Assembly: GCA_910589415.1 (NCBI GenBank)
Contig: OU342638.1
Location: 32,275,579-32,339,578 of the forward strand
Direction of reading: 5' to 3'
DNA length: 64,000 bases
DNA from: Malachius bipustulatus
Taxonomy: Eukaryota; Arthropoda; Insecta; Coleoptera; Melyridae
Both the position numbers and the translations under genes were made by a program. The notes beneath the pieces are model-generated. The model ran no database searches, was not told where the DNA came from, and was given only the letters and a program-made list of their open reading frames with translations. Position 1 is the stretch's first letter. Each line of letters begins with the position of its first letter. Below, in pieces: positions 1 to 64,000 of the stretch.

Positions 1-1260
1 TGGGAACTTCTTGTAGCTTGTTGTGTTGCTGGAAAATGGTGTTGGTAGGTGCCTTACCATTCTTGAGGACTTGAAAGATTTTTTGATTCTTGAAAGACAG
101 TTGACAGTTAGTGTAATGACTGTTTCATTAATTTATTTTTTAATTCTAGTGTCAATTAAATTTGACATAAGTTACATATTACCTGAAGCTATTTTTTTGT
201 ACATAAAAGAAAAAAATCGATTGATTTTGACTTCTTCTTTAGAATTTATGGCCTTTATAGGTTATTATAACCAAACTATTTAGTCAGAACTATGACTATA
301 AAATAATATTTACTTTGAAGATAGTTCGCTTCTTCTTTTTTTTAGATTCTTTGAGTTGTAGTTGCTTCTTGAAGGACATGAAGGTTGTTTTGACAGTAGA
401 GCAGTTGAAGTTGACAGTTTAGGGTTTAAGGCAATGACTATCTCATTGATTTTTTTTTCAGTGCCTAGTGTCTAGTGTCAATCAAATTTGACATAAATTT
501 TTATTTGTGCCAGTCTTCATTTGTATATAAAATAAAATAAAATCGTTTAATTTTGACTTCTTCTTTAGAGTTTATGACCTTTAGCTTATTGTAACCAAGC
601 TATTTAGTCAGAAGTTTGACTTTCTTCTTCTTTAGTGTTTATGGCCTTCAACTTTTACCAACTATTCAGCCAGCACATTATTCTTCTTTTGATATGCTGA
701 AGCCACCAGAGGTACTAATTGAAGTGTGTGTGAGATGTTCTATCCCCTGACTGGTCTGTCCTTTTATTCTTTAGGAAATTTTGACTTTTAACAATTTCTA
801 TACATTAATAAAGATGACAGTTCGCTTCTTCTTTTTTAGATTTTTATAGTTGTGTCTCTTCTTGAGGACGTGAAAGCTGTTTAGACAGTAGAGCAGTTGA
901 AGTTGACAGTTTAGGTTTTAAGGTATTGACTGTCTTGTTATTTTTTTAGTGTCTAGTGTCAACCAAATTTGACATAAAATTATATTAGTGCTATCTTATT
1001 TTTATATAAAATAGAAGACAATAGTTTAATTTTGAGTTCTTCTTTATTATTTATGGCCTTTGGCTTTTTGTAACCAAGCTATTTAGTCAGAATTTTAACT
1101 TTCTTCTTCTTCTTTAGTATTTATGGCTTTTCTTTTACCAGCTATTTAGCCAATATCTACTTCCAAAGAATAGTTCGCTTCTTCTTTCAAATTTTTTTGA
1201 CAATTATTATTGTTCTGTTCTCATTAAGCAATTTAGCCAAAACACTGATGGTTTAATTAA
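1..1260. repeat. Diverged tandem array A (about 320-490 bp period)
   Basis: Three to four degenerate copies follow one another. Recurrent landmarks are a start like AGTTCGCTTCTTCTTTTT (near 324, 818 and 1166), a GTTGACAGTT...TGACTGTCT segment (near 98, 411 and 903), and a CAAATTTGACATAA block (near 155, 483 and 965) followed by TTTATGGCCTTT and CAAGCTATTTAGTCAGAA. The 86-codon frame at 23-283 lies inside a repeat copy and is not a gene. The array continues off the left edge. Confidence 0.75.
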
Positions 1261-2640
1261 ATTATATTTTCGTAAAAATATGAGTTTTATTGTTTTATTG
1301 AAAATGTATAGCACTGTTGCCAAACTATCATAATTAAATTACAAATCGGGTAATTTCGTTAATAATAATAATAATTAATGTCATTTTTCATAATGCAATA
1401 TTTAAATGAGGAGACAAAATGATGAGGTTATCGTGTTCAACCATCCACCGGCTAAGTCGCGTGCGCCTGTCGCTTTCTCTGAAATTTTCAGTCCGTACCT
1501 ACCTATCTACAACTTACAAGAAGTAAGACGACGTTCTTGCTCAACGACCGCCGAAAGAGGACGTCGACGATTATCTGGCTAAAGTCAAAATTAAACGCCC
1601 GAGACAAAGCTCACCTTGGGCGCGCGTTGTTCACCGTCTATTTGAACTAATTGCGACGAGAAATTACAATGTCACACGGTATTAGAAACGGGTGCATGCG
1701 AGATTTCGTAAGACTTGTTTAGAACCACGTAAATAAAACTATTGTTTACGATTTTTTTTTCAGAGCGTGTCAGAGTTGCTTAAATTCGACTCTAATTGTT
1801 GCGTTTCGTCATGATCGTTTCATTCATGCCGTTATCTTTTAATAATATCTTATATTAAGAAGTACCTAATAATACGAGGTTTTATTTATTAGTGAGCAAT
1901 TTTCTTTATTAATAAAATAAACGTCTTCATTTTCGTTTAAACCTAGGGATGCGGGCTTTTATTTTTGCGCATCAACTTGGGCCGCCAATGATGTTTTACG
2001 ACCGTTATCCTTGACAACAGCCTTTAAAGGAAATTAAGGTAAATTCAAGTGAATTTTCGCGTCTCAAATTATTTCCTAGCTATAATCGAGTCGTAAAATT
2101 TTGTCAATCCCACACTCGCAGTATTTTTTTCTTAAATCTGCATGGATTGGATAATTTTTATTATTTAAGTAAAGGTTAATAGTTTTATTAAACGTTACGT
2201 TTCCGCGTCAGTAGCTTGGTTGCAATATTTTATTTGTGTTTATTATATTTTCATTACTATGTATATATTTTTTCTTGTTCTAATTTGGCCGATAAGTTTA
2301 TTATTTCCGGCACCATCTCTATATTGATTCATTCTTATTGTAAAATATCACGGTCGGTTAGTTTTATCAGCTGGAGGAGATAATTCGGAAATTTTAATAA
2401 GCGACAATAATAAATTCGTTGTTTTATTAACTCGACACGAATCTTCATGATAATTTGCAATTCAATGACTTGTGAATTGTTTTTCCTCGTATTAATCGTT
2501 AAAAATAATCTTATTTTTATGAACGCTCCTCTGCTGTTTATGCCAACAAAACTGCATAAATCCAATATATTTCATAATTTATAAAAAGAGTTTATTTCCA
2601 ATTATTCTAGTACCGGTACCAGCACCCCAACCCGATTCAT
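1261..2640. other. Intergenic, no gene seen
   Basis: A+T-rich unique-looking sequence. A somewhat more GC-rich stretch at about 1440-1700 has no open frame and no clear promoter. No exon, RNA gene or repeat is recognised here. Confidence 0.5.
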
Positions 2641-2654
2641 CTTCTCGGATGGTT

Positions 2655-3104
2655 CTTCAAGATGATAAGTATTTTCAGAGTTGTTGGAAACCAGAAAATA
2701 TTTTGGGGTTTCTACCCCCTCCATGCAGAATCTACAGAGGTGTCATTTCACAGACCAATCTTGAAAGGGGATACAATGTCCCGTAAAAACCTGTTAGTAT
2801 TCTCTGACCAAGTACGGCACCTCTGGTATCTAGCCCTTTTTGAAGAAACCTGTCTAGGTCGTGTGCATGACTTGTATGGCTGGAACGTGTTGATTGCCCA
2901 ACGTAAATTTCCTGTAGGGAAGATTTTTATAGATGTTTTCCAGTAATTTTTTTCCGTCTTATGTTGAAGTTTACTCCCTGGCAAGTGCGTTTCAAGCAGC
3001 AGAAGAGCCCTTTGCTCATCACTTTTGCCGTGAAGCAACCGTTTGATTTCTTCAATGGCTTTGGTCTTATCAAGGGAGGAGAGATGTAATATATTCATCT
3101 TCAC
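2655..3104 (-). pseudogene. Remnant of a non-LTR retrotransposon ORF2 (linker to RT)
   Basis: The reverse-strand frame ending near 2748 contains LRWAINTFQPYKS, close to KIKWAINSFEPYKSPGIDG in the intact element at 55.8-60.8 kb. Upstream it also has a LLLETHLPGSKL segment comparable to that element's RELLRVHFPGSR. After PYKS the frame shifts: the neighbouring frame reads FLQKGLDTRG, comparable to IMLQKGPHLL. There is therefore a frameshift, and only a few hundred bases of the ORF2 region before the catalytic RT motifs remain. This is a dead fragment of a related, diverged element, not a gene. Confidence 0.7.
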
Positions 3105-3124
3105 AGAATTTCAAGCTATGTCTT

Positions 3125-3480
3125 TGAATGGATGAGATGATAAGAAAAGCAGAAGAGCAAGAAATGTGGGAGGCAAATTTTGGACAATTTATAGAACAAA
3201 AACAGCTCAAAGAATTGAAGATTCTGAGCCAAAATAGCCACATTATACAACGAATCGTATGGAAAAATGAACGATCTAGGATGTAGCGTAAGGTGGATAG
3301 AAGGAAAAAAGGAGGTCGCTCGTCAAATCAATTTGCGGGCCAAGAGGCCAATTGCGCTCATCCACAAATGGCTGAGATGATGAGAAAAGCAAAAGGGCAA
3401 GAAATGCGACAGAGCCAATTTTGGATAACTGCATAGAACAAACACAGCAATACTCAAAGAATTGAAAGATTTTTATTTCT
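3125..3480. repeat. Imperfect direct repeat pair
   Basis: A segment of about 90 bp starting GATGAGATGATAAGAAAAGC at 3131 recurs at about 3371 with mismatches. Both copies continue into GGGCAAGAAATG, an ATTTTGGA segment, and AGAACAAA...CAAAGAATTGAA. The spacing is about 240 bp. No open frame is preserved. Confidence 0.65.
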
Positions 3481-4090
3481 TTAGTCCCTTTTTTTCTTTA
3501 GTCAGCCCCTTTTGACACTGGTAGCTCTGCCAATCTTCGTTATTTTTATTTTTGCTCAATCAAAGAGACCTCTATCCCACTTCTGTCTTAACTTTTTCCC
3601 TAACTCCACTAAGGGACATGCCTACTTCTCTTATTTATTTTAATAGGAGAAATTTGTCTCATAATAAGCTTATCTTACTCAGGGGGTCTTCAAATTTTAA
3701 ATGGTGCTTGGTCTAGAATAGTAAGCAGCGCCAGAATCGATGTGTACTTAAAAACATAATTTTTAAAATCGAAGAGGCGCTTAATTAATGACTTATTAAA
3801 GAAAAAACTATTGAAGTCTTGTCCAACAGCTCATTACAAGTTTTTGAACTTCGAATTTTCGATTTTCCCATAAAAAAAACCAAAATTTTTTGTGAATTGA
3901 AGTTTTTTATACCTAATGATAAAGTAGGCCATGACTCGCTTCAATAAAATTGAGAAATGGGCCAATTATTCATATTCAATCATTAAATAAAAGAAAAAAC
4001 ATCCACGCTCAGCTATCTCGATTTTTTTTGTGCCTGTCAGCATAGGATGATCTATACATAATATTTTGCAAGAAAACTTGAATTTGACAA
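3481..4090. other. Intergenic, nothing recognised
   Basis: A+T-rich sequence with homopolymer runs. No open frame, splice-bounded exon or RNA gene is apparent. Confidence 0.45.
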
Positions 4091-6165
4091 ATCTATAATT
4101 TACAGTTAAAAGGGCATTTAATTATCATCTAATTATGGGTTTGTTGAATTTTGAAAATTATGTTTCATTCCGCTAACTTATTTTTCAGTTAGCAGATCAG
4201 TCGTTTTTTAGACAACTGCGTGCGCACTTAATTTAGAAAATAGGATATTTAATTAGCACTTAATTATAAAGTTAATTAGAACTTGATTAGTTTTTGAAAG
4301 TTTATTTTCAAGAAAGTAATTTATTTTTCAGTTATTAGTCAGATTAGTCGTTTTCTCAAAAACTATGAGAGCACTTAATTGCGCACTTATGGGGGCACAC
4401 AAAGTAACTATTTTGGCATCAAATTAAAGGCTAATTGGAAATATGAAAAATATGTTTTATTCTGCCAACGTATTTTTCAGTTGGCAGATCAGTCGTTTTT
4501 TCGAAAAGTGTGAGCGCACTTAATTTAGCAAATAGTCTATTTAATTAACACTTAATTAGAAATTTAGTTTAGGCGTCTATGAAATTAGTATTGATTGTGC
4601 TTTACTAATTTATTTTTCAATAAGCGGATTAGTCGTTTCCTCAAAATTAATTAAAAAAATTAATCTAATTATATGGGCTAGTTGAATTTTGAAAATTATG
4701 TTTTATTCTGATTTCTGACCTGGCTCCGCTCAATTTTTTAATATTGATCACTTAATTATTTTATTTTCATTTATTTTGGCTTATTTATTGCTAATTAGTA
4801 CTTTAGCAACAAGTAACTTAATTAGCCCATAATTAGGGAGCCAGTTTTTGAAAATTAGATGCCTATGAAAATCATTATCGCAATGCTCTAACTTTTTTTT
4901 CTCATTTGGCGTATTAGTCGTTTTCTCGAAAACTATGAGAGCATTATTCAAATTAAGGCACTTAATTAGCACTTAATTAGCATTTAATTAACACTTAACT
5001 AGCATTTAATTAGCATAATAATTATGAGCATGTGGGATTTTTACAATTATTTTTTATTCTGACAATTTTTGCTCTGCTAGCTTGTTTTTCATTTTCAGAT
5101 TATTAGTCTTTTTGAAAACTACTAGAGCACTTAATTTCAAAAGAGGTCTTTTAATTAGCACATAATTAGGGGTAGTTTGTTTTTGAAAATTAGATATACC
5201 TATGAAAATCATTATGGCAGTGCTCTAAATAATTTATTTTTGAGTAAGCGCATATCAGTCGTTTTCTCGAAAATTACGAGAGCAATTAAATTCGAACTAG
5301 GGCACTATAAATTAGCACTTAATTATCATATAATTACGAGAGTGTTGGATTTTAAAAAGTTAGTTTTATTCTTGGAGTGCTCTGATGAACTATTTTTTTG
5401 TTTGACAGATAAGAGCATATAATTCCTCATTTGACACTTAATTAGCATCTAATTGAGGGCTAGTTGAATTTTAAATTTTATGTTTAATTCTGGTAGTACT
5501 CTGCTAATTTATTTTTCAGTAGGCAGATAAGTCGTTTTTTTCTAAAACTGTGAGAACACTTAATTTCGCAATAGGTGATTTAATTAGCACCTAATTAAGA
5601 ACTAGTCATTTTTTGAAAGTTTAGGTGCATATAAAAATCATTATGACAGTGCTCTAACATATTTTTTTTATTTAGCATACTAGTCGTTTTCTAGAAAAAT
5701 ATGAGAGTAATTAATTTAGAACTAGGGCACTTAATTAGCACTTAATTATCAAATAATTATGAGAGTGTTGGATTTTTAATAATTTGTTTTATTCTTGCAG
5801 TGTTCTACTAAACTTTTTTTTGGCTGACAGATAAGAGCACTTAATTTCACATTTCACACTTAATTAACACTTAATTAGAAAGCTAATTAGTTGATTTTGA
5901 AAGTTTTGTGTCTATGAAAATCGTTTTGACAGAGCAATTAACTTAGAACTAGGGCACTTAATCAGCACTTAATTAGTTAATAATTAGCAAAAAATAATTA
6001 TGAGTGTGTTGAATTTTGAAAATTATGTTTTATTCCGCCAATTTTTTCTCTTCTAACTTATTTTCCAATTTACAGATCATTAGTTTTTTTTAGAAAACTA
6101 CGAGAGCACTTAATTTCACAATAGGGCACTTAATTAGAACTCAATTATCAATTTATAAAACCATT
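4090..6165. repeat. Tandem array C, A+T-rich satellite-like (about 140-270 bp period)
   Basis: Roughly a dozen diverged copies of one unit. Each carries a TTTTTCAGTTAGCAGATCAG-like segment followed by GTCGTTTTCTCGAAAACTATG, then GAGCACTTAATTT and runs of CACTTAATTAG. Landmarks fall near 4193, 4345, 4482, 4624, 4908, 5100, 5250, 5521, 5668 and 6073. Within units, CACTTAATTAG itself is reiterated as a short subrepeat (for example 4955-5015). The short open frames here are repeat artefacts. Confidence 0.85.
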
Positions 6166-6179
6166 GATCTCCTAACTAT

Positions 6180-6355
6180 AGTTACTCTGCTAAATTGGGG
6201 CACCTTGCAGACAGAAGAGGGCACGGTGTTACGGAGTCTGCGTGTAGACGACCGGAATCGTTGACCTCGGTGATGGCCCAGATTATTCAGGACACGATAA
6301 CCAAGCTGGGGGAGAACTTATATCGCTGCTGCATGAGCGTGATAATATTTTTGTC
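6180..6355. other. GC-richer island, possible orphan exon
   Basis: A sharp rise in GC compared with both flanks. On the + strand a frame runs without a stop from about 6195 through the segment SLTSVMAQIIQDTITKLGEN. It is preceded by an acceptor-like CCTTGCAG and followed by GT dinucleotides. I do not recognise the peptide and found no partner exon, so it may be an orphan exon or a transposon fragment. Confidence 0.25.
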
Positions 6356-6356
6356 T

Positions 6357-6399
6357 AGAGAGAGAGGGAGAGAGAGGGAGAGAGAAAGAGAGAGAGAAC
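6357..6399. repeat. (GA)n microsatellite
   Basis: A purine-only run of AGAG and GGGAGAGA units, directly downstream of the GC-richer island. Confidence 0.9.
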
Positions 6400-6429
6400 A
6401 AATCGCTATTAATTTTTGCTTTAAAAGGT

Positions 6430-7575
6430 AAAGAAATCGACACCTGATAATGGTTGAGAGATCGCTACCGGCTTACTAAATACCGCTTTGACATGCCCGA
6501 CTCGTGAACAGCGCATGCGCGAATGTAATTTATAATTATAATAATAATTTATACCCCATCCAATGTCTAGACAAAAAAAAACAGCTTTCTTATTTTTATA
6601 AAAATAAAATTGTTTATTATGAGAGGGGGAGGGGGTGGGAGGAGGACTCCTAATTATTAATGGATTTTTATGTTCTTAGAGAAATTTTTATTGGTGTCGT
6701 TCTTCAATTATATTATAATTAGTGCAAAAATTATGAACATTTGCAAGAAATCGTTAGATCGATCGAATCAGTGTAATGTTGGAGTTTTCTCTTTTCCTGC
6801 GCATTTCGCCTTTTTAATAATATAATATTTTCTGGCGCACCCCGTTATACATTATTAGATTGTATGTTGTATGGAAAGTAGATATCTTCCTCTTCTAGGT
6901 AAGTACATATACATGTGTCGTTGTCGTTACTTTCACCATTATAAATTCTCGCCGCCTCCTTTTATGTCTCATGTCACTGATCGCTCATTATTATTATTAT
7001 TGTCTTTTGTTCAAGAAATTGATTTCAATTTCTTAATCGATCTAATAATGAAGAGCGTTAAAAAAAAAATGAAGCACTTACTTTATAATGATCAATTTAC
7101 TTTCTAATATAATTCATAAAAGAACTAGAACTGATCATTATAAATCCAGTTTTATTACATTTTAATTTGTTACTATGACTGTATCTATGAATATTTATTT
7201 TTTGATTCCATTAATAAATCGAATGGAAGATTTTGCCTAAAATTTATAGCATCTCTGATTAAATTAAATTAAATATTATCAAAAAAGTTCCAGATGTATT
7301 CAAATGAATCACTCCTCACCAAAATAATTAAATGCCAAATATTATATTATGTAAGCGGGACAATAAAATAATTTAAATATCAAATATTCTTACTAAAATC
7401 GATTTATGGAATCTTCTGAGTATCGCAAAAATTACAGTCTGATTTTGTTGTTACATTTTCATGTCAAAACTGTATTTTGAAACCATCAGGTGGTTCAACT
7501 AGTAATTATTATAATAATTTAAAATAATAATAATTATGATCACTTGTGTAATGATATTATATGACAAAACAAAAA
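6430..7575. other. Intergenic, nothing recognised
   Basis: A+T-rich sequence with short G-rich (about 6622-6645) and CGCC/TTC-rich patches. No gene is supported; the small open frame at 6871-7107 has no coding character. Confidence 0.45.
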
Positions 7576-7579
7576 CAAA

Positions 7580-9340
7580 CAAACTAGAACGTTCTACTAC
7601 TGCTGCAAGGTAATCTACCATAAATTAGTTCTTCTGTGACGATCAGTGGCGCACCAGAAAAAAATTCGCTTTTTCTTGCCACGATTACTTTTTTACTAAG
7701 ATCTCGACTTGAGGCGATCATTATCTCCCCGTCAAAATTAAAATCTGTTTTTTGACTTATTTTTTTACATCGCTCCCGAAGGCCATAAAAAATCATTAAA
7801 ATTTAGCCATTTAATTGAAGCTTGAAAAAAAAAATACGGCCCTGGACAGGGCTCTTGAAATTCCTGGATCCGGTCCATTTTCAATAGGACATATTTGGTG
7901 GTTTGGTGGTTGTTGGATAATTAAACCACGTCAAATTCAAGCTCCATCGGTACCAGTAGCACTAACCTCGTTCCCTAAGACTCGTTTCCTAAGACTCGTC
8001 CCCCAAAAATCTCAAAGTTCAGAAAAAAACCTCCCCCAAACAGACCAACTCGTTTTCAATAGTCTGAAGGGATCACGTCTCTTTCAAAAAGAGACAAATT
8101 TCAACCTTCTATAGGCCACTGACGATCAGTGGTTCCCCGAAAAATGGTCCAGAAATTATTTCGCTTTTTCTCGCTCAGACTATTTTTGATTGGAACTATG
8201 GGAACTTAAAAAAAATCATAAAAGTTTAACAATTTAATTGCAACAAATTTAAGCCCCATCTGTACCAGTAGCATTAAGCTCGTTTCCTATAAGACTCGTT
8301 TCCTACTAAGAGTCATCCCCCAAAACTCCCAAATTTCAGAAAAAAAACTCCCCCAAACAGACCAACTCGTTTTCAATAGACTGAAGGGATCGCGTCCCTT
8401 TTAAAAAGAGCAAAATTTCAATCTCCCATAGTCACTGACGATCAGTGGCGCACCAGAATAATGCTCCAGAAATTAGGTATTTCGCTTTTTCTCGCTCAGG
8501 CTATTTTTTACGATACTCTTGATCGGGTTTACAACCCTTACAGCATTGTCTTCCCCGTCAAAATTAACATCTGTTCCTTTTTTTGAATTATTTTTTTATA
8601 CACCACTCCCGAAGGACCTATGCGCCCAAAAGACTCGTCCCCAAAATTCCCAAAGTTCAGAAAAAAACTCCCCCAAACGGACCCAACTAGTTTTCAATAG
8701 TCTGAAGGGATCGCGTCTCTTTTAGAAAGAGCCAAATTTCAACCTCCCATAAAACCACTGACGATCAGTGGCGCACCAGAAAACGGCTCCAGAAACTATT
8801 TCGCTTTTTCTCGCCCCGATTATTTTTTTACTAGAATACCTGAGGCGATATCGGGCTTACAACCCTTACATCAGTATTAAAATCTGTTCCCTTTTTTGAC
8901 TTATTTTTTTACATCGCTCCCGAAGGACCTATGTGGGAACTAAAAAAACATAAAAGTTTAACAATTTAATTAAATCGTGACAAAAAATACGGTCCTGGAT
9001 TGGGCCCTTGAAATCCCTAAAAAAAGAACCAAATTTCAAGTTCACTTATTTTTTTACATCGCTCCCGAAGGACCTATGTGGGAACTAAAAAAAACATAAA
9101 AGTTTAACAATTTAATTAAATCGTGGCAAAAAATACGGTCCTGGATTGGGCCCTTGAAATCCCTAAAAAAAGGACCAAATTTCAACCTCCTATAGAACCA
9201 GAACTATCGACTATAGGGCATTTCTTTGAATTCGCAGAGCTTCTAAAAAGTTGTAATAAGGGATTTACGTCAAAAAGGTTCGTCTGTAAGACTCAATTGA
9301 TCAGTTATTTATTTAATAATTACTTATAATTATTTTTACA
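7580..9340. repeat. Tandem array E with hairpin motif (about 320 bp period)
   Basis: Four to five copies of a unit share several blocks. These are CCACTGACGATCAGTGG followed by CGCACCAGAA (near 7640 as a partial copy, then 8115, 8437 and 8757), TTTCGCTTTTTCTCGC, CATCGCTCCCGAAGGACCTA, AAAAGTTTAACAATTTAATT, ATACGGCCCTGGA, and AGTCTGAAGGGATCGCGTC. The first block is a perfect 7-bp inverted repeat around CGA. The end of the array (8905-9200) repeats a shorter 145-bp subunit twice. Open frames such as 7815-8114 and 8519-8725 translate repeat copies and should not be annotated as genes. Confidence 0.85.
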
Positions 9341-10240
9341 CACTACACGACGAATTATTTATTTACACTTAGTTTAACTATTTATTTGTAAACACATTTA
9401 ATATTTCTTACACTTATAGGTAGGTAGGTATTTCAAGACTGAAGACTCTTCCTCCGGCAAATAATTTATATACGCAAGCCGAGGTGGTAGAAATATTCAA
9501 GACTCTGAGTCTGGAATTATCATTGTATGGTGAATTGGCCCATCCACATTATTATTATTAGGTAACAGGATGACGTCATCATATTTTTTTTAATTTGCCA
9601 TAGAAAAAAAGTAAAGAAGCGTCGTTTTATCCAATTATCTACCCTTAATTATTATTAGTACGCCACTGGCGACGATCATGGGCACAACACAAATTGCCTT
9701 GGCGTTTTTGACATCGAACCAAGATGGCGGTTGTTCTGCGCCATGATTTCGCACGGTTGAGGAAGTGGCCGAGTTTACATATTAAAGTGGCGTTTAAGGA
9801 AATGACTCACGGCTATGGAAATTGTTTCAAGTGTTAGATAATTCCGACGTAGTTAACCCAATTGGGTTAACGATCATATGGTGTATTATAGCGGTATAGC
9901 GTTATTTTACCTTCAAATTTGGACCGATTTTTCGGGGCAATTTTAACGCGCCTGTCACGGTTCTTCTTTTTATTGTCCGGCAGGTAATGGTCCCTTACGC
10001 CGTACGTATTTTATTAGTGAAGTTATGTTTGATTTTACTCCGCCGGTTAAACTGGGCGATCGAATAATACCTAAAGAATCATAAGCTGTTCACTATCAAA
10101 CGAAATTCTATCGTAGGTGCTTGACAGACGTAACCTTGATCTCTTCCGCAATAATAATAACAAAAAATTCTTATGAAATATTGCTTTGTAAAAAGGCTGG
10201 TGTCTATAATAGGTTGAAGAGCACCAGCCATTTTCAAGAG
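9341..10240. other. Intergenic
   Basis: Unique-looking sequence with a TAGG-rich stretch near 9417-9432, a TGACGTCA (CRE-like) octamer near 9573, and a GCCAC...GATCATGGGC segment at about 9660 that resembles the array E hairpin block. No gene is supported. Confidence 0.45.
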
Positions 10241-10243
10241 AAG

Positions 10244-10275
10244 ATAATGGCCTGTTAATGGCGGACGTGCCTAAA
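10244..10275 (+). repeat. Isolated copy of the array G terminal motif
   Basis: TGGCCTGTTAATGGCGGA occurs once here, about 3 kb before the main cluster, next to a GCCATTTTCAAG segment resembling the opposite terminus of the same unit. Confidence 0.7.
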
Positions 10276-10317
10276 CCGAGATTCCTACAAGACCGAGATA
10301 GACTATGCGCGTCGTAT

Positions 10318-10388
10318 TTTGCGCATCTTTTTTACAATTTCAAGCTTCTTCTTCTTGTCTTCTTCTTCTTTTTTCTTCTTCTATTTTC
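10318..10388. repeat. Polypyrimidine (CTT)n-type simple repeat
   Basis: A CTTCTTCTT-rich run interrupted by short T tracts, marking the boundary before array F. Confidence 0.8.
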
Positions 10389-10539
10389 TGATTTGAGCCA
10401 GTTAAGAAATGTCTGATAAATTATCGCAAAAATCTATTTTTTTACAAAACTCCATAACAAAACTCATTGTCTTCCTTAATACGTTGAGAATGAGCAGATC
10501 ATCGAACCTGATAGTATAAATCTCTCTTTTTACAACAAA

Positions 10540-12780
10540 TTTATAAGATTTATAAGGTGAGGCTTCACATCTCTCTTTTTACAACCTCAAGTCTATTGAG
10601 AGTTTTAAGAGATATTTCAGGGACACTTTCAAGTAAAGGGAAAAAGAAACTGACATATTATTCTCACAGAAATTTGCCTTGAAAAATATAACTTTGAGAC
10701 TAATCGAACTCATCTCTCTTTTTACCTCAGTTCTATTGAGATTTAGCCTCAGTTGGGTTTTTGAAGAGACTTTACAGAAAGAAGAGGAGCGTTGAAGCAT
10801 GAAGCAAGCAACATAGAAATGGTTAGACCAGTCTGACAGGAATTTATCTTTTAGCTAACTTATCTCTCTTTTTACAGTCTCAGTGTTATTGAGATTTAGC
10901 CTCAGTTGAGATTGTTAAGAGGCTTTACAGAGAGGCGTTGAACTAAAGCAACTTTGATAGAAATCTGTTTTAAAAAATTATACTTTTGAAAACTAAGCAA
11001 ACTCGTCTCTTTTTTTATAATCTCAGTTCTATTGAGATTAAGTCTCAGTAGAGTTTTTCAAAAAGACTTTACAGAGGAGAGAGAGGCTTTGAAACAAGCG
11101 AAAAAGAAATGATCCAATCCAAAAAAATTATATTTTTAGCTAAATCGTACTCATTTATATTTTTACAGTCTCAGTTCTATTGAGATTTAGCCTCAGTGAT
11201 TTTTAAAATACTTCACAAAGAGGCATTTGAACTAAAGAAATTTTTTAACAGAAAATTATGACAGAAACGTGCTTGAATTAATTCAAACGTTGAGACAAGT
11301 CGAACTTATATCTCTTTTTATATAGTCTCAGTTCTACTGAGATTTAACCTCAGTAGAGTTTTTCAAAAAGAATTTACAAAGGCGTTGAAGCAAGAAAAAA
11401 ATGATTAGACTAGCCTGACAAAAAAAAAATTTTATTACCAGCGAATTTTAACTTATATCTCTCTTTTTAAAGTCTCAATTCTATTGAGATTTAGTATCAT
11501 TTGAGATTTTTAAGAGACTTTACAGAGAGGCCTTGAATTAAAGCAACATTGAGATAAAATTAGACAGAAAATTATACTTTGATACTAAGCAAACTCGTCT
11601 CTTTTTTTATAATCTCAGTTCAATAGGGATTAAGTCTCAAGTGAATCTTTTAAGAGACATTACAGAGAATAGAAAGCAGTTAAAAACTTAAAATAAGCGA
11701 AAAATTATCCGACCGGTCTGACAGATATTTATCTTTAAAAATTTATACTTTCAGCCAAGTCGTACTTATTTATATTTTTACAGCCTCAGTTCTATTGAGA
11801 TTTAGCCTCAGTGATTTTTAAGATACTTCACAAAAAGGCATTTGAGCTAAAGGAATTTTGACAGAAACGTGCCTTAATTATTTTATACGCTAAGACAAGT
11901 CGAACTTACTTATATCTCTTTTTTATACAGGCACAGTTATATCGAGATTTAGTCTCAGTTGAGTTTTTTAAGATATTTTACAAAGAGGCATTGACCCAAA
12001 GGAATTTTCACAGAAAATTTATTACAGAATCTTTCTAAAAAAATTTATACTGTGGGACCAGTAAAACTCATGCTCTCTTTTTACAGTCTCATTTCTATTG
12101 AGATTTAGCCTCAGTTGAAATTTTTAAGAGACTTTACAGACGAACGTTGAAGTAAACAAAAAAAAAAAAAAACAATAACAGAAATGTGTCTTTAAAAATT
12201 CATACTTTTAGCCAAGTAGAATTCATCTCTCTTATTACCGTCTCAGTTCTATTGAGATTTTAGGTAGTCTCAGCTTGAGATTTTTAAGAGACTTTACAGA
12301 GAGGCAGCTTTGACAATAAACTAAGACACATTTCTTAAAAAAATTACAATCTTACATTAATGGAACTCGTCTCTCTTTTTATTATCTCAGTTCTATTGAG
12401 ATTTAGCCTCAGTTGATATTTTTAAGAGACTCTATACAGAGAGACGTTAAATTGAAGAAAAAAAAATGCTCGGACCAGTGTGGCAGAAATTTGTCTTAAA
12501 AAATTCACACTTTTAGTCGAGGCGAACTCATCTCTCTTTATTACAGTCTCAATTCTATTGAGATTTTTAAGAGACTTTACAGAGAGACTCAGAGAGACGA
12601 ACTAAAGCAAACTTTGTTATGTAAAATTATAATTTTACATTAATAATTGAACTCATCTCTCTTTTTATAGATTCTCAGTTCTACTGAGATTTAGTCTCAG
12701 TTGAGATTTTTAAGATACTTTCCAGAGAGGCGTTGAAGTAGGCAGAAAAAAGCTCAAACCAAATCTGATGACAGTGAATT
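10540..12780. repeat. Tandem array F (about 150 bp period, about 15 copies)
   Basis: A regular array with unit landmarks TCATCTCTCTTTTTACAG, then TCTCAGTTCTATTGAGATTT, GCCTCAGTTGAGATTTTTAA, GAGACTTTACAGAGAGGCGT and a GACAGAAATTTGTC-like block. Copies of the TCTCAGTTCTATTGAGA element recur about every 145-155 bp from about 10585 to 12673. TCTCA(N7)TGAGA is a small inverted repeat inside each unit. The 73-codon reverse frame at 10579-10800 is a repeat artefact. Confidence 0.9.
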
Positions 12781-13400
12781 GTAAAAAGAAATGTTAGAGC
12801 GAATTAAATTGCTTTTGGTTTCACGAAATTTCTTTCACTGAATTTATAGATTGTGAGATATCAGAATACAAAGTTTAATAAGTCAAATGTCATCTCGATT
12901 TCTTTATTGACACCGGCTAATAAGTCAACTAAGTTCAATAGTTCAATAAACTGAGATATCAAGATGGATTCATTAAGTTTCAACTGTTATGTAAGTAATT
13001 TGATGATCATTCATTACAATTTTCTACTGAACACTGAGTGAAGAGTGAAGCTTAAAAAATCTAATTAAAAAAAGGTAAGTGGCTTGATTTAATTTTTTTA
13101 TTTTATTTAGAAGAATAATTCCTCCCGAAAGCAATTTCACCCCCAAGAAGAGTGACCTCCAACACTAAATTCTATAAATATGACAATTTTAACACTTACA
13201 TTTAGTTCTTATTCCGATTAGCTGGTTTCAAAAAAATATTTTGAACACAATAGTTTGACAGACAATTTTTTGTTGGAGTTTTACTGGAGTTTTCTTGAAC
13301 CCCAGTAAAATGTCAAATATTTAATTCTAAAACCAAAATATTCTTTCTTATCTTCCAAGTTTCTTTATAAACTCTAATGAACTTTATGCATTAAAAATGC
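12781..13400. other. Intergenic spacer between arrays F and G
   Basis: A+T-rich sequence with no recognised feature. Confidence 0.4.
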
Positions 13401-13401
13401 T

Positions 13402-13655
13402 TTGGCCTGTTAATGGCGGCCGTACGCAGGCTGCAATCGCCATTTTCAGGCCAAGTTATTTGAAATAATAATGTTGATTCCGATGGTGTGATAGTCGTAC
13501 AAAGAAAGAGCTTTTCGCTTGAACAAACTGATGAAGCAATTTTTTCTCGGGAGTAATATACCTATACTTGATCAGAAACGATTGTACATTTTTTGGCCTG
13601 TTAATGGTAGCGGTGCGCAGTATGGCATCGGACATTTTCAGGCCAATTTATTTGA
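13402..13655 (+). repeat. Two short array G units upstream of the SVWC promoter
   Basis: Units at about 13402-13458 and 13594-13650 each start TTTGGCCTGTTAATGG and end CATTTTCAGGCCAA, so each is bounded by near-perfect inverted termini with only about 25 bp between. They lie 260-510 bp upstream of the TATA box of the SVWC gene. Confidence 0.8.
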
Positions 13656-13865
13656 TTCCGAACACAGTACCGAAATACCGTCTTGCAATAATTGAGGTGA
13701 GAAGGAAAACAAAAATTATGTTGCAAAAACGAAACGATACAAAACGAAATCACCCATGCACCACTGCACCCACATCGTATAGACGCCCTCCTTGGAACGG
13801 GCACGTCGTTAAGCACCCATAAGCTCACCAGCACCGTACGTACCCCCATACGTACGAGCGAACCG

Positions 13866-13886
13866 TCCATCCATCCATCCATCCTA
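13866..13886. repeat. (ATCC)n microsatellite
   Basis: Four to five CATC/ATCC units directly upstream of the core promoter. Confidence 0.85.
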
Positions 13887-13912
13887 CCTCCACCTCTCCG
13901 GAGTCTCTCTAT

Positions 13913-13920
13913 TATAAAAG
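13913..13920 (+). promoter_or_regulatory. TATA box of the SVWC gene
   Basis: TATAAAAG lies 84 bp upstream of the predicted start codon. An initiator-like TCAGCG starts at 13952. A G+C-rich proximal promoter precedes it. The core promoter supports 14004 as a genuine first coding exon. Confidence 0.7.
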
Positions 13921-14003
13921 CCTCCTCGTCGCCAGGCGTCCCACTAGTTAATCAGCGCATACATTATCTCATAAGTCTCGTGCGTAGTTGTTGCAGTCCA
14001 TCC

Positions 14004-14148
14004 ATGATGAAGGCTTCCGTGGTGCTCGCTGCTCTCCTGGTCGTCGCCTACGCCGCCGACGACAAAGCTGCCGACAAAGACAAAACCGCCGTAGAGGAGA
14101 TCACCGTCAAGACGTACAAGAGGCTCATACCTGCTGACGTGCTCAGAG
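14004..14148 (+). CDS. Secreted single-domain von Willebrand factor C protein, exon 1
   Basis: First coding exon of a small secreted protein. It encodes a signal peptide (KASVVLAALLVVAYA core, cleavage probably after Ala-Tyr-Ala) and a charged spacer rich in Lys and Asp, and ends in ADVLR. Two ATGs are adjacent (14004 and 14007); either gives the same mature protein. The exon ends in phase 1 at AGAG, followed by the donor GTGAGT at 14149. Joined to exon 2 at 28364 it completes an Asp codon and reads LRDFPGMCF. Exons 1-3 together give 156 residues. The first intron would be 14,215 bp. The exon lies downstream of a TATA box. The long-range join is inferred from matching phase and a sensible junction, not from transcript data. 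Confidence 0.75.
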
Positions 14149-15220
14149 GTGAGTGATTTTTTTGTCAAAAATTTGCAAAATTATTTTTGTTTAATTTAAA
14201 TCCCTCCAAGACCCGTTTCTTAAAAGCAGTCAGAATTCAATTATTATTATTTTTTTTTTGAACAAGTCAACCATTTTTCAATAATATCTACAAATATTAT
14301 TACTTATATTTTTTGTCTATATTTTTTCGTTGTTTTTTTCATTTTTATTGTGCTGTTCTTTTTAATAACATTTATTATTCAAAAACTTGGTCATAAATAA
14401 TAATCTCGGGGATTGTAAATAAAATAAAAAAATACAAAGAAAAGGACTTCCCAAACCTTGACCCATAGAGTAATGAATTAAATTAATGTCGTATTTTTCC
14501 AGCATTTCCACTTTTTTTGTTATTTAATATTTGCCGGTTCATAAATTTCATCCTTGACACGCCGTCGTCTTAAAGAACGACCAAAAAAATTCCCAAGGCT
14601 GCTTTAATAATATTCAACAAACAACCATAATATTAATGGAAGACAATAAAAAAATAACAAGAAGAAAAATTTGACCGCGTTTGCTCTGCACCGCAGAGGA
14701 ACAATAATAATAAGCAGCACAAAGCGAATGAGTCACGATTCAATTTTTTTTCTCCTCCGCGGTTGCGTTCGTCGAAGGTCGAGGAGTTTCACTCCTATCG
14801 CGATGCATTCTCTGCGCTCGAGCGGCTTTCGCTCTTCGATGTTATTAATAATAATTAAATCGGTTGTTTCGGTTGCACTTTTACTGGCACACATTCAAAC
14901 TTAACAGTCTCGGTCAGTTCTGGTTCTGATTTGTCACTCACTTTCGCTTTCCGTCTCTCGGAGCGCCGAAGAGAAGGTTAGAGTTTGAAAGTCGAGGTTT
15001 CTGCTCTGCAGCTGCAATCTCTGAAACTGAAATCGGTTTTGATTTTTTATTCAAATCTCCTTTGTGGGCGTAATTATTAACGTATCAAGGTGAATACGTC
15101 GAACCGTGTATCCTTTGTTTGATCGCAGATCCAGAGATATGCATAAATGCGAACGGTATCATTAAAAAAAGTTACTCGAGTAATGACTAATGAGTATGTG
15201 CAGTTACCGTTATGATAGCT
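14149..15220 (+). other. Start of SVWC intron 1, nothing recognised
   Basis: A+T-rich intronic sequence with a GC-richer portion at 14750-15000 that has no long open frame or splice-bounded exon. A small + frame at 14671-14904 is not supported as coding. Confidence 0.45.
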
Positions 15221-15221
15221 G

Positions 15222-17610
15222 ACCTGGCCTGTTAATGGCGGACGCTTTTGCTTGCACCTATAGCCAAATTATGGGACAGGGACACTAACCAATCAAAAAT
15301 ATTTTACCATGAGATGTAGGGTAGATCTTTAATAAAGATAATGGCAGCCATTTTCAGGCCATTATAAAATAATCAAATATTTTTGATGAAAATTGCTTGA
15401 TTGATTTATATGAAACAAATGAGGAGTCTGCTTTAATTACATAGTTGAAAGTGCAGACAGCAGCCATTTTTAGACCAGTTTCACGTCAGTTTCTAATAGA
15501 TTAATTGTTAACCAATTAATACCGCAAGAGGTAGAAAAGACGTTTAATTGTACGTTTACATTCTGGCCTGTTAATGGCGGACGGTTGTACTTGTACCTAT
15601 AACCAAATTATGGCACACTGACGAATCAAAAATATTTTACCATGAGGTATGGTAGATTCAATAAAGATAAAGGCAGCCATTTTCAGGTCATTATAAATTG
15701 AGATTTCTGCTTGAATTTATTGAGCAAGCAAGCGAGAAAATTGTAGAAATCAAACCAAGAAATTGAACTACTGTTTGGCCTGTTAATGGCGGATGCTAGC
15801 AGATGTGAACCTTGCCAACGAATCAAAAATGTGATATACCACATCTCCACTCTCTGATATAGCCAAAGCAGCCATTTTCAGGCCACAATAATGAAAAAAA
15901 AATTATGAAAATTGCTTGATTGATTATGAAAAAATTGAGATTTTTGCTTGAATTATTAACCAAGCAAGCCAGAAAATTGTATAAATTAAACCAAGCAATT
16001 GAACTACTGTTTGGTCTGTTAATGGCGGATGCTGGTATGTAAATGTAAACCTTGCCTATGAATCAAAAATATGATATACCACATCTCCACTCTCTGATAT
16101 AGCCAAAGCAGCCATTTTCAGGCCACAATAATGAAAAAAGTTTGATGAAAATTGCTGAATTGATTATGAAAAAATTGAGATTTCTGATTGACTTTATTAA
16201 GCAAGTAAACGAAAAAATTGTAAAAAACAAACCAAGCAATTGAACTACTGTTTGGCCTGTTAATGGCGGATGCTGGTAAATGTAAACCTTGACAACGAAT
16301 CAAAAATATGATACCACACCACATCTCCACTCTCCGATACAGTCAAGCGGCCATTTTCAGGCCAAATAATGAAAAAAAATATGAAAATTGCTTCATTGAT
16401 TCAGAAAAAATTGAGATTTGTGCTTGAATTTATTAAGCAAGCAAGCGAAAAAATTGTAGAAATGAAACAAAACAATTGAACTAATGTTTGGCCTGTTAAT
16501 GGCGGATGCTGGTATGTAAATGTAAACCTTGCCTATGAATCAAAAATATGATATACCACATCTCCACTCTCTGATATAGTCAAAGCCGCCATTTTCAGGC
16601 CATAATAATGAAAAAAAATATGAAAATTGGTTCATTGATTATGAAAAAATTGATTTTATTGACAGAAATTGGTTTCTGTATAAATTAGTGCGAACAAAGC
16701 GCGGAGAATTTCACAGATAAAGTGAAAACGAACGACGACTTAAACTATTTGTTTGGCCTGTTAATGGCGGACACAAGCAATTAAACATCTCACCCGTTAA
16801 AATATTTTTTAAATTCATTTTTATAAAGATGGACATTACGATTCAATGGATACAAACCAAAGAATAATTCTGGAAACATTATACTCCTAAATAAAACGCA
16901 ATTATGCTCAATTAAAAAACAAAACGCTTTGGCCTGTTAATGGCGGTTGAAAGGAACAAATGCCAACTATTTTCAGTTCAGATGGATTTTAAATGTGAGG
17001 TGCTGTTGTTACTGATGTGATGATTGATACTTTTTTGAACTGTCCGCACTTTGGCGCCGCTTTTGTTTTCAGGCCAAATATTTTTAAAATTATTATTGCT
17101 TGAATAAACTGAATTTATGCACAAAATTTTAGAAAATTAAACTATCATGAACGGTATACGCTCTTGAGCAACTATTTGGCCTATTAATGGCGACTGTACG
17201 TAAATGCATTATTGCCTTAAGCGTTTTGATGAAATAGAAAAAAGGTTTTATTGGAAACTATTGAGGTAAATTTATTTGTCCCATTAATGGCGGACACAGC
17301 AAACTTTGAACCTATCCAGGTTTAGTTGAACGCCGACGATGCGCGTTTAAATGGCCTGTTAATGGCGGACGTACGCAAATACAAACCTTGATAACCTGCT
17401 TATAGAAATATCCTGTGAAAGGGTGATAAAATAATACTTTTCAGGCCGATTAAAAAAAAAAATATGCTGCAATGGCATGATGATGGCACAAATGTAATTG
17501 TTTTTACATTAAAAAATCGTAACACTTATAAAAACGTTAAGTGTACATCACTTTTTGGCCTGTTAATGGCGGACGTTTTATAACGAATCTGTGCTCGCGG
17601 CAATCATTGA
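15222..17610 (+). repeat. Tandem array G of inverted-repeat-bounded units (about 237 bp period)
   Basis: About a dozen copies begin TTTGGCCTGTTAATGGCGGA. Clear starts are near 15226, 15563, 15774, 16010, 16251, 16487, 16752, 16929, 17175, 17353 and 17555. Many end with GCAGCCATTTTCAGGCCA, the near-perfect inverted complement of the start. The best-preserved copies (15774-16590) have about 110 bp between termini and a spacer of about 125 bp carrying TTGCTTG...CAAGCAA inverted pairs, with period 236-241 bp. Later copies lose the right terminus. The array lies in SVWC intron 1. Confidence 0.9.
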
Positions 17611-19470
17611 ATAAAAAAAAAAAATGGCTCTATTATTGGTGATTTCTCAATGACGTCATGCGGTTAGTTCTGGGTGATATTTATGGGTAAATGTCACTTT
17701 TGTCATTACGATTGGCGTTTTGTTTGGTCGTCGGAGCATTAAAATCTAATAAATTACGATCATTACAAACGTCAATCTATGAAAACAAGAACTATAATGT
17801 AATTTTTATGACAACAATAATAATACTTGACGATTCATAGCTAATATTTGCAACAATGAGGGCGATTATTACTTTTGTCGGCAGTAATTGTACTTACTTA
17901 ACTTACAATAGAAGAGCGGAAGAATCTGTCATTTTTTTTCGGGAATTTCGCTAAAAATTGTTTGATTTTGTAATCGAACCTAATTACGTGTCCCATTATG
18001 GTAATTTGCGGTTTTAATTTCGTCAAATTCTTCGACTTAATCGAGGTGGTCAGAAAAAAAAAAGAAAATTGCGTGGATTCCCCGTGCGCTTGATGATGTT
18101 TCTGTGAATAATTTTTTTATCGCCGTCTTGACGCGGGAGTGTAATTTCCTCGTCATGTAATTGCGTCCATTAAAATGAGATCGAGTTATATTATAAAATG
18201 GACGATTTATGATCTTATTAAGTAATTTAAAGAATTGTTTGAAGATGCGATGAGAAGATGGTTGTGTAAGAAGAAAGCCTCATGGATTATAATGAGTTTA
18301 ATAGGTTTCACCATAACGAGGCGTTTCACCTTTGATTTTAATAAAGTGTGGTTGGTGCACCATTTACTTATACTGCAGTTTACATAATAATTTATAATTA
18401 ACCTGGAAAATTAAACGCGCGGAAGCCGTTTCGATAGTGTTATTGCGCAATAAGGACTCGTACGGTTATCGCGAAATCTTCTTTTTATTTTATTAGTCAC
18501 GTTCACGTCAAGTCAATCAACGTTTGAAGTAATTATACTGTCAGAACTTACAAACAATAGGCGATGATTGTCAAAAGTAGCAGTAGCCTTAGCAAGCTGG
18601 TTAAATGCACAAGACGCGAAGGCCATTTATTAAAGAAATTAAGAAGAATCGCCTTATACCAATTACAAAAATAACCATTTCACCTTTTGAATAATTATAA
18701 TTAATTATTGTATAACCAATTTCTAGGAAGATCTTTATATTAATCGATCAATAACAATAAATTCTTGTTGCCGATAAGAAACGGGTTCGAACAGGGTCTG
18801 GATGCTGATGCATGGGAGCAACTTTCACTTGTTTTAAACATTTCAAGGCCGACTCGATCGAAATTTCAAAGTTCACGTACCCTCGCATACGTGCATTTCA
18901 ACCAATCCGATTAATTAATAATATAAAATATAACGAACTCAATCAGGTTTTTAATAAGTATTAATCTTGATACGTCTCATATGAGATCTAGAAGAAAACC
19001 ATAGGTTACGGAACGTGATCCCGGGGCACGCCTTCATTAATTTTTTTACTTGGAATTATAAAATTTCCTTTCATTCCAATGAAGGCAGTAAAAGTAACGC
19101 GTCTGACTTTTAACCTCGTCAGAACCAGAACCATTATTACATACCGGATGATGTGTATACCTACGTACATAATTGCATTAAATCCGCCTATAAATTACAA
19201 TATTATGACAGCCAAATCTCCTCCGTGTACTATGGTTGAGTGCCCCATTGGTTATGTCAGTGACATTCGTGTATTATTCATGGTTGGATTGAAACGGTAA
19301 AAGGTCGCTTTAATACTTAACAAAAGCTTAAGAGAAGGACCACTGATACAGCAGAAAAAATTTTCATTTCTTACATTAAAAATATTATTTCTTCACATGA
19401 TCACATCATCATGGTATCAGTAGAGAGGTCTTAATAAAGGCTTATTCTGCGTAACGCGTAGGTAACGCAT
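17611..19470 (+). other. SVWC intron 1 sequence, no feature recognised
   Basis: A+T-rich unique-looking sequence with a TGACGTCA octamer near 17652. No exon, RNA gene or repeat array is recognised. Confidence 0.4.
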
Positions 19471-19476
19471 GTCGGC

Positions 19477-20580
19477 ATGTCATTGTCCACCTGTCGTTGT
19501 TCTTTCATTGTTCAATTTCCGGCTCGGAAATCAGATGATCGGTCGTCTCTTCAGGGGGAAAACAATGGAGTGGATGTGACTCAGGTACGAACAATCGAGG
19601 CAATTAGACCGTGCAAAATGGGGAGAAAAATGTTTCATTATCATGTAAAAATTGAAAATCGGGTCATGACATTGTTTCATTCTTCTCCCCTCTTCATCTT
19701 TTATTCAATCCTCAGCTACTGGGGAAAAAACAACACTCTTCCAGCAGTGTTATTAAGTGTTAATCGTGCAACAGAACCTTCAACCTCCTCAAATACCTAA
19801 AAAAGAGAGAAGACTAAAATCCGAAACCCGCCATCTTGATGTGTTTCCCCCCAAATAGGCACCTAACCCAGAACTCCCCCCATCACGTCTCGGTTACCCT
19901 CCCAGAACCCAGAAGAACGTTGGAGTTTCACTTATTGCCCACGGTGTACGATCTTTCTGGAGGTATAACTATTCCGGACACCTCTTGAAAGTTCAAAAGA
20001 AAGGAGTGATGGTGCTAAGAGATAAAGTCACCAAAACCAATACCTCATCCCTCCTCATAGTTCACTCCTTTTTACGTATAGGTACCAGAAAGAGATTTGG
20101 CGAAGAAAAAAGAGAAGACTGCTTAACCACCTGTTACACTCCTCTCACTGCTCATGGAACTGCTCAGATGAGAGGAAGAACCCGAGGTAACGATTAGGAG
20201 GGACCACCCTATCCTTTGCACAAATTGATGGGGGAGGGGGCTTAGTAGCATCCCATTTTCTTGGAGCAGCTCACAAACGTGTGTACCTCTTCGAAAAGGT
20301 GGAACTGACCATCCATGGAGGTTACCTTTCTCGATTTGCCAGGTGAACCTCTCTCGTGGAACAACTGAGTAGTATCAGTTAACGCAGTACCAACTCCACC
20401 AGATACCTTTGGTTGGTGGTAATGAACGTAAATGCCATCCCCAGAAGTGTGGAAGCTATTTTCTTTCTTTAGGGACACAACAGTAAGTGGTAGCAGGGTC
20501 GAAGAAGGTTTTGATTGACCCCTGTATGGAGATAGTTCTTCTGGTACTGCTTCAAAGGTCACCTGCATAAGAACACAATT
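19477..20580. other. GC-richer block with unassigned open frames
   Basis: GC rises compared with both sides, and frames stay open on both strands: + 19477-19800 (107 codons), + 19985-20197 (70 codons) and - 20242-20568 (108 codons). The reverse frame could begin after an acceptor-like TTATGCAG (rather than at its own start). It contains YVHYHQPKVSGGVGTALTD and ends KKMGCY. I recognise none of these peptides, and they show no signal peptide or catalytic motif. The block may be a decayed transposon or an unrecognised nested gene in SVWC intron 1. Confidence 0.3.
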
Positions 20581-20799
20581 GTTCTGCCCATAAGAAACTG
20601 ATGAAGGAAAGAACCTGCAATTTTTTTAATTATCGTATAAAACTGGCTCAAATTTTTTTTCTGCCTTTTTTATGGATTTTTGAGAAAGTATAATATGAAA
20701 AACTGTTAATTACAAGAATCTCCCGAAAATTATGCAATGGACCATAATCGCTATTCCACATTTTTTTGAATACCGGAATCAGCACAGCTCGCTTGGATG

Positions 20800-23375
20800 A
20801 AGTTGTCTTAAGAATTAAGGGTCAAAATTTAGGGTCCCCTTCCATTTTTATAGCCCACCAGGGTCAGCGATCAAAAAGAGTACTTTGTTTGATACAGAAA
20901 CGCACTTGAGCTTGTTGTAAATTCTGTTGAAGTACTCTTCTGTTAAAGGAGGTTAAAATTTAGGGACCTTCAATTTTTATCCAACACGGCCACCACGAAT
21001 TTAGGGCTTCTTCCACCACGATCATCAGAAGATCAAAAAGAGAGCGTTGTTTAAGATTTAAGCCATCTTATAGCAATTTTAGCGAGTCTGTAGCAGAGCT
21101 TTCTTGAATGAAGTTTTCTTAAGAAATTGCGGGTCAAAATTTGGGGCGGTTGAAGATTTTCAACACGCACGAGATGAAACTCGCTTGAGATTGTTGTAAA
21201 TTCTATTAATAAGTAGTTTGGTGAGTATCCACAACAGAGCAGGTATAGTTGAGATAAAATTGTCTTAAGAATTAGAGATTAAAATTTTGGGTCCCTTAGA
21301 TTTGTATCCACCAGGGTCAGTTTAGGCCACCAGGGAGTTTAGGGTCCCGCTCCCACCAGGGTCACAAGATCATGAAGAGTTTGATGTTAAAGATTATTGT
21401 AAGTCGTCTTGATGAAGTTGTCTTAAAAATTAAGGGTCAAATTCTAGGGTCCCCTTCCATTTTTATCGCCCATCATGGCCAGAAGATCTTAAAGAGTATG
21501 TTGTTTGAATGAAAACGCACTTGTGATTGTTGTAAGCCTAATTATAATAGTTTTAGCAAGTTTCCGGAGCAGAGCTCGCCTACATAAAATCGTTTTGAGA
21601 ATTTAGGGTCAAAATTTAGGGTCGCATTTTATATCCATCGCACACCATGATAAGAAAAATGCATTATTTTTTGATAGAAAACGAAAATTTGGTTGTATAG
21701 AGAAAGTTTTCCTAACAATTTGGGTGTTCAAATTTAGGGTCGATCTGATTTGATTCACCACGACTACCACACGAATTCTGGGTCCCTTTCACCACGACCA
21801 GAATATCATAAAAAGTATGTTGTTTGAGATTATTGCAAGTCGTTTTTTTGTATTTTAAGAATTAAGGGTCAAAATTGGGGTCCCCTTCGGTTTTTATCGC
21901 CCACCATGATCAGGAGATCATAAAAGAATGCGTTTTTATGTTGAAAACGTGCTTGGGGTTATTGTAAGTCTCATTAAAGTAGGTCTGGTGAGTATCCGCA
22001 GTAGAGCTCGCTTTATGAAGTTGCCTTAAAAATTGAGGGTCAAAATTTAGGGTCTCGATCGGGTTTTATCGCCCATCATGATCAGGACATCAAATTGGTC
22101 TGTATCCGTAACAGGGCTCGCTTAAGTGAAGTTTTCTTAAAAAATGAAATCAAAATTTAGGGTCCTCTTCCGTTTTTATCGTTTACTATGATCGGGAGAG
22201 CATAAAGAGTGCGTTATTACTATTATAAGTGGTTTTATATTATTTTAAGTGAGTGTCTGTAGCAGAGCTCGCTTAGATGAAGTTTTCTTAAGAATTAAAG
22301 TCCAAATTTAGGGTCCCCTTCGCTTTTTATTGACTACTATGATCAGGAGAGTTGTTTTATTGAAAACACGTTTGAGGTTATTGTAAGTCTTATAAAAGTA
22401 GGTTTGATGAGTATCCCGCAGTAGAGCTCGCTTTATGAAGTTGTCTAAAGAATTGAGGGTCTAAATTTAGGGTCTCGATCGGGTTTTATCGCCCACCATG
22501 ATCAAGACATCATAAATTTGCCAGTATCCGTAGCAGGGCTCGCTTAGGTGAAGTTTTCTCAAAAATTTAAATAAAATTTAGGGTCCTCTTCCGTTTTTAT
22601 CGCCTACTATGATCAGGAGAGCAAAAAGAGTGCGTTGTTTTTTTGAAAACGCGCTTGAGGTCCCTTGAGGTCCTGATAAGTATTTTTAAAGGAGGTTTGG
22701 TGAGTATCCGTAGTAGAGCTCGCTTTATGAAGCTGTAAAGAATTCAGGGTCAAAAATTAGGGTCTCTATCGGGTTTTATCGCCCACCATGATCAGGGCAT
22801 CATAGATTGGCCAGTATCCGTAGCAAGACTCGCTTAGGTAAAGTTTTCTTAAAAATTTGAATCAAAATTTAGGGTCCTCTTCCGTTTTTATCGCTTACTA
22901 TGATCAGGAGAGCAAAAGGAGTGCGTTGGTTTTATTGAAAACGCGTTTGAGGTTATTGTAAGTTTTATAAAAGTAGGTCTGGTGAGTATCCGCAGTAGAG
23001 CTCGCTTTATGAAGTTGTCTAAAGAATTGAGGGTCAAAATTTAGAGTCCCCTTCCGTTTTTATCACCTATTATGATCAGGAGAGCATAAAAAGTGCGTTA
23101 TTGCTATTATAAGTGGTTTTATATTATTTTGAGAGAGTGTCTGTAGCAGAGCTCGCTTAGATGAAGTTTTCTTAACAATTGAAGTCAAAATTTAGGGTCC
23201 CCTTCGCTTTTTATCGCTTACTATGATCAGGAGAGCATATAAAGAATCCGCTGGCGAGTATCGCCAGTAGTAGACCTCGTCGTAAGAATTGAGGGTCAAA
23301 ATTTGGGGTCTCGATCGGGTTTTATCGCCCACCATGATCAGGACATCATAAAACATCATAAATTGGCCGTATCCG
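20800..23375 (+). repeat. Tandem array H (about 110-220 bp period)
   Basis: About twenty occurrences of AGGGTCAAAATTTAGGGTC with partners CCTTCCGTTTTTATCGCC, CACCATGATCAGGAG, GAAAACGCGCTTGAGGTTAT, GGTGAGTATCCGTAGCAGAG and CTCGCTTAGATGAAGTTTTC. Two subunit types alternate in the better-preserved part (about 21850-23370), giving a higher-order repeat. The array lies in SVWC intron 1, just upstream of the nested P450. Confidence 0.9.
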
Positions 23376-24200
23376 TAGCGAGCTTTCTCAAATAATCACA
23401 GCCTGTCGTAAATCTTCTTTTTCGTTCTTCCTTAATTGAATGCAAGATCGGGTAATCTCAGAACAGCTGTTGAAAGGTGAATTTATTGTAAAAGCGTCAC
23501 TCTTCGACATTTTATGCAAATGAGGCTGAATATTAAAACGTTTCAAAGGTTTTTTCTTGAATAATTCATTGTCGTCGACCGGGAAAATGTCAAAGTGACG
23601 AATTACGAGTTGTCCCTGTCTGCATTTTATTTAAATGACTCGACTCGAACCCACACACGTTCTCCCCGAGCGATAAATGTAGGTAATGCAACAAATAAAA
23701 CGAAAATAAAAAAGGTAAGAACTGGTTTATGTAACTATCGACCGCACCTTGCAAGGATAAGTTTCTTTTTTTTCCTGTTTCAGTTGCTTGCTGGTGAGAC
23801 AATACAATTATTAATTACATCCTCCAGTACTAAGAAATGGATAGAAGAAATTTATCGAGGACTAAAACAGTCAATTATTCCCCGTCTATCTATCTATCTA
23901 GGCATCTATCTATTTTTATTTCTACCTCATTGGACATTCCCTCGACTCATCATCATGACATGAATAATAAAACAAAATAATCCATTATTACTCTTCAACG
24001 TCCTTTATTCTCGTTCTCGTTCCATTCCACAGTTAGTTAGTACAAATTATTCGATCAAAGGTGTTTGTTGTTGTCGCTGATAGGCTGATAAACAAAAGCG
24101 AAAGTGCAGTATAGTTGTTACGCAAACATAACCTAATTTTTTATTACAACAATAACAAACGCTAAGCCTACTGTGATCAATATTTTCAAACCAACCAGTG
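23376..24200 (+). other. Spacer upstream of CYP302A1
   Basis: Mixed A+T-rich sequence with a CTAT microsatellite near 23885-23900. The open frame 23595-23963 has no recognisable domain and mixes repeat-like sequence, so I do not call it a gene. This stretch probably holds the P450 regulatory region. Confidence 0.4.
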
Positions 24201-24203
24201 CAA

Positions 24204-24208
24204 TCAGT
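24204..24208 (+). promoter_or_regulatory. Possible initiator of the nested P450 gene
   Basis: TCAGT, a match to the arthropod initiator, lies 96 bp upstream of the chosen start codon. No TATA box is at the expected distance. Weak evidence on its own. Confidence 0.3.
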
Positions 24209-24303
24209 GCATAAAGGAGGTAATTATTTCCTAATAAAACTAAGTGGCCGTTGAGAATAAGTACCTACCACCTACCTACCTAATAATAATAAATAAAACA
24301 ATA

Positions 24304-25860
24304 ATGAACATCGTTATTAAGTACCATTACCAGTACCACCGGCACCATCGCCACGACCAATCAAAACTGTTCCGGGTAATAATGACGAACATAAAAAACG
24401 AAATTAGACGACGACTGAGTCTCGGCAACGTCAAGGATTTTCAACACATACCAGGACCGAAGAGTTTACCTATCATCGGAACGCTCCATCAATACCTCCC
24501 GTTTTTCGGCCGTTACAAATTCGACGCCCTCCACAAGAACGGCCTGGAGAAATACAAAAGATACGGGCCGATAGTGCGAGAAGAAATAGTGAAAGGAGTG
24601 AACATAGTTTGGTTGTTCAAACCGGAAGACATAGAGCAACTCTTCCGCACCGAGGGGAAGTACCCGGAAAGGAGGAGTCATCTCGCCTTGGAAAAATACC
24701 GCCTGGATAGGCCTCTCGTTTATAAATCGGGCGGGCTGTTGCCGTCGAACGGGGAGACTTGGCATCAGATGCGCACCGCCTTCCAGAAAGGACTGAGCAG
24801 TCCGGCCGCGGTCGCCGGATTCATCCCGGATTCCGACGAAATAATCCGGGAGTTTACCCAAATATTAGGAGCTGGATCTAAAAAAGACTTGATTGAGCAC
24901 GATTGCCTCCCCATGCTCTCCAGATTGTTCCTCGAGCTGACCTGTCAGTCTCTCCTGGATACTCGATTGGATAGTTTCAGCGCCGACGAGATGAGACCGA
25001 CTTCCGATTCGTCCAGACTGATTAAAGCCGCTTTCGACACGAACGGGTCCATTCTGAAGACGGACAACGGGATGCAGTTGTGGCGGTTCTTCCCGACGCC
25101 CCTTTTCAGGAAACTGGAGAGGGCGCAGAGGGTGATGGAGGAGTTCGCCGTGGATAAGTTACAGTTGAAGGTGACGCTCTTCGACGATACCGCTCACCAG
25201 AAAACGCTCCTGGAGAGTTACCTCTCGTCGAAGGATCTGGATTTCAGGGACATTATAGGGATCATGTGTGATTTTTTACTGGCCGGGATCGATACCTCGA
25301 CTTACACGACGAGTTTCGTGCTGTATCATCTGGCGAAGAATCCGCGAGTTCAGGACGATTTATTCGAGGAAGCTTGTAGACTGCTGCCGAGCAGACACTC
25401 ACCGATGACGAAATCGATCTTGAGTGAAGCCAAATTCGCGAAAGCCGTACTTAAGGAATCGTTGAGACTGAGACCGATCTCGGTGGGTGTGGGGAGGATT
25501 TTAACGGACGATCAAGTTTTCTCCGGTTACCGCGTGCCTAAGAAGACGATAATCGTGACGCAGAATCAGATCTCCTGCAGATTGGAAGAGTATTTCACCA
25601 GACCGGACGAGTTCCTGCCGGAGAGATGGTTGAAGGATAATTGCTTGTATAAGAAGATCCATCCTTATCTGGTTCTGCCGTTTGGACACGGGAGCAGATC
25701 TTGCATCGCTAGAAGACTGGCCGAGCAGAATATGTTGATTTTGATGTTGAGGATCGCGAGAGAGTTCAGATTGGAATGGAGAGGGGAAGAACTGGACACG
25801 AAGTCTTTGTTAATTAACACGCCAGATGGACCAATTGCTTTGGAATTTTTGAAACGATGA
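24304..25860 (+). CDS. dib: CYP302A1 (disembodied-type) mitochondrial P450, ecdysteroid 22-hydroxylase
   Basis: A mitochondrial class P450 of the ecdysteroid (Halloween) pathway. Known family members hydroxylate C22 of the ketotriol in the prothoracic gland. The first ATG at 24304 gives 518 residues; a second in-frame ATG at 24382 gives 492 and is also possible, and both leave a basic N-terminus suited to mitochondrial import. Visible motifs are the PGP hinge (residues 50-52), the dib-type IVREEIVKGVNIVWLF and RRSHLALEKYR segments, I-helix AGIDTST (327-333), K-helix ESLR (385-388), PERW (439-442) and heme loop FGHGSRSCIA with Cys467. The ARRLAEQ that follows is typical of mitochondrial CYPs. 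All catalytic motifs are intact. The gene has no intron and sits on the same strand inside the first SVWC intron. Codon positions are GC-richer than the flanks. The assignment to CYP302A1 rests on recognising the family sequence and would be settled by phylogeny. Confidence 0.9.
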   Translation: MNIVIKYHYQYHRHHRHDQSKLFRVIMTNIKNEIRRRLSLGNVKDFQHIPGPKSLPIIGTLHQYLPFFGRYKFDALHKNGLEKYKRYGPIVREEIVKGVNIVWLFKPEDIEQLFRTEGKYPERRSHLALEKYRLDRPLVYKSGGLLPSNGETWHQMRTAFQKGLSSPAAVAGFIPDSDEIIREFTQILGAGSKKDLIEHDCLPMLSRLFLELTCQSLLDTRLDSFSADEMRPTSDSSRLIKAAFDTNGSILKTDNGMQLWRFFPTPLFRKLERAQRVMEEFAVDKLQLKVTLFDDTAHQKTLLESYLSSKDLDFRDIIGIMCDFLLAGIDTSTYTTSFVLYHLAKNPRVQDDLFEEACRLLPSRHSPMTKSILSEAKFAKAVLKESLRLRPISVGVGRILTDDQVFSGYRVPKKTIIVTQNQISCRLEEYFTRPDEFLPERWLKDNCLYKKIHPYLVLPFGHGSRSCIARRLAEQNMLILMLRIAREFRLEWRGEELDTKSLLINTPDGPIALEFLKR

Positions 25861-26078
25861 TGGTGCCTTATTTGATGTGATGAATTTATTTTTTCGATAT
25901 GTATTTACCATTTCTTAGGTACTTGCCTTTTTTGTATTATTAGTAATTTAAGGGATACAAATTTGTATTATTATTGTGAAAAAAATGATCTTATATGACA
26001 CGTGTTATAAAATGAAGTAACTTTTTATGAGAGTATAATAAGACAAAATCTGTATAATTTTCTTACAGTAATAGAAGA

Positions 26079-26084
26079 AATAAA
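26079..26084 (+). terminator. Polyadenylation signal of CYP302A1
   Basis: AATAAA lies about 220 nt after the stop codon, followed by a T-rich stretch. Confidence 0.6.
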
Positions 26085-26269
26085 TATTTAATTTTTTTAG
26101 TCCTTTTTGATTTCAAACGCTCTACAAATTCAAAAACTTTTCAAAAAAAAAAAAATTTTTTTAAATAATATATTTTTTTGCATAAACTCCTTTCTGGGGA
26201 CGTGGTTGTCTTAAAACTAGCCCTATAAGCCTTTCATCAGACGAAGATGTAAAGTAATATTGAACAATA

Positions 26270-27320
26270 AGTCGTATAAGCGTCGAATGAAAATTCAAGC
26301 GTAACAGCTCTAAAATTCAAATTTTGCAAATTCTAGTCATATCCTTTTATGCGAAATCCCGTTAGAGCCAAAATTCAATTTTTGGAAGGTCCGATGAGCT
26401 CTAAAATTCAATTTTTGCAAAGTCCGGTCGTCTCTTTTTTTGCAAAATCCGGTTGGATCCAGAATTAAATTTTTTACAAGGTCCGGTTAGCTCGAAAATT
26501 TGATTTTTGCAAAGTAAGGTCAACTCGTTTTTTTTTTACAAAATCCGGTCAGCTCGTTTTTTTTGCAGGTCCGATTGGACAAGGTCCGGTTGGATCCAAA
26601 ATTCAATTTTTTTGCAAGGTCTGGTCAGCTCATTTTTGCAAAATCCGGTTAAATCCAAAAATAATTTTTTTGTAAGGTCCTGTGAGCTGTAAAATTAAAT
26701 TTTTGCAAAGCACGGTCAGTTCTAAAATTCAATTTTTGCAAAATACAGTCAAATCATTTTTTGCAAAATCCCGTTAGAGCCAAAATTCAATTTTTGCAAG
26801 GTCCGGTCAGCTTTAAAATTCAATGGTTGCAAATGCTAATCAGTTCATTTTTGGCGAGATCCTGTTAGAGCCAAAATTCAATTCTCGCAAGGTCCGATCA
26901 GCTGTAAAATTCAATTTTTGCAAATTCTAATCAGCTCATTTTTTGCGAAATCCCTTAAATTCCGTTAGAGCCAAAATTCAATTTTAGATGGTCCGATTCA
27001 TCTCTAAAATTCAATTTTCGTAAATTCCAGTCAGCTCATTTTTTGCAAAATCCCGTTAGATCCAAAATTCAATTTTTACAAGGTCCGATCAGCTCGAAAA
27101 TTCGATTTTTGCAAAATTCGAATTTGCGGAATCCGGTCAGCTCGTTTTTTTTTGCAAGTCCGGTTGGACAAGGTACGGTTAGATCCAAAATTAAATTTTT
27201 TGCTAGGTCCGGTCAGCTCTAAAATTCAATTTTATCAAAGTCCGGTCAGTTTGATTTTTTGGAAGATCCGGTCAGCTCTAAAATTTGCTTCTTGCAAAAT
27301 ATGGTAAGATTGATTGTTTT
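26270..27320 (+). repeat. Short-period tandem array I (about 60-70 bp)
   Basis: Many copies of AAAATTCAATTTTTGCAA joined to GGTCCGGTCAGCTC or to ATCCCGTTAGAGCC. The CCGTTAGAGCCAAAATTCAA version recurs near 26358, 26771, 26867, 26959 and, in related form, 27053. It lies between the nested P450 and SVWC exon 2. The 61-codon frame at 26507-26692 is a repeat artefact. Confidence 0.85.
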
Positions 27321-28363
27321 TGGCAAGTCTGTTTTGACTGGCTAAAAAAAGCTCGGTTTTTCGATCCGACAAAATTTTGCAAAAAAAAATAATATTTCGA
27401 GCTCTCCGGATCTTGTCAAAATCTTACCAAAACAAGGAACAAAAATAGACTTGGCGCACAAAAAATTGACATTCAAAAACAAAAAAATTGATTTTTTATT
27501 TAGGAGAATACGTGAAGTGGCACTTCACTGACTTTATATGAAAATTCGCCACTGGTTTTACCTGATTCTCGTTATAAAATCAATTAGTTCGCTCTATAAT
27601 CGAGTTTAAATCGTTCAAATTTTTCTGCGCATGCGTAAAGCAAATTAAACGCATGCTGATAAGTCATGTTGACGCAGCATCGGAAATGTTAATTCTGACA
27701 ATTGAATTTAAAATGCTCGTGAACGAAGTCGTGGTCCTAATCCAGTTATACATTAAAATGAGCTGGCGCCATAAATGTATAGTAGATTGATCGATTGACA
27801 GTTGACAGAGTGTTTCGAAAAAATCCTTATTTATTGAAATTATATTGTAAAATATTAATACATTCAAAATCTTTATCTCTCATAGATTTGAAATTCAATA
27901 CCAACTTTATAGGTCGAAAAAATACATAATTCATTATTCTTTTACTTATTTAGACGCTCTAATAACGCTGTATAAGAAACCATTGAGGTAGCCTAATATA
28001 GATTACTTATTGTTATGAATTTTCGCTCAATATTTATAAGTTCCCCAATTAAATTATTTTTAGACTACTATAATAGCAGAGAAGAGACGGTTCTCGTTAT
28101 ATTCAATTTACTACTTTTTCTTGAACCTTTTCATTTACAAAGTAGGTACCCGAGGCACCCGTTCCATCACCATAATTCCCCAGTCCGTTCAGTTGTCGTC
28201 GCGCTGAGACCGCGACTCAGCGCTCATCGCGTCCAAGGGGCTAATTCTGCACGTTCCGCTTCTTCCCCATTCCATAAAATTGCATCACCATCCACCAGTC
28301 CCAAAAATGTCACAACTTCCTGGTTACACGTTCGAAAATTAATGTTTTTTTTGTGATTTTCAG
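27321..28363 (+). other. End of SVWC intron 1
   Basis: A+T-rich to about 28130, then GC-richer (28140-28320). It ends in a T-rich tract and the acceptor TGATTTTCAG just before 28364. The + frame 28015-28356 has no recognisable domain and is not called. Confidence 0.45.
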
Positions 28364-29312
28364 ATTTCCCGGGAATGTGCTTCGCGAGCACCAAATGCGC
28401 TACAGTTGAACCTGGTCAGGCCTGGGACCTCTTCCCCTTCTGCGGCCGTTCATCCTGCGTCCTTTCCGAGGACAAACCTCCAGTGCTGCTCGAATTGGTC
28501 GAAGACTGCGGACCCCTGCCATTGGCCAACGACAAATGCAAGCTGGACGAAGGTAAGATGAATAAATGGCGGTCTAGGTAGACCACTTTTTCATTTTAAG
28601 CGCATGCGTGAATTTTTTGCAATCATTTTATTTGTAGATGCGCGTATTGTTACAAGAGCACAAAGTTCATGTATTGTTATAAGCCCTTTTAATTGAATTA
28701 GGGATTACAATAAATGATTCATTCAAACTAAATGTTCAAACTATAAAATGTTGGTTTCAAAATTTGTAATACCTCAGTATACTTTTTCTACGACTTCTGG
28801 TGTAAAATATGATTATTATTAGAAGTAGCTTCCTTTCACGTAGTAATTTATGAAGATCTTTATTCAGATTGTACGTTATTGTGGTGTTACAAAATTTATT
28901 TATTAAAAGGGGAGAAAAAAATTCATAAAAGGGAGAAAAAATCGTCCAGCGTGGGTAAAATTGCATGAAACAGAGTGCGTTGTAATCAAAATACCATAAA
29001 GAGAGAAATAGACTATAAAAATTATCTGGAGAGGTATATGGCAAAGTATGCCTAAATTCAATAAAGTTGTCTTCTTTTTATAATTTTTTCATAAACCCAG
29101 TGAAATAATTGTTCATTATTGGCGCTGTTTTTTTGAATTAATTATTAATACTAATTATATTATTTTTTTTTACAGAAAAGACCAACAAAACTGCACCATT
29201 CCCTCTGTGCTGTCCTCAATTCAAATGCGAAGATGGAGCGAAATTGGAATATCCCGAAATTCCGACAGTGGCGCCGGTGCCGGAAGAGCTGAGCACTACA
29301 GCTAAACCCTAG
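28364..29312 (+). CDS. Secreted single-domain von Willebrand factor C protein, exons 2-3
   Basis: Exons 28364-28552 and 29176-29312, separated by a 623-nt intron (donor GTAAGA, acceptor TTTTTACAG), both in phase 1. They encode the SVWC domain: PGMCFASTKC, PGQAW, FCGRSSC, LVEDCGPLP, DKCK, FPLCCPQFKC. A Pro/Glu/Thr-rich tail follows, ending TTAKP. The family occurs in arthropods as small secreted proteins, some induced by infection or nutrition (Vago-like); the role here is unknown. The domain has nine cysteines, where the family norm is eight; the extra one is in TKC. The domain is about 95 residues, as expected. Without exon 1 there is no signal peptide or ATG, which is why the exon at 14004 was joined. 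Confidence 0.85.
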
Positions 29313-29468
29313 ACACGCAACCAGTAATACTCGGACGAGTTTTGAAATAGTCTAAATCAATACTATTATTGTGTAAATTGTAATTTTTCCCCGGATCAAG
29401 TGTTTTTGTACATTTTCCGTTCTTAGTTTAGAGTGTTCCATAATGTGATACAACAGAGTGTAATCAAT

Positions 29469-29474
29469 AATAAA
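29469..29474 (+). terminator. Polyadenylation signal of the SVWC gene
   Basis: AATAAA is 157 nt after the stop codon, followed by a T-rich region. Confidence 0.65.
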
Positions 29475-29831
29475 TTATTTTCTGATAGGCTTATTTTGTA
29501 ACTTTTCTGGATGAAAAATTGTTTTTTTTTTATTTTCAATAGAAATTATTTATTAATTTAGCGAGTTGTTTTTTTTTAACCCTCAATATCTTAACCAAAA
29601 AATTCAGGTCTGTCCTGTGGGCAAACATAAAAATTTTCTCGGTCTCCTGGAGTTTTTTTTTGTAAAACGCTTCCTTCTCTGGAACTTTCTGAAAACCGCA
29701 GTTATCTGACTTATTTTTAAAACTCAGAATTTATATACATTTTCTTTCATTTTAATACCATTTATTTATTTTACAAAAACTATAATAGTACAACTATTTT
29801 TCGAAGCAGTACTTAATTCAAATTATCTGTG

Positions 29832-30352
29832 TCACTCGCTTATATTAGATAGTTGCTCCAATAACGTAGTGTCGTATCCTGGTCCATGTCTTGCCGCCTG
29901 GATTGACTCCCGACGGCGAGCCAATTCAAGTGCAACGGAAGCACCTACTTCGTCAGGAGTAGTCTTGTAAGGTGGATAATGTCCAATTTGATCATCATAA
30001 TAATTGTAGACCGGTAATGAATTTACTGGAAAACTGAAACATGACGGTCCATATCCATACTGATGGCCTGGAGGAAAATACGGCAAAGGTGGGGAAGGTC
30101 TCCAACTATATCTTGGCGGGAGCATCATATCAAATACTGAGAGGGGCTGATTCCATTCTGGGTAATAGTTATAGTATAACGATGGATCATTTACCCAATA
30201 TGGGAATGGAATTGCTGAATAATTATTTATTGAAATTAATTATTTATCTTCATTATTTGCGTACTAAAAACGTGCTTACCTTCATAATAGTAACAATCAT
30301 AACTATTGATGAGAGACGCCAAAATGATACACACGAACAATGAAAGATTCAT
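29832..30352 (-). CDS. Small secreted Tyr/Pro-rich protein, function unknown
   Basis: Two exons on the reverse strand. Exon 1, 30352-30280, has the start codon at 30352 and ends in phase 1 before GTAAGC. Exon 2, 30214-29832, follows the acceptor TTATTCAG. The intron is 65 nt. The product is 151 residues with a signal peptide (LSLFVCIILASLINS core) followed by DCYYYEAIPFPYWVND. The middle is rich in Tyr, Pro and Trp (YYNYYPEWNQP, then PPLPYFPPGHQYGYGP). The C-terminal part looks helical (ASVALELARRRESIQAARHG) and ends LLEQLSNISE. I recognise no family. Aromatic and proline-rich composition is common in cuticle, silk or egg-shell proteins, but no diagnostic motif such as the Rebers-Riddiford consensus is present. 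It converges tail to tail with the SVWC gene. Confidence 0.7.
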
Positions 30353-30430
30353 CTTTTTTTGTGAAATCTTGGACTGGAATTTTACCGAATTCACTTTTAT
30401 TTTGCGCGTTAAATTGCAGCGGCTAGCGGG

Positions 30431-30436
30431 CTTATA
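30431..30436 (-). promoter_or_regulatory. TATA box of the small secreted protein gene
   Basis: TATAAG on the reverse strand, about 80 nt upstream of the start codon. It is framed by a short inverted GGGCTT/AAGCCC pair. Confidence 0.5.
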
Positions 30437-30779
30437 TTTTATTTTCGCAATAAAAAGCCCGTAAACTTTATCTTTATTGGTTCAATAAAACAGTTTTGGA
30501 TTGATTTGGAAATATATTGGTAATAGCTGTGAAATGCATTTTTTCATAACCATTTTTTGTTTCCTACGTATTTTTCGTATTATCTCCTTTATTGCTGGGT
30601 TATTAAGTTTTATTAATTAATAAAAAACGAAATTTTAATAAATATAATGTAACAAAAAAATTCAAATCAAAGATTGTTTCATTAAAATAAAATATAAATA
30701 TTCTTAATGTAGAGGGGGGTGTTGAAAAACGCGTGGAAAAAAATGAACGACACACCCAATACTCTCAGCATAAAAAAAA

Positions 30780-31080
30780 TGCATCTGCTTTCAATGGACG
30801 CTATGAGTGATGACGTCAGGGGGCGGGGAAAAGGGCTAGAGTTCCAAATAAACAAGCATTTGACTGTAAACTTTCGATTAAAGTAAAAGCGGAATTTTTA
30901 GTGATAAAAATAAAACTACCGACAGGCGGCTCGAGCTCGACGGAAACCTAAAATATGATTTAGTTCAATTCAATTGATGACGATCGCACGTCATACGTCA
31001 TATTTATTTATTTGGAGCCATTTACACTTAGCCCCGCCCAGTGACGTCACACTGACGGCGTCCATTTTGTTCTGGCTACT
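30780..31080. repeat. Dispersed repeat, copy 1 (inverted partner at 62.6-63.1 kb)
   Basis: The segment AAAATAAAACTACCGACAGG...GAGCTCGACGGAAACCTAAA and its surroundings reappear in inverse orientation near 62870-62950 in the first intron of astacin 2. Both copies also share GTTCCAAATAAACAA. This copy carries two CRE-like TGACGTCA octamers, at 30811 and 31042. No open frame or terminal repeat was found, so the class is unknown. Confidence 0.7.
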
Positions 31081-32458
31081 CTATTTTTCTGGATAAATTC
31101 CCCTAAGACAACTTCAAATTCTAATGTCTCTCTTACCTAAATCAAAATTATCAAATTTAAAAATAAAACGATATTTTAAGACATATGGCACACAAGCCAT
31201 GTGTTAAAATGTTGGTTAAACACAGTTAAAGTAATTTTGAAATCACATAAAAAATAGAGGTGGGAAAAAATAACCAATTGGCAACATTGGCACCAAATGA
31301 TTTTGCACTTTTTTTGTCTGTGGTTTTTGGTTTAGTTATTGGTTTTTGAATGACAGTTCTAATATTGTCACCACAATTTGACCTATTAGTTTGACATGGG
31401 ACATGGACCAATGTGTGTCATAAATACTCTTATTATTAGGTAATTTATCATGATACAACTATTAAGGAACCTGCATTACCGACACTGACGCTTACTAGGG
31501 TAGTGCATTCTAATTCGCACAAAAGTTGGGAATATCAAATTCAACTTCAAAAACGTCAGATTTTCTATAAACGTATAATTAACTCTCTAAAAATTAACAT
31601 AATTTGTTATTTAGTCCGCGTATTTTCTAGAAATGGTAAACTTTTTGCTGCGTTAGAGGATGTTTTAACAATAAAAAGGGCTTTCTACTTGTTCGCGTTG
31701 CCTAAAAGGTAATATCTGTTACTGGGATTTTTTGGAGAAAAAAGCTGGGCACTAGTACTGGAAAAAGTACGACCTTATATACCTTACCTACTCGTAAACA
31801 ATTCGAGTACTAATACTCCGAAAATGTACTCGTAAGTATTTAGGTAGGTATGTGTTGTGAGTTGTGACTGTTCTGGGCGAAATACCTAGTATTATTAATT
31901 AAAATACAATAAATATTACTACTGTGTAGTAGGTACTTTCCTTTTGTAATCATTTTTAGTAAATTTGCTGCACAGCGTTCGTTTATCGTTTGATAGGATC
32001 GTTTGATGTGGTTAACAAATTGACAGAGTTATTTGTATTGCGCATGCTCACCACAAGCACTCCGCAGCCGCAGGTAGACTTCCAAATTAAGTCGGGGTAC
32101 ATGGTGTTGGTGTATGAATTTTACTGCTCCAGTTTTTACTTTGAGTCACTGGTTTCACTCTCTTGACTTCTTATTTCCGAACGTATTTTGGATGAAAAGA
32201 GCAGAAAGTGTCAACTCCAAGACTCCAACTCAACAGAGTATGCAAGCTCAAACTGAACGCACCTCTACTATACCAAAATTTCAACTGTCAACTGTCAACG
32301 TCCAAAGTGCCTAATGTCAAATATAATCATTTATTAACCAAAAATGTTTTGTTTATTGTTTATTGTTTTCGTTTTGTGGTTTTGTCTGTGAGGTGAGGTC
32401 CAATAAATAATTTGAGTGATTATTTAAATTTAAAATATTTAAAATAACGACGAACATA
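31081..32458. other. Intergenic region upstream of the zinc finger gene
   Basis: Mostly A+T-rich. At about 31464-31500 there is a one-sided copy of the foldback element (AAGGAACCTGCATTACCGAC and onward) lacking its right arm. TACTCGTAA-like segments cluster near 31790-31840. The final 150 bp probably form the 5' leader of the zinc finger gene. Confidence 0.5.
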
Positions 32459-33916
32459 ATGAGTTCAGAGGAAACGTACTATCGTACTCAGCATCAAGAA
32501 GATACAATGAAAACTGAAAAAGCAGAAGGTAAAGAATTAGATTACTCATTGTCTTTACTCTCCTCCAATATGAAGAGTGAAAATGAACAAGATCAAATTT
32601 GCCAGAAATATCCCCGTCGTGATAGTGATGACAATGCTTGTCTTTCACTCCGCATCAAAAAGGAACCAGAAGATTCACAATTAGGCTTGCAAATTCCTGT
32701 AGAAAATTTGGCGGTAAAGGAAGAAATTGACATCGAAGAATATAAGCCAGGATGGGCATTGTACAAGGAGCCTAACGTAGGAACGATAAACATGCCAAAC
32801 TGCTCTTCAGGAAGTAACATTGAAGAACAGACGAAGTATCATTGTGCTCATTGCCCTTTCAAAACAAACTGGAGAGGTAATTACATCCTGCATTATAATC
32901 GTAAACACAATCAATCTACGGAAGTGTATAAATGCAAGGAATGCGCTTATGAAAGTAAAATTAAATCCAACCTTGTTCAACATTTTAAAGGCAAACATTC
33001 ACTAGAAGTAAAAGTGCACAAATGTCTGGAATGTTCATATGAAACCAGATTTAAGAGTGGTTTGACTCAACATTGTATAATTAAACATTATAAAGAAGCT
33101 GCAGTGTTTCAGTGTGAGAAATGTTCGTATAAAACGAGATATAAATGTGATTTGAGCAGGCATTATAAACGTAAACATTCAAAAAAAGGTAAAATGTACA
33201 AATGTGCTGAGTGCTCGTATGAAACAAGTTATAAAGGTGATTTGAGCATCCATTATAAACGTAAACATTCTAAAAATGCAAAAATTTACAAATGTGAGGA
33301 GTGTTCTTTTGAAACAAGATATAAATATGTTTCCGTCCAACATTATAAAATGAAACACACAAAAGATGCAGAAGTGTACAAATGTCAGGAATGTTCTCAT
33401 GAAACGAGATGTAAAGGCAGTTTGACCAAACATTATAAATATAAACATTCAAGAGACGCAACAATGCACAAATGTGAGGAATGTTCTTATGAATCAAAAT
33501 ATAAAGGCGCTTTCACTCAACATTGTAAACTTCAACATGCTAAAGAAACTTCAGTGTACAAATGTCAGGAATGCTCGTTTGAAACAAGAGGGGAAATTTA
33601 TCTGATCAAACATTATAAACGTAGACATGCAGAAGAAGCTGAATTGTACAAATGTCAAGAATGTTCGTATGAAGCTAGGAGGAAAGATCTTTTGACTCGA
33701 CATTATAAACGTCAACATACTGAAGAAGTAATGTACAAATGTCAGGACTGTTCATATGAAACAAGGAGTAAAGATCATTTTACCAAACATTATAAGTGCA
33801 AACATTCAAAAGATGCTGCAGTGTATAGATGTCAAGAATGTTCTTATGAAGCAAGGATAAAAGATTATTTGACTCGCCATTATGTACGTAAACATTCAAA
33901 AGAAAGTAGGAAGTAA
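32459..33916 (+). CDS. C2H2 zinc finger protein with 12 fingers
   Basis: A single-exon gene of 485 residues, probably a nuclear DNA-binding protein. Residues 1-126 are acidic and unstructured, with SUMO-acceptor-like motifs (RIKKEPED near 62-69 and AVKEEID near 81-87). From residue 127 to the end there are 12 tandem fingers of the form C-x2-C-x12-H-x4-H spaced about 30 residues (90 bp) apart, most starting YKCQECSYET and containing an HYKRKH-type histidine pair. All 24 Cys and 24 His appear intact. The linkers are not TGEKP but KEAEV-like, so the fingers may bind less cooperatively or contact RNA or protein. The fingers are similar enough at DNA level to have arisen by recent tandem duplication. 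Targets cannot be inferred. AATAAA follows at 33963. Confidence 0.9.
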   Translation: MSSEETYYRTQHQEDTMKTEKAEGKELDYSLSLLSSNMKSENEQDQICQKYPRRDSDDNACLSLRIKKEPEDSQLGLQIPVENLAVKEEIDIEEYKPGWALYKEPNVGTINMPNCSSGSNIEEQTKYHCAHCPFKTNWRGNYILHYNRKHNQSTEVYKCKECAYESKIKSNLVQHFKGKHSLEVKVHKCLECSYETRFKSGLTQHCIIKHYKEAAVFQCEKCSYKTRYKCDLSRHYKRKHSKKGKMYKCAECSYETSYKGDLSIHYKRKHSKNAKIYKCEECSFETRYKYVSVQHYKMKHTKDAEVYKCQECSHETRCKGSLTKHYKYKHSRDATMHKCEECSYESKYKGAFTQHCKLQHAKETSVYKCQECSFETRGEIYLIKHYKRRHAEEAELYKCQECSYEARRKDLLTRHYKRQHTEEVMYKCQDCSYETRSKDHFTKHYKCKHSKDAAVYRCQECSYEARIKDYLTRHYVRKHSKESRK

Positions 33917-33962
33917 GCTGAATTAAGCAGATTTGAAAAATTCTATATCAAATTATCGATTA

Positions 33963-33968
33963 AATAAA
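33963..33968 (+). terminator. Polyadenylation signal of the zinc finger gene
   Basis: AATAAA is 47 nt after the stop codon, overlapping further AATAAA-like repeats. Confidence 0.55.
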
Positions 33969-33969
33969 T

Positions 33970-35787
33970 AAATCAATCAAATTGTTTGTTTTGGTTGTGG
34001 GTTGCATTAACTCTGGGCAGACAAAAATAATCCCCTGATACATCACGGCATCAGTTTAAATCAAAAATTTCAAGATTTTTTAGGAAAAATTAACACAAAA
34101 GTAACCAGATCTTTCTCAGCTTACTGTCTTCATTAAAATTGAGTAAATTGAAAATATTATTTTCTACCTAGAAGTTCAAGTACTTGTTTAATTTTTACAT
34201 TTTTTATCTCAATAAATAAAACAATGCAATGATAGTAACCTGCTAAATGGTTGAAGTTGAAAATAGGGACTAAAAATAAAAGAAAAACAACTAAATACAT
34301 ACGCATAGCTTTATTTTCCTATACACCTAAAACTAATTTTGATTGGATTAATTCAATTAATAAAAATTAATGAACGAAAAAAAAATTCACATCAATAAAT
34401 AGGTTTCAGTATGTTAACAAAACAATTTACATAAATAAAAAAAGAAAACAACAGTGAAAATGGAAAGGAGGAAACACAAAAAATTTAAACAAACAGAAAA
34501 CCTATTTACTCCTGTAAACCTTTATTTATTTACTACTTACATTACTTATTAACAAATAGAATTTATTAAAATATGATTATTTTTTTATACACTTTATTAC
34601 ACTAATAAACCCACCAATTCAGGTAATGGCAGCAAACAATGACAATTACCCTAATGAACACTTGTGGATAATATGAACAGATGCACAATGAGAGAAAAGT
34701 AATTATATACAAATACAAAAAAGTAATTCATTCAACAATAAACTACAACCTGTTCAGTTACAGTAGAGCTCAGAAATGAGATGAAATTTTTTAAATAGTC
34801 TCTTATTGAAAGACTTGCAGTAAACTGGAGCAATGACTCCTCAAACAAGGACTCACAGAACAGAGCTGTGTGAAATCTGAAAAACAGATCAGATTAGAGT
34901 TGTAAATTGTATCTAAGAATTTTCCTAGGCAACAAGGGGTACCTTCATTTAATACCCGAATTTATGTAAACGAGACAGTAACAGCTCTACTTTGATTAAC
35001 TGAACGATACAGCAGAAAAAATTAATTTACAGGGTCTTGTAAAAAAAAAAGAGCTTGGTGGTGGTTTTAATTGGCTAAAAAATCCCTTCAAGCAGCGGCT
35101 ATCACTAATTTTTTGACAAGTAGAAGGAAACTTTTTCCAATAATCAAACCAGACGAGTTTCATTAACCTTACAGCTGTCAATTTCAAGTCTCGGATACGA
35201 CAATCAACTTATGTCAATCAATTTTTTATAATAGTCATGTAGAGGAGTTATTGGATGTTATTATGTGATGTGCCCCAACACCAGATTTAATTTCTGTACA
35301 AATTATCACAGCTCGATTGTAAACAAAATAATAAAAAAAATCAGGATTACAAAATGACGCCTATAGACGTGAAATTATTTTTATTGAACCCATTCTTGTC
35401 TCTTCCGAGCACTCAATTCGTGATTGAAATCAATAAATTTTCAAGTAGTCATTACCATTGTATTTAAAATGGTCCACTAGACCTTCAATCTCTTATCAAC
35501 TTATAATACTTCATTACAAAACACAGGTTTCCATACAATCTACAATAATAAAATATTTCAATATCATTATAGGCGAATGTTGCAACACGGCAAATTTAAA
35601 AAATAAAATAAAAATAAAACCCAGATCTAAATACTCGTAAAAGCAAGACTAAAACGACATCTCCTGAATTAATCTTACCGATCGACCCGGAGAGCGATTC
35701 TTTCAAACTATTAAACCAACAAATTTCATCAGGAACAAAAGAATCGCTCCCCGATCGACTCTCCTTCAAACAGTCAGTCGGTAAATG
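33970..35787. other. Intergenic and PPP1R15 3' untranslated region
   Basis: A+T-rich sequence. The part nearest 35787 must include the 3' UTR of the reverse-strand PPP1R15 gene; where it ends is not clear. The reverse frame 34996-35187 has no recognisable domain. Confidence 0.4.
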
Positions 35788-38700
35788 TCAACACCCGGCG
35801 ATCTCGCCGTCGGTTCTCGTACTGAACCTCTCCTCGTACACCTTCCGCCTGTGCCCGGCCTCCAGGACGGGTTTCAGAGTCGCCTCTATGCAGCAGACCT
35901 TCCGCTGGAAACGCATACGGTCGCGGGCGTGCTGCTCCCAGGGCCCCCGACGGGCCGCTTGGTACGCGTACGACCATTTGATCATCGGGTGGACTTCGCA
36001 GAGGATCGAATCTGCCGCAAAACGAACCTGGAATATGAAAATTGAATTGAATTTTTTTTATATATAAAAAAAGGTAAATGCGGTTACAGTAGAATCACAG
36101 ATTCAGTAGACTATGTGTGGTATTTTTTTGCACAAATCTGCCTGAAGAAAATGAAACAAAACACGAAGATGACAAGATAACTAGAACTTTTTGACGAGAT
36201 TTATTTTTTAAGAAATTCTTAGAAATGATAATAATTGTCATTAGTGGCATTACAATACAAGCCCCCTCATTCAGATAATGGACGTTATGGGTAAGGTCGT
36301 CCTAATGTTACAGTTCACAATGTCATTCTATAGAAGTCACCTGTCATGGTGAATAAAGAGCACTAGTTCATGCATAGAAGTCAGTACAGTTTGGGACGTT
36401 ATAGAAAGAATAGAAAGCAGTGAGATAAATAGCCAAGAGAGAAGGCAGTACCAGTTGTGTTTAAATTAAGAGAGGAGTTTAAAAAGAAGAAGCAGAAAAA
36501 GAAAACCCAGAAGAAGAGAAAGAAGAAGAAAAAAGAAGAAGTAAGATGGTATTTTATTTGGAGATTATTGTAATGTAAATAGAGATTGAAATAATTGTTA
36601 TAAACTATTGTTAAAGTTGATTGAGATAAACAAAGTGAATTAGGGTTAAAAATTATAACAGCAAGTTTAGAAAGCAGTAAAGTTAAGTGCATAAAAGATC
36701 ATTTTGTAGGACATAAAATTTTCCAACACCAATACTGTTGAAACGATTATTTAATCTTCCATAGTAACTAAGAGGTTATCATCACCAAATATAAAAATAA
36801 ATAAAAAATAAAAACCAAATACGACACCCTGTATGCATTGTTATTCACAAGTCCAATCTAATAATAATAAGCCCCTGAAATTTATTTTTAATTTTATCAT
36901 ATTGGTAAATCCTCTTCCTCCTGTCTGATACTGTTTCACTTTGGTATGTCTACCATGATAAAAATAAAAAATAAAACAATTTACTTGAAACCATAAACAA
37001 TAAACAGTTCAATAAAACATGACAAATCTTGATAAACATTCCCATTTCCTCCTTTTATCTAATCAAAACTGCATTTTTTCGTGTTCAGCAGAACAATAAT
37101 TATTGTTTTCAAAGTGAAGCAATTTACTTGAGGCTTCAGTATACCTTTTAACTGCTCTGATAAGAAGGCGGTTTTTCATGTTTTCACATTGTTTTAGTTA
37201 AAGAGAGGAAAGTTACAAGACATTAGGGGTCAAGCAATCTTATACTGAATTGATGGAAGGTTACTACTGCAAAGCTAAACAACATAACTGCCTGCCATAT
37301 TTGTTTATTTAAACACCAGCAGTACCAGCACTAAATAGTTCATTTCTGCTGTAATATACTCACTTGTGTTGCATCATTCTAATTATCTTTATCTGTTCTC
37401 AATTTTTATTGCTCTTTCTGAATACAATTTAAAATGCTAAAATAAACATTTCATTCTTGCATTTATTTATTTATTGCTATAAGGCAATTTTTTATCAAGT
37501 TCGAAACTAATCACTTTATAGTTATTTTTCTGAAAAGTATGCAATAAACAAGTTTTTGAAGAAAATAAGTTTGTGGTGTTGATGAAATCATTCACCATCA
37601 CCAGTGATTTTTCCTTGCCATTAACTGACAAATAACAAAAGAAAAGAAACTTTCATTTAGTCTAGAGCAAGTCGTATACGTATAATTCTGTTGGTACTTG
37701 GACTTAGTCCCTATTTATTATTTATAAGTGTCGTAAGCGGCCAGTACATACTCACAAGCAAAAGAAAAAGAAACCTTACACTTTAGTACTTTACACAGTA
37801 TCAGGGTAGATTTTTGTAAATAAATGACATTGAAAATAAGAAAACAATAATTATTAAAATAAAGGAAAATCTGTATCAATTATTTCTAACCAATAGAGGA
37901 CGTAAGTGCCAAAACTTTTACTACGCTGGACTAAATTTCACTTCAGTGACTGTCACAAAAAAGACTTATCTTACACAAGCAAAATTTCATCCAAATTCAA
38001 TAGAAGATGTAATAATTTTCCGGTTACTTGAAGCATAAATTATTAAAGCGTCGTAAGCTTCGAGAGTACCACTCACAAGAAAATAGGGCCATCTCACAAT
38101 TATTGAAGATTTTCTTTTCACAAAACCACCCTAAGCTAAGCAAAAACGTCGTATCTGACATTTTCCTAAAAATTGAGTCGTATCTACAAGAGAAATCAGA
38201 TATTTCTACGTCTTTTGTTTTGATTCAAGCAAACATGTCCTATCAGCAATTTCATTTTTAAGCAATTCAAATCGCCCAGGAAATTTGACACAAACTACAG
38301 AAATGTGGTTTGTTTAAAAAAATGTCGTAACTGCAGTAACTGCACTTTTTTTTAAGATATACAATTAATTTTTCTGAGTAACGTTTACGCAAGAAAATAC
38401 ACAATAATACCTTAAAAAATTGCTGTAAGCATTTATCACATGATGTCATAAATACCCCAACCAAATCAACAATTTTGTAGATACGACGTTCTTGCTTAGA
38501 ACGTCTTGCATAGAAATGTTAAATGAAAATAAGAACACAATCATCCATTTTATATAGCACCCAGTTTATTGTGATGAATTTGTCAATATTAAAATTAAAA
38601 AAAAAAAAAAAATGAAACCCTGGAAGCCATTAACTCTTTCTTATCAACAAATGGCGTAAGCGCCAACGTTAAAAAAAATCAAAGACATTTTTGTCTGAAC

Positions 38701-41700
38701 ACGAATAAGGAATAACATTAAATATTAAGAAAACAAGGAGGATATGATATAATGATGCTTACGACGCCGGATATTTTACTTTACAGGCTGACATTTTCTT
38801 GTAACTGATACTGTTTTTATAGTCAACATAAGCGAATTGCTTACAGCATTGTTTCATCTAGAAAAGAGTGTGTATGATTTTGTGGTTATTTGGATTTGGA
38901 GCTTACATCCTTCCCTTCATTATAAATGTCGTAAGCTTCGAGAGTACCTTGATAAGCAAATAAGGTCGTTTTTATCTTTTATACTATTACTGAGTAGAGA
39001 CTTCTATGGCAGAAACGTTTATTAGATCAATTAAAAAGAAAAAAGTTTTTTTTAAGAACTTGTTTTCTTCTTTATAACTTGGGACATACAAAAGACAGTT
39101 TTATAAAAAAAAAAGGAACATCATGAATCGATGGCGTAAGTGGCAAAATTTCAATAAATTAAATTTTTTTCAAGAAAACAAGAGTATATGTATTATGATG
39201 GTTACGCCGAATGTTTTACTTTACTGACATGTATAATAGAACAAACGTCTTGAAAAAAGGAAAGAGTGTTTTTTTTCTGCTTTCTATAACTTGGCATGTA
39301 CAAAAACCCGATTTATATAAATGGCGTAAGTGCCAAAAATTTAATAAATATCCACAACGATCTTATACAGACTTGATCATTAGCAATAGCAGCATTTTTT
39401 CGTTCATAAATGGCGTAAGTGATAGAACTTAAATATCTTCGCAACGTTAAGAAGTTGCCATGATAAGAAAAAATTAAAACTTACAAGAAAACAGAGTATA
39501 CTAAATGTGAGGCTTACGCCGGATAATTTACTTCACTAACTTTCAAGAATGGTATAAAAAAAAACAATATTGCTTATCGTCAAATCCGTATCATTTAGTT
39601 GTAACTTGGAACTTACGTCTTGCATTATAAATGTTGTAAGCTTCAAGAGTTATCTAACAGACTTCCGACTTGACAAAAAATAGGGACGTTTTATGTTATT
39701 ACTGTGTAAATGGCGTAACTAGTAAAACTTTTTATTATTCTTTGTAAGATGTGGACAAAAAATTGAATTTTAAGTATCTGACCTGCCGCTATGATGCTTA
39801 CGTCGGATAATTTACTTATCCGACTGAAAAGAACGACATATTTTAAAACTAAAATTGCTCACAGTCAATTTTATAGCATTTTTTCACTTAAAGTAAGTCG
39901 TATCAGTAATTTGCAGCTTACGTCTTACATTACGACAGTCATAAGCTCCCAGAATGTGGCGTAAAAAAGATAAGGTAAAACGTCTTCCCTTCTGTTTTTT
40001 TTATTATTTTCAACAGGCTGGACATATTTTAAACTTTCTCTACTTTCGGCGGGGTGGGTTAGGGGTTAAGAGAGGGAAAAAAAAGACGAGAGGAACAACA
40101 AGGAGAAACCGGTACTGGCAGAGAGAGCAGGAAGTCGACTCAAAGAAGATTAAAGCTGATTTGATTGATCAAACTCTAAGAAATGTGTCCGGATACTGGT
40201 TCCAAAAAATTACCATATAAAAGAACGAAGGTAGGTCATATGAGTATAAGCATAAAGCACATAAAGTGCAATTAGCCTGTTAGGTGGGGTCGGAGCATTC
40301 CTCCATCGCCCATAACAGTTGTCATGATGGTAGTGCCCGAAACTCCAACATAGAGAGCTTCCACATCCAACAGCAGAGCCAGCCAGAGTACCAGAACAAG
40401 CACAGACACGTGTTTCGCTCTATTGGAGCTCATCAGTGTGCTGCATCTGGAGTATCCGGAAGGATGTTGTCGGATGAATGGGAGTTGGGGCCAACCTTAA
40501 GCCAGCAATTAACACGGATCTCCGTGTGGTGTAAAAAAGAGCGACATCTAGCGGTCAGTCTAAAGAACTAACCGTGAGTTCACTCTAAGTTTGTTGCAGT
40601 TTCAGGCGCCAACAATGGCAGGCGATTGACAATCATGAATAAGAGAAAAATTAAAAGAAGTCTTAGCTGACCTGAACGATCTCTTATACTGAAAAAACTG
40701 CTTACCCTCTTTTTTGGTATCCCGGGCGAACTCCCCGAACTGCTCCCGACATTCCCGTCGACGACGTCGTCCCCGAAATCGTTCTCGCTCATCGTCCCTT
40801 CATCGTCGCTGTCGTCTTCAGTCTCACTCTCCCCAACTAAATCGAAATCTTCCGAGCAATCGTCGCAATCGTCCGCATCACCGAAAACCACAAAGCTGTC
40901 CTCGCTCTCCGAGATCGAGGGGATTCGAAGCCTCGCCCTGGGTAAATCCAGCTCGTCGAGGGCACCCAAAAAGGGACAACCGGGAGGCTCGTCCGAATCA
41001 GACTCATCTGAATCGGATGACTCGTCGTCACTATCGTCGTCATCTGGTTTCGGAGCCCCGTTGATGTAGCATAAATTGATGGATGCTAACGTGGAGGAGG
41101 CGGGGTGGTCGATTGAGTCGTGGAGCTCGGACGAGTCAGGGAGAGGGTTGGCGAAATTTGTCGAGTGGTCTATGACTAGTAGAGGGTCTTCGATATCTGC
41201 ATTCGTATCTAGAATGGGATAATTTGTGTAATTAGTTGATGAGTTTTAGGTGTTTTTAAGAATTATTTTACCTGCTAGTTGGTCTTGTTCCCAGTCTATG
41301 GTGTTTTCGGTTTCAAGGGTTTCCAGGATCATCGCTTCCATGATTATCTGCTTGTTTGTGTTGTTCTTGGACTGTTTCGTGTCTTTTCCGATGTTTTTGC
41401 ACCGTTTTCCCGGTGTTTTTTTGCCGTTTTGCGTCATTTTTCTTCCCCTGGTGAGACACCTTTTTCTTGAACTGGTGGTGGTCGTTTCGGGAGATGTTTC
41501 GGTAATTTGAATTTCAGGAATTAGATTAACATTGCGGGGCAAGGAACAACTAGAATTTGTGGTAGGGGTAGATTTTGTGACGTTTTGGGGGACCACGAGA
41601 GGCTCAGACTCAATTTTTATCACATCTTCGCCATTTTTCTCGCATATTCTACCCGAATGATCATTTTGACAATCTTGGGGTTCCCTTTGGCGGCCCACGC

Positions 41701-42318
41701 CATGGCAACTTCCGGTTCCGGCCATGTGATCTTCTTCTTTTTTAATGTTTACAAGTTCTTTATGTTTATTCTGCGCCGCAGCGGAAAAATTAGGGGTGTT
41801 GTTTATATTTTTAGGGGTCTGATTGTAGTTGGCGAGTAATTTCTCGGTCGAGATGTCGTTTCTCCCGTTCTGGATGTAGAAATTCGGGTTCTCGAAGTGC
41901 TTCTCGGGCAAAATAATGGGAAACCCGGACGGGAGCACGTGCAGGCTGCGCGTACCGTGCATGAATTCTTTGCTCTTGATCGGATCGGGCGCCATGTTTG
42001 GACTTCTCCTTATGGTCACTAAATTCCTATGGATGCTCCAAATGTCGCACATTTTAAGCAAAATTATCCGACACAACAAATCCACTGACCTCTGACGGTG
42101 TTATTATGTCGAAAGTTCGCTCCTCTGACTCTGTGCAAATGTAAACCTCGCATCAAATGCAAATGCCAACAAGGGTACGGAATGACGCTGCTCGTTTTAT
42201 CGACTTTATCCACTTTATTCAACGTCGTAGCGTAGAAATCCACTTTGAACACTTTGGAAGACACTTTGAATAAACTATCGATAAGATTGATTTCACTAGA
42301 CAACACTGAATTAGCCAT
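35788..42318 (-). CDS. PPP1R15: PPP1R15-type (GADD34/CReP) regulatory subunit of the eIF2alpha phosphatase
   Basis: The product recruits PP1 to dephosphorylate eIF2alpha and ends the integrated stress response (family knowledge). Exons on the reverse strand: 42318-42090, 42018-41272, 41208-40706 and 36027-35788. Introns are 71, 63 and 4678 nt, phases 1, 1 and 0. The total is 572 residues. The last junction reads KKR then VRFAADSI, creating the RVxF-type PP1 docking motif. It is followed by QAARRGPWEQHARDRMRF, the hallmark C-terminal core that contacts PP1, actin and eIF2alpha. Upstream is a long disordered acidic region with SISESEDSFVVFGD and DDDDSDDESSDSDESDSDE. The start is less certain. 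Exon 1 (MANSVLSSEIN, good Kozak context) joins exon 2 through donor GTCAGT and acceptor AATTTAG; alternatively translation starts at 42052 (MCDIWSIHRN) without that intron. The third intron carries array J and a hammerhead ribozyme. Confidence 0.85.
36028..37680 (-). other. PPP1R15 intron 3, 3' part
   Basis: A+T-rich with a purine-rich AAGAAG run near 36480-36545. The reverse frame 36399-36692 reads through the polypyrimidine complement of this run and is not a gene. Nothing else is recognised. Confidence 0.45.
37690..39960. repeat. Tandem/inverted array J inside PPP1R15 intron 3
   Basis: Diverged copies of AAATGGCGTAAGTGCCAAAA (near 38650, 39128, 39318, 39406 and 39708) alternate with AATGTCGTAAGCTTCGAGAG (38036, 38921, 39625) and with inverse ATGATGCTTACGCCGGATAA forms (38750, 39195, 39505, 39790). 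The unit therefore carries GGCGTAAG and its complement CTTACGCC in alternation. The copies are too degenerate to define a single period; full cycles are roughly 350-650 bp. Open frames here are artefacts. Confidence 0.75.
40266..40570 (-). mobile_element. GC-rich island carrying the ribozyme, probable retroelement end
   Basis: A sharply bounded GC-rich segment of about 300 bp within an A+T-rich intron, non-coding on both strands, containing the hammerhead ribozyme at its centre. In other animals such ribozymes sit in the repeats of Penelope-like elements or in retrozymes; no reverse transcriptase is present here, so a solo terminal repeat or retrozyme-like unit is the best guess. No target duplication was identified. 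Confidence 0.45.
40391..40450 (-). ncRNA. Hammerhead ribozyme (type I, short stem III)
   Basis: Read on the reverse strand. Stem I 5' strand is CCAGA, an internal loop, then GCACA. The core CTGATGA follows (40436-40430). Stem II is GCTC, loop CAATA, GAGC. Then comes GAAA (40416-40413). Stem III is a minimal self-complementary ACACGTGT that shares its first A with GAAA. C17 at 40405 is the cleavage base. Stem I 3' strand is TGTGC, an internal loop, TCTGG. Every conserved core base is present and both stem I segments pair perfectly. Cleavage is predicted between 40405 and 40404. The tiny stem III matches hammerheads of Penelope-like elements and retrozymes, which often act as dimers. It is in the sense orientation of PPP1R15, about 260 nt into intron 3. 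Confidence 0.9.
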
Positions 42319-42530
42319 TTTCAACGATATTTCACTGCGATTATTCTAACTCATTGGGCCATTTTGTTGAAATTGAAATGAATGAATTTATTTCGCTGCT
42401 CTGCGTTCTTGTTTCGCTACAACGAGTGGTGGGGGCTGCGCTATGTTGCCAGCTGTAATAAAATTTCCCTGTTTTGTTTAATTAGTATTATTATTGTGCT
42501 ATTGTGCACGAATGTTTTGGTTGGTACGAG
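42319..42530. promoter_or_regulatory. Putative PPP1R15 promoter region
   Basis: The sequence immediately 5' of the reverse-strand gene. It is bounded by array K. It contains short GC-richer stretches but no TATA box at a convincing position. Confidence 0.35.
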
Positions 42531-42534
42531 ATGA

Positions 42535-44680
42535 AGTCAGATAAGAACATCCAGAGATTTTTGGCATTATGATCAACACTAGCAAATCATTCTTTAGCAA
42601 CAACAACTGTCAAACTTAACATTTTTTATGAATTCCAACATCACCAAAGTAGGTTTAAGAAAGAATTGATTGTTATATTTTTTTATTAGTTCTTGTATTA
42701 GCCAAAACAAAAAGACATATACGCATTAGCACTTATACAACTTTTTCAACTGTCAAATTCGATATTTTTTGAAATATAAATAAAAGTATAACATCATTTA
42801 AAAAAAATAATTTCGAAAAATGTAGCCAGACGATTATTTCTGATAGGATGCATCATTATATTCAGAGATTTTTGACATAACCAACACTGTCAAGTCATTT
42901 TTTAATAACTGTCAAATTTGACATTTTTTATGAATTCTCACATCGCCAAAGTAGGTTAAGAAAGAATTGATTTTTACATGTTCATTAGTTCTTGTATAAG
43001 CCAAAACAAAATGACATAATATGCGCATTAGGACTTAGGTATACAACTTTTTAACTGTCAAATTCGACATTTTTTGAAGTAAAAATAAAAGTATAACATC
43101 ATTTAAAAAAAATAATTTCGAAAAATGTAGCCAGACGATTACTTCTGATAGGATGCATCATTATATTCAGAGATTTTTGACATAACCAACACTGTCAAGT
43201 AATTTTATAATAGTGTTAACTGTCAAATTTGACATTTTTCATAAATTCTTTTACCATCAAAGTTGGTTGAGGTTTTGTTATTAGTTCTTCTATTTTAGAA
43301 AATGTCGAAAAGAGTCATCAGAAATTTTTTTGAGACACGATCCAACGAATCCAGCGATTTTTTGACAAATTGACTGTTATTGAAAACTGGCTTGATAGTG
43401 TTGATCATAATGACATATTTTACAAATTCTCATATCGCCTAAGTAGGTTAAGGGAAAATTAATTTTTTATTAGTTCCTGCATAAGCCAAAGCAAAATGGC
43501 ATGCGCATGAGTACTCATGTGACTTTTATAATTATTGTCAAATTCAATTTTTTTTATAAAATAATACAATATGGCATCATTGTAAAGTTACGAAAAAGTC
43601 GCCAGAAAATGTTTTGTGACACGATGAGTCACATATCCAGAGATTTTCGACATCACCATTAACGCTATCAAGCTATCTTTTCAATAACTGTCAAAATTGA
43701 CATTTTTTTATAAATTCTGATCAAAGTTGGTTAAGGCAAAAACGATTTTCTTATTAGTTCTTGTACAAGTCGAAGCAAAATGACATGCTCGTGAGTACTC
43801 ATGTGACTTTTCTTACTGTCAAATTCGATTTTTTTGTGATAAAATAACAAAATGTGACATCATTTTAATAAATTTAAAAACGGGTTACAAGAAAATGTTT
43901 CGAGTGTCAAGCCATTTCTCAATATTTTATTGTCAAATTTGACATTTTTTATAAATTCTCATAAAAGTTAGTTGAGGAAATTAATTCTTGTGCAAGTCAA
44001 AGCAAAGCGACATGCGCATGAGCACCCATATGTGACTTTTCTTACTGTCAAATTCATTTTTTTGTGATTAAAATAACAAAATATGTCATAATTTCAATAA
44101 ATTTCTAAAAGAGTCACCAGAAAATGTTTTGCGACACAATGAGCCACATATCCAGAGATTTTTGACATCCTGATCAACACTGTCAAGCCATTTTTCAATA
44201 ACTGTAAAATTTGACATTTGCTATAAAATTTCATCAAAGTTGGTTGAGGGAAAAATGATTTTCTAATTACCTAGTTTTTGTACAAGCCAAAGCAAAATGA
44301 CATGTGCATGAGGACTCATGTGACTTTTCTTACTGTCAAATTCGATTTTTTTGTGATAAAATAACAAAATAAGATTATTTAATTAAATTTCCAAAAGAGT
44401 TACAAGAAAATGTTTTTCTACACAATGAGCTACATAACCAGAGATTTTTGACATTTTTTGTAAATTCTCATCAAAGCTGGTTGAGGAAAAAATGATTTTC
44501 TTATTAGGTAGTCGCAAAAGCAAAATGACATGCTCATGAGCACTCACGTGACTTTTCTTACTGTCAAATTAATTCTTTTTTTTTATAAAATAACAAAATA
44601 TGCCATAATTTTAATAAATTTCGAAAAAAGTCACCAGAAAATGTTTCGTGACACGATCCAGAGTGAGGAGAGTGAAAATC
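42535..44680 (+). repeat. Tandem array K (about 290-310 bp period, about 8 copies)
   Basis: Units start near CCAGAGATTTTTGACAT (42552, 42863, 43169, about 43350, 43638, 44152 and 44439, with a partial near 43900). Each includes AACACTGTCAAGCCATTTTT, AATAACTGTCAAATTTGACA, TTCTCATCAAAGTTGGTTGA, AAGCAAAATGACATGCGCAT and a TTACTGTCAAATTCGA block. TGTCAAATTTGACA is a perfect 14-bp palindrome. The copies become more degenerate toward the right end. Confidence 0.9.
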
Positions 44681-45512
44681 TAATCCAACTAATACCCATG
44701 CTGACAACCGTAAGAAAATAAATTAAAATAAGGAGGCCACACGATAACAGAACGTTCAGATTTAAATTTGATTACTTTCTCATGTAACGAGACATCCTGG
44801 CAACAGTGTAACGGTTCAAAGTGCTATGACGTCGCATTAATCCTCGAAGCGTGCGACGCTTGCGTAGAAGTTGAGGGCTGTTGTCACGTCATAGGTATAC
44901 TTATACAATGATAATTATCTGGGAATTTGAAAAGCAAGGTAATGAAAATAACATTGCACAAACTTGCTTAATTAACTCGCAAGAGTATTTGCAATAATGT
45001 ACCTGTAACTACTCACTTTCACTACTACTATTATTGTTTTGAAAATTCCCTTTTTAAATGTAAAATATTTTGATGAAATAAAATTTATCACAACGTGGCA
45101 ACATCAATTTTTGAGAATCACCAGCATAAATCACTTACAAGAAGCGTGATTCATTTGAACTATGAATAATAAATAATAACGATTCTCGAGTATGTTCGTC
45201 ACGGTTCCAGGGACGTTCGATCCGCTTCGGCTTCAACGACCTCCTCGCAGCTCTGCGCTCCTGATCGAAAAGTTAGTTAACCGGTCTACTCGTCAGAATG
45301 TGACGAACAGAATGAAAATGGACAATTATTTCGTTACCGCGCGCGCGCATTATTTGAATTTGAAAATTTGAACACTGTAATAATCTAGATGGCCTTGTTA
45401 ATAAATCGAAAATTGTCGTTTGTCAGTTCAGTAAACAATAATAAATTTGACAGTTCTCTCTATCAATCAAGCTGATAAACCTCGCATCGTTTGAAGAAGC
45501 AGAAAAATAATA
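44681..45512 (+). other. Upstream region of astacin 1
   Basis: Mostly A+T-rich, with GC-richer patches at about 44810-44900 and 45190-45350 (including a run of CGCGCG). No open frame is supported. It probably holds the astacin 1 promoter. Confidence 0.4.
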
Positions 45513-47155
45513 ATGAAACGGGCAACGTTTCTGTTATTAGAAATATTTATAATTTACAGTTTTCCAATCACAATTAAAGCAAACTTCAGCACGAATGGAA
45601 CAGAACCGGCCCCTATCCCAGCGACAACAACTTTGAGCGGTTTTTTCGAAACTCGAGAAAATCAGAGTGAAAAAATAACATCAAATAATTCAACTCCACC
45701 GGCGACTTCCACTGAACGAAACCCGATTGACAGAACTACCGGACCAGATTTTCGTGTCGGTGAGAGGAATCTGTTTTATTAATAATTATAACGAGGACGA
45801 TAATTTGAATTGTTATAATATTCAAGGTGAGATTTTGATAAAATGGAACTGGAGCACGCCGGCTAACCCTGAAGAGCTGGGCACTTACATACAGGGGGAC
45901 ATAATAATCGGTGTCAGAAAAACGAGAAGATCCGCTTTGAACTATGAAGACGTCAAATGGAAACGGGCCGTCGTACCTTATCAATTGAGCGACGGTTACA
46001 GTGATGACGAGAAAAAATTAATAAGAAAAGCGATGGACGAATATCAGAAAACTACTTGCATTCGGCGGGTTTTTAATTTTTTAATTATATCAAAAAATGT
46101 TATTCTCATTTACTTTCGTTGTACAGATTCATCCCGAGAGTCACCCTAATAAACGACACCCAAGAGTCCCAAGACCAAGGCGACTACGTGTCAATCGAAG
46201 ATTCCCCCGGAGGATGCTTCTCTCAGGTCGGCAGACAGGGAGGCAAACAAGTCTTGAACCTGCAGAAAATCTACTGCGTTACCTGGGGGACAATCCTCCA
46301 CGAACTCGGTCACGTTTTGGGGCTCCTGCACGAACACATGAGATACGACAGAGACAAATTCGTGATCGTACGTTGGAATAACATCGCTGATGGTAAGCGC
46401 TTCGAAATAAATTTACTTTAATGCCAGCGTGTAAAGACAATGGCTGTTTGGAAGTTATAAGAGGCCTGCGGTTGCGCATTATAACTTTCTATTGACACGC
46501 GCAGTAGGCCAGTATAGTAACTCCCAAAAAGCCAGTGTCGTTAGAAGCTTGACCTTTAAGTCTTCTTTTTTTTTATCAATATACCTCATCTTTTTAGGAC
46601 ATTTACCATATTTTCGCGTAAATCTTGCTATAGATACTGAATAAATAACAATTTTTTAGAAATTTAAGAATGATACTGATAAATTAATTATTAAATTTTA
46701 TTTCCACAGGTTTCGAGACCGACTTTAACCTGCTCACTGAAACAATATCCGAAGATTTCGGTATCGGATACGATTATGAATCGATCATGCACTACAGCGG
46801 AAATACTTTTGCGAAAAACAGAAGTTCCTACACGATGGTCACCAAGGTGATTTTTTATCAGTTTCTCCCTTAATTTTTTCCGTTAGTAATGTCCCCATAT
46901 CTTAATTAGGATCCCTCGATGCAAGAAAAGATTGGTCAACGAGCGAAATTGAGCGAGAAGGACATAGAAAAAATCAACTTACTGTACAGGTGTCCAAAAA
47001 AAGATGAAAAACGGTTGCTCATGAAAGCTGTTGAAAAAGTATCTACGTCGGCAACAGAAATCATTGACAGTGTTGCTGCTGATGATGGTGAGATGGTTGC
47101 CTCTTATCTAGCCTGGTTTATAGTCGTGACGATTTTTTTCTCATTAGTTTTATAA
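45513..47155 (+). CDS. Astacin-family zinc metalloprotease 1 (M12A)
   Basis: A secreted or surface protease, 377 residues. Five exons: 45513-45759, 45827-46064, 46127-46392, 46710-46846 and 46910-47155; the first two introns are 67 and 62 nt. The signal peptide (RATFLLLEIFIIYSF core) precedes a Thr/Ser/Asn-rich propeptide. The propeptide contains NPEELGTYIQGDII, whose Asp is the expected aspartate switch on the zinc. Activation is likely near the KTRRSALN segment, before WKRAVVPYQL. The catalytic site is HELGHVLGLLHE (HExxHxxGxxH), and SIMHYS is the Met-turn. The four framework cysteines (TCIRF, GGCF, YCVT, YRCP) are present. No CUB or EGF domain follows. Instead the protein ends in a hydrophobic stretch, YLAWFIVVTIFFSLVL. 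The second intron fits only with a GC donor at 46065. AATAAA is at 47258. Confidence 0.85.
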
Positions 47156-47257
47156 TTTTTTTTATTCAAGTTTATTGTTTATTATTGTAGTTTAATTATT
47201 GATACATAATATGTTACTTAATTGCCTATTCTTATAATCCTAGTTCAAGTTACTGTT

Positions 47258-47263
47258 AATAAA
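47258..47263 (+). terminator. Polyadenylation signal of astacin 1
   Basis: AATAAA is about 100 nt after the stop codon. Confidence 0.6.
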
Positions 47264-47387
47264 AATCACATTTCAAAATTGCAAAATATTAGATAAGAAA
47301 TACGAGACCCCATCCGCTAGATGGCGATGACGTTAGTTTAAAAACGGCCCAAGCATGGTAGATGGTAGCACATTTTATAACCGAATC

Positions 47388-49581
47388 TTATGATCTAAAA
47401 TATAGCGGCGGTATGTCTCTAAGGGCGGCGTTCATGTAACTGTTTTCGTCGTCCAGATCTGTGATCAATTTCTCGATTTTATTCAAGATACTCTGCACTT
47501 TCGTGTCCCTCCTTTCCACAACTTTTCCCAGGACGAACCGTAGCTGCGAGGCTGAAGTACCCTCAGAGTTCTGGATCAACTGGTTCAGGATCTTATGAGA
47601 GTAACCCTGGAAAAAATAGATTTCAAAATAAAAGTCAACAATAATTACGCGTTACTTTGCTTACGCCGTATTTGTTGAATTGTAATTTTTTGGTCTCCTT
47701 ATTCAGCATGTCGTAGAGTATCAGTAAAGACACGTACGCTTTCGTCGGAGGTACTTTCTTCTGTTTCAACAGGATATACCTAAAAAAAAATTATTAAAAT
47801 TTTAGCCTCAAATCAAACGCATTTTTAAATCTCATCACCTAACATCCGAATCATCCTCATACTTCTTGGTAAACTCCAGCACGTTCTGCTCCTCCATAGC
47901 CGGGCTATAAGTGTCATCTTCGGCGTAATTAACATCTCGCAGCAAATCCAAGACGTTTTTGGAAATGTACTCCTCGACGGCGGGCGGCAGCTGACCGAAA
48001 ACAGGCGAGTAAATCGGCCTTATTATTGCTTGGGTATCGTTCGTTTCTTGTGCGACGAGAATTTCGTCCGCGTCAACGTTCTGCAGGACGTCCTGGTCGA
48101 CCAAGCCGATCCTCGCTTCGTAGGCGCCCGGTCCGGGAGGCGAGTTGGGGGAATAGACTCCGGGTCTGTGGGGCGGCGTGGGACGGGTTCCGGGGGCGAC
48201 CGTCGGGGGCGGCCGCGTAGCCGGCTTAGGTTTCATGTCGTACTTCATGAGCTCCGTGACGTGGGCGATCACCTGCATCGCCGCCGGGAGGTAGGAGTCC
48301 AGGAGGAGGGGGCGGCGTTCGACTTGAGGTGGGCCGCTCTGACATGGTGGGAACTGGAAGAAATGTACGTGAACGTTTATTAAAAGTGAGTCTTGGAGGA
48401 TAGGTAAATAGATTTTTTTCGTTGGGCTCCAAAATGGTGGACAATTATTAGGTATTGGTGTATCTCCTGTTATACTTTAAGCCATAAGGGGTGGTTATTG
48501 GATTGCTTCAGTACTTAAGTATATTGTGTTGATATTGTTTAAATCTATTCTACTGCAGAGATGCACTAGCCTGCAAAGCGAGCTTTAGAGCTGTTTGTTA
48601 TTGCGATTTCCGGAAAAAAAGATTTTACTGTTTTTTTTTTCATATTGCAGTTAATTTTGGCACATTTTCTCTAAAAACTGTCTACAGTGATTGCGTAAAG
48701 TGACAAGAGCTCCTTTGGGCTCCAACATGGCCTACGTTTGACAGAAGACAGAATCATGCTTCAAAATTCAACTAATCAACCAAGGAATCATAGGGTGCCT
48801 GTATTACCGACACCGACGCTCAATGTCGGTAATACAGGTTCCCTAAGAAATCTGGATTAGGAGAACGTAACTGGAAAAGGAAGGGAACTTTTAATAATAA
48901 TTATTTGGCACTGACTAGGATATTATGCAATAATTAAAAAAATATTTTACTGCTTTTTTTTCATATTGCAGTTAATTTTGGCACATTTTCTCTAAAAACT
49001 GTCTACAGTGATTGCGTAAAGTGACAAGAACTCCTTTGGGCTCCAACATAGCGTACGTTTGACAGAATCACGCTTCAAAATTCAACTAATCAATCACGGA
49101 ATCATAGGGTATCTTTATTTCCGACACCGACGCTCAATGTCGGTAATACAGGTTCCTTAAGGAATCTGGACTATGAGAACGTACTATATAACTGGAAAAG
49201 GAAGGGAACTTTAAACAATAATTATTTGGCACTGATTGAGATATTTATGCGATAATTAATTCTATCAACCGTGAAAAGTTGGACGATTTTTAAAGCACAT
49301 AAAGCAGGGACCAAAAAAAAAAAAATAATAATAAATAAGTCGTGATTGACCTATGAGAGAAAAATTACTAATACAAAAAAAAAACAGCGATAATGACTCC
49401 CCAGTTAAATAATCAAATACATAAAACAAAGCAAGTCTTGAGTATCGTACTTATCTAAAATATAAAAAAGTATGCAATAATCAACTGCTCATTAATTAGA
49501 TTTTTTGAACTGTAATTGGTAATTACCCACCTGTAAGATCACAGCAAGCACTGAAACAATTACCACGGATGCACCGGCCAT
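47388..49581 (-). CDS. Secreted protein of unknown family
   Basis: Four exons on the reverse strand: 49581-49531, 48353-47839, 47779-47665 and 47606-47388. Phases are 0, 2 and 0 and all junctions are GT-AG. The product is 299 residues. It has a short signal peptide (MAGASVVIVSVLAVILQ, continuing into exon 2), a Pro/Arg-rich stretch (ATRPPPTVAPGTRPTPPHRP and SPNSPPGPGAYEARIGL), an acidic middle and a helical C-terminal half (SLLILYDMLNKETKKLQF, then ILNKIEKLITDLDDEN), ending PPLYFRS. The three downstream exons are well supported because frames and splice signals agree. The first exon is inferred from the signal-peptide character and matching phase. I recognise no family and no catalytic motif. 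It converges with astacin 1, with 232 bp between stop codons. Confidence 0.7.
48792..48844. mobile_element. Foldback mini-element, copy 1
   Basis: CCTGTATTACCGACA and TGTCGGTAATACAGG form a perfect 15-bp stem around an 11-nt loop, with outer AGGG/CCCT arms. The copy lies in the first half of the direct duplication. The flanks resemble a decayed AAGGAATC-type target duplication. Confidence 0.75.
49106..49158. mobile_element. Foldback mini-element, copy 2
   Basis: Same element in the second half of the direct duplication; the left arm has drifted (ATCTTTATTTCCGACA) while the right arm is intact. Flanks again contain GGAATC on both sides. Confidence 0.7.
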
Positions 49582-50685
49582 GGCCTTCTAGATCTACAAG
49601 ACATTAACTAATAATCGGACGGCATTTGTCTTGGCACTGGCACTGGCACTGGAACCATCGCGGGTACCATCGAAGGAACTGGTACTCTTCTCGTGGGAAC
49701 ATTGCCCACGATGTAGTGCAGATGGCTGTGATTTCTCTTGAACAAAAATTTTTTAGACCAATAATTTTGACCAGAAGAAAGACCTGGTTATGAGTGACTT
49801 TTGGCCATATGAGAGCTTTTTTCCGCGAGTGATTTTGAGTAATTTTGGAATAGGCCAAGAATTTATTTGAATTGGTTGATAAATGCAGGAAGAACCTGGC
49901 TCAGTCATTCTTAAAAACGGCCAGAACCGACTGATGTAACGAGGAATAGACAGGACGCGAGGAGTGATGAATAACGGTCTCAGCGCGCCGACAATACAGC
50001 TTTCTATGTCATAGATCTCATTATTATTTTCTCGTCTCTTAAGTTTGAAAATGTTGACCAGCGTTCCTCGTTGACTGCACTTACTTGATGTTGAAGACCC
50101 ACCGCTTTGTATTTGTTTTATTTATTTCTTCAATAGATCGAGGTTACTAGATTTTACTAGGTAGGTATTGAACTGAACCACTTATTCGCATAAAGGAAGT
50201 ACTCTTGTTGTTACATTTTTTGTCAATTGTGTGACTGGGTCAGTTGGAAAAGTAACTGTTTTATAATTTTCAATCGTTATGTGTAATGTATAATGCCTAA
50301 TTAGGTACCTAGGTCTTATTTTTCTTTCGATCTTCTCCTTATATCTAAGCATAAAATAATTATTATATCATGTTGAAGAATTCTTTGGTCTCAAGACGCT
50401 TTTATAGATTATTGAATTATGTTCAACGACAGCCATAGACAGGTCGACCATCTCGATGCCGATGCAAATCGAACATCGGGTTCAATAACCAACCATAAAA
50501 ACAAGGTTTTGGAATTTGTTTTATCCGCGTCGTGATACAGGTTTCCCGGAAAAAATACTCGTTCTGGTTCCAGGTCCATTAAAAGTGTTCACTCGAAAAT
50601 GTCCAAGACAAACACCAGCTCAATAAAACTGGTTTAATTTTTAATTCACTCGATAAATAAGAGCCTGATGAAGTTCGAATTTGAA
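49582..50685. other. Intergenic
   Basis: Includes a (CTGGCA)n short run at 49632-49650 and the upstream region of the secreted-protein gene. The reverse frames at 49604-49858 and 50579-50773 show no recognisable domain. Confidence 0.4.
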
Positions 50686-50694
50686 TTCTTACAG

Positions 50695-51200
50695 TTTCGT
50701 GCCACCTTCCACGGATCCCGCGGTCCTTGATTGCCAGGTCACACAGACCCCGTTGAGGATCATTTGGTATCAAGAGAGCAGAATTTGAAAAGGGTAAACT
50801 GTGCCGGGCGGAAGGCGCGCATTACAGGGTTCCACTACGCGCATTTTGTCGCGCTGCCATCTAGCGATGAGGGATTGAACTAAGCATACATCTAATTGCA
50901 TGGACGGAAGTTCAACGTAGAAAACCTGCATTACCGACACTGACGTTAGTGTTGGTAATACAGGTTCCCGACACTGACGTTAGTGTCGGTAATACAGGTT
51001 CCCTACGTTGAACATCCGTCCGCGCCATAGATGTAAGCTCAGTTCAGTCCCTCATCGCTAGATGGCAGCGCGACAAAATGCGCGTAAGGGAACTCTGCAA
51101 TGCCGAACGCCTGGCACAGTTTACCCTCTTCAAATTCTGCTCCCTTGATACCAAAGGATCCTCAGCGGGGTCTGAGTGACAATCACGGACCGCGGGAGTT
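50695..51200. repeat. Long near-perfect palindrome (about 510 bp)
   Basis: The left arm (about 50705-50920) and right arm (about 51003-51197) are inverse complements over more than 190 bp. Shared blocks include ATTTTGTCGCGCTGCCATCT, TTTGGTATCAAG, GGGTAAACTGTGCC and CCGCGGTCC. The arms differ by scattered substitutions and small indels. The centre (50924-51004) is made of foldback mini-element sequence. A foldback transposon or an inverted duplication at a foldback insertion would look like this. Confidence 0.85.
50924..51004. mobile_element. Foldback mini-element, copy 3 with partial second copy
   Basis: ACCTGCATTACCGACACTGA pairs with the following TTAGTGTTGGTAATACAGGT. A second partial copy (GACACTGACGTTAGTGTCGG and onward) follows directly. 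It forms the centre of the large palindrome. Confidence 0.75.
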
Positions 51201-52235
51201 CAATTTAATAAAAATGGATTTTGAGAAATGTTTACTTATGACGGTGACGGACTGACAAAAATTAAAATTACCTACGCAATCATTAAATTCAAGTTGAACA
51301 TCGCCTTTGAGTTTTTGAAATTATTTTCAATAACAAAAATAGTCCAGGTACTTATTTTAAGTCCAGACATTTCTGAAAAAGGCATCGCTACACTTTTTGT
51401 TGTTTTTTTTGCAGAATTTCCGGTACTTTACCGGTTATATCAAAGTTAAAAAATATGAATCTGATTCTTTAGGTTCTTCTTCTTTTATATAAATAAAAAT
51501 AAATTTTGAAAATAATTTTCTTCGGCTTAAAGAAAAAACAGTTGCCCTTATACAGAAATGTTTAAACTATGACTAGTTGACGGAACTTACTCTGCTGCAC
51601 TTATCACAAAAGTGAGGCATGTGCTTCTAGTGGCGGCCATTTTTTAAGAGGGCAAATGCCTCTGGAAAATATGTTCATATATTTTTGGCAAATAGCCGCT
51701 TGCCTAATCTTTTTGCTTTCTCTTAAATAACTGTGCCAACAGAATATCGCCGCTTCGCACCCTTACCGAGAAAAGTCCAGATAGGTGGTACGGTGCAAAA
51801 AACAAATACGGCCCTGAACGAAGGGGGATGGGGCTTAAAATTCTAAGATTCGACATTTTTTCAGTAGGTCGTGTTTGGGTGAAACTTTCAGACACCAGAG
51901 TGTTTCCTAGTCCTATAGGCTATTGCCGAGAAATCCCCGAAAAATAACAGATCCCGCTCATTTTCAGTGCCTAGTCGCGTGTGAATCCCCGATTCGTGGG
52001 GATCAACCTCGACTCCCTAAGGGAGAAAACAAAGATGGCGCACGAGGTTAAAAACGACTAATATATGACAACCTGTATGTGGTCAAAGCAACGACAGGAA
52101 AAGTTCACATTTTAACAGATTTTTTTCTTAAGAATTATTTATTTTAAGATAAAGGAAAATATTAACATAAACATTAATAAAATAAAACCAGCAACCCTAG
52201 CAAAGAAGTTTCAATTATTAACAGTAGTAGTTATG
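51201..52235. other. Intergenic with a relic related to array E
   Basis: At about 51795-51880 AAATACGGCCCTGAACG is followed by GGGGCTTAAAATTCTAAGAT and TTTTTTCAGTAGGTC, matching the array E order near 7835-7890. Elsewhere nothing is recognised. A reverse-strand AATAAA at 52138-52143 is a plausible polyadenylation signal for the channel gene. Confidence 0.5.
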
Positions 52236-52239
52236 TACT

Positions 52240-54012
52240 TCATAAAGAACCAGTCTCGTGTGCCTCACCACCACCAGATACGTCGCTCTTACTCATTTGC
52301 TCCAAATTCTGGAGTAATGATCTAATTTTCTTCTTCAGGATCACCTCTTCCGAGCTGACTCTCCCTAAACAGGCCTTGACGATGATCTGAAACACTTCTC
52401 TGTCCGAGGTGAAGCAATGGTAGAAGTGCTTCCTCTCCATCTGCAGCACCTCCGACACTTCTAGCACTACCGCGTTCAGCATGAAACTCTGATTTTTCAG
52501 GATCAAATCCGTTTCGCCAATGTAAGACCCGTCACTAAGGTGACAGATCTCCAAGCCGTCCTGCGAGAACAACGCCACGCTTCCGCTCACTATAAAGTAC
52601 ATCTGGTTCGCTTCCGAGTTGGCTCTCACGAGCAGATCGTTGGGGAGGTAGACGTGTTCTTCCAGGTACTGGGCGGCCAGATGCATGATGTGTTCGGGGA
52701 GGTTCAGGAACAGGGAGATCTTCTCCATGAGTTTGATGTTGCAGTGGACTTGGATCTCCATTTTTAATCGTTCGGTGAGGGTGTTATTGATGGTGTCCTG
52801 CTTGAAGTGGGATCGATAGGTGTGGTGTCTGTAGAACATCTTCAAGCGATTCTGGGTTGGTAAGCTGAACTGTTTGTATCGCATGTACTCGTGGACTTCG
52901 CTCGTGATTTCCATGTTTGCTAAGGTTTTTTGAGCGAGGGTGAGCGCTTTATTGAGGAAGAGAACGAATATGAACCCCATGGTGATATGGCCAAAGATAT
53001 AAATAACACTATAGAGAATGTAATCTTCAATGATGTCGGGAAATGCAAGTCCATGGGAATTCGACATGAGCACACATGTGGCCTGATAGAGCGAGGTGAT
53101 GTACTGTTCTTTGAAGGTGTAATTCATCGAATCGGTCCCTACCAGGGCCTTGGCGACCCAGGATTTGGGATCGAAGGTTCCTCTAAGGTCTCTGGCGACG
53201 TAGGGAATCGCCGCGAAAGCGCAACAAGACCAGTGAATCTCCACCAGCATGATTATCACGTGTTTCATTAAGTGATAGGTCTCGGAGCTTATATCGAAGA
53301 TGAAGCAAAAACTTCTGATGTAAGTCAGAAGAGTTTTCACGTGATAGATCTTGAAAACGCCGCCTACCATTTTTTTAACACGTGGCATGTGGCCCATAAA
53401 AGTTCCCATGTTTTCTGCTATCAGTTTTACAGGAATCGCCGATAGGACATAAAATATTAACGACGTCCTCGCATATTTCTTAGCTATTCTCCTTGGTTCC
53501 AGTACAACTTCCCGAGTTTCCTCGACAAAATACCCGGTCCGAAATGTGATTAATATGTCCAGCATGATAGTCACGTCGAAGAACGTTAAATAAACCATCG
53601 CAGAAGGATTTTCCAAGTAAAATTTCTTGAAAGCAATGTCCAGAGGGTATATAAAAACTATTCCCGCACTTGTAAGCAGTAAAAACATTTCCCAGTAGAT
53701 TCGGAACATACTGAACGGGTGTATGATGCGGAAGTTCTTCGATTTTACGTGCCTAAGCTGTTCGTATCTAAATTCGCAATTGCTGCGGAAGTAAACCCTG
53801 GTGGTGGGATTTCGGGAAGAGACCAGCACGAAACGCTGAGCCCAGGCTTTGAACTTCATCCAATGGCTTGGTTCTTCCGGAAGGGGGTAAATCTCTGCTT
53901 CCACCAAGAGGGCCTTCGGGAGGGTGCAGTTGTGACCCTCCAAGTAACTCGACTGGCACAGGTTGATGTTTTGGAACATGATTGCATTTGCTGGTTTGGG
54001 CGACGTCGTCAT
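52240..54012 (-). CDS. HCN/CNG-like cyclic-nucleotide-gated-type channel with divergent pore
   Basis: An intronless gene of 590 residues, start at 54012. The layout matches the HCN/CNG superfamily: an HCN-type N-terminal block (RIIHPFSMFRIYWEMF, 95-110); S1 (about 106-123); S2 (138-157); S3 (181-198); a poorly charged S4 region (211-235, R/K at 211, 213, 214, 221, 226 and 233); S5 (249-270); pore loop (303-325); S6 (331-355); a C-linker; and a cyclic-nucleotide-binding-like domain (440-550). Two functional signatures are altered. The filter position reads VLMSNSHGLAF, not the CIGYG of HCN channels. The phosphate-binding cassette reads YIGETDLILKNQSFMLNAV, keeping Gly-Glu but lacking the usual Arg before Thr/Ala. 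The protein is probably membrane-located; whether it conducts is unknown. Related intronless HCN-like proteins are expanded in some insects (recollection, not checked). Confidence 0.85.
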   Translation of the reverse strand: MTTSPKPANAIMFQNINLCQSSYLEGHNCTLPKALLVEAEIYPLPEEPSHWMKFKAWAQRFVLVSSRNPTTRVYFRSNCEFRYEQLRHVKSKNFRIIHPFSMFRIYWEMFLLLTSAGIVFIYPLDIAFKKFYLENPSAMVYLTFFDVTIMLDILITFRTGYFVEETREVVLEPRRIAKKYARTSLIFYVLSAIPVKLIAENMGTFMGHMPRVKKMVGGVFKIYHVKTLLTYIRSFCFIFDISSETYHLMKHVIIMLVEIHWSCCAFAAIPYVARDLRGTFDPKSWVAKALVGTDSMNYTFKEQYITSLYQATCVLMSNSHGLAFPDIIEDYILYSVIYIFGHITMGFIFVLFLNKALTLAQKTLANMEITSEVHEYMRYKQFSLPTQNRLKMFYRHHTYRSHFKQDTINNTLTERLKMEIQVHCNIKLMEKISLFLNLPEHIMHLAAQYLEEHVYLPNDLLVRANSEANQMYFIVSGSVALFSQDGLEICHLSDGSYIGETDLILKNQSFMLNAVVLEVSEVLQMERKHFYHCFTSDREVFQIIVKACLGRVSSEEVILKKKIRSLLQNLEQMSKSDVSGGGEAHETGSL

Positions 54013-54275
54013 GTTCGTTATTTAGTTTTGTAAGCGTTATTTAGCAGTTTTAACGATTGATAGATCGATTTTATTGATGATGATCAAGAATAATGACATG
54101 TGTGTGTCAATGTTAATAGCCCCTGGATGCAAACAATTGACGAAACCTAGGAAGCTGGCTCCGTAACCAGGAAACTGGGACAAACTTCTCTCAAGTCCCA
54201 TTGGTTTGAAATATTTTGTGGTCGGTCATTGATAGGCTGCTTTCGTGACCCATCAACATAAAACTGAGAAGGCCA
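54013..54275. other. Upstream region of the channel gene
   Basis: A short A+T-rich spacer between the channel start codon and array L; no clear promoter element. Confidence 0.35.
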
Positions 54276-54277
54276 AA

Positions 54278-55445
54278 AATGGGCTCCAACATGGTGGAAG
54301 AATTAGTTATAATGTATCTTTTCACTCGCTGTGGAACACAATGAAGAGTTTAAGGCGGTTGTATTTACTTAAACTGAAGTTTAAGGACTTTTGAAATTTT
54401 GTAAGCAGTTTCTTAGTCAGTGGGCTCCAACATGGCGGACGATTTTGCTGTAATGTATCTTATTTCACGCGGTTGGCTACCACGGAAGCGTTTAGAGCGG
54501 TTGTCCTTTCTACTTAAACGGAAGTTTCTTGACTCTTTTAGAAAATTTGTAAACGGTTTTTTATTTGTTTATGGGCTCCAACATGTCGAACGATTAAGCT
54601 AGAACTATTTCTACTATGTGATCGAACACCATGAAGAGTTTTCACTGTTTAAACTAAAGTTTCATGACTTTTTCGGAAAAATTGTAACAGGTTTCTTATT
54701 TAATTGTTTGTTTAAATTGAACTATAATGTATCTGCTTTTACACGTTTGCACCACGAAGAGTTTAGGGCGTTCATCACTACTTAAATTGAAATTCCAGAC
54801 TTTTTGGAAAAGTTGAAAGCGTTGTCTTGATCAGTGGACTCCAACATGGTGGTTGATCTAGCCTGAATGTGTCGTCTTCTACGCGGTCGTAGTTTAAAGC
54901 GGTTGTCCTTACTTAAGCTGAAGTTTCATGACTCTTTTGTATATGATTTATCATTGGTTAGTGGGCTCCAACATGGCGGAAGATTTAGCTATAATGTATC
55001 TTTTCACACGCGGTGGAACACTATGAAGAGTTTAGGGCGGTTGTCTCTACTTAAACTAAAATTGCGCGGCTCTTTTGAAAAATCTGTAAGAGGTTTCTCG
55101 GTCAGTGGGCTCCAACATGGCGGACGATTTTGCTATAATGTATCTTAATTTCACGCGGTTGACCACCATGAAGCGTTAATTTAGAGCGGATGTCCTCCCT
55201 ACTTAAACTGAAGTTTCATGACTTGTATTTTTTTGACTTGTATAAAATTTGTAAACGGCTTCTTATTTGTTGATGGGCTCCAACATGGCGGACAATTTTG
55301 TTGTGTGTATCTTATTTCACGCGTTCTACCACCTTGAAGCGTTTAGAGTTAGAACGGTTGGTTGTCCACCCTACTTAAACTTGAGTTTCATGACTTTTGT
55401 AAGCGATTTCTCATTGGTTAGTGGGCTCCAACATGGCGGAAAATG
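54278..55445 (+). repeat. Tandem array L (about 145 bp period, 8 copies)
   Basis: Units begin TGGGCTCCAACATGGCGGA or a close variant at 54280, 54421, 54572, 54835, 54962, 55106, 55274 and 55422. Each continues with TATAATGTATCTT, TTTCACGCGGT, ATGAAGAGTTTAGGGCGGTT, TACTTAAACTGAAGTTTCAT and a GTAAGCGGTTTCT-like end. Related single motifs occur at 48423, about 48715, 49036 and 55768 and, inverted (CGCCATTTTGGAGCCCA), near 55548 and 60899. The + frames at 54420-55476 are repeat artefacts. Confidence 0.9.
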
Positions 55446-55802
55446 TGAACATAAGGGTGGTTTGCGTAATAAGTGATTGACTCAAGTGTTGTATTAATAT
55501 TGTTAATGTTTAACCTACTGCAAAGAAAAGTGTGATACTAAATCATACGCCATTTTGGAGCCCAACAATACTCAAATTCTTATCTTTAGATCAGTGGCGT
55601 AAAAGCCCTGTTCAACTTTGTGTCGTTAATTTATATTTAGATCTACTTATTTAGCCACTAAAAGGCTTAAGGGTTTTGTCATTGCCAATTCCGAACGAAA
55701 AGATATGAAAATTACTAAAGTTTTAGTGCTTTTTTTCTGTTCCAAGTTGTCATTAATATTGGACCTTTGGGCTCCAATATAGCGTTCGTTTTATTGAGAA
55801 CG
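55446..55802. other. Spacer left of the LINE insertion
   Basis: Unique-looking sequence with an inverted array L motif near 55548 and a direct one near 55768; ends in the left target duplication. Confidence 0.5.
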
Positions 55803-55814
55803 TTCATCACTGAT
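55803..55814. repeat. Target site duplication, 3' side of the LINE
   Basis: TTCATCACTGAT, identical to 60798-60809 on the other side of the element. Confidence 0.95.
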
Positions 55815-55989
55815 TTTTTTTTTTTTTTTTTTTTTTTTTGAAAAAGGAGGGTAAATCCATTATGGATACCCATGCATTGGGTTATGTGGGAGTCCCACCC
55901 ACTAAAACCCCCTCCTTTCGAGGGCCGTCTGATTTTTGGTCACCGGAAGCACCTCAGCCTCATGGGCTTATTGTGCACCCCCTTTTGCT

Positions 55990-58900
55990 TCATGACACCC
56001 ATTCCATCAGTCTGGTTCCCTGAACTAACTTGTGCAGCCCCGTTACTGAATGAGTTTCATATTCTTCCGGACGCATTTTTTGTTGTCCGTATATCTCCTG
56101 TCTTCTGCGGTCCAGAGCCTCGCATTCACACAGTACATGTTTTGCTGTCTCCTGGGCCCTATTGCATTCTCGGCAACTTAGGTCTCCATTGAACAGTCCT
56201 ATTTTATTTAAGTGTTCTTTTAGGGCAATATGTCCCGTTAGTAATCCCACTGTAATGCGTAACTGATTCCTGCTAAGTAATAGTAGTTCTTCAGTTGTCT
56301 TTTTTATGGGTCCTTTGATAAAGGCTTTCCCATGTTGGTGTTTGGTCCTTTTGTCCCAATATATTTTGTGTTTTTCTTTGACCCATATATTAACCTGACC
56401 CCGTGCTGTACTTTTTGGTACTCCCAGGGCAGGTTCTGGGCCAATGTATTTAGCCGAGGATCCTCTTCTTGCTAGCTCGTCGGCTTTTTCATTGCCTGTG
56501 ATTCCTCTATGTCCTGGTACCCACATCAAGGTTACCTTGTTGCGTTCTGCCAGGGTTTCGAGATTCTCACTGCATTCCCACAGTAGTCTGGACGTTATCT
56601 TGGGGCTTTCTATAGCCCTCAGAACCGCCTGACTATCTGTTAATATATTGATCCGTCTATTTTTGTAGGCCCTCTTATTGTTTATGCTCGCGCAGTGTAA
56701 CATAGCGTATATTTCCGATTGAAATACAGTTGCCCACTGCCCGAGAGATATGGTGTGTTGAGTATTGTCCAACTCATTGTATATGCCAGCTCCAGTTCCT
56801 TGGTCGGTTTTTGACCCGTCAATGTACCAGGTTGTTCCGACCAGCCTGTTGCTGTCTGTGGGCTCATTCCATTCCTCTCGATCTTTGATGCTCACCTCAA
56901 AGCTCTTGTGGAATTGGAATTTTGGAGCCATGTGGTCTGTGTTTGCATCTAGCAGGTCCACTTCCACATATTTTTTGATTCTATTGTGTCCAAGTTCCGC
57001 ATATTTGCCCCTTGGTTCTTCTTGCAGCCTTAGTCGTGCCAGTCTTGCCTCTCCCATTATCATTAGATGAAGTGGTGGGAGGTCTAGGAGGACTTCCATT
57101 GCTGCAGTTGAAGTAGTTTTCATTGCCCCCGTTATTCCAAGGCATGCGAGTCTTTGCACCTTGCTGAGCTTGTTTATCGCGGTATTTTGTTGCATCTTTG
57201 TCCACCATACCAGAGATGCATACAACAACATTGGTCTAATCACTCTGGTGTACGCCCAGTATACCATATGTGGTTTTAATCCCCATGTTTTCCCATAAGT
57301 TCGTCTGACCATCATGAATGTGGTCTCCGCTCTTCTTTTAATCCTGTCTATCTGTTGGTTCCAGGTGAGTTTTGAGTCTAAGATTACCCCAAGATATTTC
57401 ACCTCTCCCGATATTTGTACGTTCCTGCCTCGAAGTTTTAGTGGTCCTAGGCCCACCAGTTTCCTTCGATTAGTAAACGCTATGATGGTTGATTTGGAGG
57501 GACTTATGTTCAGTCCCTCTTCGTTTGTCCATTTGGTTACAACATTTAAGGCCCTTTGCATGCAGGGCCTTATTGTGTCGTTAAATTTACCTTGAATTAG
57601 TATGACAAGGTCATCAGCATATCCTATGCTCTTGATTCCCTCTTGGTCCAGACGTTTCATTAGCTCGTCCATAACAAGGTTCCATATCAATGGAGACAGT
57701 ACGCCTCCTTGTGGACACCCCCTTGCTACCTGAGCCACCACAGTCTCCCCAAATAGGGATGTGCATACCAATCTGCTTTTCAACATGAAGTCTATCCACC
57801 TGCATATTGTTGCATTGATTCCTCTGTTCCTCAATGCATTGGAGATTGATTCTAGGGAGGTGTTGTCGAACGCACCTTCTATGTCCAAGAAAGCACATAA
57901 TAGTACTTCCTTGTGTTTTATTGCGTATTCTGCCTTTTCTACCAGGTGGTGTAAAGCTGATTCCGTTGATTTTCCTGTTCTATATGCATGTTGGTCTTGA
58001 TGAAATGGTCTGTTTGCCAGGACATCATCCCTTATATGCCTATCGAGCAGTTTTTCTAAAGTCTTCAGCAAAAAGGACATGAGACTTATGGGTCTTAGAG
58101 ATTTTGCCCCTTCCTGTCCCGTTTTCCCAGGTTTGGGTATATAAATTACTCTAATTAAGGTCCAGGCTTTGGGTATGTGCCCCAGTGCAAGACTGCCCCT
58201 GAGGATCATACTTAGCCTCTGTGTCAGAAGATGTGGTCCTTTCTGCAACATTATTGGGTAGATGCCATCTATACCCGGCGATTTATAGGGTTCAAAGGAG
58301 TTGATTGCCCATTTGATTTTGTTCTCGTTTATCACCGATTTCGCAACCTGCCAGCTGTCCCTGTTCGTCCTCTTTGGGGTTCCCAGTTCTGCATTTAGGC
58401 AGTCTTGTGGAGATAAATCGGTGACTCTAGAACCTGGAAAATGGACTCTGAGTAATTCTCTCATTGTGTCCTTTCCCGTTTCCGTATATTTGCCACTCTC
58501 TGTTTTCAGAGTGTGTATGGAGCTCTGGGGTTGCTTTGAGAGTATTTTATGGAGTCTAGCATATTCTTGAGTTCCTTCTATGTCCTCACAATGCTTTCTC
58601 CATGAATCTCTCTTTGCTTTCCTCAGTGCTTTGTTGTATTCTGTGAGAGCCTTTCTGTATATCTCCCACTTATTTGTTTCCTTCGCTTTATTGAAGTATT
58701 TCCTAACTTGTCCTCTTTGTGCAGCTAGGTTTCTGTTCCACCAGGGCACATTCCTGTTGGAGTCCCTGCTGACAAGGGGACAGTTGTTGTTATAGGCCGA
58801 AGTGATTGCATCCTGCACTTGTCCTGCTACCACTTCTAGGTCTATTGTGTTTTTTATCGTATTTCTCGTCTGTTTTAAACCGTGCTCCAGGTCTGTCTTA

Positions 58901-59631
58901 TAAGACTCCCAGTTAGTTTTCCGAGGATTGCGATAAATTTCTTGTATGGTTTTTTTTCCATTTATTGTAAAGTTTATGTGTCTGTGATCCGAGCAACTAA
59001 CCTCATCAGATACATGCCAGTTTTTGACATAGCTTCCTACGTATGGTGTAGCTATAGTTATGTCTATGACCTCCTTTCGTCTTGAGTTGACAAAAGTAGG
59101 TTTATTTCCTACATTTAATATGTCTAGATTGTTAGTCATTATAAATTGTAGTAGTGACTCACCTCTTTCGTTGGTGTTTGTGCTTCCCCAAGTTGTATGG
59201 TGCGCGTTGGTGTCGCACCCGATGATCAGCTGTGGTCCTTTTCCCCCGCAGTCTCTCACCAGTTTTTCTACCTCTTTGGGTGGTGGTAGTTCCAGGGCGT
59301 CATATGGGAAATATGCTGATCCGAGAATTATCTCCCTCGACATATTCCCGCTGACTGTCCTGATTTTTGCTACCGTCAAATCCCTGGAAGAAAGGTTAGT
59401 TAACGGAAGTATTTTAAGTCCTTTTTTGACTAGTATGCAGGTTCTAGGGGTTTCATGGGATCTACTGTAAATTAGTTCTCCCACCCCCCCTAGTCCCATT
59501 ACCTTACCTTTGTTGATCCAAGGTTCTTGTATGAGGGCCACATCAAATTCCCTCATTGCCACAGTAAGGGCAGCTGATGCCGCCTTACTGTGCTGGAGGT
59601 TCGCTTGAAGGACCCTGATTTTGCCCGCCAT
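55990..59631 (-). CDS. LINE ORF2: endonuclease, reverse transcriptase, RNase H
   Basis: 1213 residues. The N-terminal APE-type endonuclease begins LQANLQHSKAA, with LIQEPW, GCDTNAHHTTW and SCSDHRH as catalytic blocks. The central reverse transcriptase has ALDIEGAFD (motif A, about 57865-57890), GCPQGGVLSPL (motif B) and GYADDLV (motif C, about 57605-57625). The RNase H domain has YIDGSK (about 56810-56825), SEIYAML, TDSQAVL and PGHRGITGNEKADELA. It ends with a Cys/His cluster (CRECNRAQETAKHVLCEC). All catalytic residues expected for the three enzymes are visible. The start overlaps the end of ORF1 by 47 nt in a different frame, so translation probably depends on termination-reinitiation or leaky scanning. 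Confidence 0.95.
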   Translation of the reverse strand: MAGKIRVLQANLQHSKAASAALTVAMREFDVALIQEPWINKGKVMGLGGVGELIYSRSHETPRTCILVKKGLKILPLTNLSSRDLTVAKIRTVSGNMSREIILGSAYFPYDALELPPPKEVEKLVRDCGGKGPQLIIGCDTNAHHTTWGSTNTNERGESLLQFIMTNNLDILNVGNKPTFVNSRRKEVIDITIATPYVGSYVKNWHVSDEVSCSDHRHINFTINGKKTIQEIYRNPRKTNWESYKTDLEHGLKQTRNTIKNTIDLEVVAGQVQDAITSAYNNNCPLVSRDSNRNVPWWNRNLAAQRGQVRKYFNKAKETNKWEIYRKALTEYNKALRKAKRDSWRKHCEDIEGTQEYARLHKILSKQPQSSIHTLKTESGKYTETGKDTMRELLRVHFPGSRVTDLSPQDCLNAELGTPKRTNRDSWQVAKSVINENKIKWAINSFEPYKSPGIDGIYPIMLQKGPHLLTQRLSMILRGSLALGHIPKAWTLIRVIYIPKPGKTGQEGAKSLRPISLMSFLLKTLEKLLDRHIRDDVLANRPFHQDQHAYRTGKSTESALHHLVEKAEYAIKHKEVLLCAFLDIEGAFDNTSLESISNALRNRGINATICRWIDFMLKSRLVCTSLFGETVVAQVARGCPQGGVLSPLIWNLVMDELMKRLDQEGIKSIGYADDLVILIQGKFNDTIRPCMQRALNVVTKWTNEEGLNISPSKSTIIAFTNRRKLVGLGPLKLRGRNVQISGEVKYLGVILDSKLTWNQQIDRIKRRAETTFMMVRRTYGKTWGLKPHMVYWAYTRVIRPMLLYASLVWWTKMQQNTAINKLSKVQRLACLGITGAMKTTSTAAMEVLLDLPPLHLMIMGEARLARLRLQEEPRGKYAELGHNRIKKYVEVDLLDANTDHMAPKFQFHKSFEVSIKDREEWNEPTDSNRLVGTTWYIDGSKTDQGTGAGIYNELDNTQHTISLGQWATVFQSEIYAMLHCASINNKRAYKNRRINILTDSQAVLRAIESPKITSRLLWECSENLETLAERNKVTLMWVPGHRGITGNEKADELARRGSSAKYIGPEPALGVPKSTARGQVNIWVKEKHKIYWDKRTKHQHGKAFIKGPIKKTTEELLLLSRNQLRITVGLLTGHIALKEHLNKIGLFNGDLSCRECNRAQETAKHVLCECEALDRRRQEIYGQQKMRPEEYETHSVTGLHKLVQGTRLMEWVS

Positions 59632-60670
59632 CGAGTCCTTTCAACACTCGGAAAGTCACCCTTCCGAGGCTGTAGTACGCTCGAAACCGGGATCTCTCGA
59701 GGGTCTTGAATGACCCCTCGTCTATTGAAAAGGCCCGGATTACTCCCTCCTTCTCTTTTTTCTTGCTGAGTTGTAGCCAGCTACCCACGTTCAGACCTGG
59801 ATTCTGCCTCTCTAAACGTGTCCTTACTGGCCCATCCTCTTCTTCTGGTCCCGGGATGTAGACTAGAACTCTCGGCCTCTTTGGTAGGTCCTTGGCCTCG
59901 ACTGTTGTCAGGGCCATCCCTTCCCAAAGTCCGCCCAGTGTCCCAATCACCCCCACGAGCCAGATTTTTGTTTGTTCGTTTGCGCAGTGCATCCATAGGA
60001 CTCCTCCGCTAAACGATACTTTTTCGAATTGCAATGGACTTTTGCTCCCCGAGGGTGTGCTGTCCATTGCTTCGACTAGTTTCTTCTGGATCAGTTCTGT
60101 CTTTCCCTGATCCAGAGTAAATTCAGGATGGCGTCTGTCTATCACCGCCATCCTTAGTCCAGACACTGCCTCGCTGTAGCTCCCTTTAGGCTTCGTTTCC
60201 GTTGCCTTGCTGGGTCCCTTGCCAGACAGTGTTTGACTATTATTACCCTTCGCTCTCTTTGGGGCTTGGGGTGGAGTTTTCGAGTCGTCCCGAGATCTTT
60301 TTCCACTCTTCGGTTTCTTCTCTTTTGTTGCTTTGCTGTTGGTTGGACGTTTTTCAGTCCATGTGCCAGCAGCAATTTTTTGTTCCTTTCGGAGTTTCCT
60401 TTTCTGGGCCCCCGAAAGTCTTTTTTCTTTTATTGTTGATATCTGCAGTCCTATGTTTCCAATCCCTGCAGATATTGTATCAGCGGTCCCTGTTGTCCCC
60501 ACTGATGATTCACTGCCATGGTCAGATTTGTCATCCTCCATGGCAGTTCCTGGCGTTACATTGCCCTCCCCAGAATCCGAGGGGCAGCCTGGCACTAGGC
60601 CAGGGAGGGATTCTGAACCAGTGGTTCTACCCTCCTGGGGTACTTCTTCTTTCTGTTTCCGTTCCGCCAT
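59585..60670 (-). CDS. LINE ORF1 (DUF4780-like nucleic-acid-binding protein)
   Basis: 361 residues. The N-terminal third is Ser/Gly/Glu-rich, followed by a strongly basic segment (AQKRKLRKEQKIAAG, then KKPKSGKRSRDD). The C-terminal domain starts near YSEAVSGLRMAVIDRRHPEF and includes RVLVYIPGPEEE and NPGLNVGSWLQL, the pattern I associate with DUF4780 domains of insect retrotransposon ORF1 proteins. No CCHC zinc knuckles are present, unlike most Jockey/I ORF1 proteins. Its likely role is binding element RNA. It overlaps ORF2 by 47 nt. Confidence 0.85.
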   Translation of the reverse strand: MAERKQKEEVPQEGRTTGSESLPGLVPGCPSDSGEGNVTPGTAMEDDKSDHGSESSVGTTGTADTISAGIGNIGLQISTIKEKRLSGAQKRKLRKEQKIAAGTWTEKRPTNSKATKEKKPKSGKRSRDDSKTPPQAPKRAKGNNSQTLSGKGPSKATETKPKGSYSEAVSGLRMAVIDRRHPEFTLDQGKTELIQKKLVEAMDSTPSGSKSPLQFEKVSFSGGVLWMHCANEQTKIWLVGVIGTLGGLWEGMALTTVEAKDLPKRPRVLVYIPGPEEEDGPVRTRLERQNPGLNVGSWLQLSKKKEKEGVIRAFSIDEGSFKTLERSRFRAYYSLGRVTFRVLKGLDGGQNQGPSSEPPAQ

Positions 60671-60797
60671 TCTTCTTTCTTCGTGTGTTGTTTGGTTCGC
60701 GCCGTTTCCGGTACCTTACCCTGTCGGGAAAGGCCTTCCCCTATCCACCACCTGGGGACGCGCCCGATGGGGGTAACACACAAGCCCCACACGGGTT

Positions 60798-60809
60798 TTC
60801 ATCACTGAT
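60798..60809. repeat. Target site duplication, 5' side of the LINE
   Basis: TTCATCACTGAT, identical to 55803-55814. Confidence 0.95.
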
Positions 60810-61290
60810 ACTGTTAGATTCTGAGAAATTACAAGAATATTACACATCTCGAGTTTTACTCACTTTATTCAAACTGGACAACGTACAGCAGGGGATCCGC
60901 CATTTTGGAGCCCACCGACATTGAATTTATTTCCAACACCTTCCCTGATATATCGCTGGTGTTGGTGTACCTCAGGGCTTCATTTTATCTCCGGCATAAT
61001 CGAAGAACATTTTCGCATAAAGAGTAAACAGTTTTCCTGCTTAACAATAACAATCTTTCTACCTCGTGATGACGAAAATCAATTTTAATAAGGGTTAGGT
61101 TGAGGCTGAAGGTTTTTTTGTTTCAACTTTAAAAGTTTGGAACAGTAGCACCAACACCAACACCGCTTACATTTTCTGAAAAGTCTAGAAAAAAGAAACA
61201 ACTCCACATAATAAAGTGAAATGATTTTTTTTAAAAAACATCATTGAAAACAAACGTCATCAACATCAAAGATTACAATAATATTCCTGA
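60810..61290. other. Intergenic right of the LINE
   Basis: Contains an inverted array L motif (CCGCCATTTTGGAGCCCA) near 60898. It probably also includes the 3' UTR of the small reverse-strand gene at 61.3 kb. Confidence 0.45.
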
Positions 61291-61297
61291 AACTCTT

Positions 61298-61657
61298 CTA
61301 CCAATAATAAAACTGATGCAAAATAGCTACAAGTAAACCGAGTCCAAAATACCAGAAATAGCGTAACTGAAACCATTTTCTCCAGGTCCTCGTCTTCTTC
61401 CCGCAAACAGTTTCGTTCCTCGAAAGATTCCGCGACAATTCGCAATTATCTTCCAGAGTCATTCTGTAACGTTTCAGGCCGTCCCCTTTCTTCAAAAATG
61501 ATTTTTTCGATGAAGAGATTCTCGGACTAATAAGATTTATTCCTACGGGATGTTTTTCTGATTTCAAGCTTTCGTTCAATATTTGGTCGAACGTTTTTGG
61601 ACGCGGTAGAACTTCTTCGTCTTTACTTATTAACATGGCGTCTTTTTCCAATTCCAT
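61298..61657 (-). CDS. Small tail-anchored protein with CPAP/SAS-4-like motif
   Basis: A single-exon frame of 119 residues. Residues 1-50 are charged and include KTFDQILNESLKSE (21-34). Residues 51-65 (KKSFLKKGDGLKRYR) resemble the F-L-K-R-G-E-G-L-x-R-F motif of the tubulin-binding region of CPAP/SAS-4 centriole proteins. The C-terminus, WFQLRYFWYFGLGLLVAILH (95-114) plus QFYYW, is a single hydrophobic helix at the extreme end, as in tail-anchored proteins. The combination would place a tubulin-binding-like peptide on the cytosolic face of a membrane; this is inference. The family is not otherwise recognised, and an upstream exon cannot be excluded. Confidence 0.6.
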   Translation of the reverse strand: MELEKDAMLISKDEEVLPRPKTFDQILNESLKSEKHPVGINLISPRISSSKKSFLKKGDGLKRYRMTLEDNCELSRNLSRNETVCGKKTRTWRKWFQLRYFWYFGLGLLVAILHQFYYW

Positions 61658-62136
61658 TTTTATTATTCTTCTTGAAAGTATTTGTTAATTCTTCATCTTC
61701 TTGAGTTTACTATACTTGCTTGAATAAATTATGAGTACCTACTTTTAATTTTGATTTTATTTTGACATTTAAATTTACCAAAATTATAATGTCAACGTTG
61801 TGATTAAAGGAGTACCTAGAGATAGTCAATTTTCTTAGAAAGAAATTAAGATTACGTTCCGACAACACAGAACGACCCAATTCACGATCGCCCCAGTTGA
61901 ATTAATAAAAAATTTACATTTTATCAAAATTAGACAATAAACCTAGAACGCCAAACACCGCAACAAAAACTGATAGGATAATAACATATTTATGCAAAAC
62001 CTAATCTAAATAAATTTACATCAAAAATACACTTCCTTATCATTCTAGACTTCCAGAGATACCTCCAAAACTATAAATACAAACCTAATAAATCAATTCC
62101 TAATAACACTTACTTCTAACATAAACACGACTCAAT
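61658..62136. other. Shared upstream region of two divergent genes
   Basis: A+T-rich sequence between the reverse-strand small gene and astacin 2 on the + strand, likely to hold both promoters. No TATA box is convincing. Confidence 0.4.
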
Positions 62137-64000
62137 ATGAGCGCTCAAAAAAACCCCAACAATCCAATCAATCCTACCACCATAATAATAACATTCCTAG
62201 TCACTATCGCCATCACCATCACCGTATCAAATTCAAAACCGCATCCCTCCAACCGCCAAGAACCCTCCAACTCTCTATCGCTGCAAGAAGATGGTACTGA
62301 ACGTGTAGACGTCTCTTATCTGGGCGAGAAAGCTTTTGGGAACCCAAACGTGTCGGTCGGTGAGAAGCTCCAGGAATGGAACGAGAGCTCCCCGGTGAAT
62401 CCAGAAGAGCTAGGGGAGTACGCCGAGGGTGATATTCTTTTTCCGTCGTCCGGACTCGGGAGGAACGGATTGGTAGCGGAGACTTCCCGGTGGAAGGAGG
62501 GGGTGGTTCCTTATGAGATCGCCGGACTGTTCATGTTCAAGGATCTTCAGATTATCCAGAGAGCGATGGATATTTACCATAAATACACTTGCATTAGGTG
62601 AGTTTTATAATTATTATATTACATTGCTGTGAACTTTCTGACGTTATCTCGCGTATAACGTCATTGGAAGCTAGAGTCACGTTACAGTGACCTCGCGCAT
62701 GCGCATTAGCAAACCGTAGTAGTTCCAAATAAACAAACCGTTCACGTGGACGTGGACGTTGTTGTCAGTTGTCGTGATTTAGTTGAAGTTTTAAGTTCGC
62801 GCGGTTCTAAAGTTTGACTTATTGATGTTATTTTCAGGCATTGACCTGCGAACGCCATCAACTGAATTGAACGAACTCATATTTTAGGTTTCCGTTGAGC
62901 TCGAGTAGTCTGTCGGTAGTTTTATTTTTATTACTAAAAATTCCGTTTTTACTGTTTTGCAGTGAAATTAGCCACCCTGCAACTGTTCAATGTTTGTTTA
63001 TTTAGAACCCTAGCCGTTTGCCTCGTCCACTGAAGGCGACCTTGAAGCGGCTTAAGTTATAAGATCTTTTCTTTTCAAAGCCTATTTTGAAAATGGGCCC
63101 CCAATTTTTATTTAAACAGAGCATGAGCTGTAGGTTTTCAATCATCGATGGCAACTTTTGAATTAAAGTATACCCAAACTAGTTTTGCCGCGTTCGAAAC
63201 CCCGGAAAGATTGATTTTTATGCAATAGATTAAAAACCAAATTAATAAGTTCCGAATTGAATCATCAAAACTGGTTTGATGAAAATGTAAAAAAACCTGA
63301 CCTGTTTTCCATTAGTCATCGTCAGTGGTCATCCATCAGTCAGCTCAACACAGTAGGGAACCTATATTACCTACACTGACGCTTGTTAGTGTCGGTAATG
63401 CAGGCTCCCTACAACACAGTATTAGTTTGGTGACAGTCGACGATAAAGTCAATTGTCTGCAAATCAAAAATGTCAAATTCGGTCCAATTAAATTTGTGGC
63501 CTTGTTGGGTCAGGTCATTCAGGCAGCCCCGTCGACAGGTTAATATGAGAATCCCTTACCAGTTTTATTATCGATTCTTCCACCACTTTTGAAAAAAAAA
63601 ACGATCCAATTTTCAAGTTTCTGATTTAGTTGGTTTGATGTGTGACGATTTTTGACGAAACAATTTTATGACAAAACAAATTTAGACCGGGCTGATTGAA
63701 AATGTGCCAAAATTTTCACGCGGTTAATGATAATTTTCCATAACAGCAACTTTTTTTGATGTTTTTTTCTCCATATTTCTTCACTTTATTATTTTACTCG
63801 CACTCGCCAGGTTCAGAAAACGTACCCCCTCAGACCGAGACTACCTCTCCATCGTCAACGGGCCGACGGGCTGCTGGTCGAGCGTGGGGCGCATCACCGG
63901 ACGACAAGAAATCAACCTGCAGAGCCCCTATTGCACCACGAAAGTGGGAACGGCGATGCACGAGCTGATGCACGCGCTCGGTTTCATGCACGAACAGAAC
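62137..64000 (+). CDS. Astacin-family zinc metalloprotease 2, 5' part (cut by window end)
   Basis: Exon 1 is 62137-62597 and exon 2 starts at 63811 and runs past the window. The intron (1213 nt, donor GTGAGT, acceptor CTCGCCAG) is in phase 2 and splits the Arg codon of CIRF. The N-terminus has a long hydrophobic stretch (TTIIITFLVTIAITITVS, about 14-31), either a signal peptide or a signal anchor. The propeptide contains NPEELGEYAEGDIL with the aspartate-switch Asp. The mature region starts near RWKEGVVPYEI. Exon 2 has GCWSSVGRITGRQEINL, SPYCTTKVGT and the zinc site HELMHALGFMHEQ. It is a paralogue of astacin 1 with the same propeptide layout. The Met-turn and C-terminus lie outside the window. 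Confidence 0.88.
62640..63060. repeat. Dispersed repeat, copy 2 (inverse of 30.8-31.1 kb)
   Basis: Within astacin 2 intron 1. TTTAGGTTTCCGTTGAGCTC and CTGTCGGTAGTTTTATTTTT are the inverse complement, with few changes, of the copy at 30.9 kb. Confidence 0.7.
63355..63411. mobile_element. Foldback mini-element, copy 4, with 9-bp target duplication
   Basis: A 57-bp element beginning AGGGAACC and ending GGCTCCCTA, folding back on itself around a short loop. It is flanked on both sides by CAACACAGT (63346-63354 and 63412-63420), which defines its ends. It lies in astacin 2 intron 1. Confidence 0.85.

Follow-up and report, generated by a model that had tools for sequence, protein, structure and literature searches.

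A hammerhead ribozyme in an intron of a PPP1R15-like gene of Malachius bipustulatus probably belongs to a retrozyme sharing a hairpin with Penelope-like elements

What is a complete hammerhead ribozyme doing in the sense strand of an intron of a protein-coding gene? Such a motif might serve the gene that carries it, or it might be the trace of an element that once inserted there, and both ideas had been put forward in a preliminary description of the locus, which was made from sequence alone. We thus analysed the ribozyme, its host gene, its relatives in the same genome and the mobile elements that might have moved it. Throughout the text, the window is the whole stretch of DNA analysed here, 64,000 nucleotides long.

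The host intron probably belongs to a PPP1R15-like gene

The gene lies on the minus strand, and its three exons give a continuous frame (...PKKR/VRFAADSILCEVHP...):

41272-42052, minus strand: exon 1 of the PPP1R15-like gene, from its first ATG (42052)
40706-41208, minus strand: exon 2
36028-40705, minus strand: host intron of 4,678 nt, donor GTAAGC, acceptor TTCCAG, splitting KKR/VRF
35788-36027, minus strand: last exon, with the PP1-binding region KKRVRF... and the stop codon at 35790-35788

Judging from its predicted product, the gene is likely PPP1R15-like. The product contains KKRVRF, which we take to be a motif of the PP1-binding type, and it matches the Pfam family PP1c_bdg (PF10488) with 20.9 bits (E = 3.2e-4), a score below that family's own cut-off of 26.1, so that this identity is not certified. 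Counted from the start of this intron, the ribozyme has its first base at nucleotide 256 and is in sense orientation to the gene; it had been placed about 260 nt into a 4.7-kb intron of PPP1R15, which agrees well with what we found.

The motif has the full architecture of a type I hammerhead

40391-40450, minus strand: type I hammerhead ribozyme, predicted cut between 40405 and 40404 (sequence, Rfam RF00163 at 32.4 bits, helix coordinates)

Everything that had been reported of this motif, namely all core bases, a closed stem II, a stem I in two segments and a minimal stem III, is found at 40450-40391 of the minus strand. The core consists of CTGATGA and GAAA, and stem II is GCTC/GAGC with the loop CAATA. 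Stem I is made of an inner part (GCACA/TGTGC) and an outer part (CCAGA/TCTGG, 40450-40446 paired with 40395-40391), separated by an internal loop, while stem III is minimal and palindromic (ACACGTGT). With C17 at 40405, cleavage is predicted between this nucleotide and 40404. The motif therefore has what characterizes type I hammerheads, i.e. the invariant CTGANGA, GAAA and H17 and three stems with stem I open.

The Rfam model RF00163 (Hammerhead_1) aligned to the motif over its full length (positions 1-45) with 32.4 bits. Measured against 4,227 families, this gives E = 5.7e-6 when 1 kb is searched and 3.6e-4 when the search covers the whole window. As this score is 1.6 bits under the curated gathering score of 34, a default Rfam scan reports no hammerhead here. 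On one hand, this shortfall might speak for a chance hammerhead-like match, and so might the single match that a stricter descriptor (stem I of at least 5, stem II of at least 4 and stem III of at least 3 bp) gave in 150 Markov-shuffled windows. On the other hand, the E value of 3.6e-4 was obtained in 64 kb against all families, and the outer stem I is additional, being demanded by neither the stricter descriptor nor the Rfam model. Moreover, 4 of 39 sibling loci elsewhere in the genome exceed the cut-off, with 34.7 bits (0 of 20 in the first set fetched, 4 of 19 in the second), and there are compensatory changes in stem II, where, among the 47 complete copies (that of the window included), 3 have U-G and 5 have C-G at a pair that is mostly U-A, a covariation that may reflect few events because the copies are related. 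Paired changes in stems I and III were not seen among these 47 copies. Taken together, we regard the chance of a spurious match as next to negligible; the motif is, by its sequence, a genuine hammerhead, and the original observation is confirmed. The preliminary description had let the ribozyme depend on a covariance score reaching the threshold. The score does fall short of it, but this is outweighed by the E value, the siblings above the cut-off and the covariation in stem II.

No second hammerhead was found in the 64-kb window by two descriptors or by Rfam at E ≤ 1, and viral contigs contained no exact match to a hammerhead pattern.

Related copies form short non-coding units dispersed in the genome

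A 140-nt query had at least 47 matches in the genome, with 92-100% identity, when 40 of 1,445 first-look candidates were scored; the range is 92-97% once the window itself and one 39-nt piece are set aside. A 32-nt core occurs at 77 genome places with at most one mismatch, the window included, and 41 of these are exact; the reversed-pattern control gave 0. The 39 sibling loci mentioned above were fetched in two rounds (20, then 19). From tandem copies, the putative circular unit was found to be 464 nt long, and 451 nt in a second subfamily. Such units stand head to tail in L018, L026, L012, L021, L023, L037 and other loci, with no ORF between them. When four query pieces from the proteins of three PLE families (PLE, Penelope-like element) were compared with the 39 loci (87.8 kb), no PLE coding match was obtained at E ≤ 0.01, and the element is thus not an autonomous PLE.

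Metazoan non-LTR retrozymes are defined in part by a small unit that is non-coding, has a single type I hammerhead and occurs in tandem and in many dispersed copies, and all this is seen here. The type I hammerhead had been said to have the architecture found in retrozymes and Penelope-like elements, and this is borne out. The likeness to metazoan retrozymes, as far as these are described in the accessible text of Cervera and de la Pena 2020 (PMC7229834), includes the small non-coding unit, the single canonical type I hammerhead, the head-to-tail arrangement, a GC content under 50%, the many copies and the strongly self-paired RNA. The unit of 464 nt slightly exceeds the 150-450 bp quoted in that text. 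What goes beyond it are the ends, which could be resolved here and reveal a PLE-type tail, head-to-head twins and a hairpin common with a PLE.

The ribozyme is not equally preserved in all copies. Many of the 47 complete ones have the full core, and others have lost a core base; L022 and L036, for instance, read CTAATGA, and L033 and L038 differ in several places. Mean divergence per site is about 0.02 in the core, 0.025 in the stems, 0.033 in the loops and 0.046 in the flanks, a contrast that is biased because the collecting query was centred on the hammerhead and favoured conserved ribozymes.

Retrozyme insertions end in the manner of Penelope-like elements

The ends of the insertions were read by hand from alignments and then classed by a script. 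The 3′ end of the retrozyme is either site A (after ...TTTATTAATT or ...TTTTATGCATTAAT) or site B, about 33 nt later, and the tail preceding site B contains TTGAGTATACTTGCC. Among 24 insertions with a single outward 3′ end, 12 end at B and 8 at A, while 4, including that of the window, were left unclassed. In 16 further insertions two copies stand head to head with both 3′ ends outward, and here 12 combine A with B, one has B twice and three are not fully classed. Random pairing would give at least 12 one-of-each twins in 13 with a probability of 0.001. The twin with two tailed ends (L029) goes against the one-of-each rule; its left boundary may be an internal break. An optional tail of 30-40 bp at one of two inverted 3′ ends, which is a Penelope-type trait, is therefore present in the retrozyme insertions.

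Words of 10-15 nt are common to both flanks in 15 of 37 insertions (39 loci and the window, with L035, L042 and L046 left out for their unclear ends), although simple, AT-rich sequence makes up some of the counted words (L011, L041), and the word in L011 falls within the end of the element itself. In mismatched flank pairs, taken from different insertions, words of at least 9 nt occur in 2.6%. The published insertion signature of Penelope-like elements consists of twin and tandem geometry, two classes of 3′ end and flanking duplications. As far as can be read from sequence, the ends of the retrozyme insertions match it.

A closer comparison with GIY-YIG PLEs, namely the Adineta Penelope (PMC3846280) and the anole PAc (PMC11167929), again within the available text of both papers, leads to a similar picture. 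These elements likewise occur as tandem or inverted pLTR-like copies with target-site duplications, have an optional tail of 30-40 bp at one inverted end, and possess a hammerhead followed by a stem-loop in which the 3′ end falls. Unlike them, the element in the window has no ORF, and its hammerhead is canonical, with an internal loop in stem I, whereas theirs are of the minimal PLE type; the duplications of 10-15 bp in other copies also differ from the 8-10 bp quoted there.

As an observation in its own right, the presence of one tail per head-to-head retrozyme twin (12 of 13 fully classed; L009-L047) might be a clue to how Penelope elements prime on both strands.

The retrozyme and one family of Penelope-like elements share a 3′-end hairpin

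PLEs are abundant in the same genome. At least 150 GIY-YIG matches were scored out of 775 candidates, several frames are 823-855 aa long, and the elements occur in tandem arrays and head-to-head pairs. We compared the retrozyme with 50 partly overlapping loci out of these 775 candidates, including 20 stretches downstream of GIY-YIG domains, and another PLE family may thus match better than those described below. Two families are of concern here, P1 (L071-L073, L085, L090 and later L105 and L106, with L070 and L093 as copies ending at site A) and its sister family P2. Both have RVT_1 and GIY-YIG domains, and their proteins are 58-66% identical over two P1 pieces. The single long P1 frame that was examined is split (330 + 498 aa).

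The inverted repeat TATACTCA/TGAGTATA is present in both the retrozyme and P1 and, among the loci fetched to that point, nowhere else. In P2 the arms of the hairpin are TATACCCA/TGGGTATA, a compensatory change relative to P1. This inverted repeat is contained in the two parts that retrozyme and P1 have in common (E 0.03), TTATACTCAT..GACCTA preceding site A and TTGAGTATACT following it. The shared hairpin is short, with 18 nt exact and about 11 nt more, and its position relative to both ends is nearly equal in the two elements. P1 has two ends about 35 nt apart, of which site A precedes the right arm by 3-7 nt and site B follows it by 21-24 nt; the corresponding distances in the retrozyme, as read from the alignments, are about 7 nt and about 18 nt. 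The two P1 head-to-head pairs examined, L071 and L072, each have one of each end and flank repeats of 11-12 nt (read by eye).

The similarity was assessed by shuffling. Five retrozyme regions were set up for this test and three were run (L018, L023 and L045, the last being picked as a carrier of the ATATGACCTA form). The 3′ region of L045 matched P1 with a score of 55 (z 12.4), and L018 and L023 did so with z 7.2 and 9.6; in each case 0 of 3,000 shuffles reached the score. Against P2, z ranged from 3.8 to 10.1, with 12 of 3,000 shuffles reaching the lowest; the weaker similarities are those of L023 (12 of 3,000) and of L018 to L092 (3 of 3,000). Three control PLE regions gave nine z values between -1.1 and 0.1 (L045: -0.1, -0.4 and -0.4); these were 100 nt downstream of the hammerhead-like motif (in L079 and L076) or upstream of the ORF (in L078), positions not tied to mapped start sites.

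A 61-nt pattern of the P1 hairpin and tail was found at 77 genome places with at most 3 mismatches, 57 of them exact and 0 in the control, and as it also matches pLTR-ORF junctions, these places are not all insertion ends. The counts suggest that P1 has been recently active. Long head-to-tail arrays of PLEs were observed in G000 (contig C11, C2:60.81-60.83M and C3:53.64-53.65M), with many open frames of 833-841 aa at a spacing of about 3.33 kb.

The unit is probably moved by a Penelope-like element

Could the copies then be nothing else but solo pseudo-LTRs of an autonomous PLE that has a canonical hammerhead in its own pLTR, with no independent retrozyme existing at all? Truncated, short copies that end in this way and have such a tail are indeed left behind by PLEs (PMC3846280). 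Moreover, in P1 and P2 a hammerhead-like motif (absent from the Rfam reports at E ≤ 5) lies just upstream of the hairpin, and the ORF start (ATGGCCAAC) follows directly after it, the ORF of P1 beginning inside the tail. This idea seems improbable, however, as the 464-nt units are directly joined without an ORF between them, the 39 loci contain no PLE coding match, and, apart from the hairpin and some short AT-rich stretches, the unit had no match in the 50 PLE loci.

Another possibility is that a LINE, rather than a PLE, mobilises the retrozyme. Non-LTR elements are able to move short RNAs in trans, and a LINE-like ORF (RVT_1, endonuclease, RNase H) is located in the same window. That the 3′ end takes two alternative forms, that twins stand head to head and that the hairpin recurs in a PLE family all argues against this, and we consider it very unlikely.

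The reading that we prefer, with a probability of roughly 0.84, is that the hammerhead in the window belongs to a solitary copy of a retrozyme, i.e. of a 464-nt non-coding circular unit that would be reverse-transcribed and inserted by a PLE enzyme. A metazoan retrozyme mobilised by a P1-type PLE is the best reading of these sequences. The unit would be laid out as hammerhead, structured body, hairpin and a tail of about 33 nt. Tandem units would be transcribed, the hammerhead would cut the transcript to unit length and a host ligase would close the circle; the P1 protein might then recognise the hairpin on the retrozyme RNA, cut AT-rich DNA and begin synthesis at site A or B. The intron of the PPP1R15-like gene would retain one untailed unit from such an event.

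In the anole PLE, reverse transcription starts inside a stem-loop, both strands are cut and extended, and the start site is alike on both strands; the PLE tail is the sequence between two start sites of reverse transcription (PMC11167929). Strand-equal start sites do not obviously predict the one-of-each rule that we see in twins. We propose, and hold it to be somewhat better than an even bet, that the retrozyme is a specific parasite of P1 that carries its start hairpin and is copied in trans, and that each complete insertion comprises two primings on opposite strands, at one untailed and one tailed site, in keeping with an enzyme that acts as a dimer and has two start sites at its disposal. 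If this is true, it would name an autonomous partner of a metazoan retrozyme and give a rule for twin insertions of the Penelope type.

As for the enzyme that mobilises hammerhead retrozymes in animals, PLEs are called a 'strong candidate' (PMC7229834, PMC7761336), because of shared type I hammerheads, tandem occurrence and coexistence. Our search of the literature on retrozymes and PLEs, in which subscription journals were thinly covered, did not find a report of a shared cis-signal. The retrozyme itself belongs to a known kind; the link between retrozyme and PLE at the level of sequence would be new. In one and the same genome, a retrozyme and a PLE family agree in their 3′-end hairpin, in having two alternative ends and in the geometry of their twins, and the sister family has a compensatory change in the hairpin. 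The shared hairpin makes the question of the mobilising enzyme directly testable with purified protein.

The copy in the window is a solitary unit and probably a passenger of the intron

40213-40645, minus strand: retrozyme body, 433 nt between candidate target-site duplications, one tailless unit (genome-copy alignment)
40646-40653: 5′ candidate target-site duplication, TAATTTTT on the minus strand (flank-word comparison)
40205-40212: 3′ candidate target-site duplication (flank-word comparison)
40232-40249, minus strand: left side of the presumed reverse-transcription-start hairpin, TTATACTCATATGACCTA, 18 nt identical to P1
40322-40641, minus strand: self-pairing RNA block that includes the ribozyme (fold z-score of -4.67, the minimum among 16 windows)

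Similarity of the window copy to the genomic copies spans about 40648-40207. The closest among the 39 fetched loci are identical to it at 94.2% over 274 nt and at 91.7% over 436 nt. Its 3′ end, which the end-classing script did not assign, is site A when read from the alignment; the right arm of the hairpin sits in the tail, and the tail is absent from this copy. The flanks have a word of 8 bp only in common, which is no more than suggestive, since words of at least 8 nt occur in 6.7% of mismatched flank pairs. A gapped test for a target-site duplication that considered nothing but the window gave no significant result, as 11% of random pairs did equally well; the later one used the element ends learned from other copies.

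The element stands out as an island with a GC content of 0.48-0.50, compared with values of 0.28-0.38 between 36300 and 40139. The fold z-scores were calculated for 16 windows of 320 nt in the host intron, three of which were deliberately placed on the element. According to the helix coordinates, the ribozyme is enclosed by long helices. The native fold of the hammerhead was calculated at -13.8 kcal/mol and the minimum-energy fold at -18.8 kcal/mol, a gap of 5 kcal/mol. Stem III alone, at 0.0 kcal/mol, gives no stable hairpin, whereas a duplex of two copies reaches -10.3 kcal/mol. So tiny a palindromic stem III suggests that cutting would need two RNAs or tandem units, and the window copy may now and then be cleaved alongside other retrozyme RNAs.

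Might the host nevertheless have co-opted the ribozyme, with cutting of the PPP1R15 pre-mRNA tuning splicing or intron decay? The sense orientation, the intact core bases and the position 256 nt into the intron could be seen in favor of this idea. Yet the window copy is one among dozens dispersed in the genome, it is monomeric and its stem III is weak, and such uptake by the host is hard to credit. The role in splicing or intron decay that had been proposed before finds no support in a monomer whose native fold lies above the minimum and whose stem III is unstable alone. The proposed alternative, a retroelement trace, is supported by the multi-copy mobile element and the 8-bp candidate duplication. 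As the ribozyme belongs to one of many copies of a small mobile element, the window copy is probably a passenger of the intron and not a switch that controls the host gene. Cleavage is unlikely to affect PPP1R15, and its effect on the host transcript would probably be small, because a single ribozyme excises no circle and stem III suggests that two RNAs or tandem units are needed. The identity of the mobile element removes the need for a host function of the intronic ribozyme.

Hammerheads inside introns of protein genes are also described in the available text on the amniote RECK and C10orf118 genes (PMC3088659). Unlike these, which occupy one place and are conserved across species, the window copy belongs to a dispersed mobile family.

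Other features of the window

A frame that starts within the ribozyme itself was considered as a coding exon because it resembles a signal peptide, and it was dropped when a protein search gave 0 relatives:

40433-40269, minus strand: 54-aa frame from an ATG in the hammerhead core, signal-peptide-like (protein search)

Further features lie outside the host intron:

55990-60715, minus strand: LINE-like element with a 1,216-aa frame (endonuclease, RVT_1, RNase H), preceded by a 376-aa DUF4780 frame
50899-51025, minus strand: 34-bp tandem repeat matched weakly by MIR2599 (35.9 bits; the cut-off is 120), more likely repetitive DNA than a microRNA
32420-33916, plus strand: C2H2 zinc-finger array in which a 90-bp unit recurs about 10 times
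24244-25860, plus strand: cytochrome P450 encoded in a single unbroken frame (538 aa)
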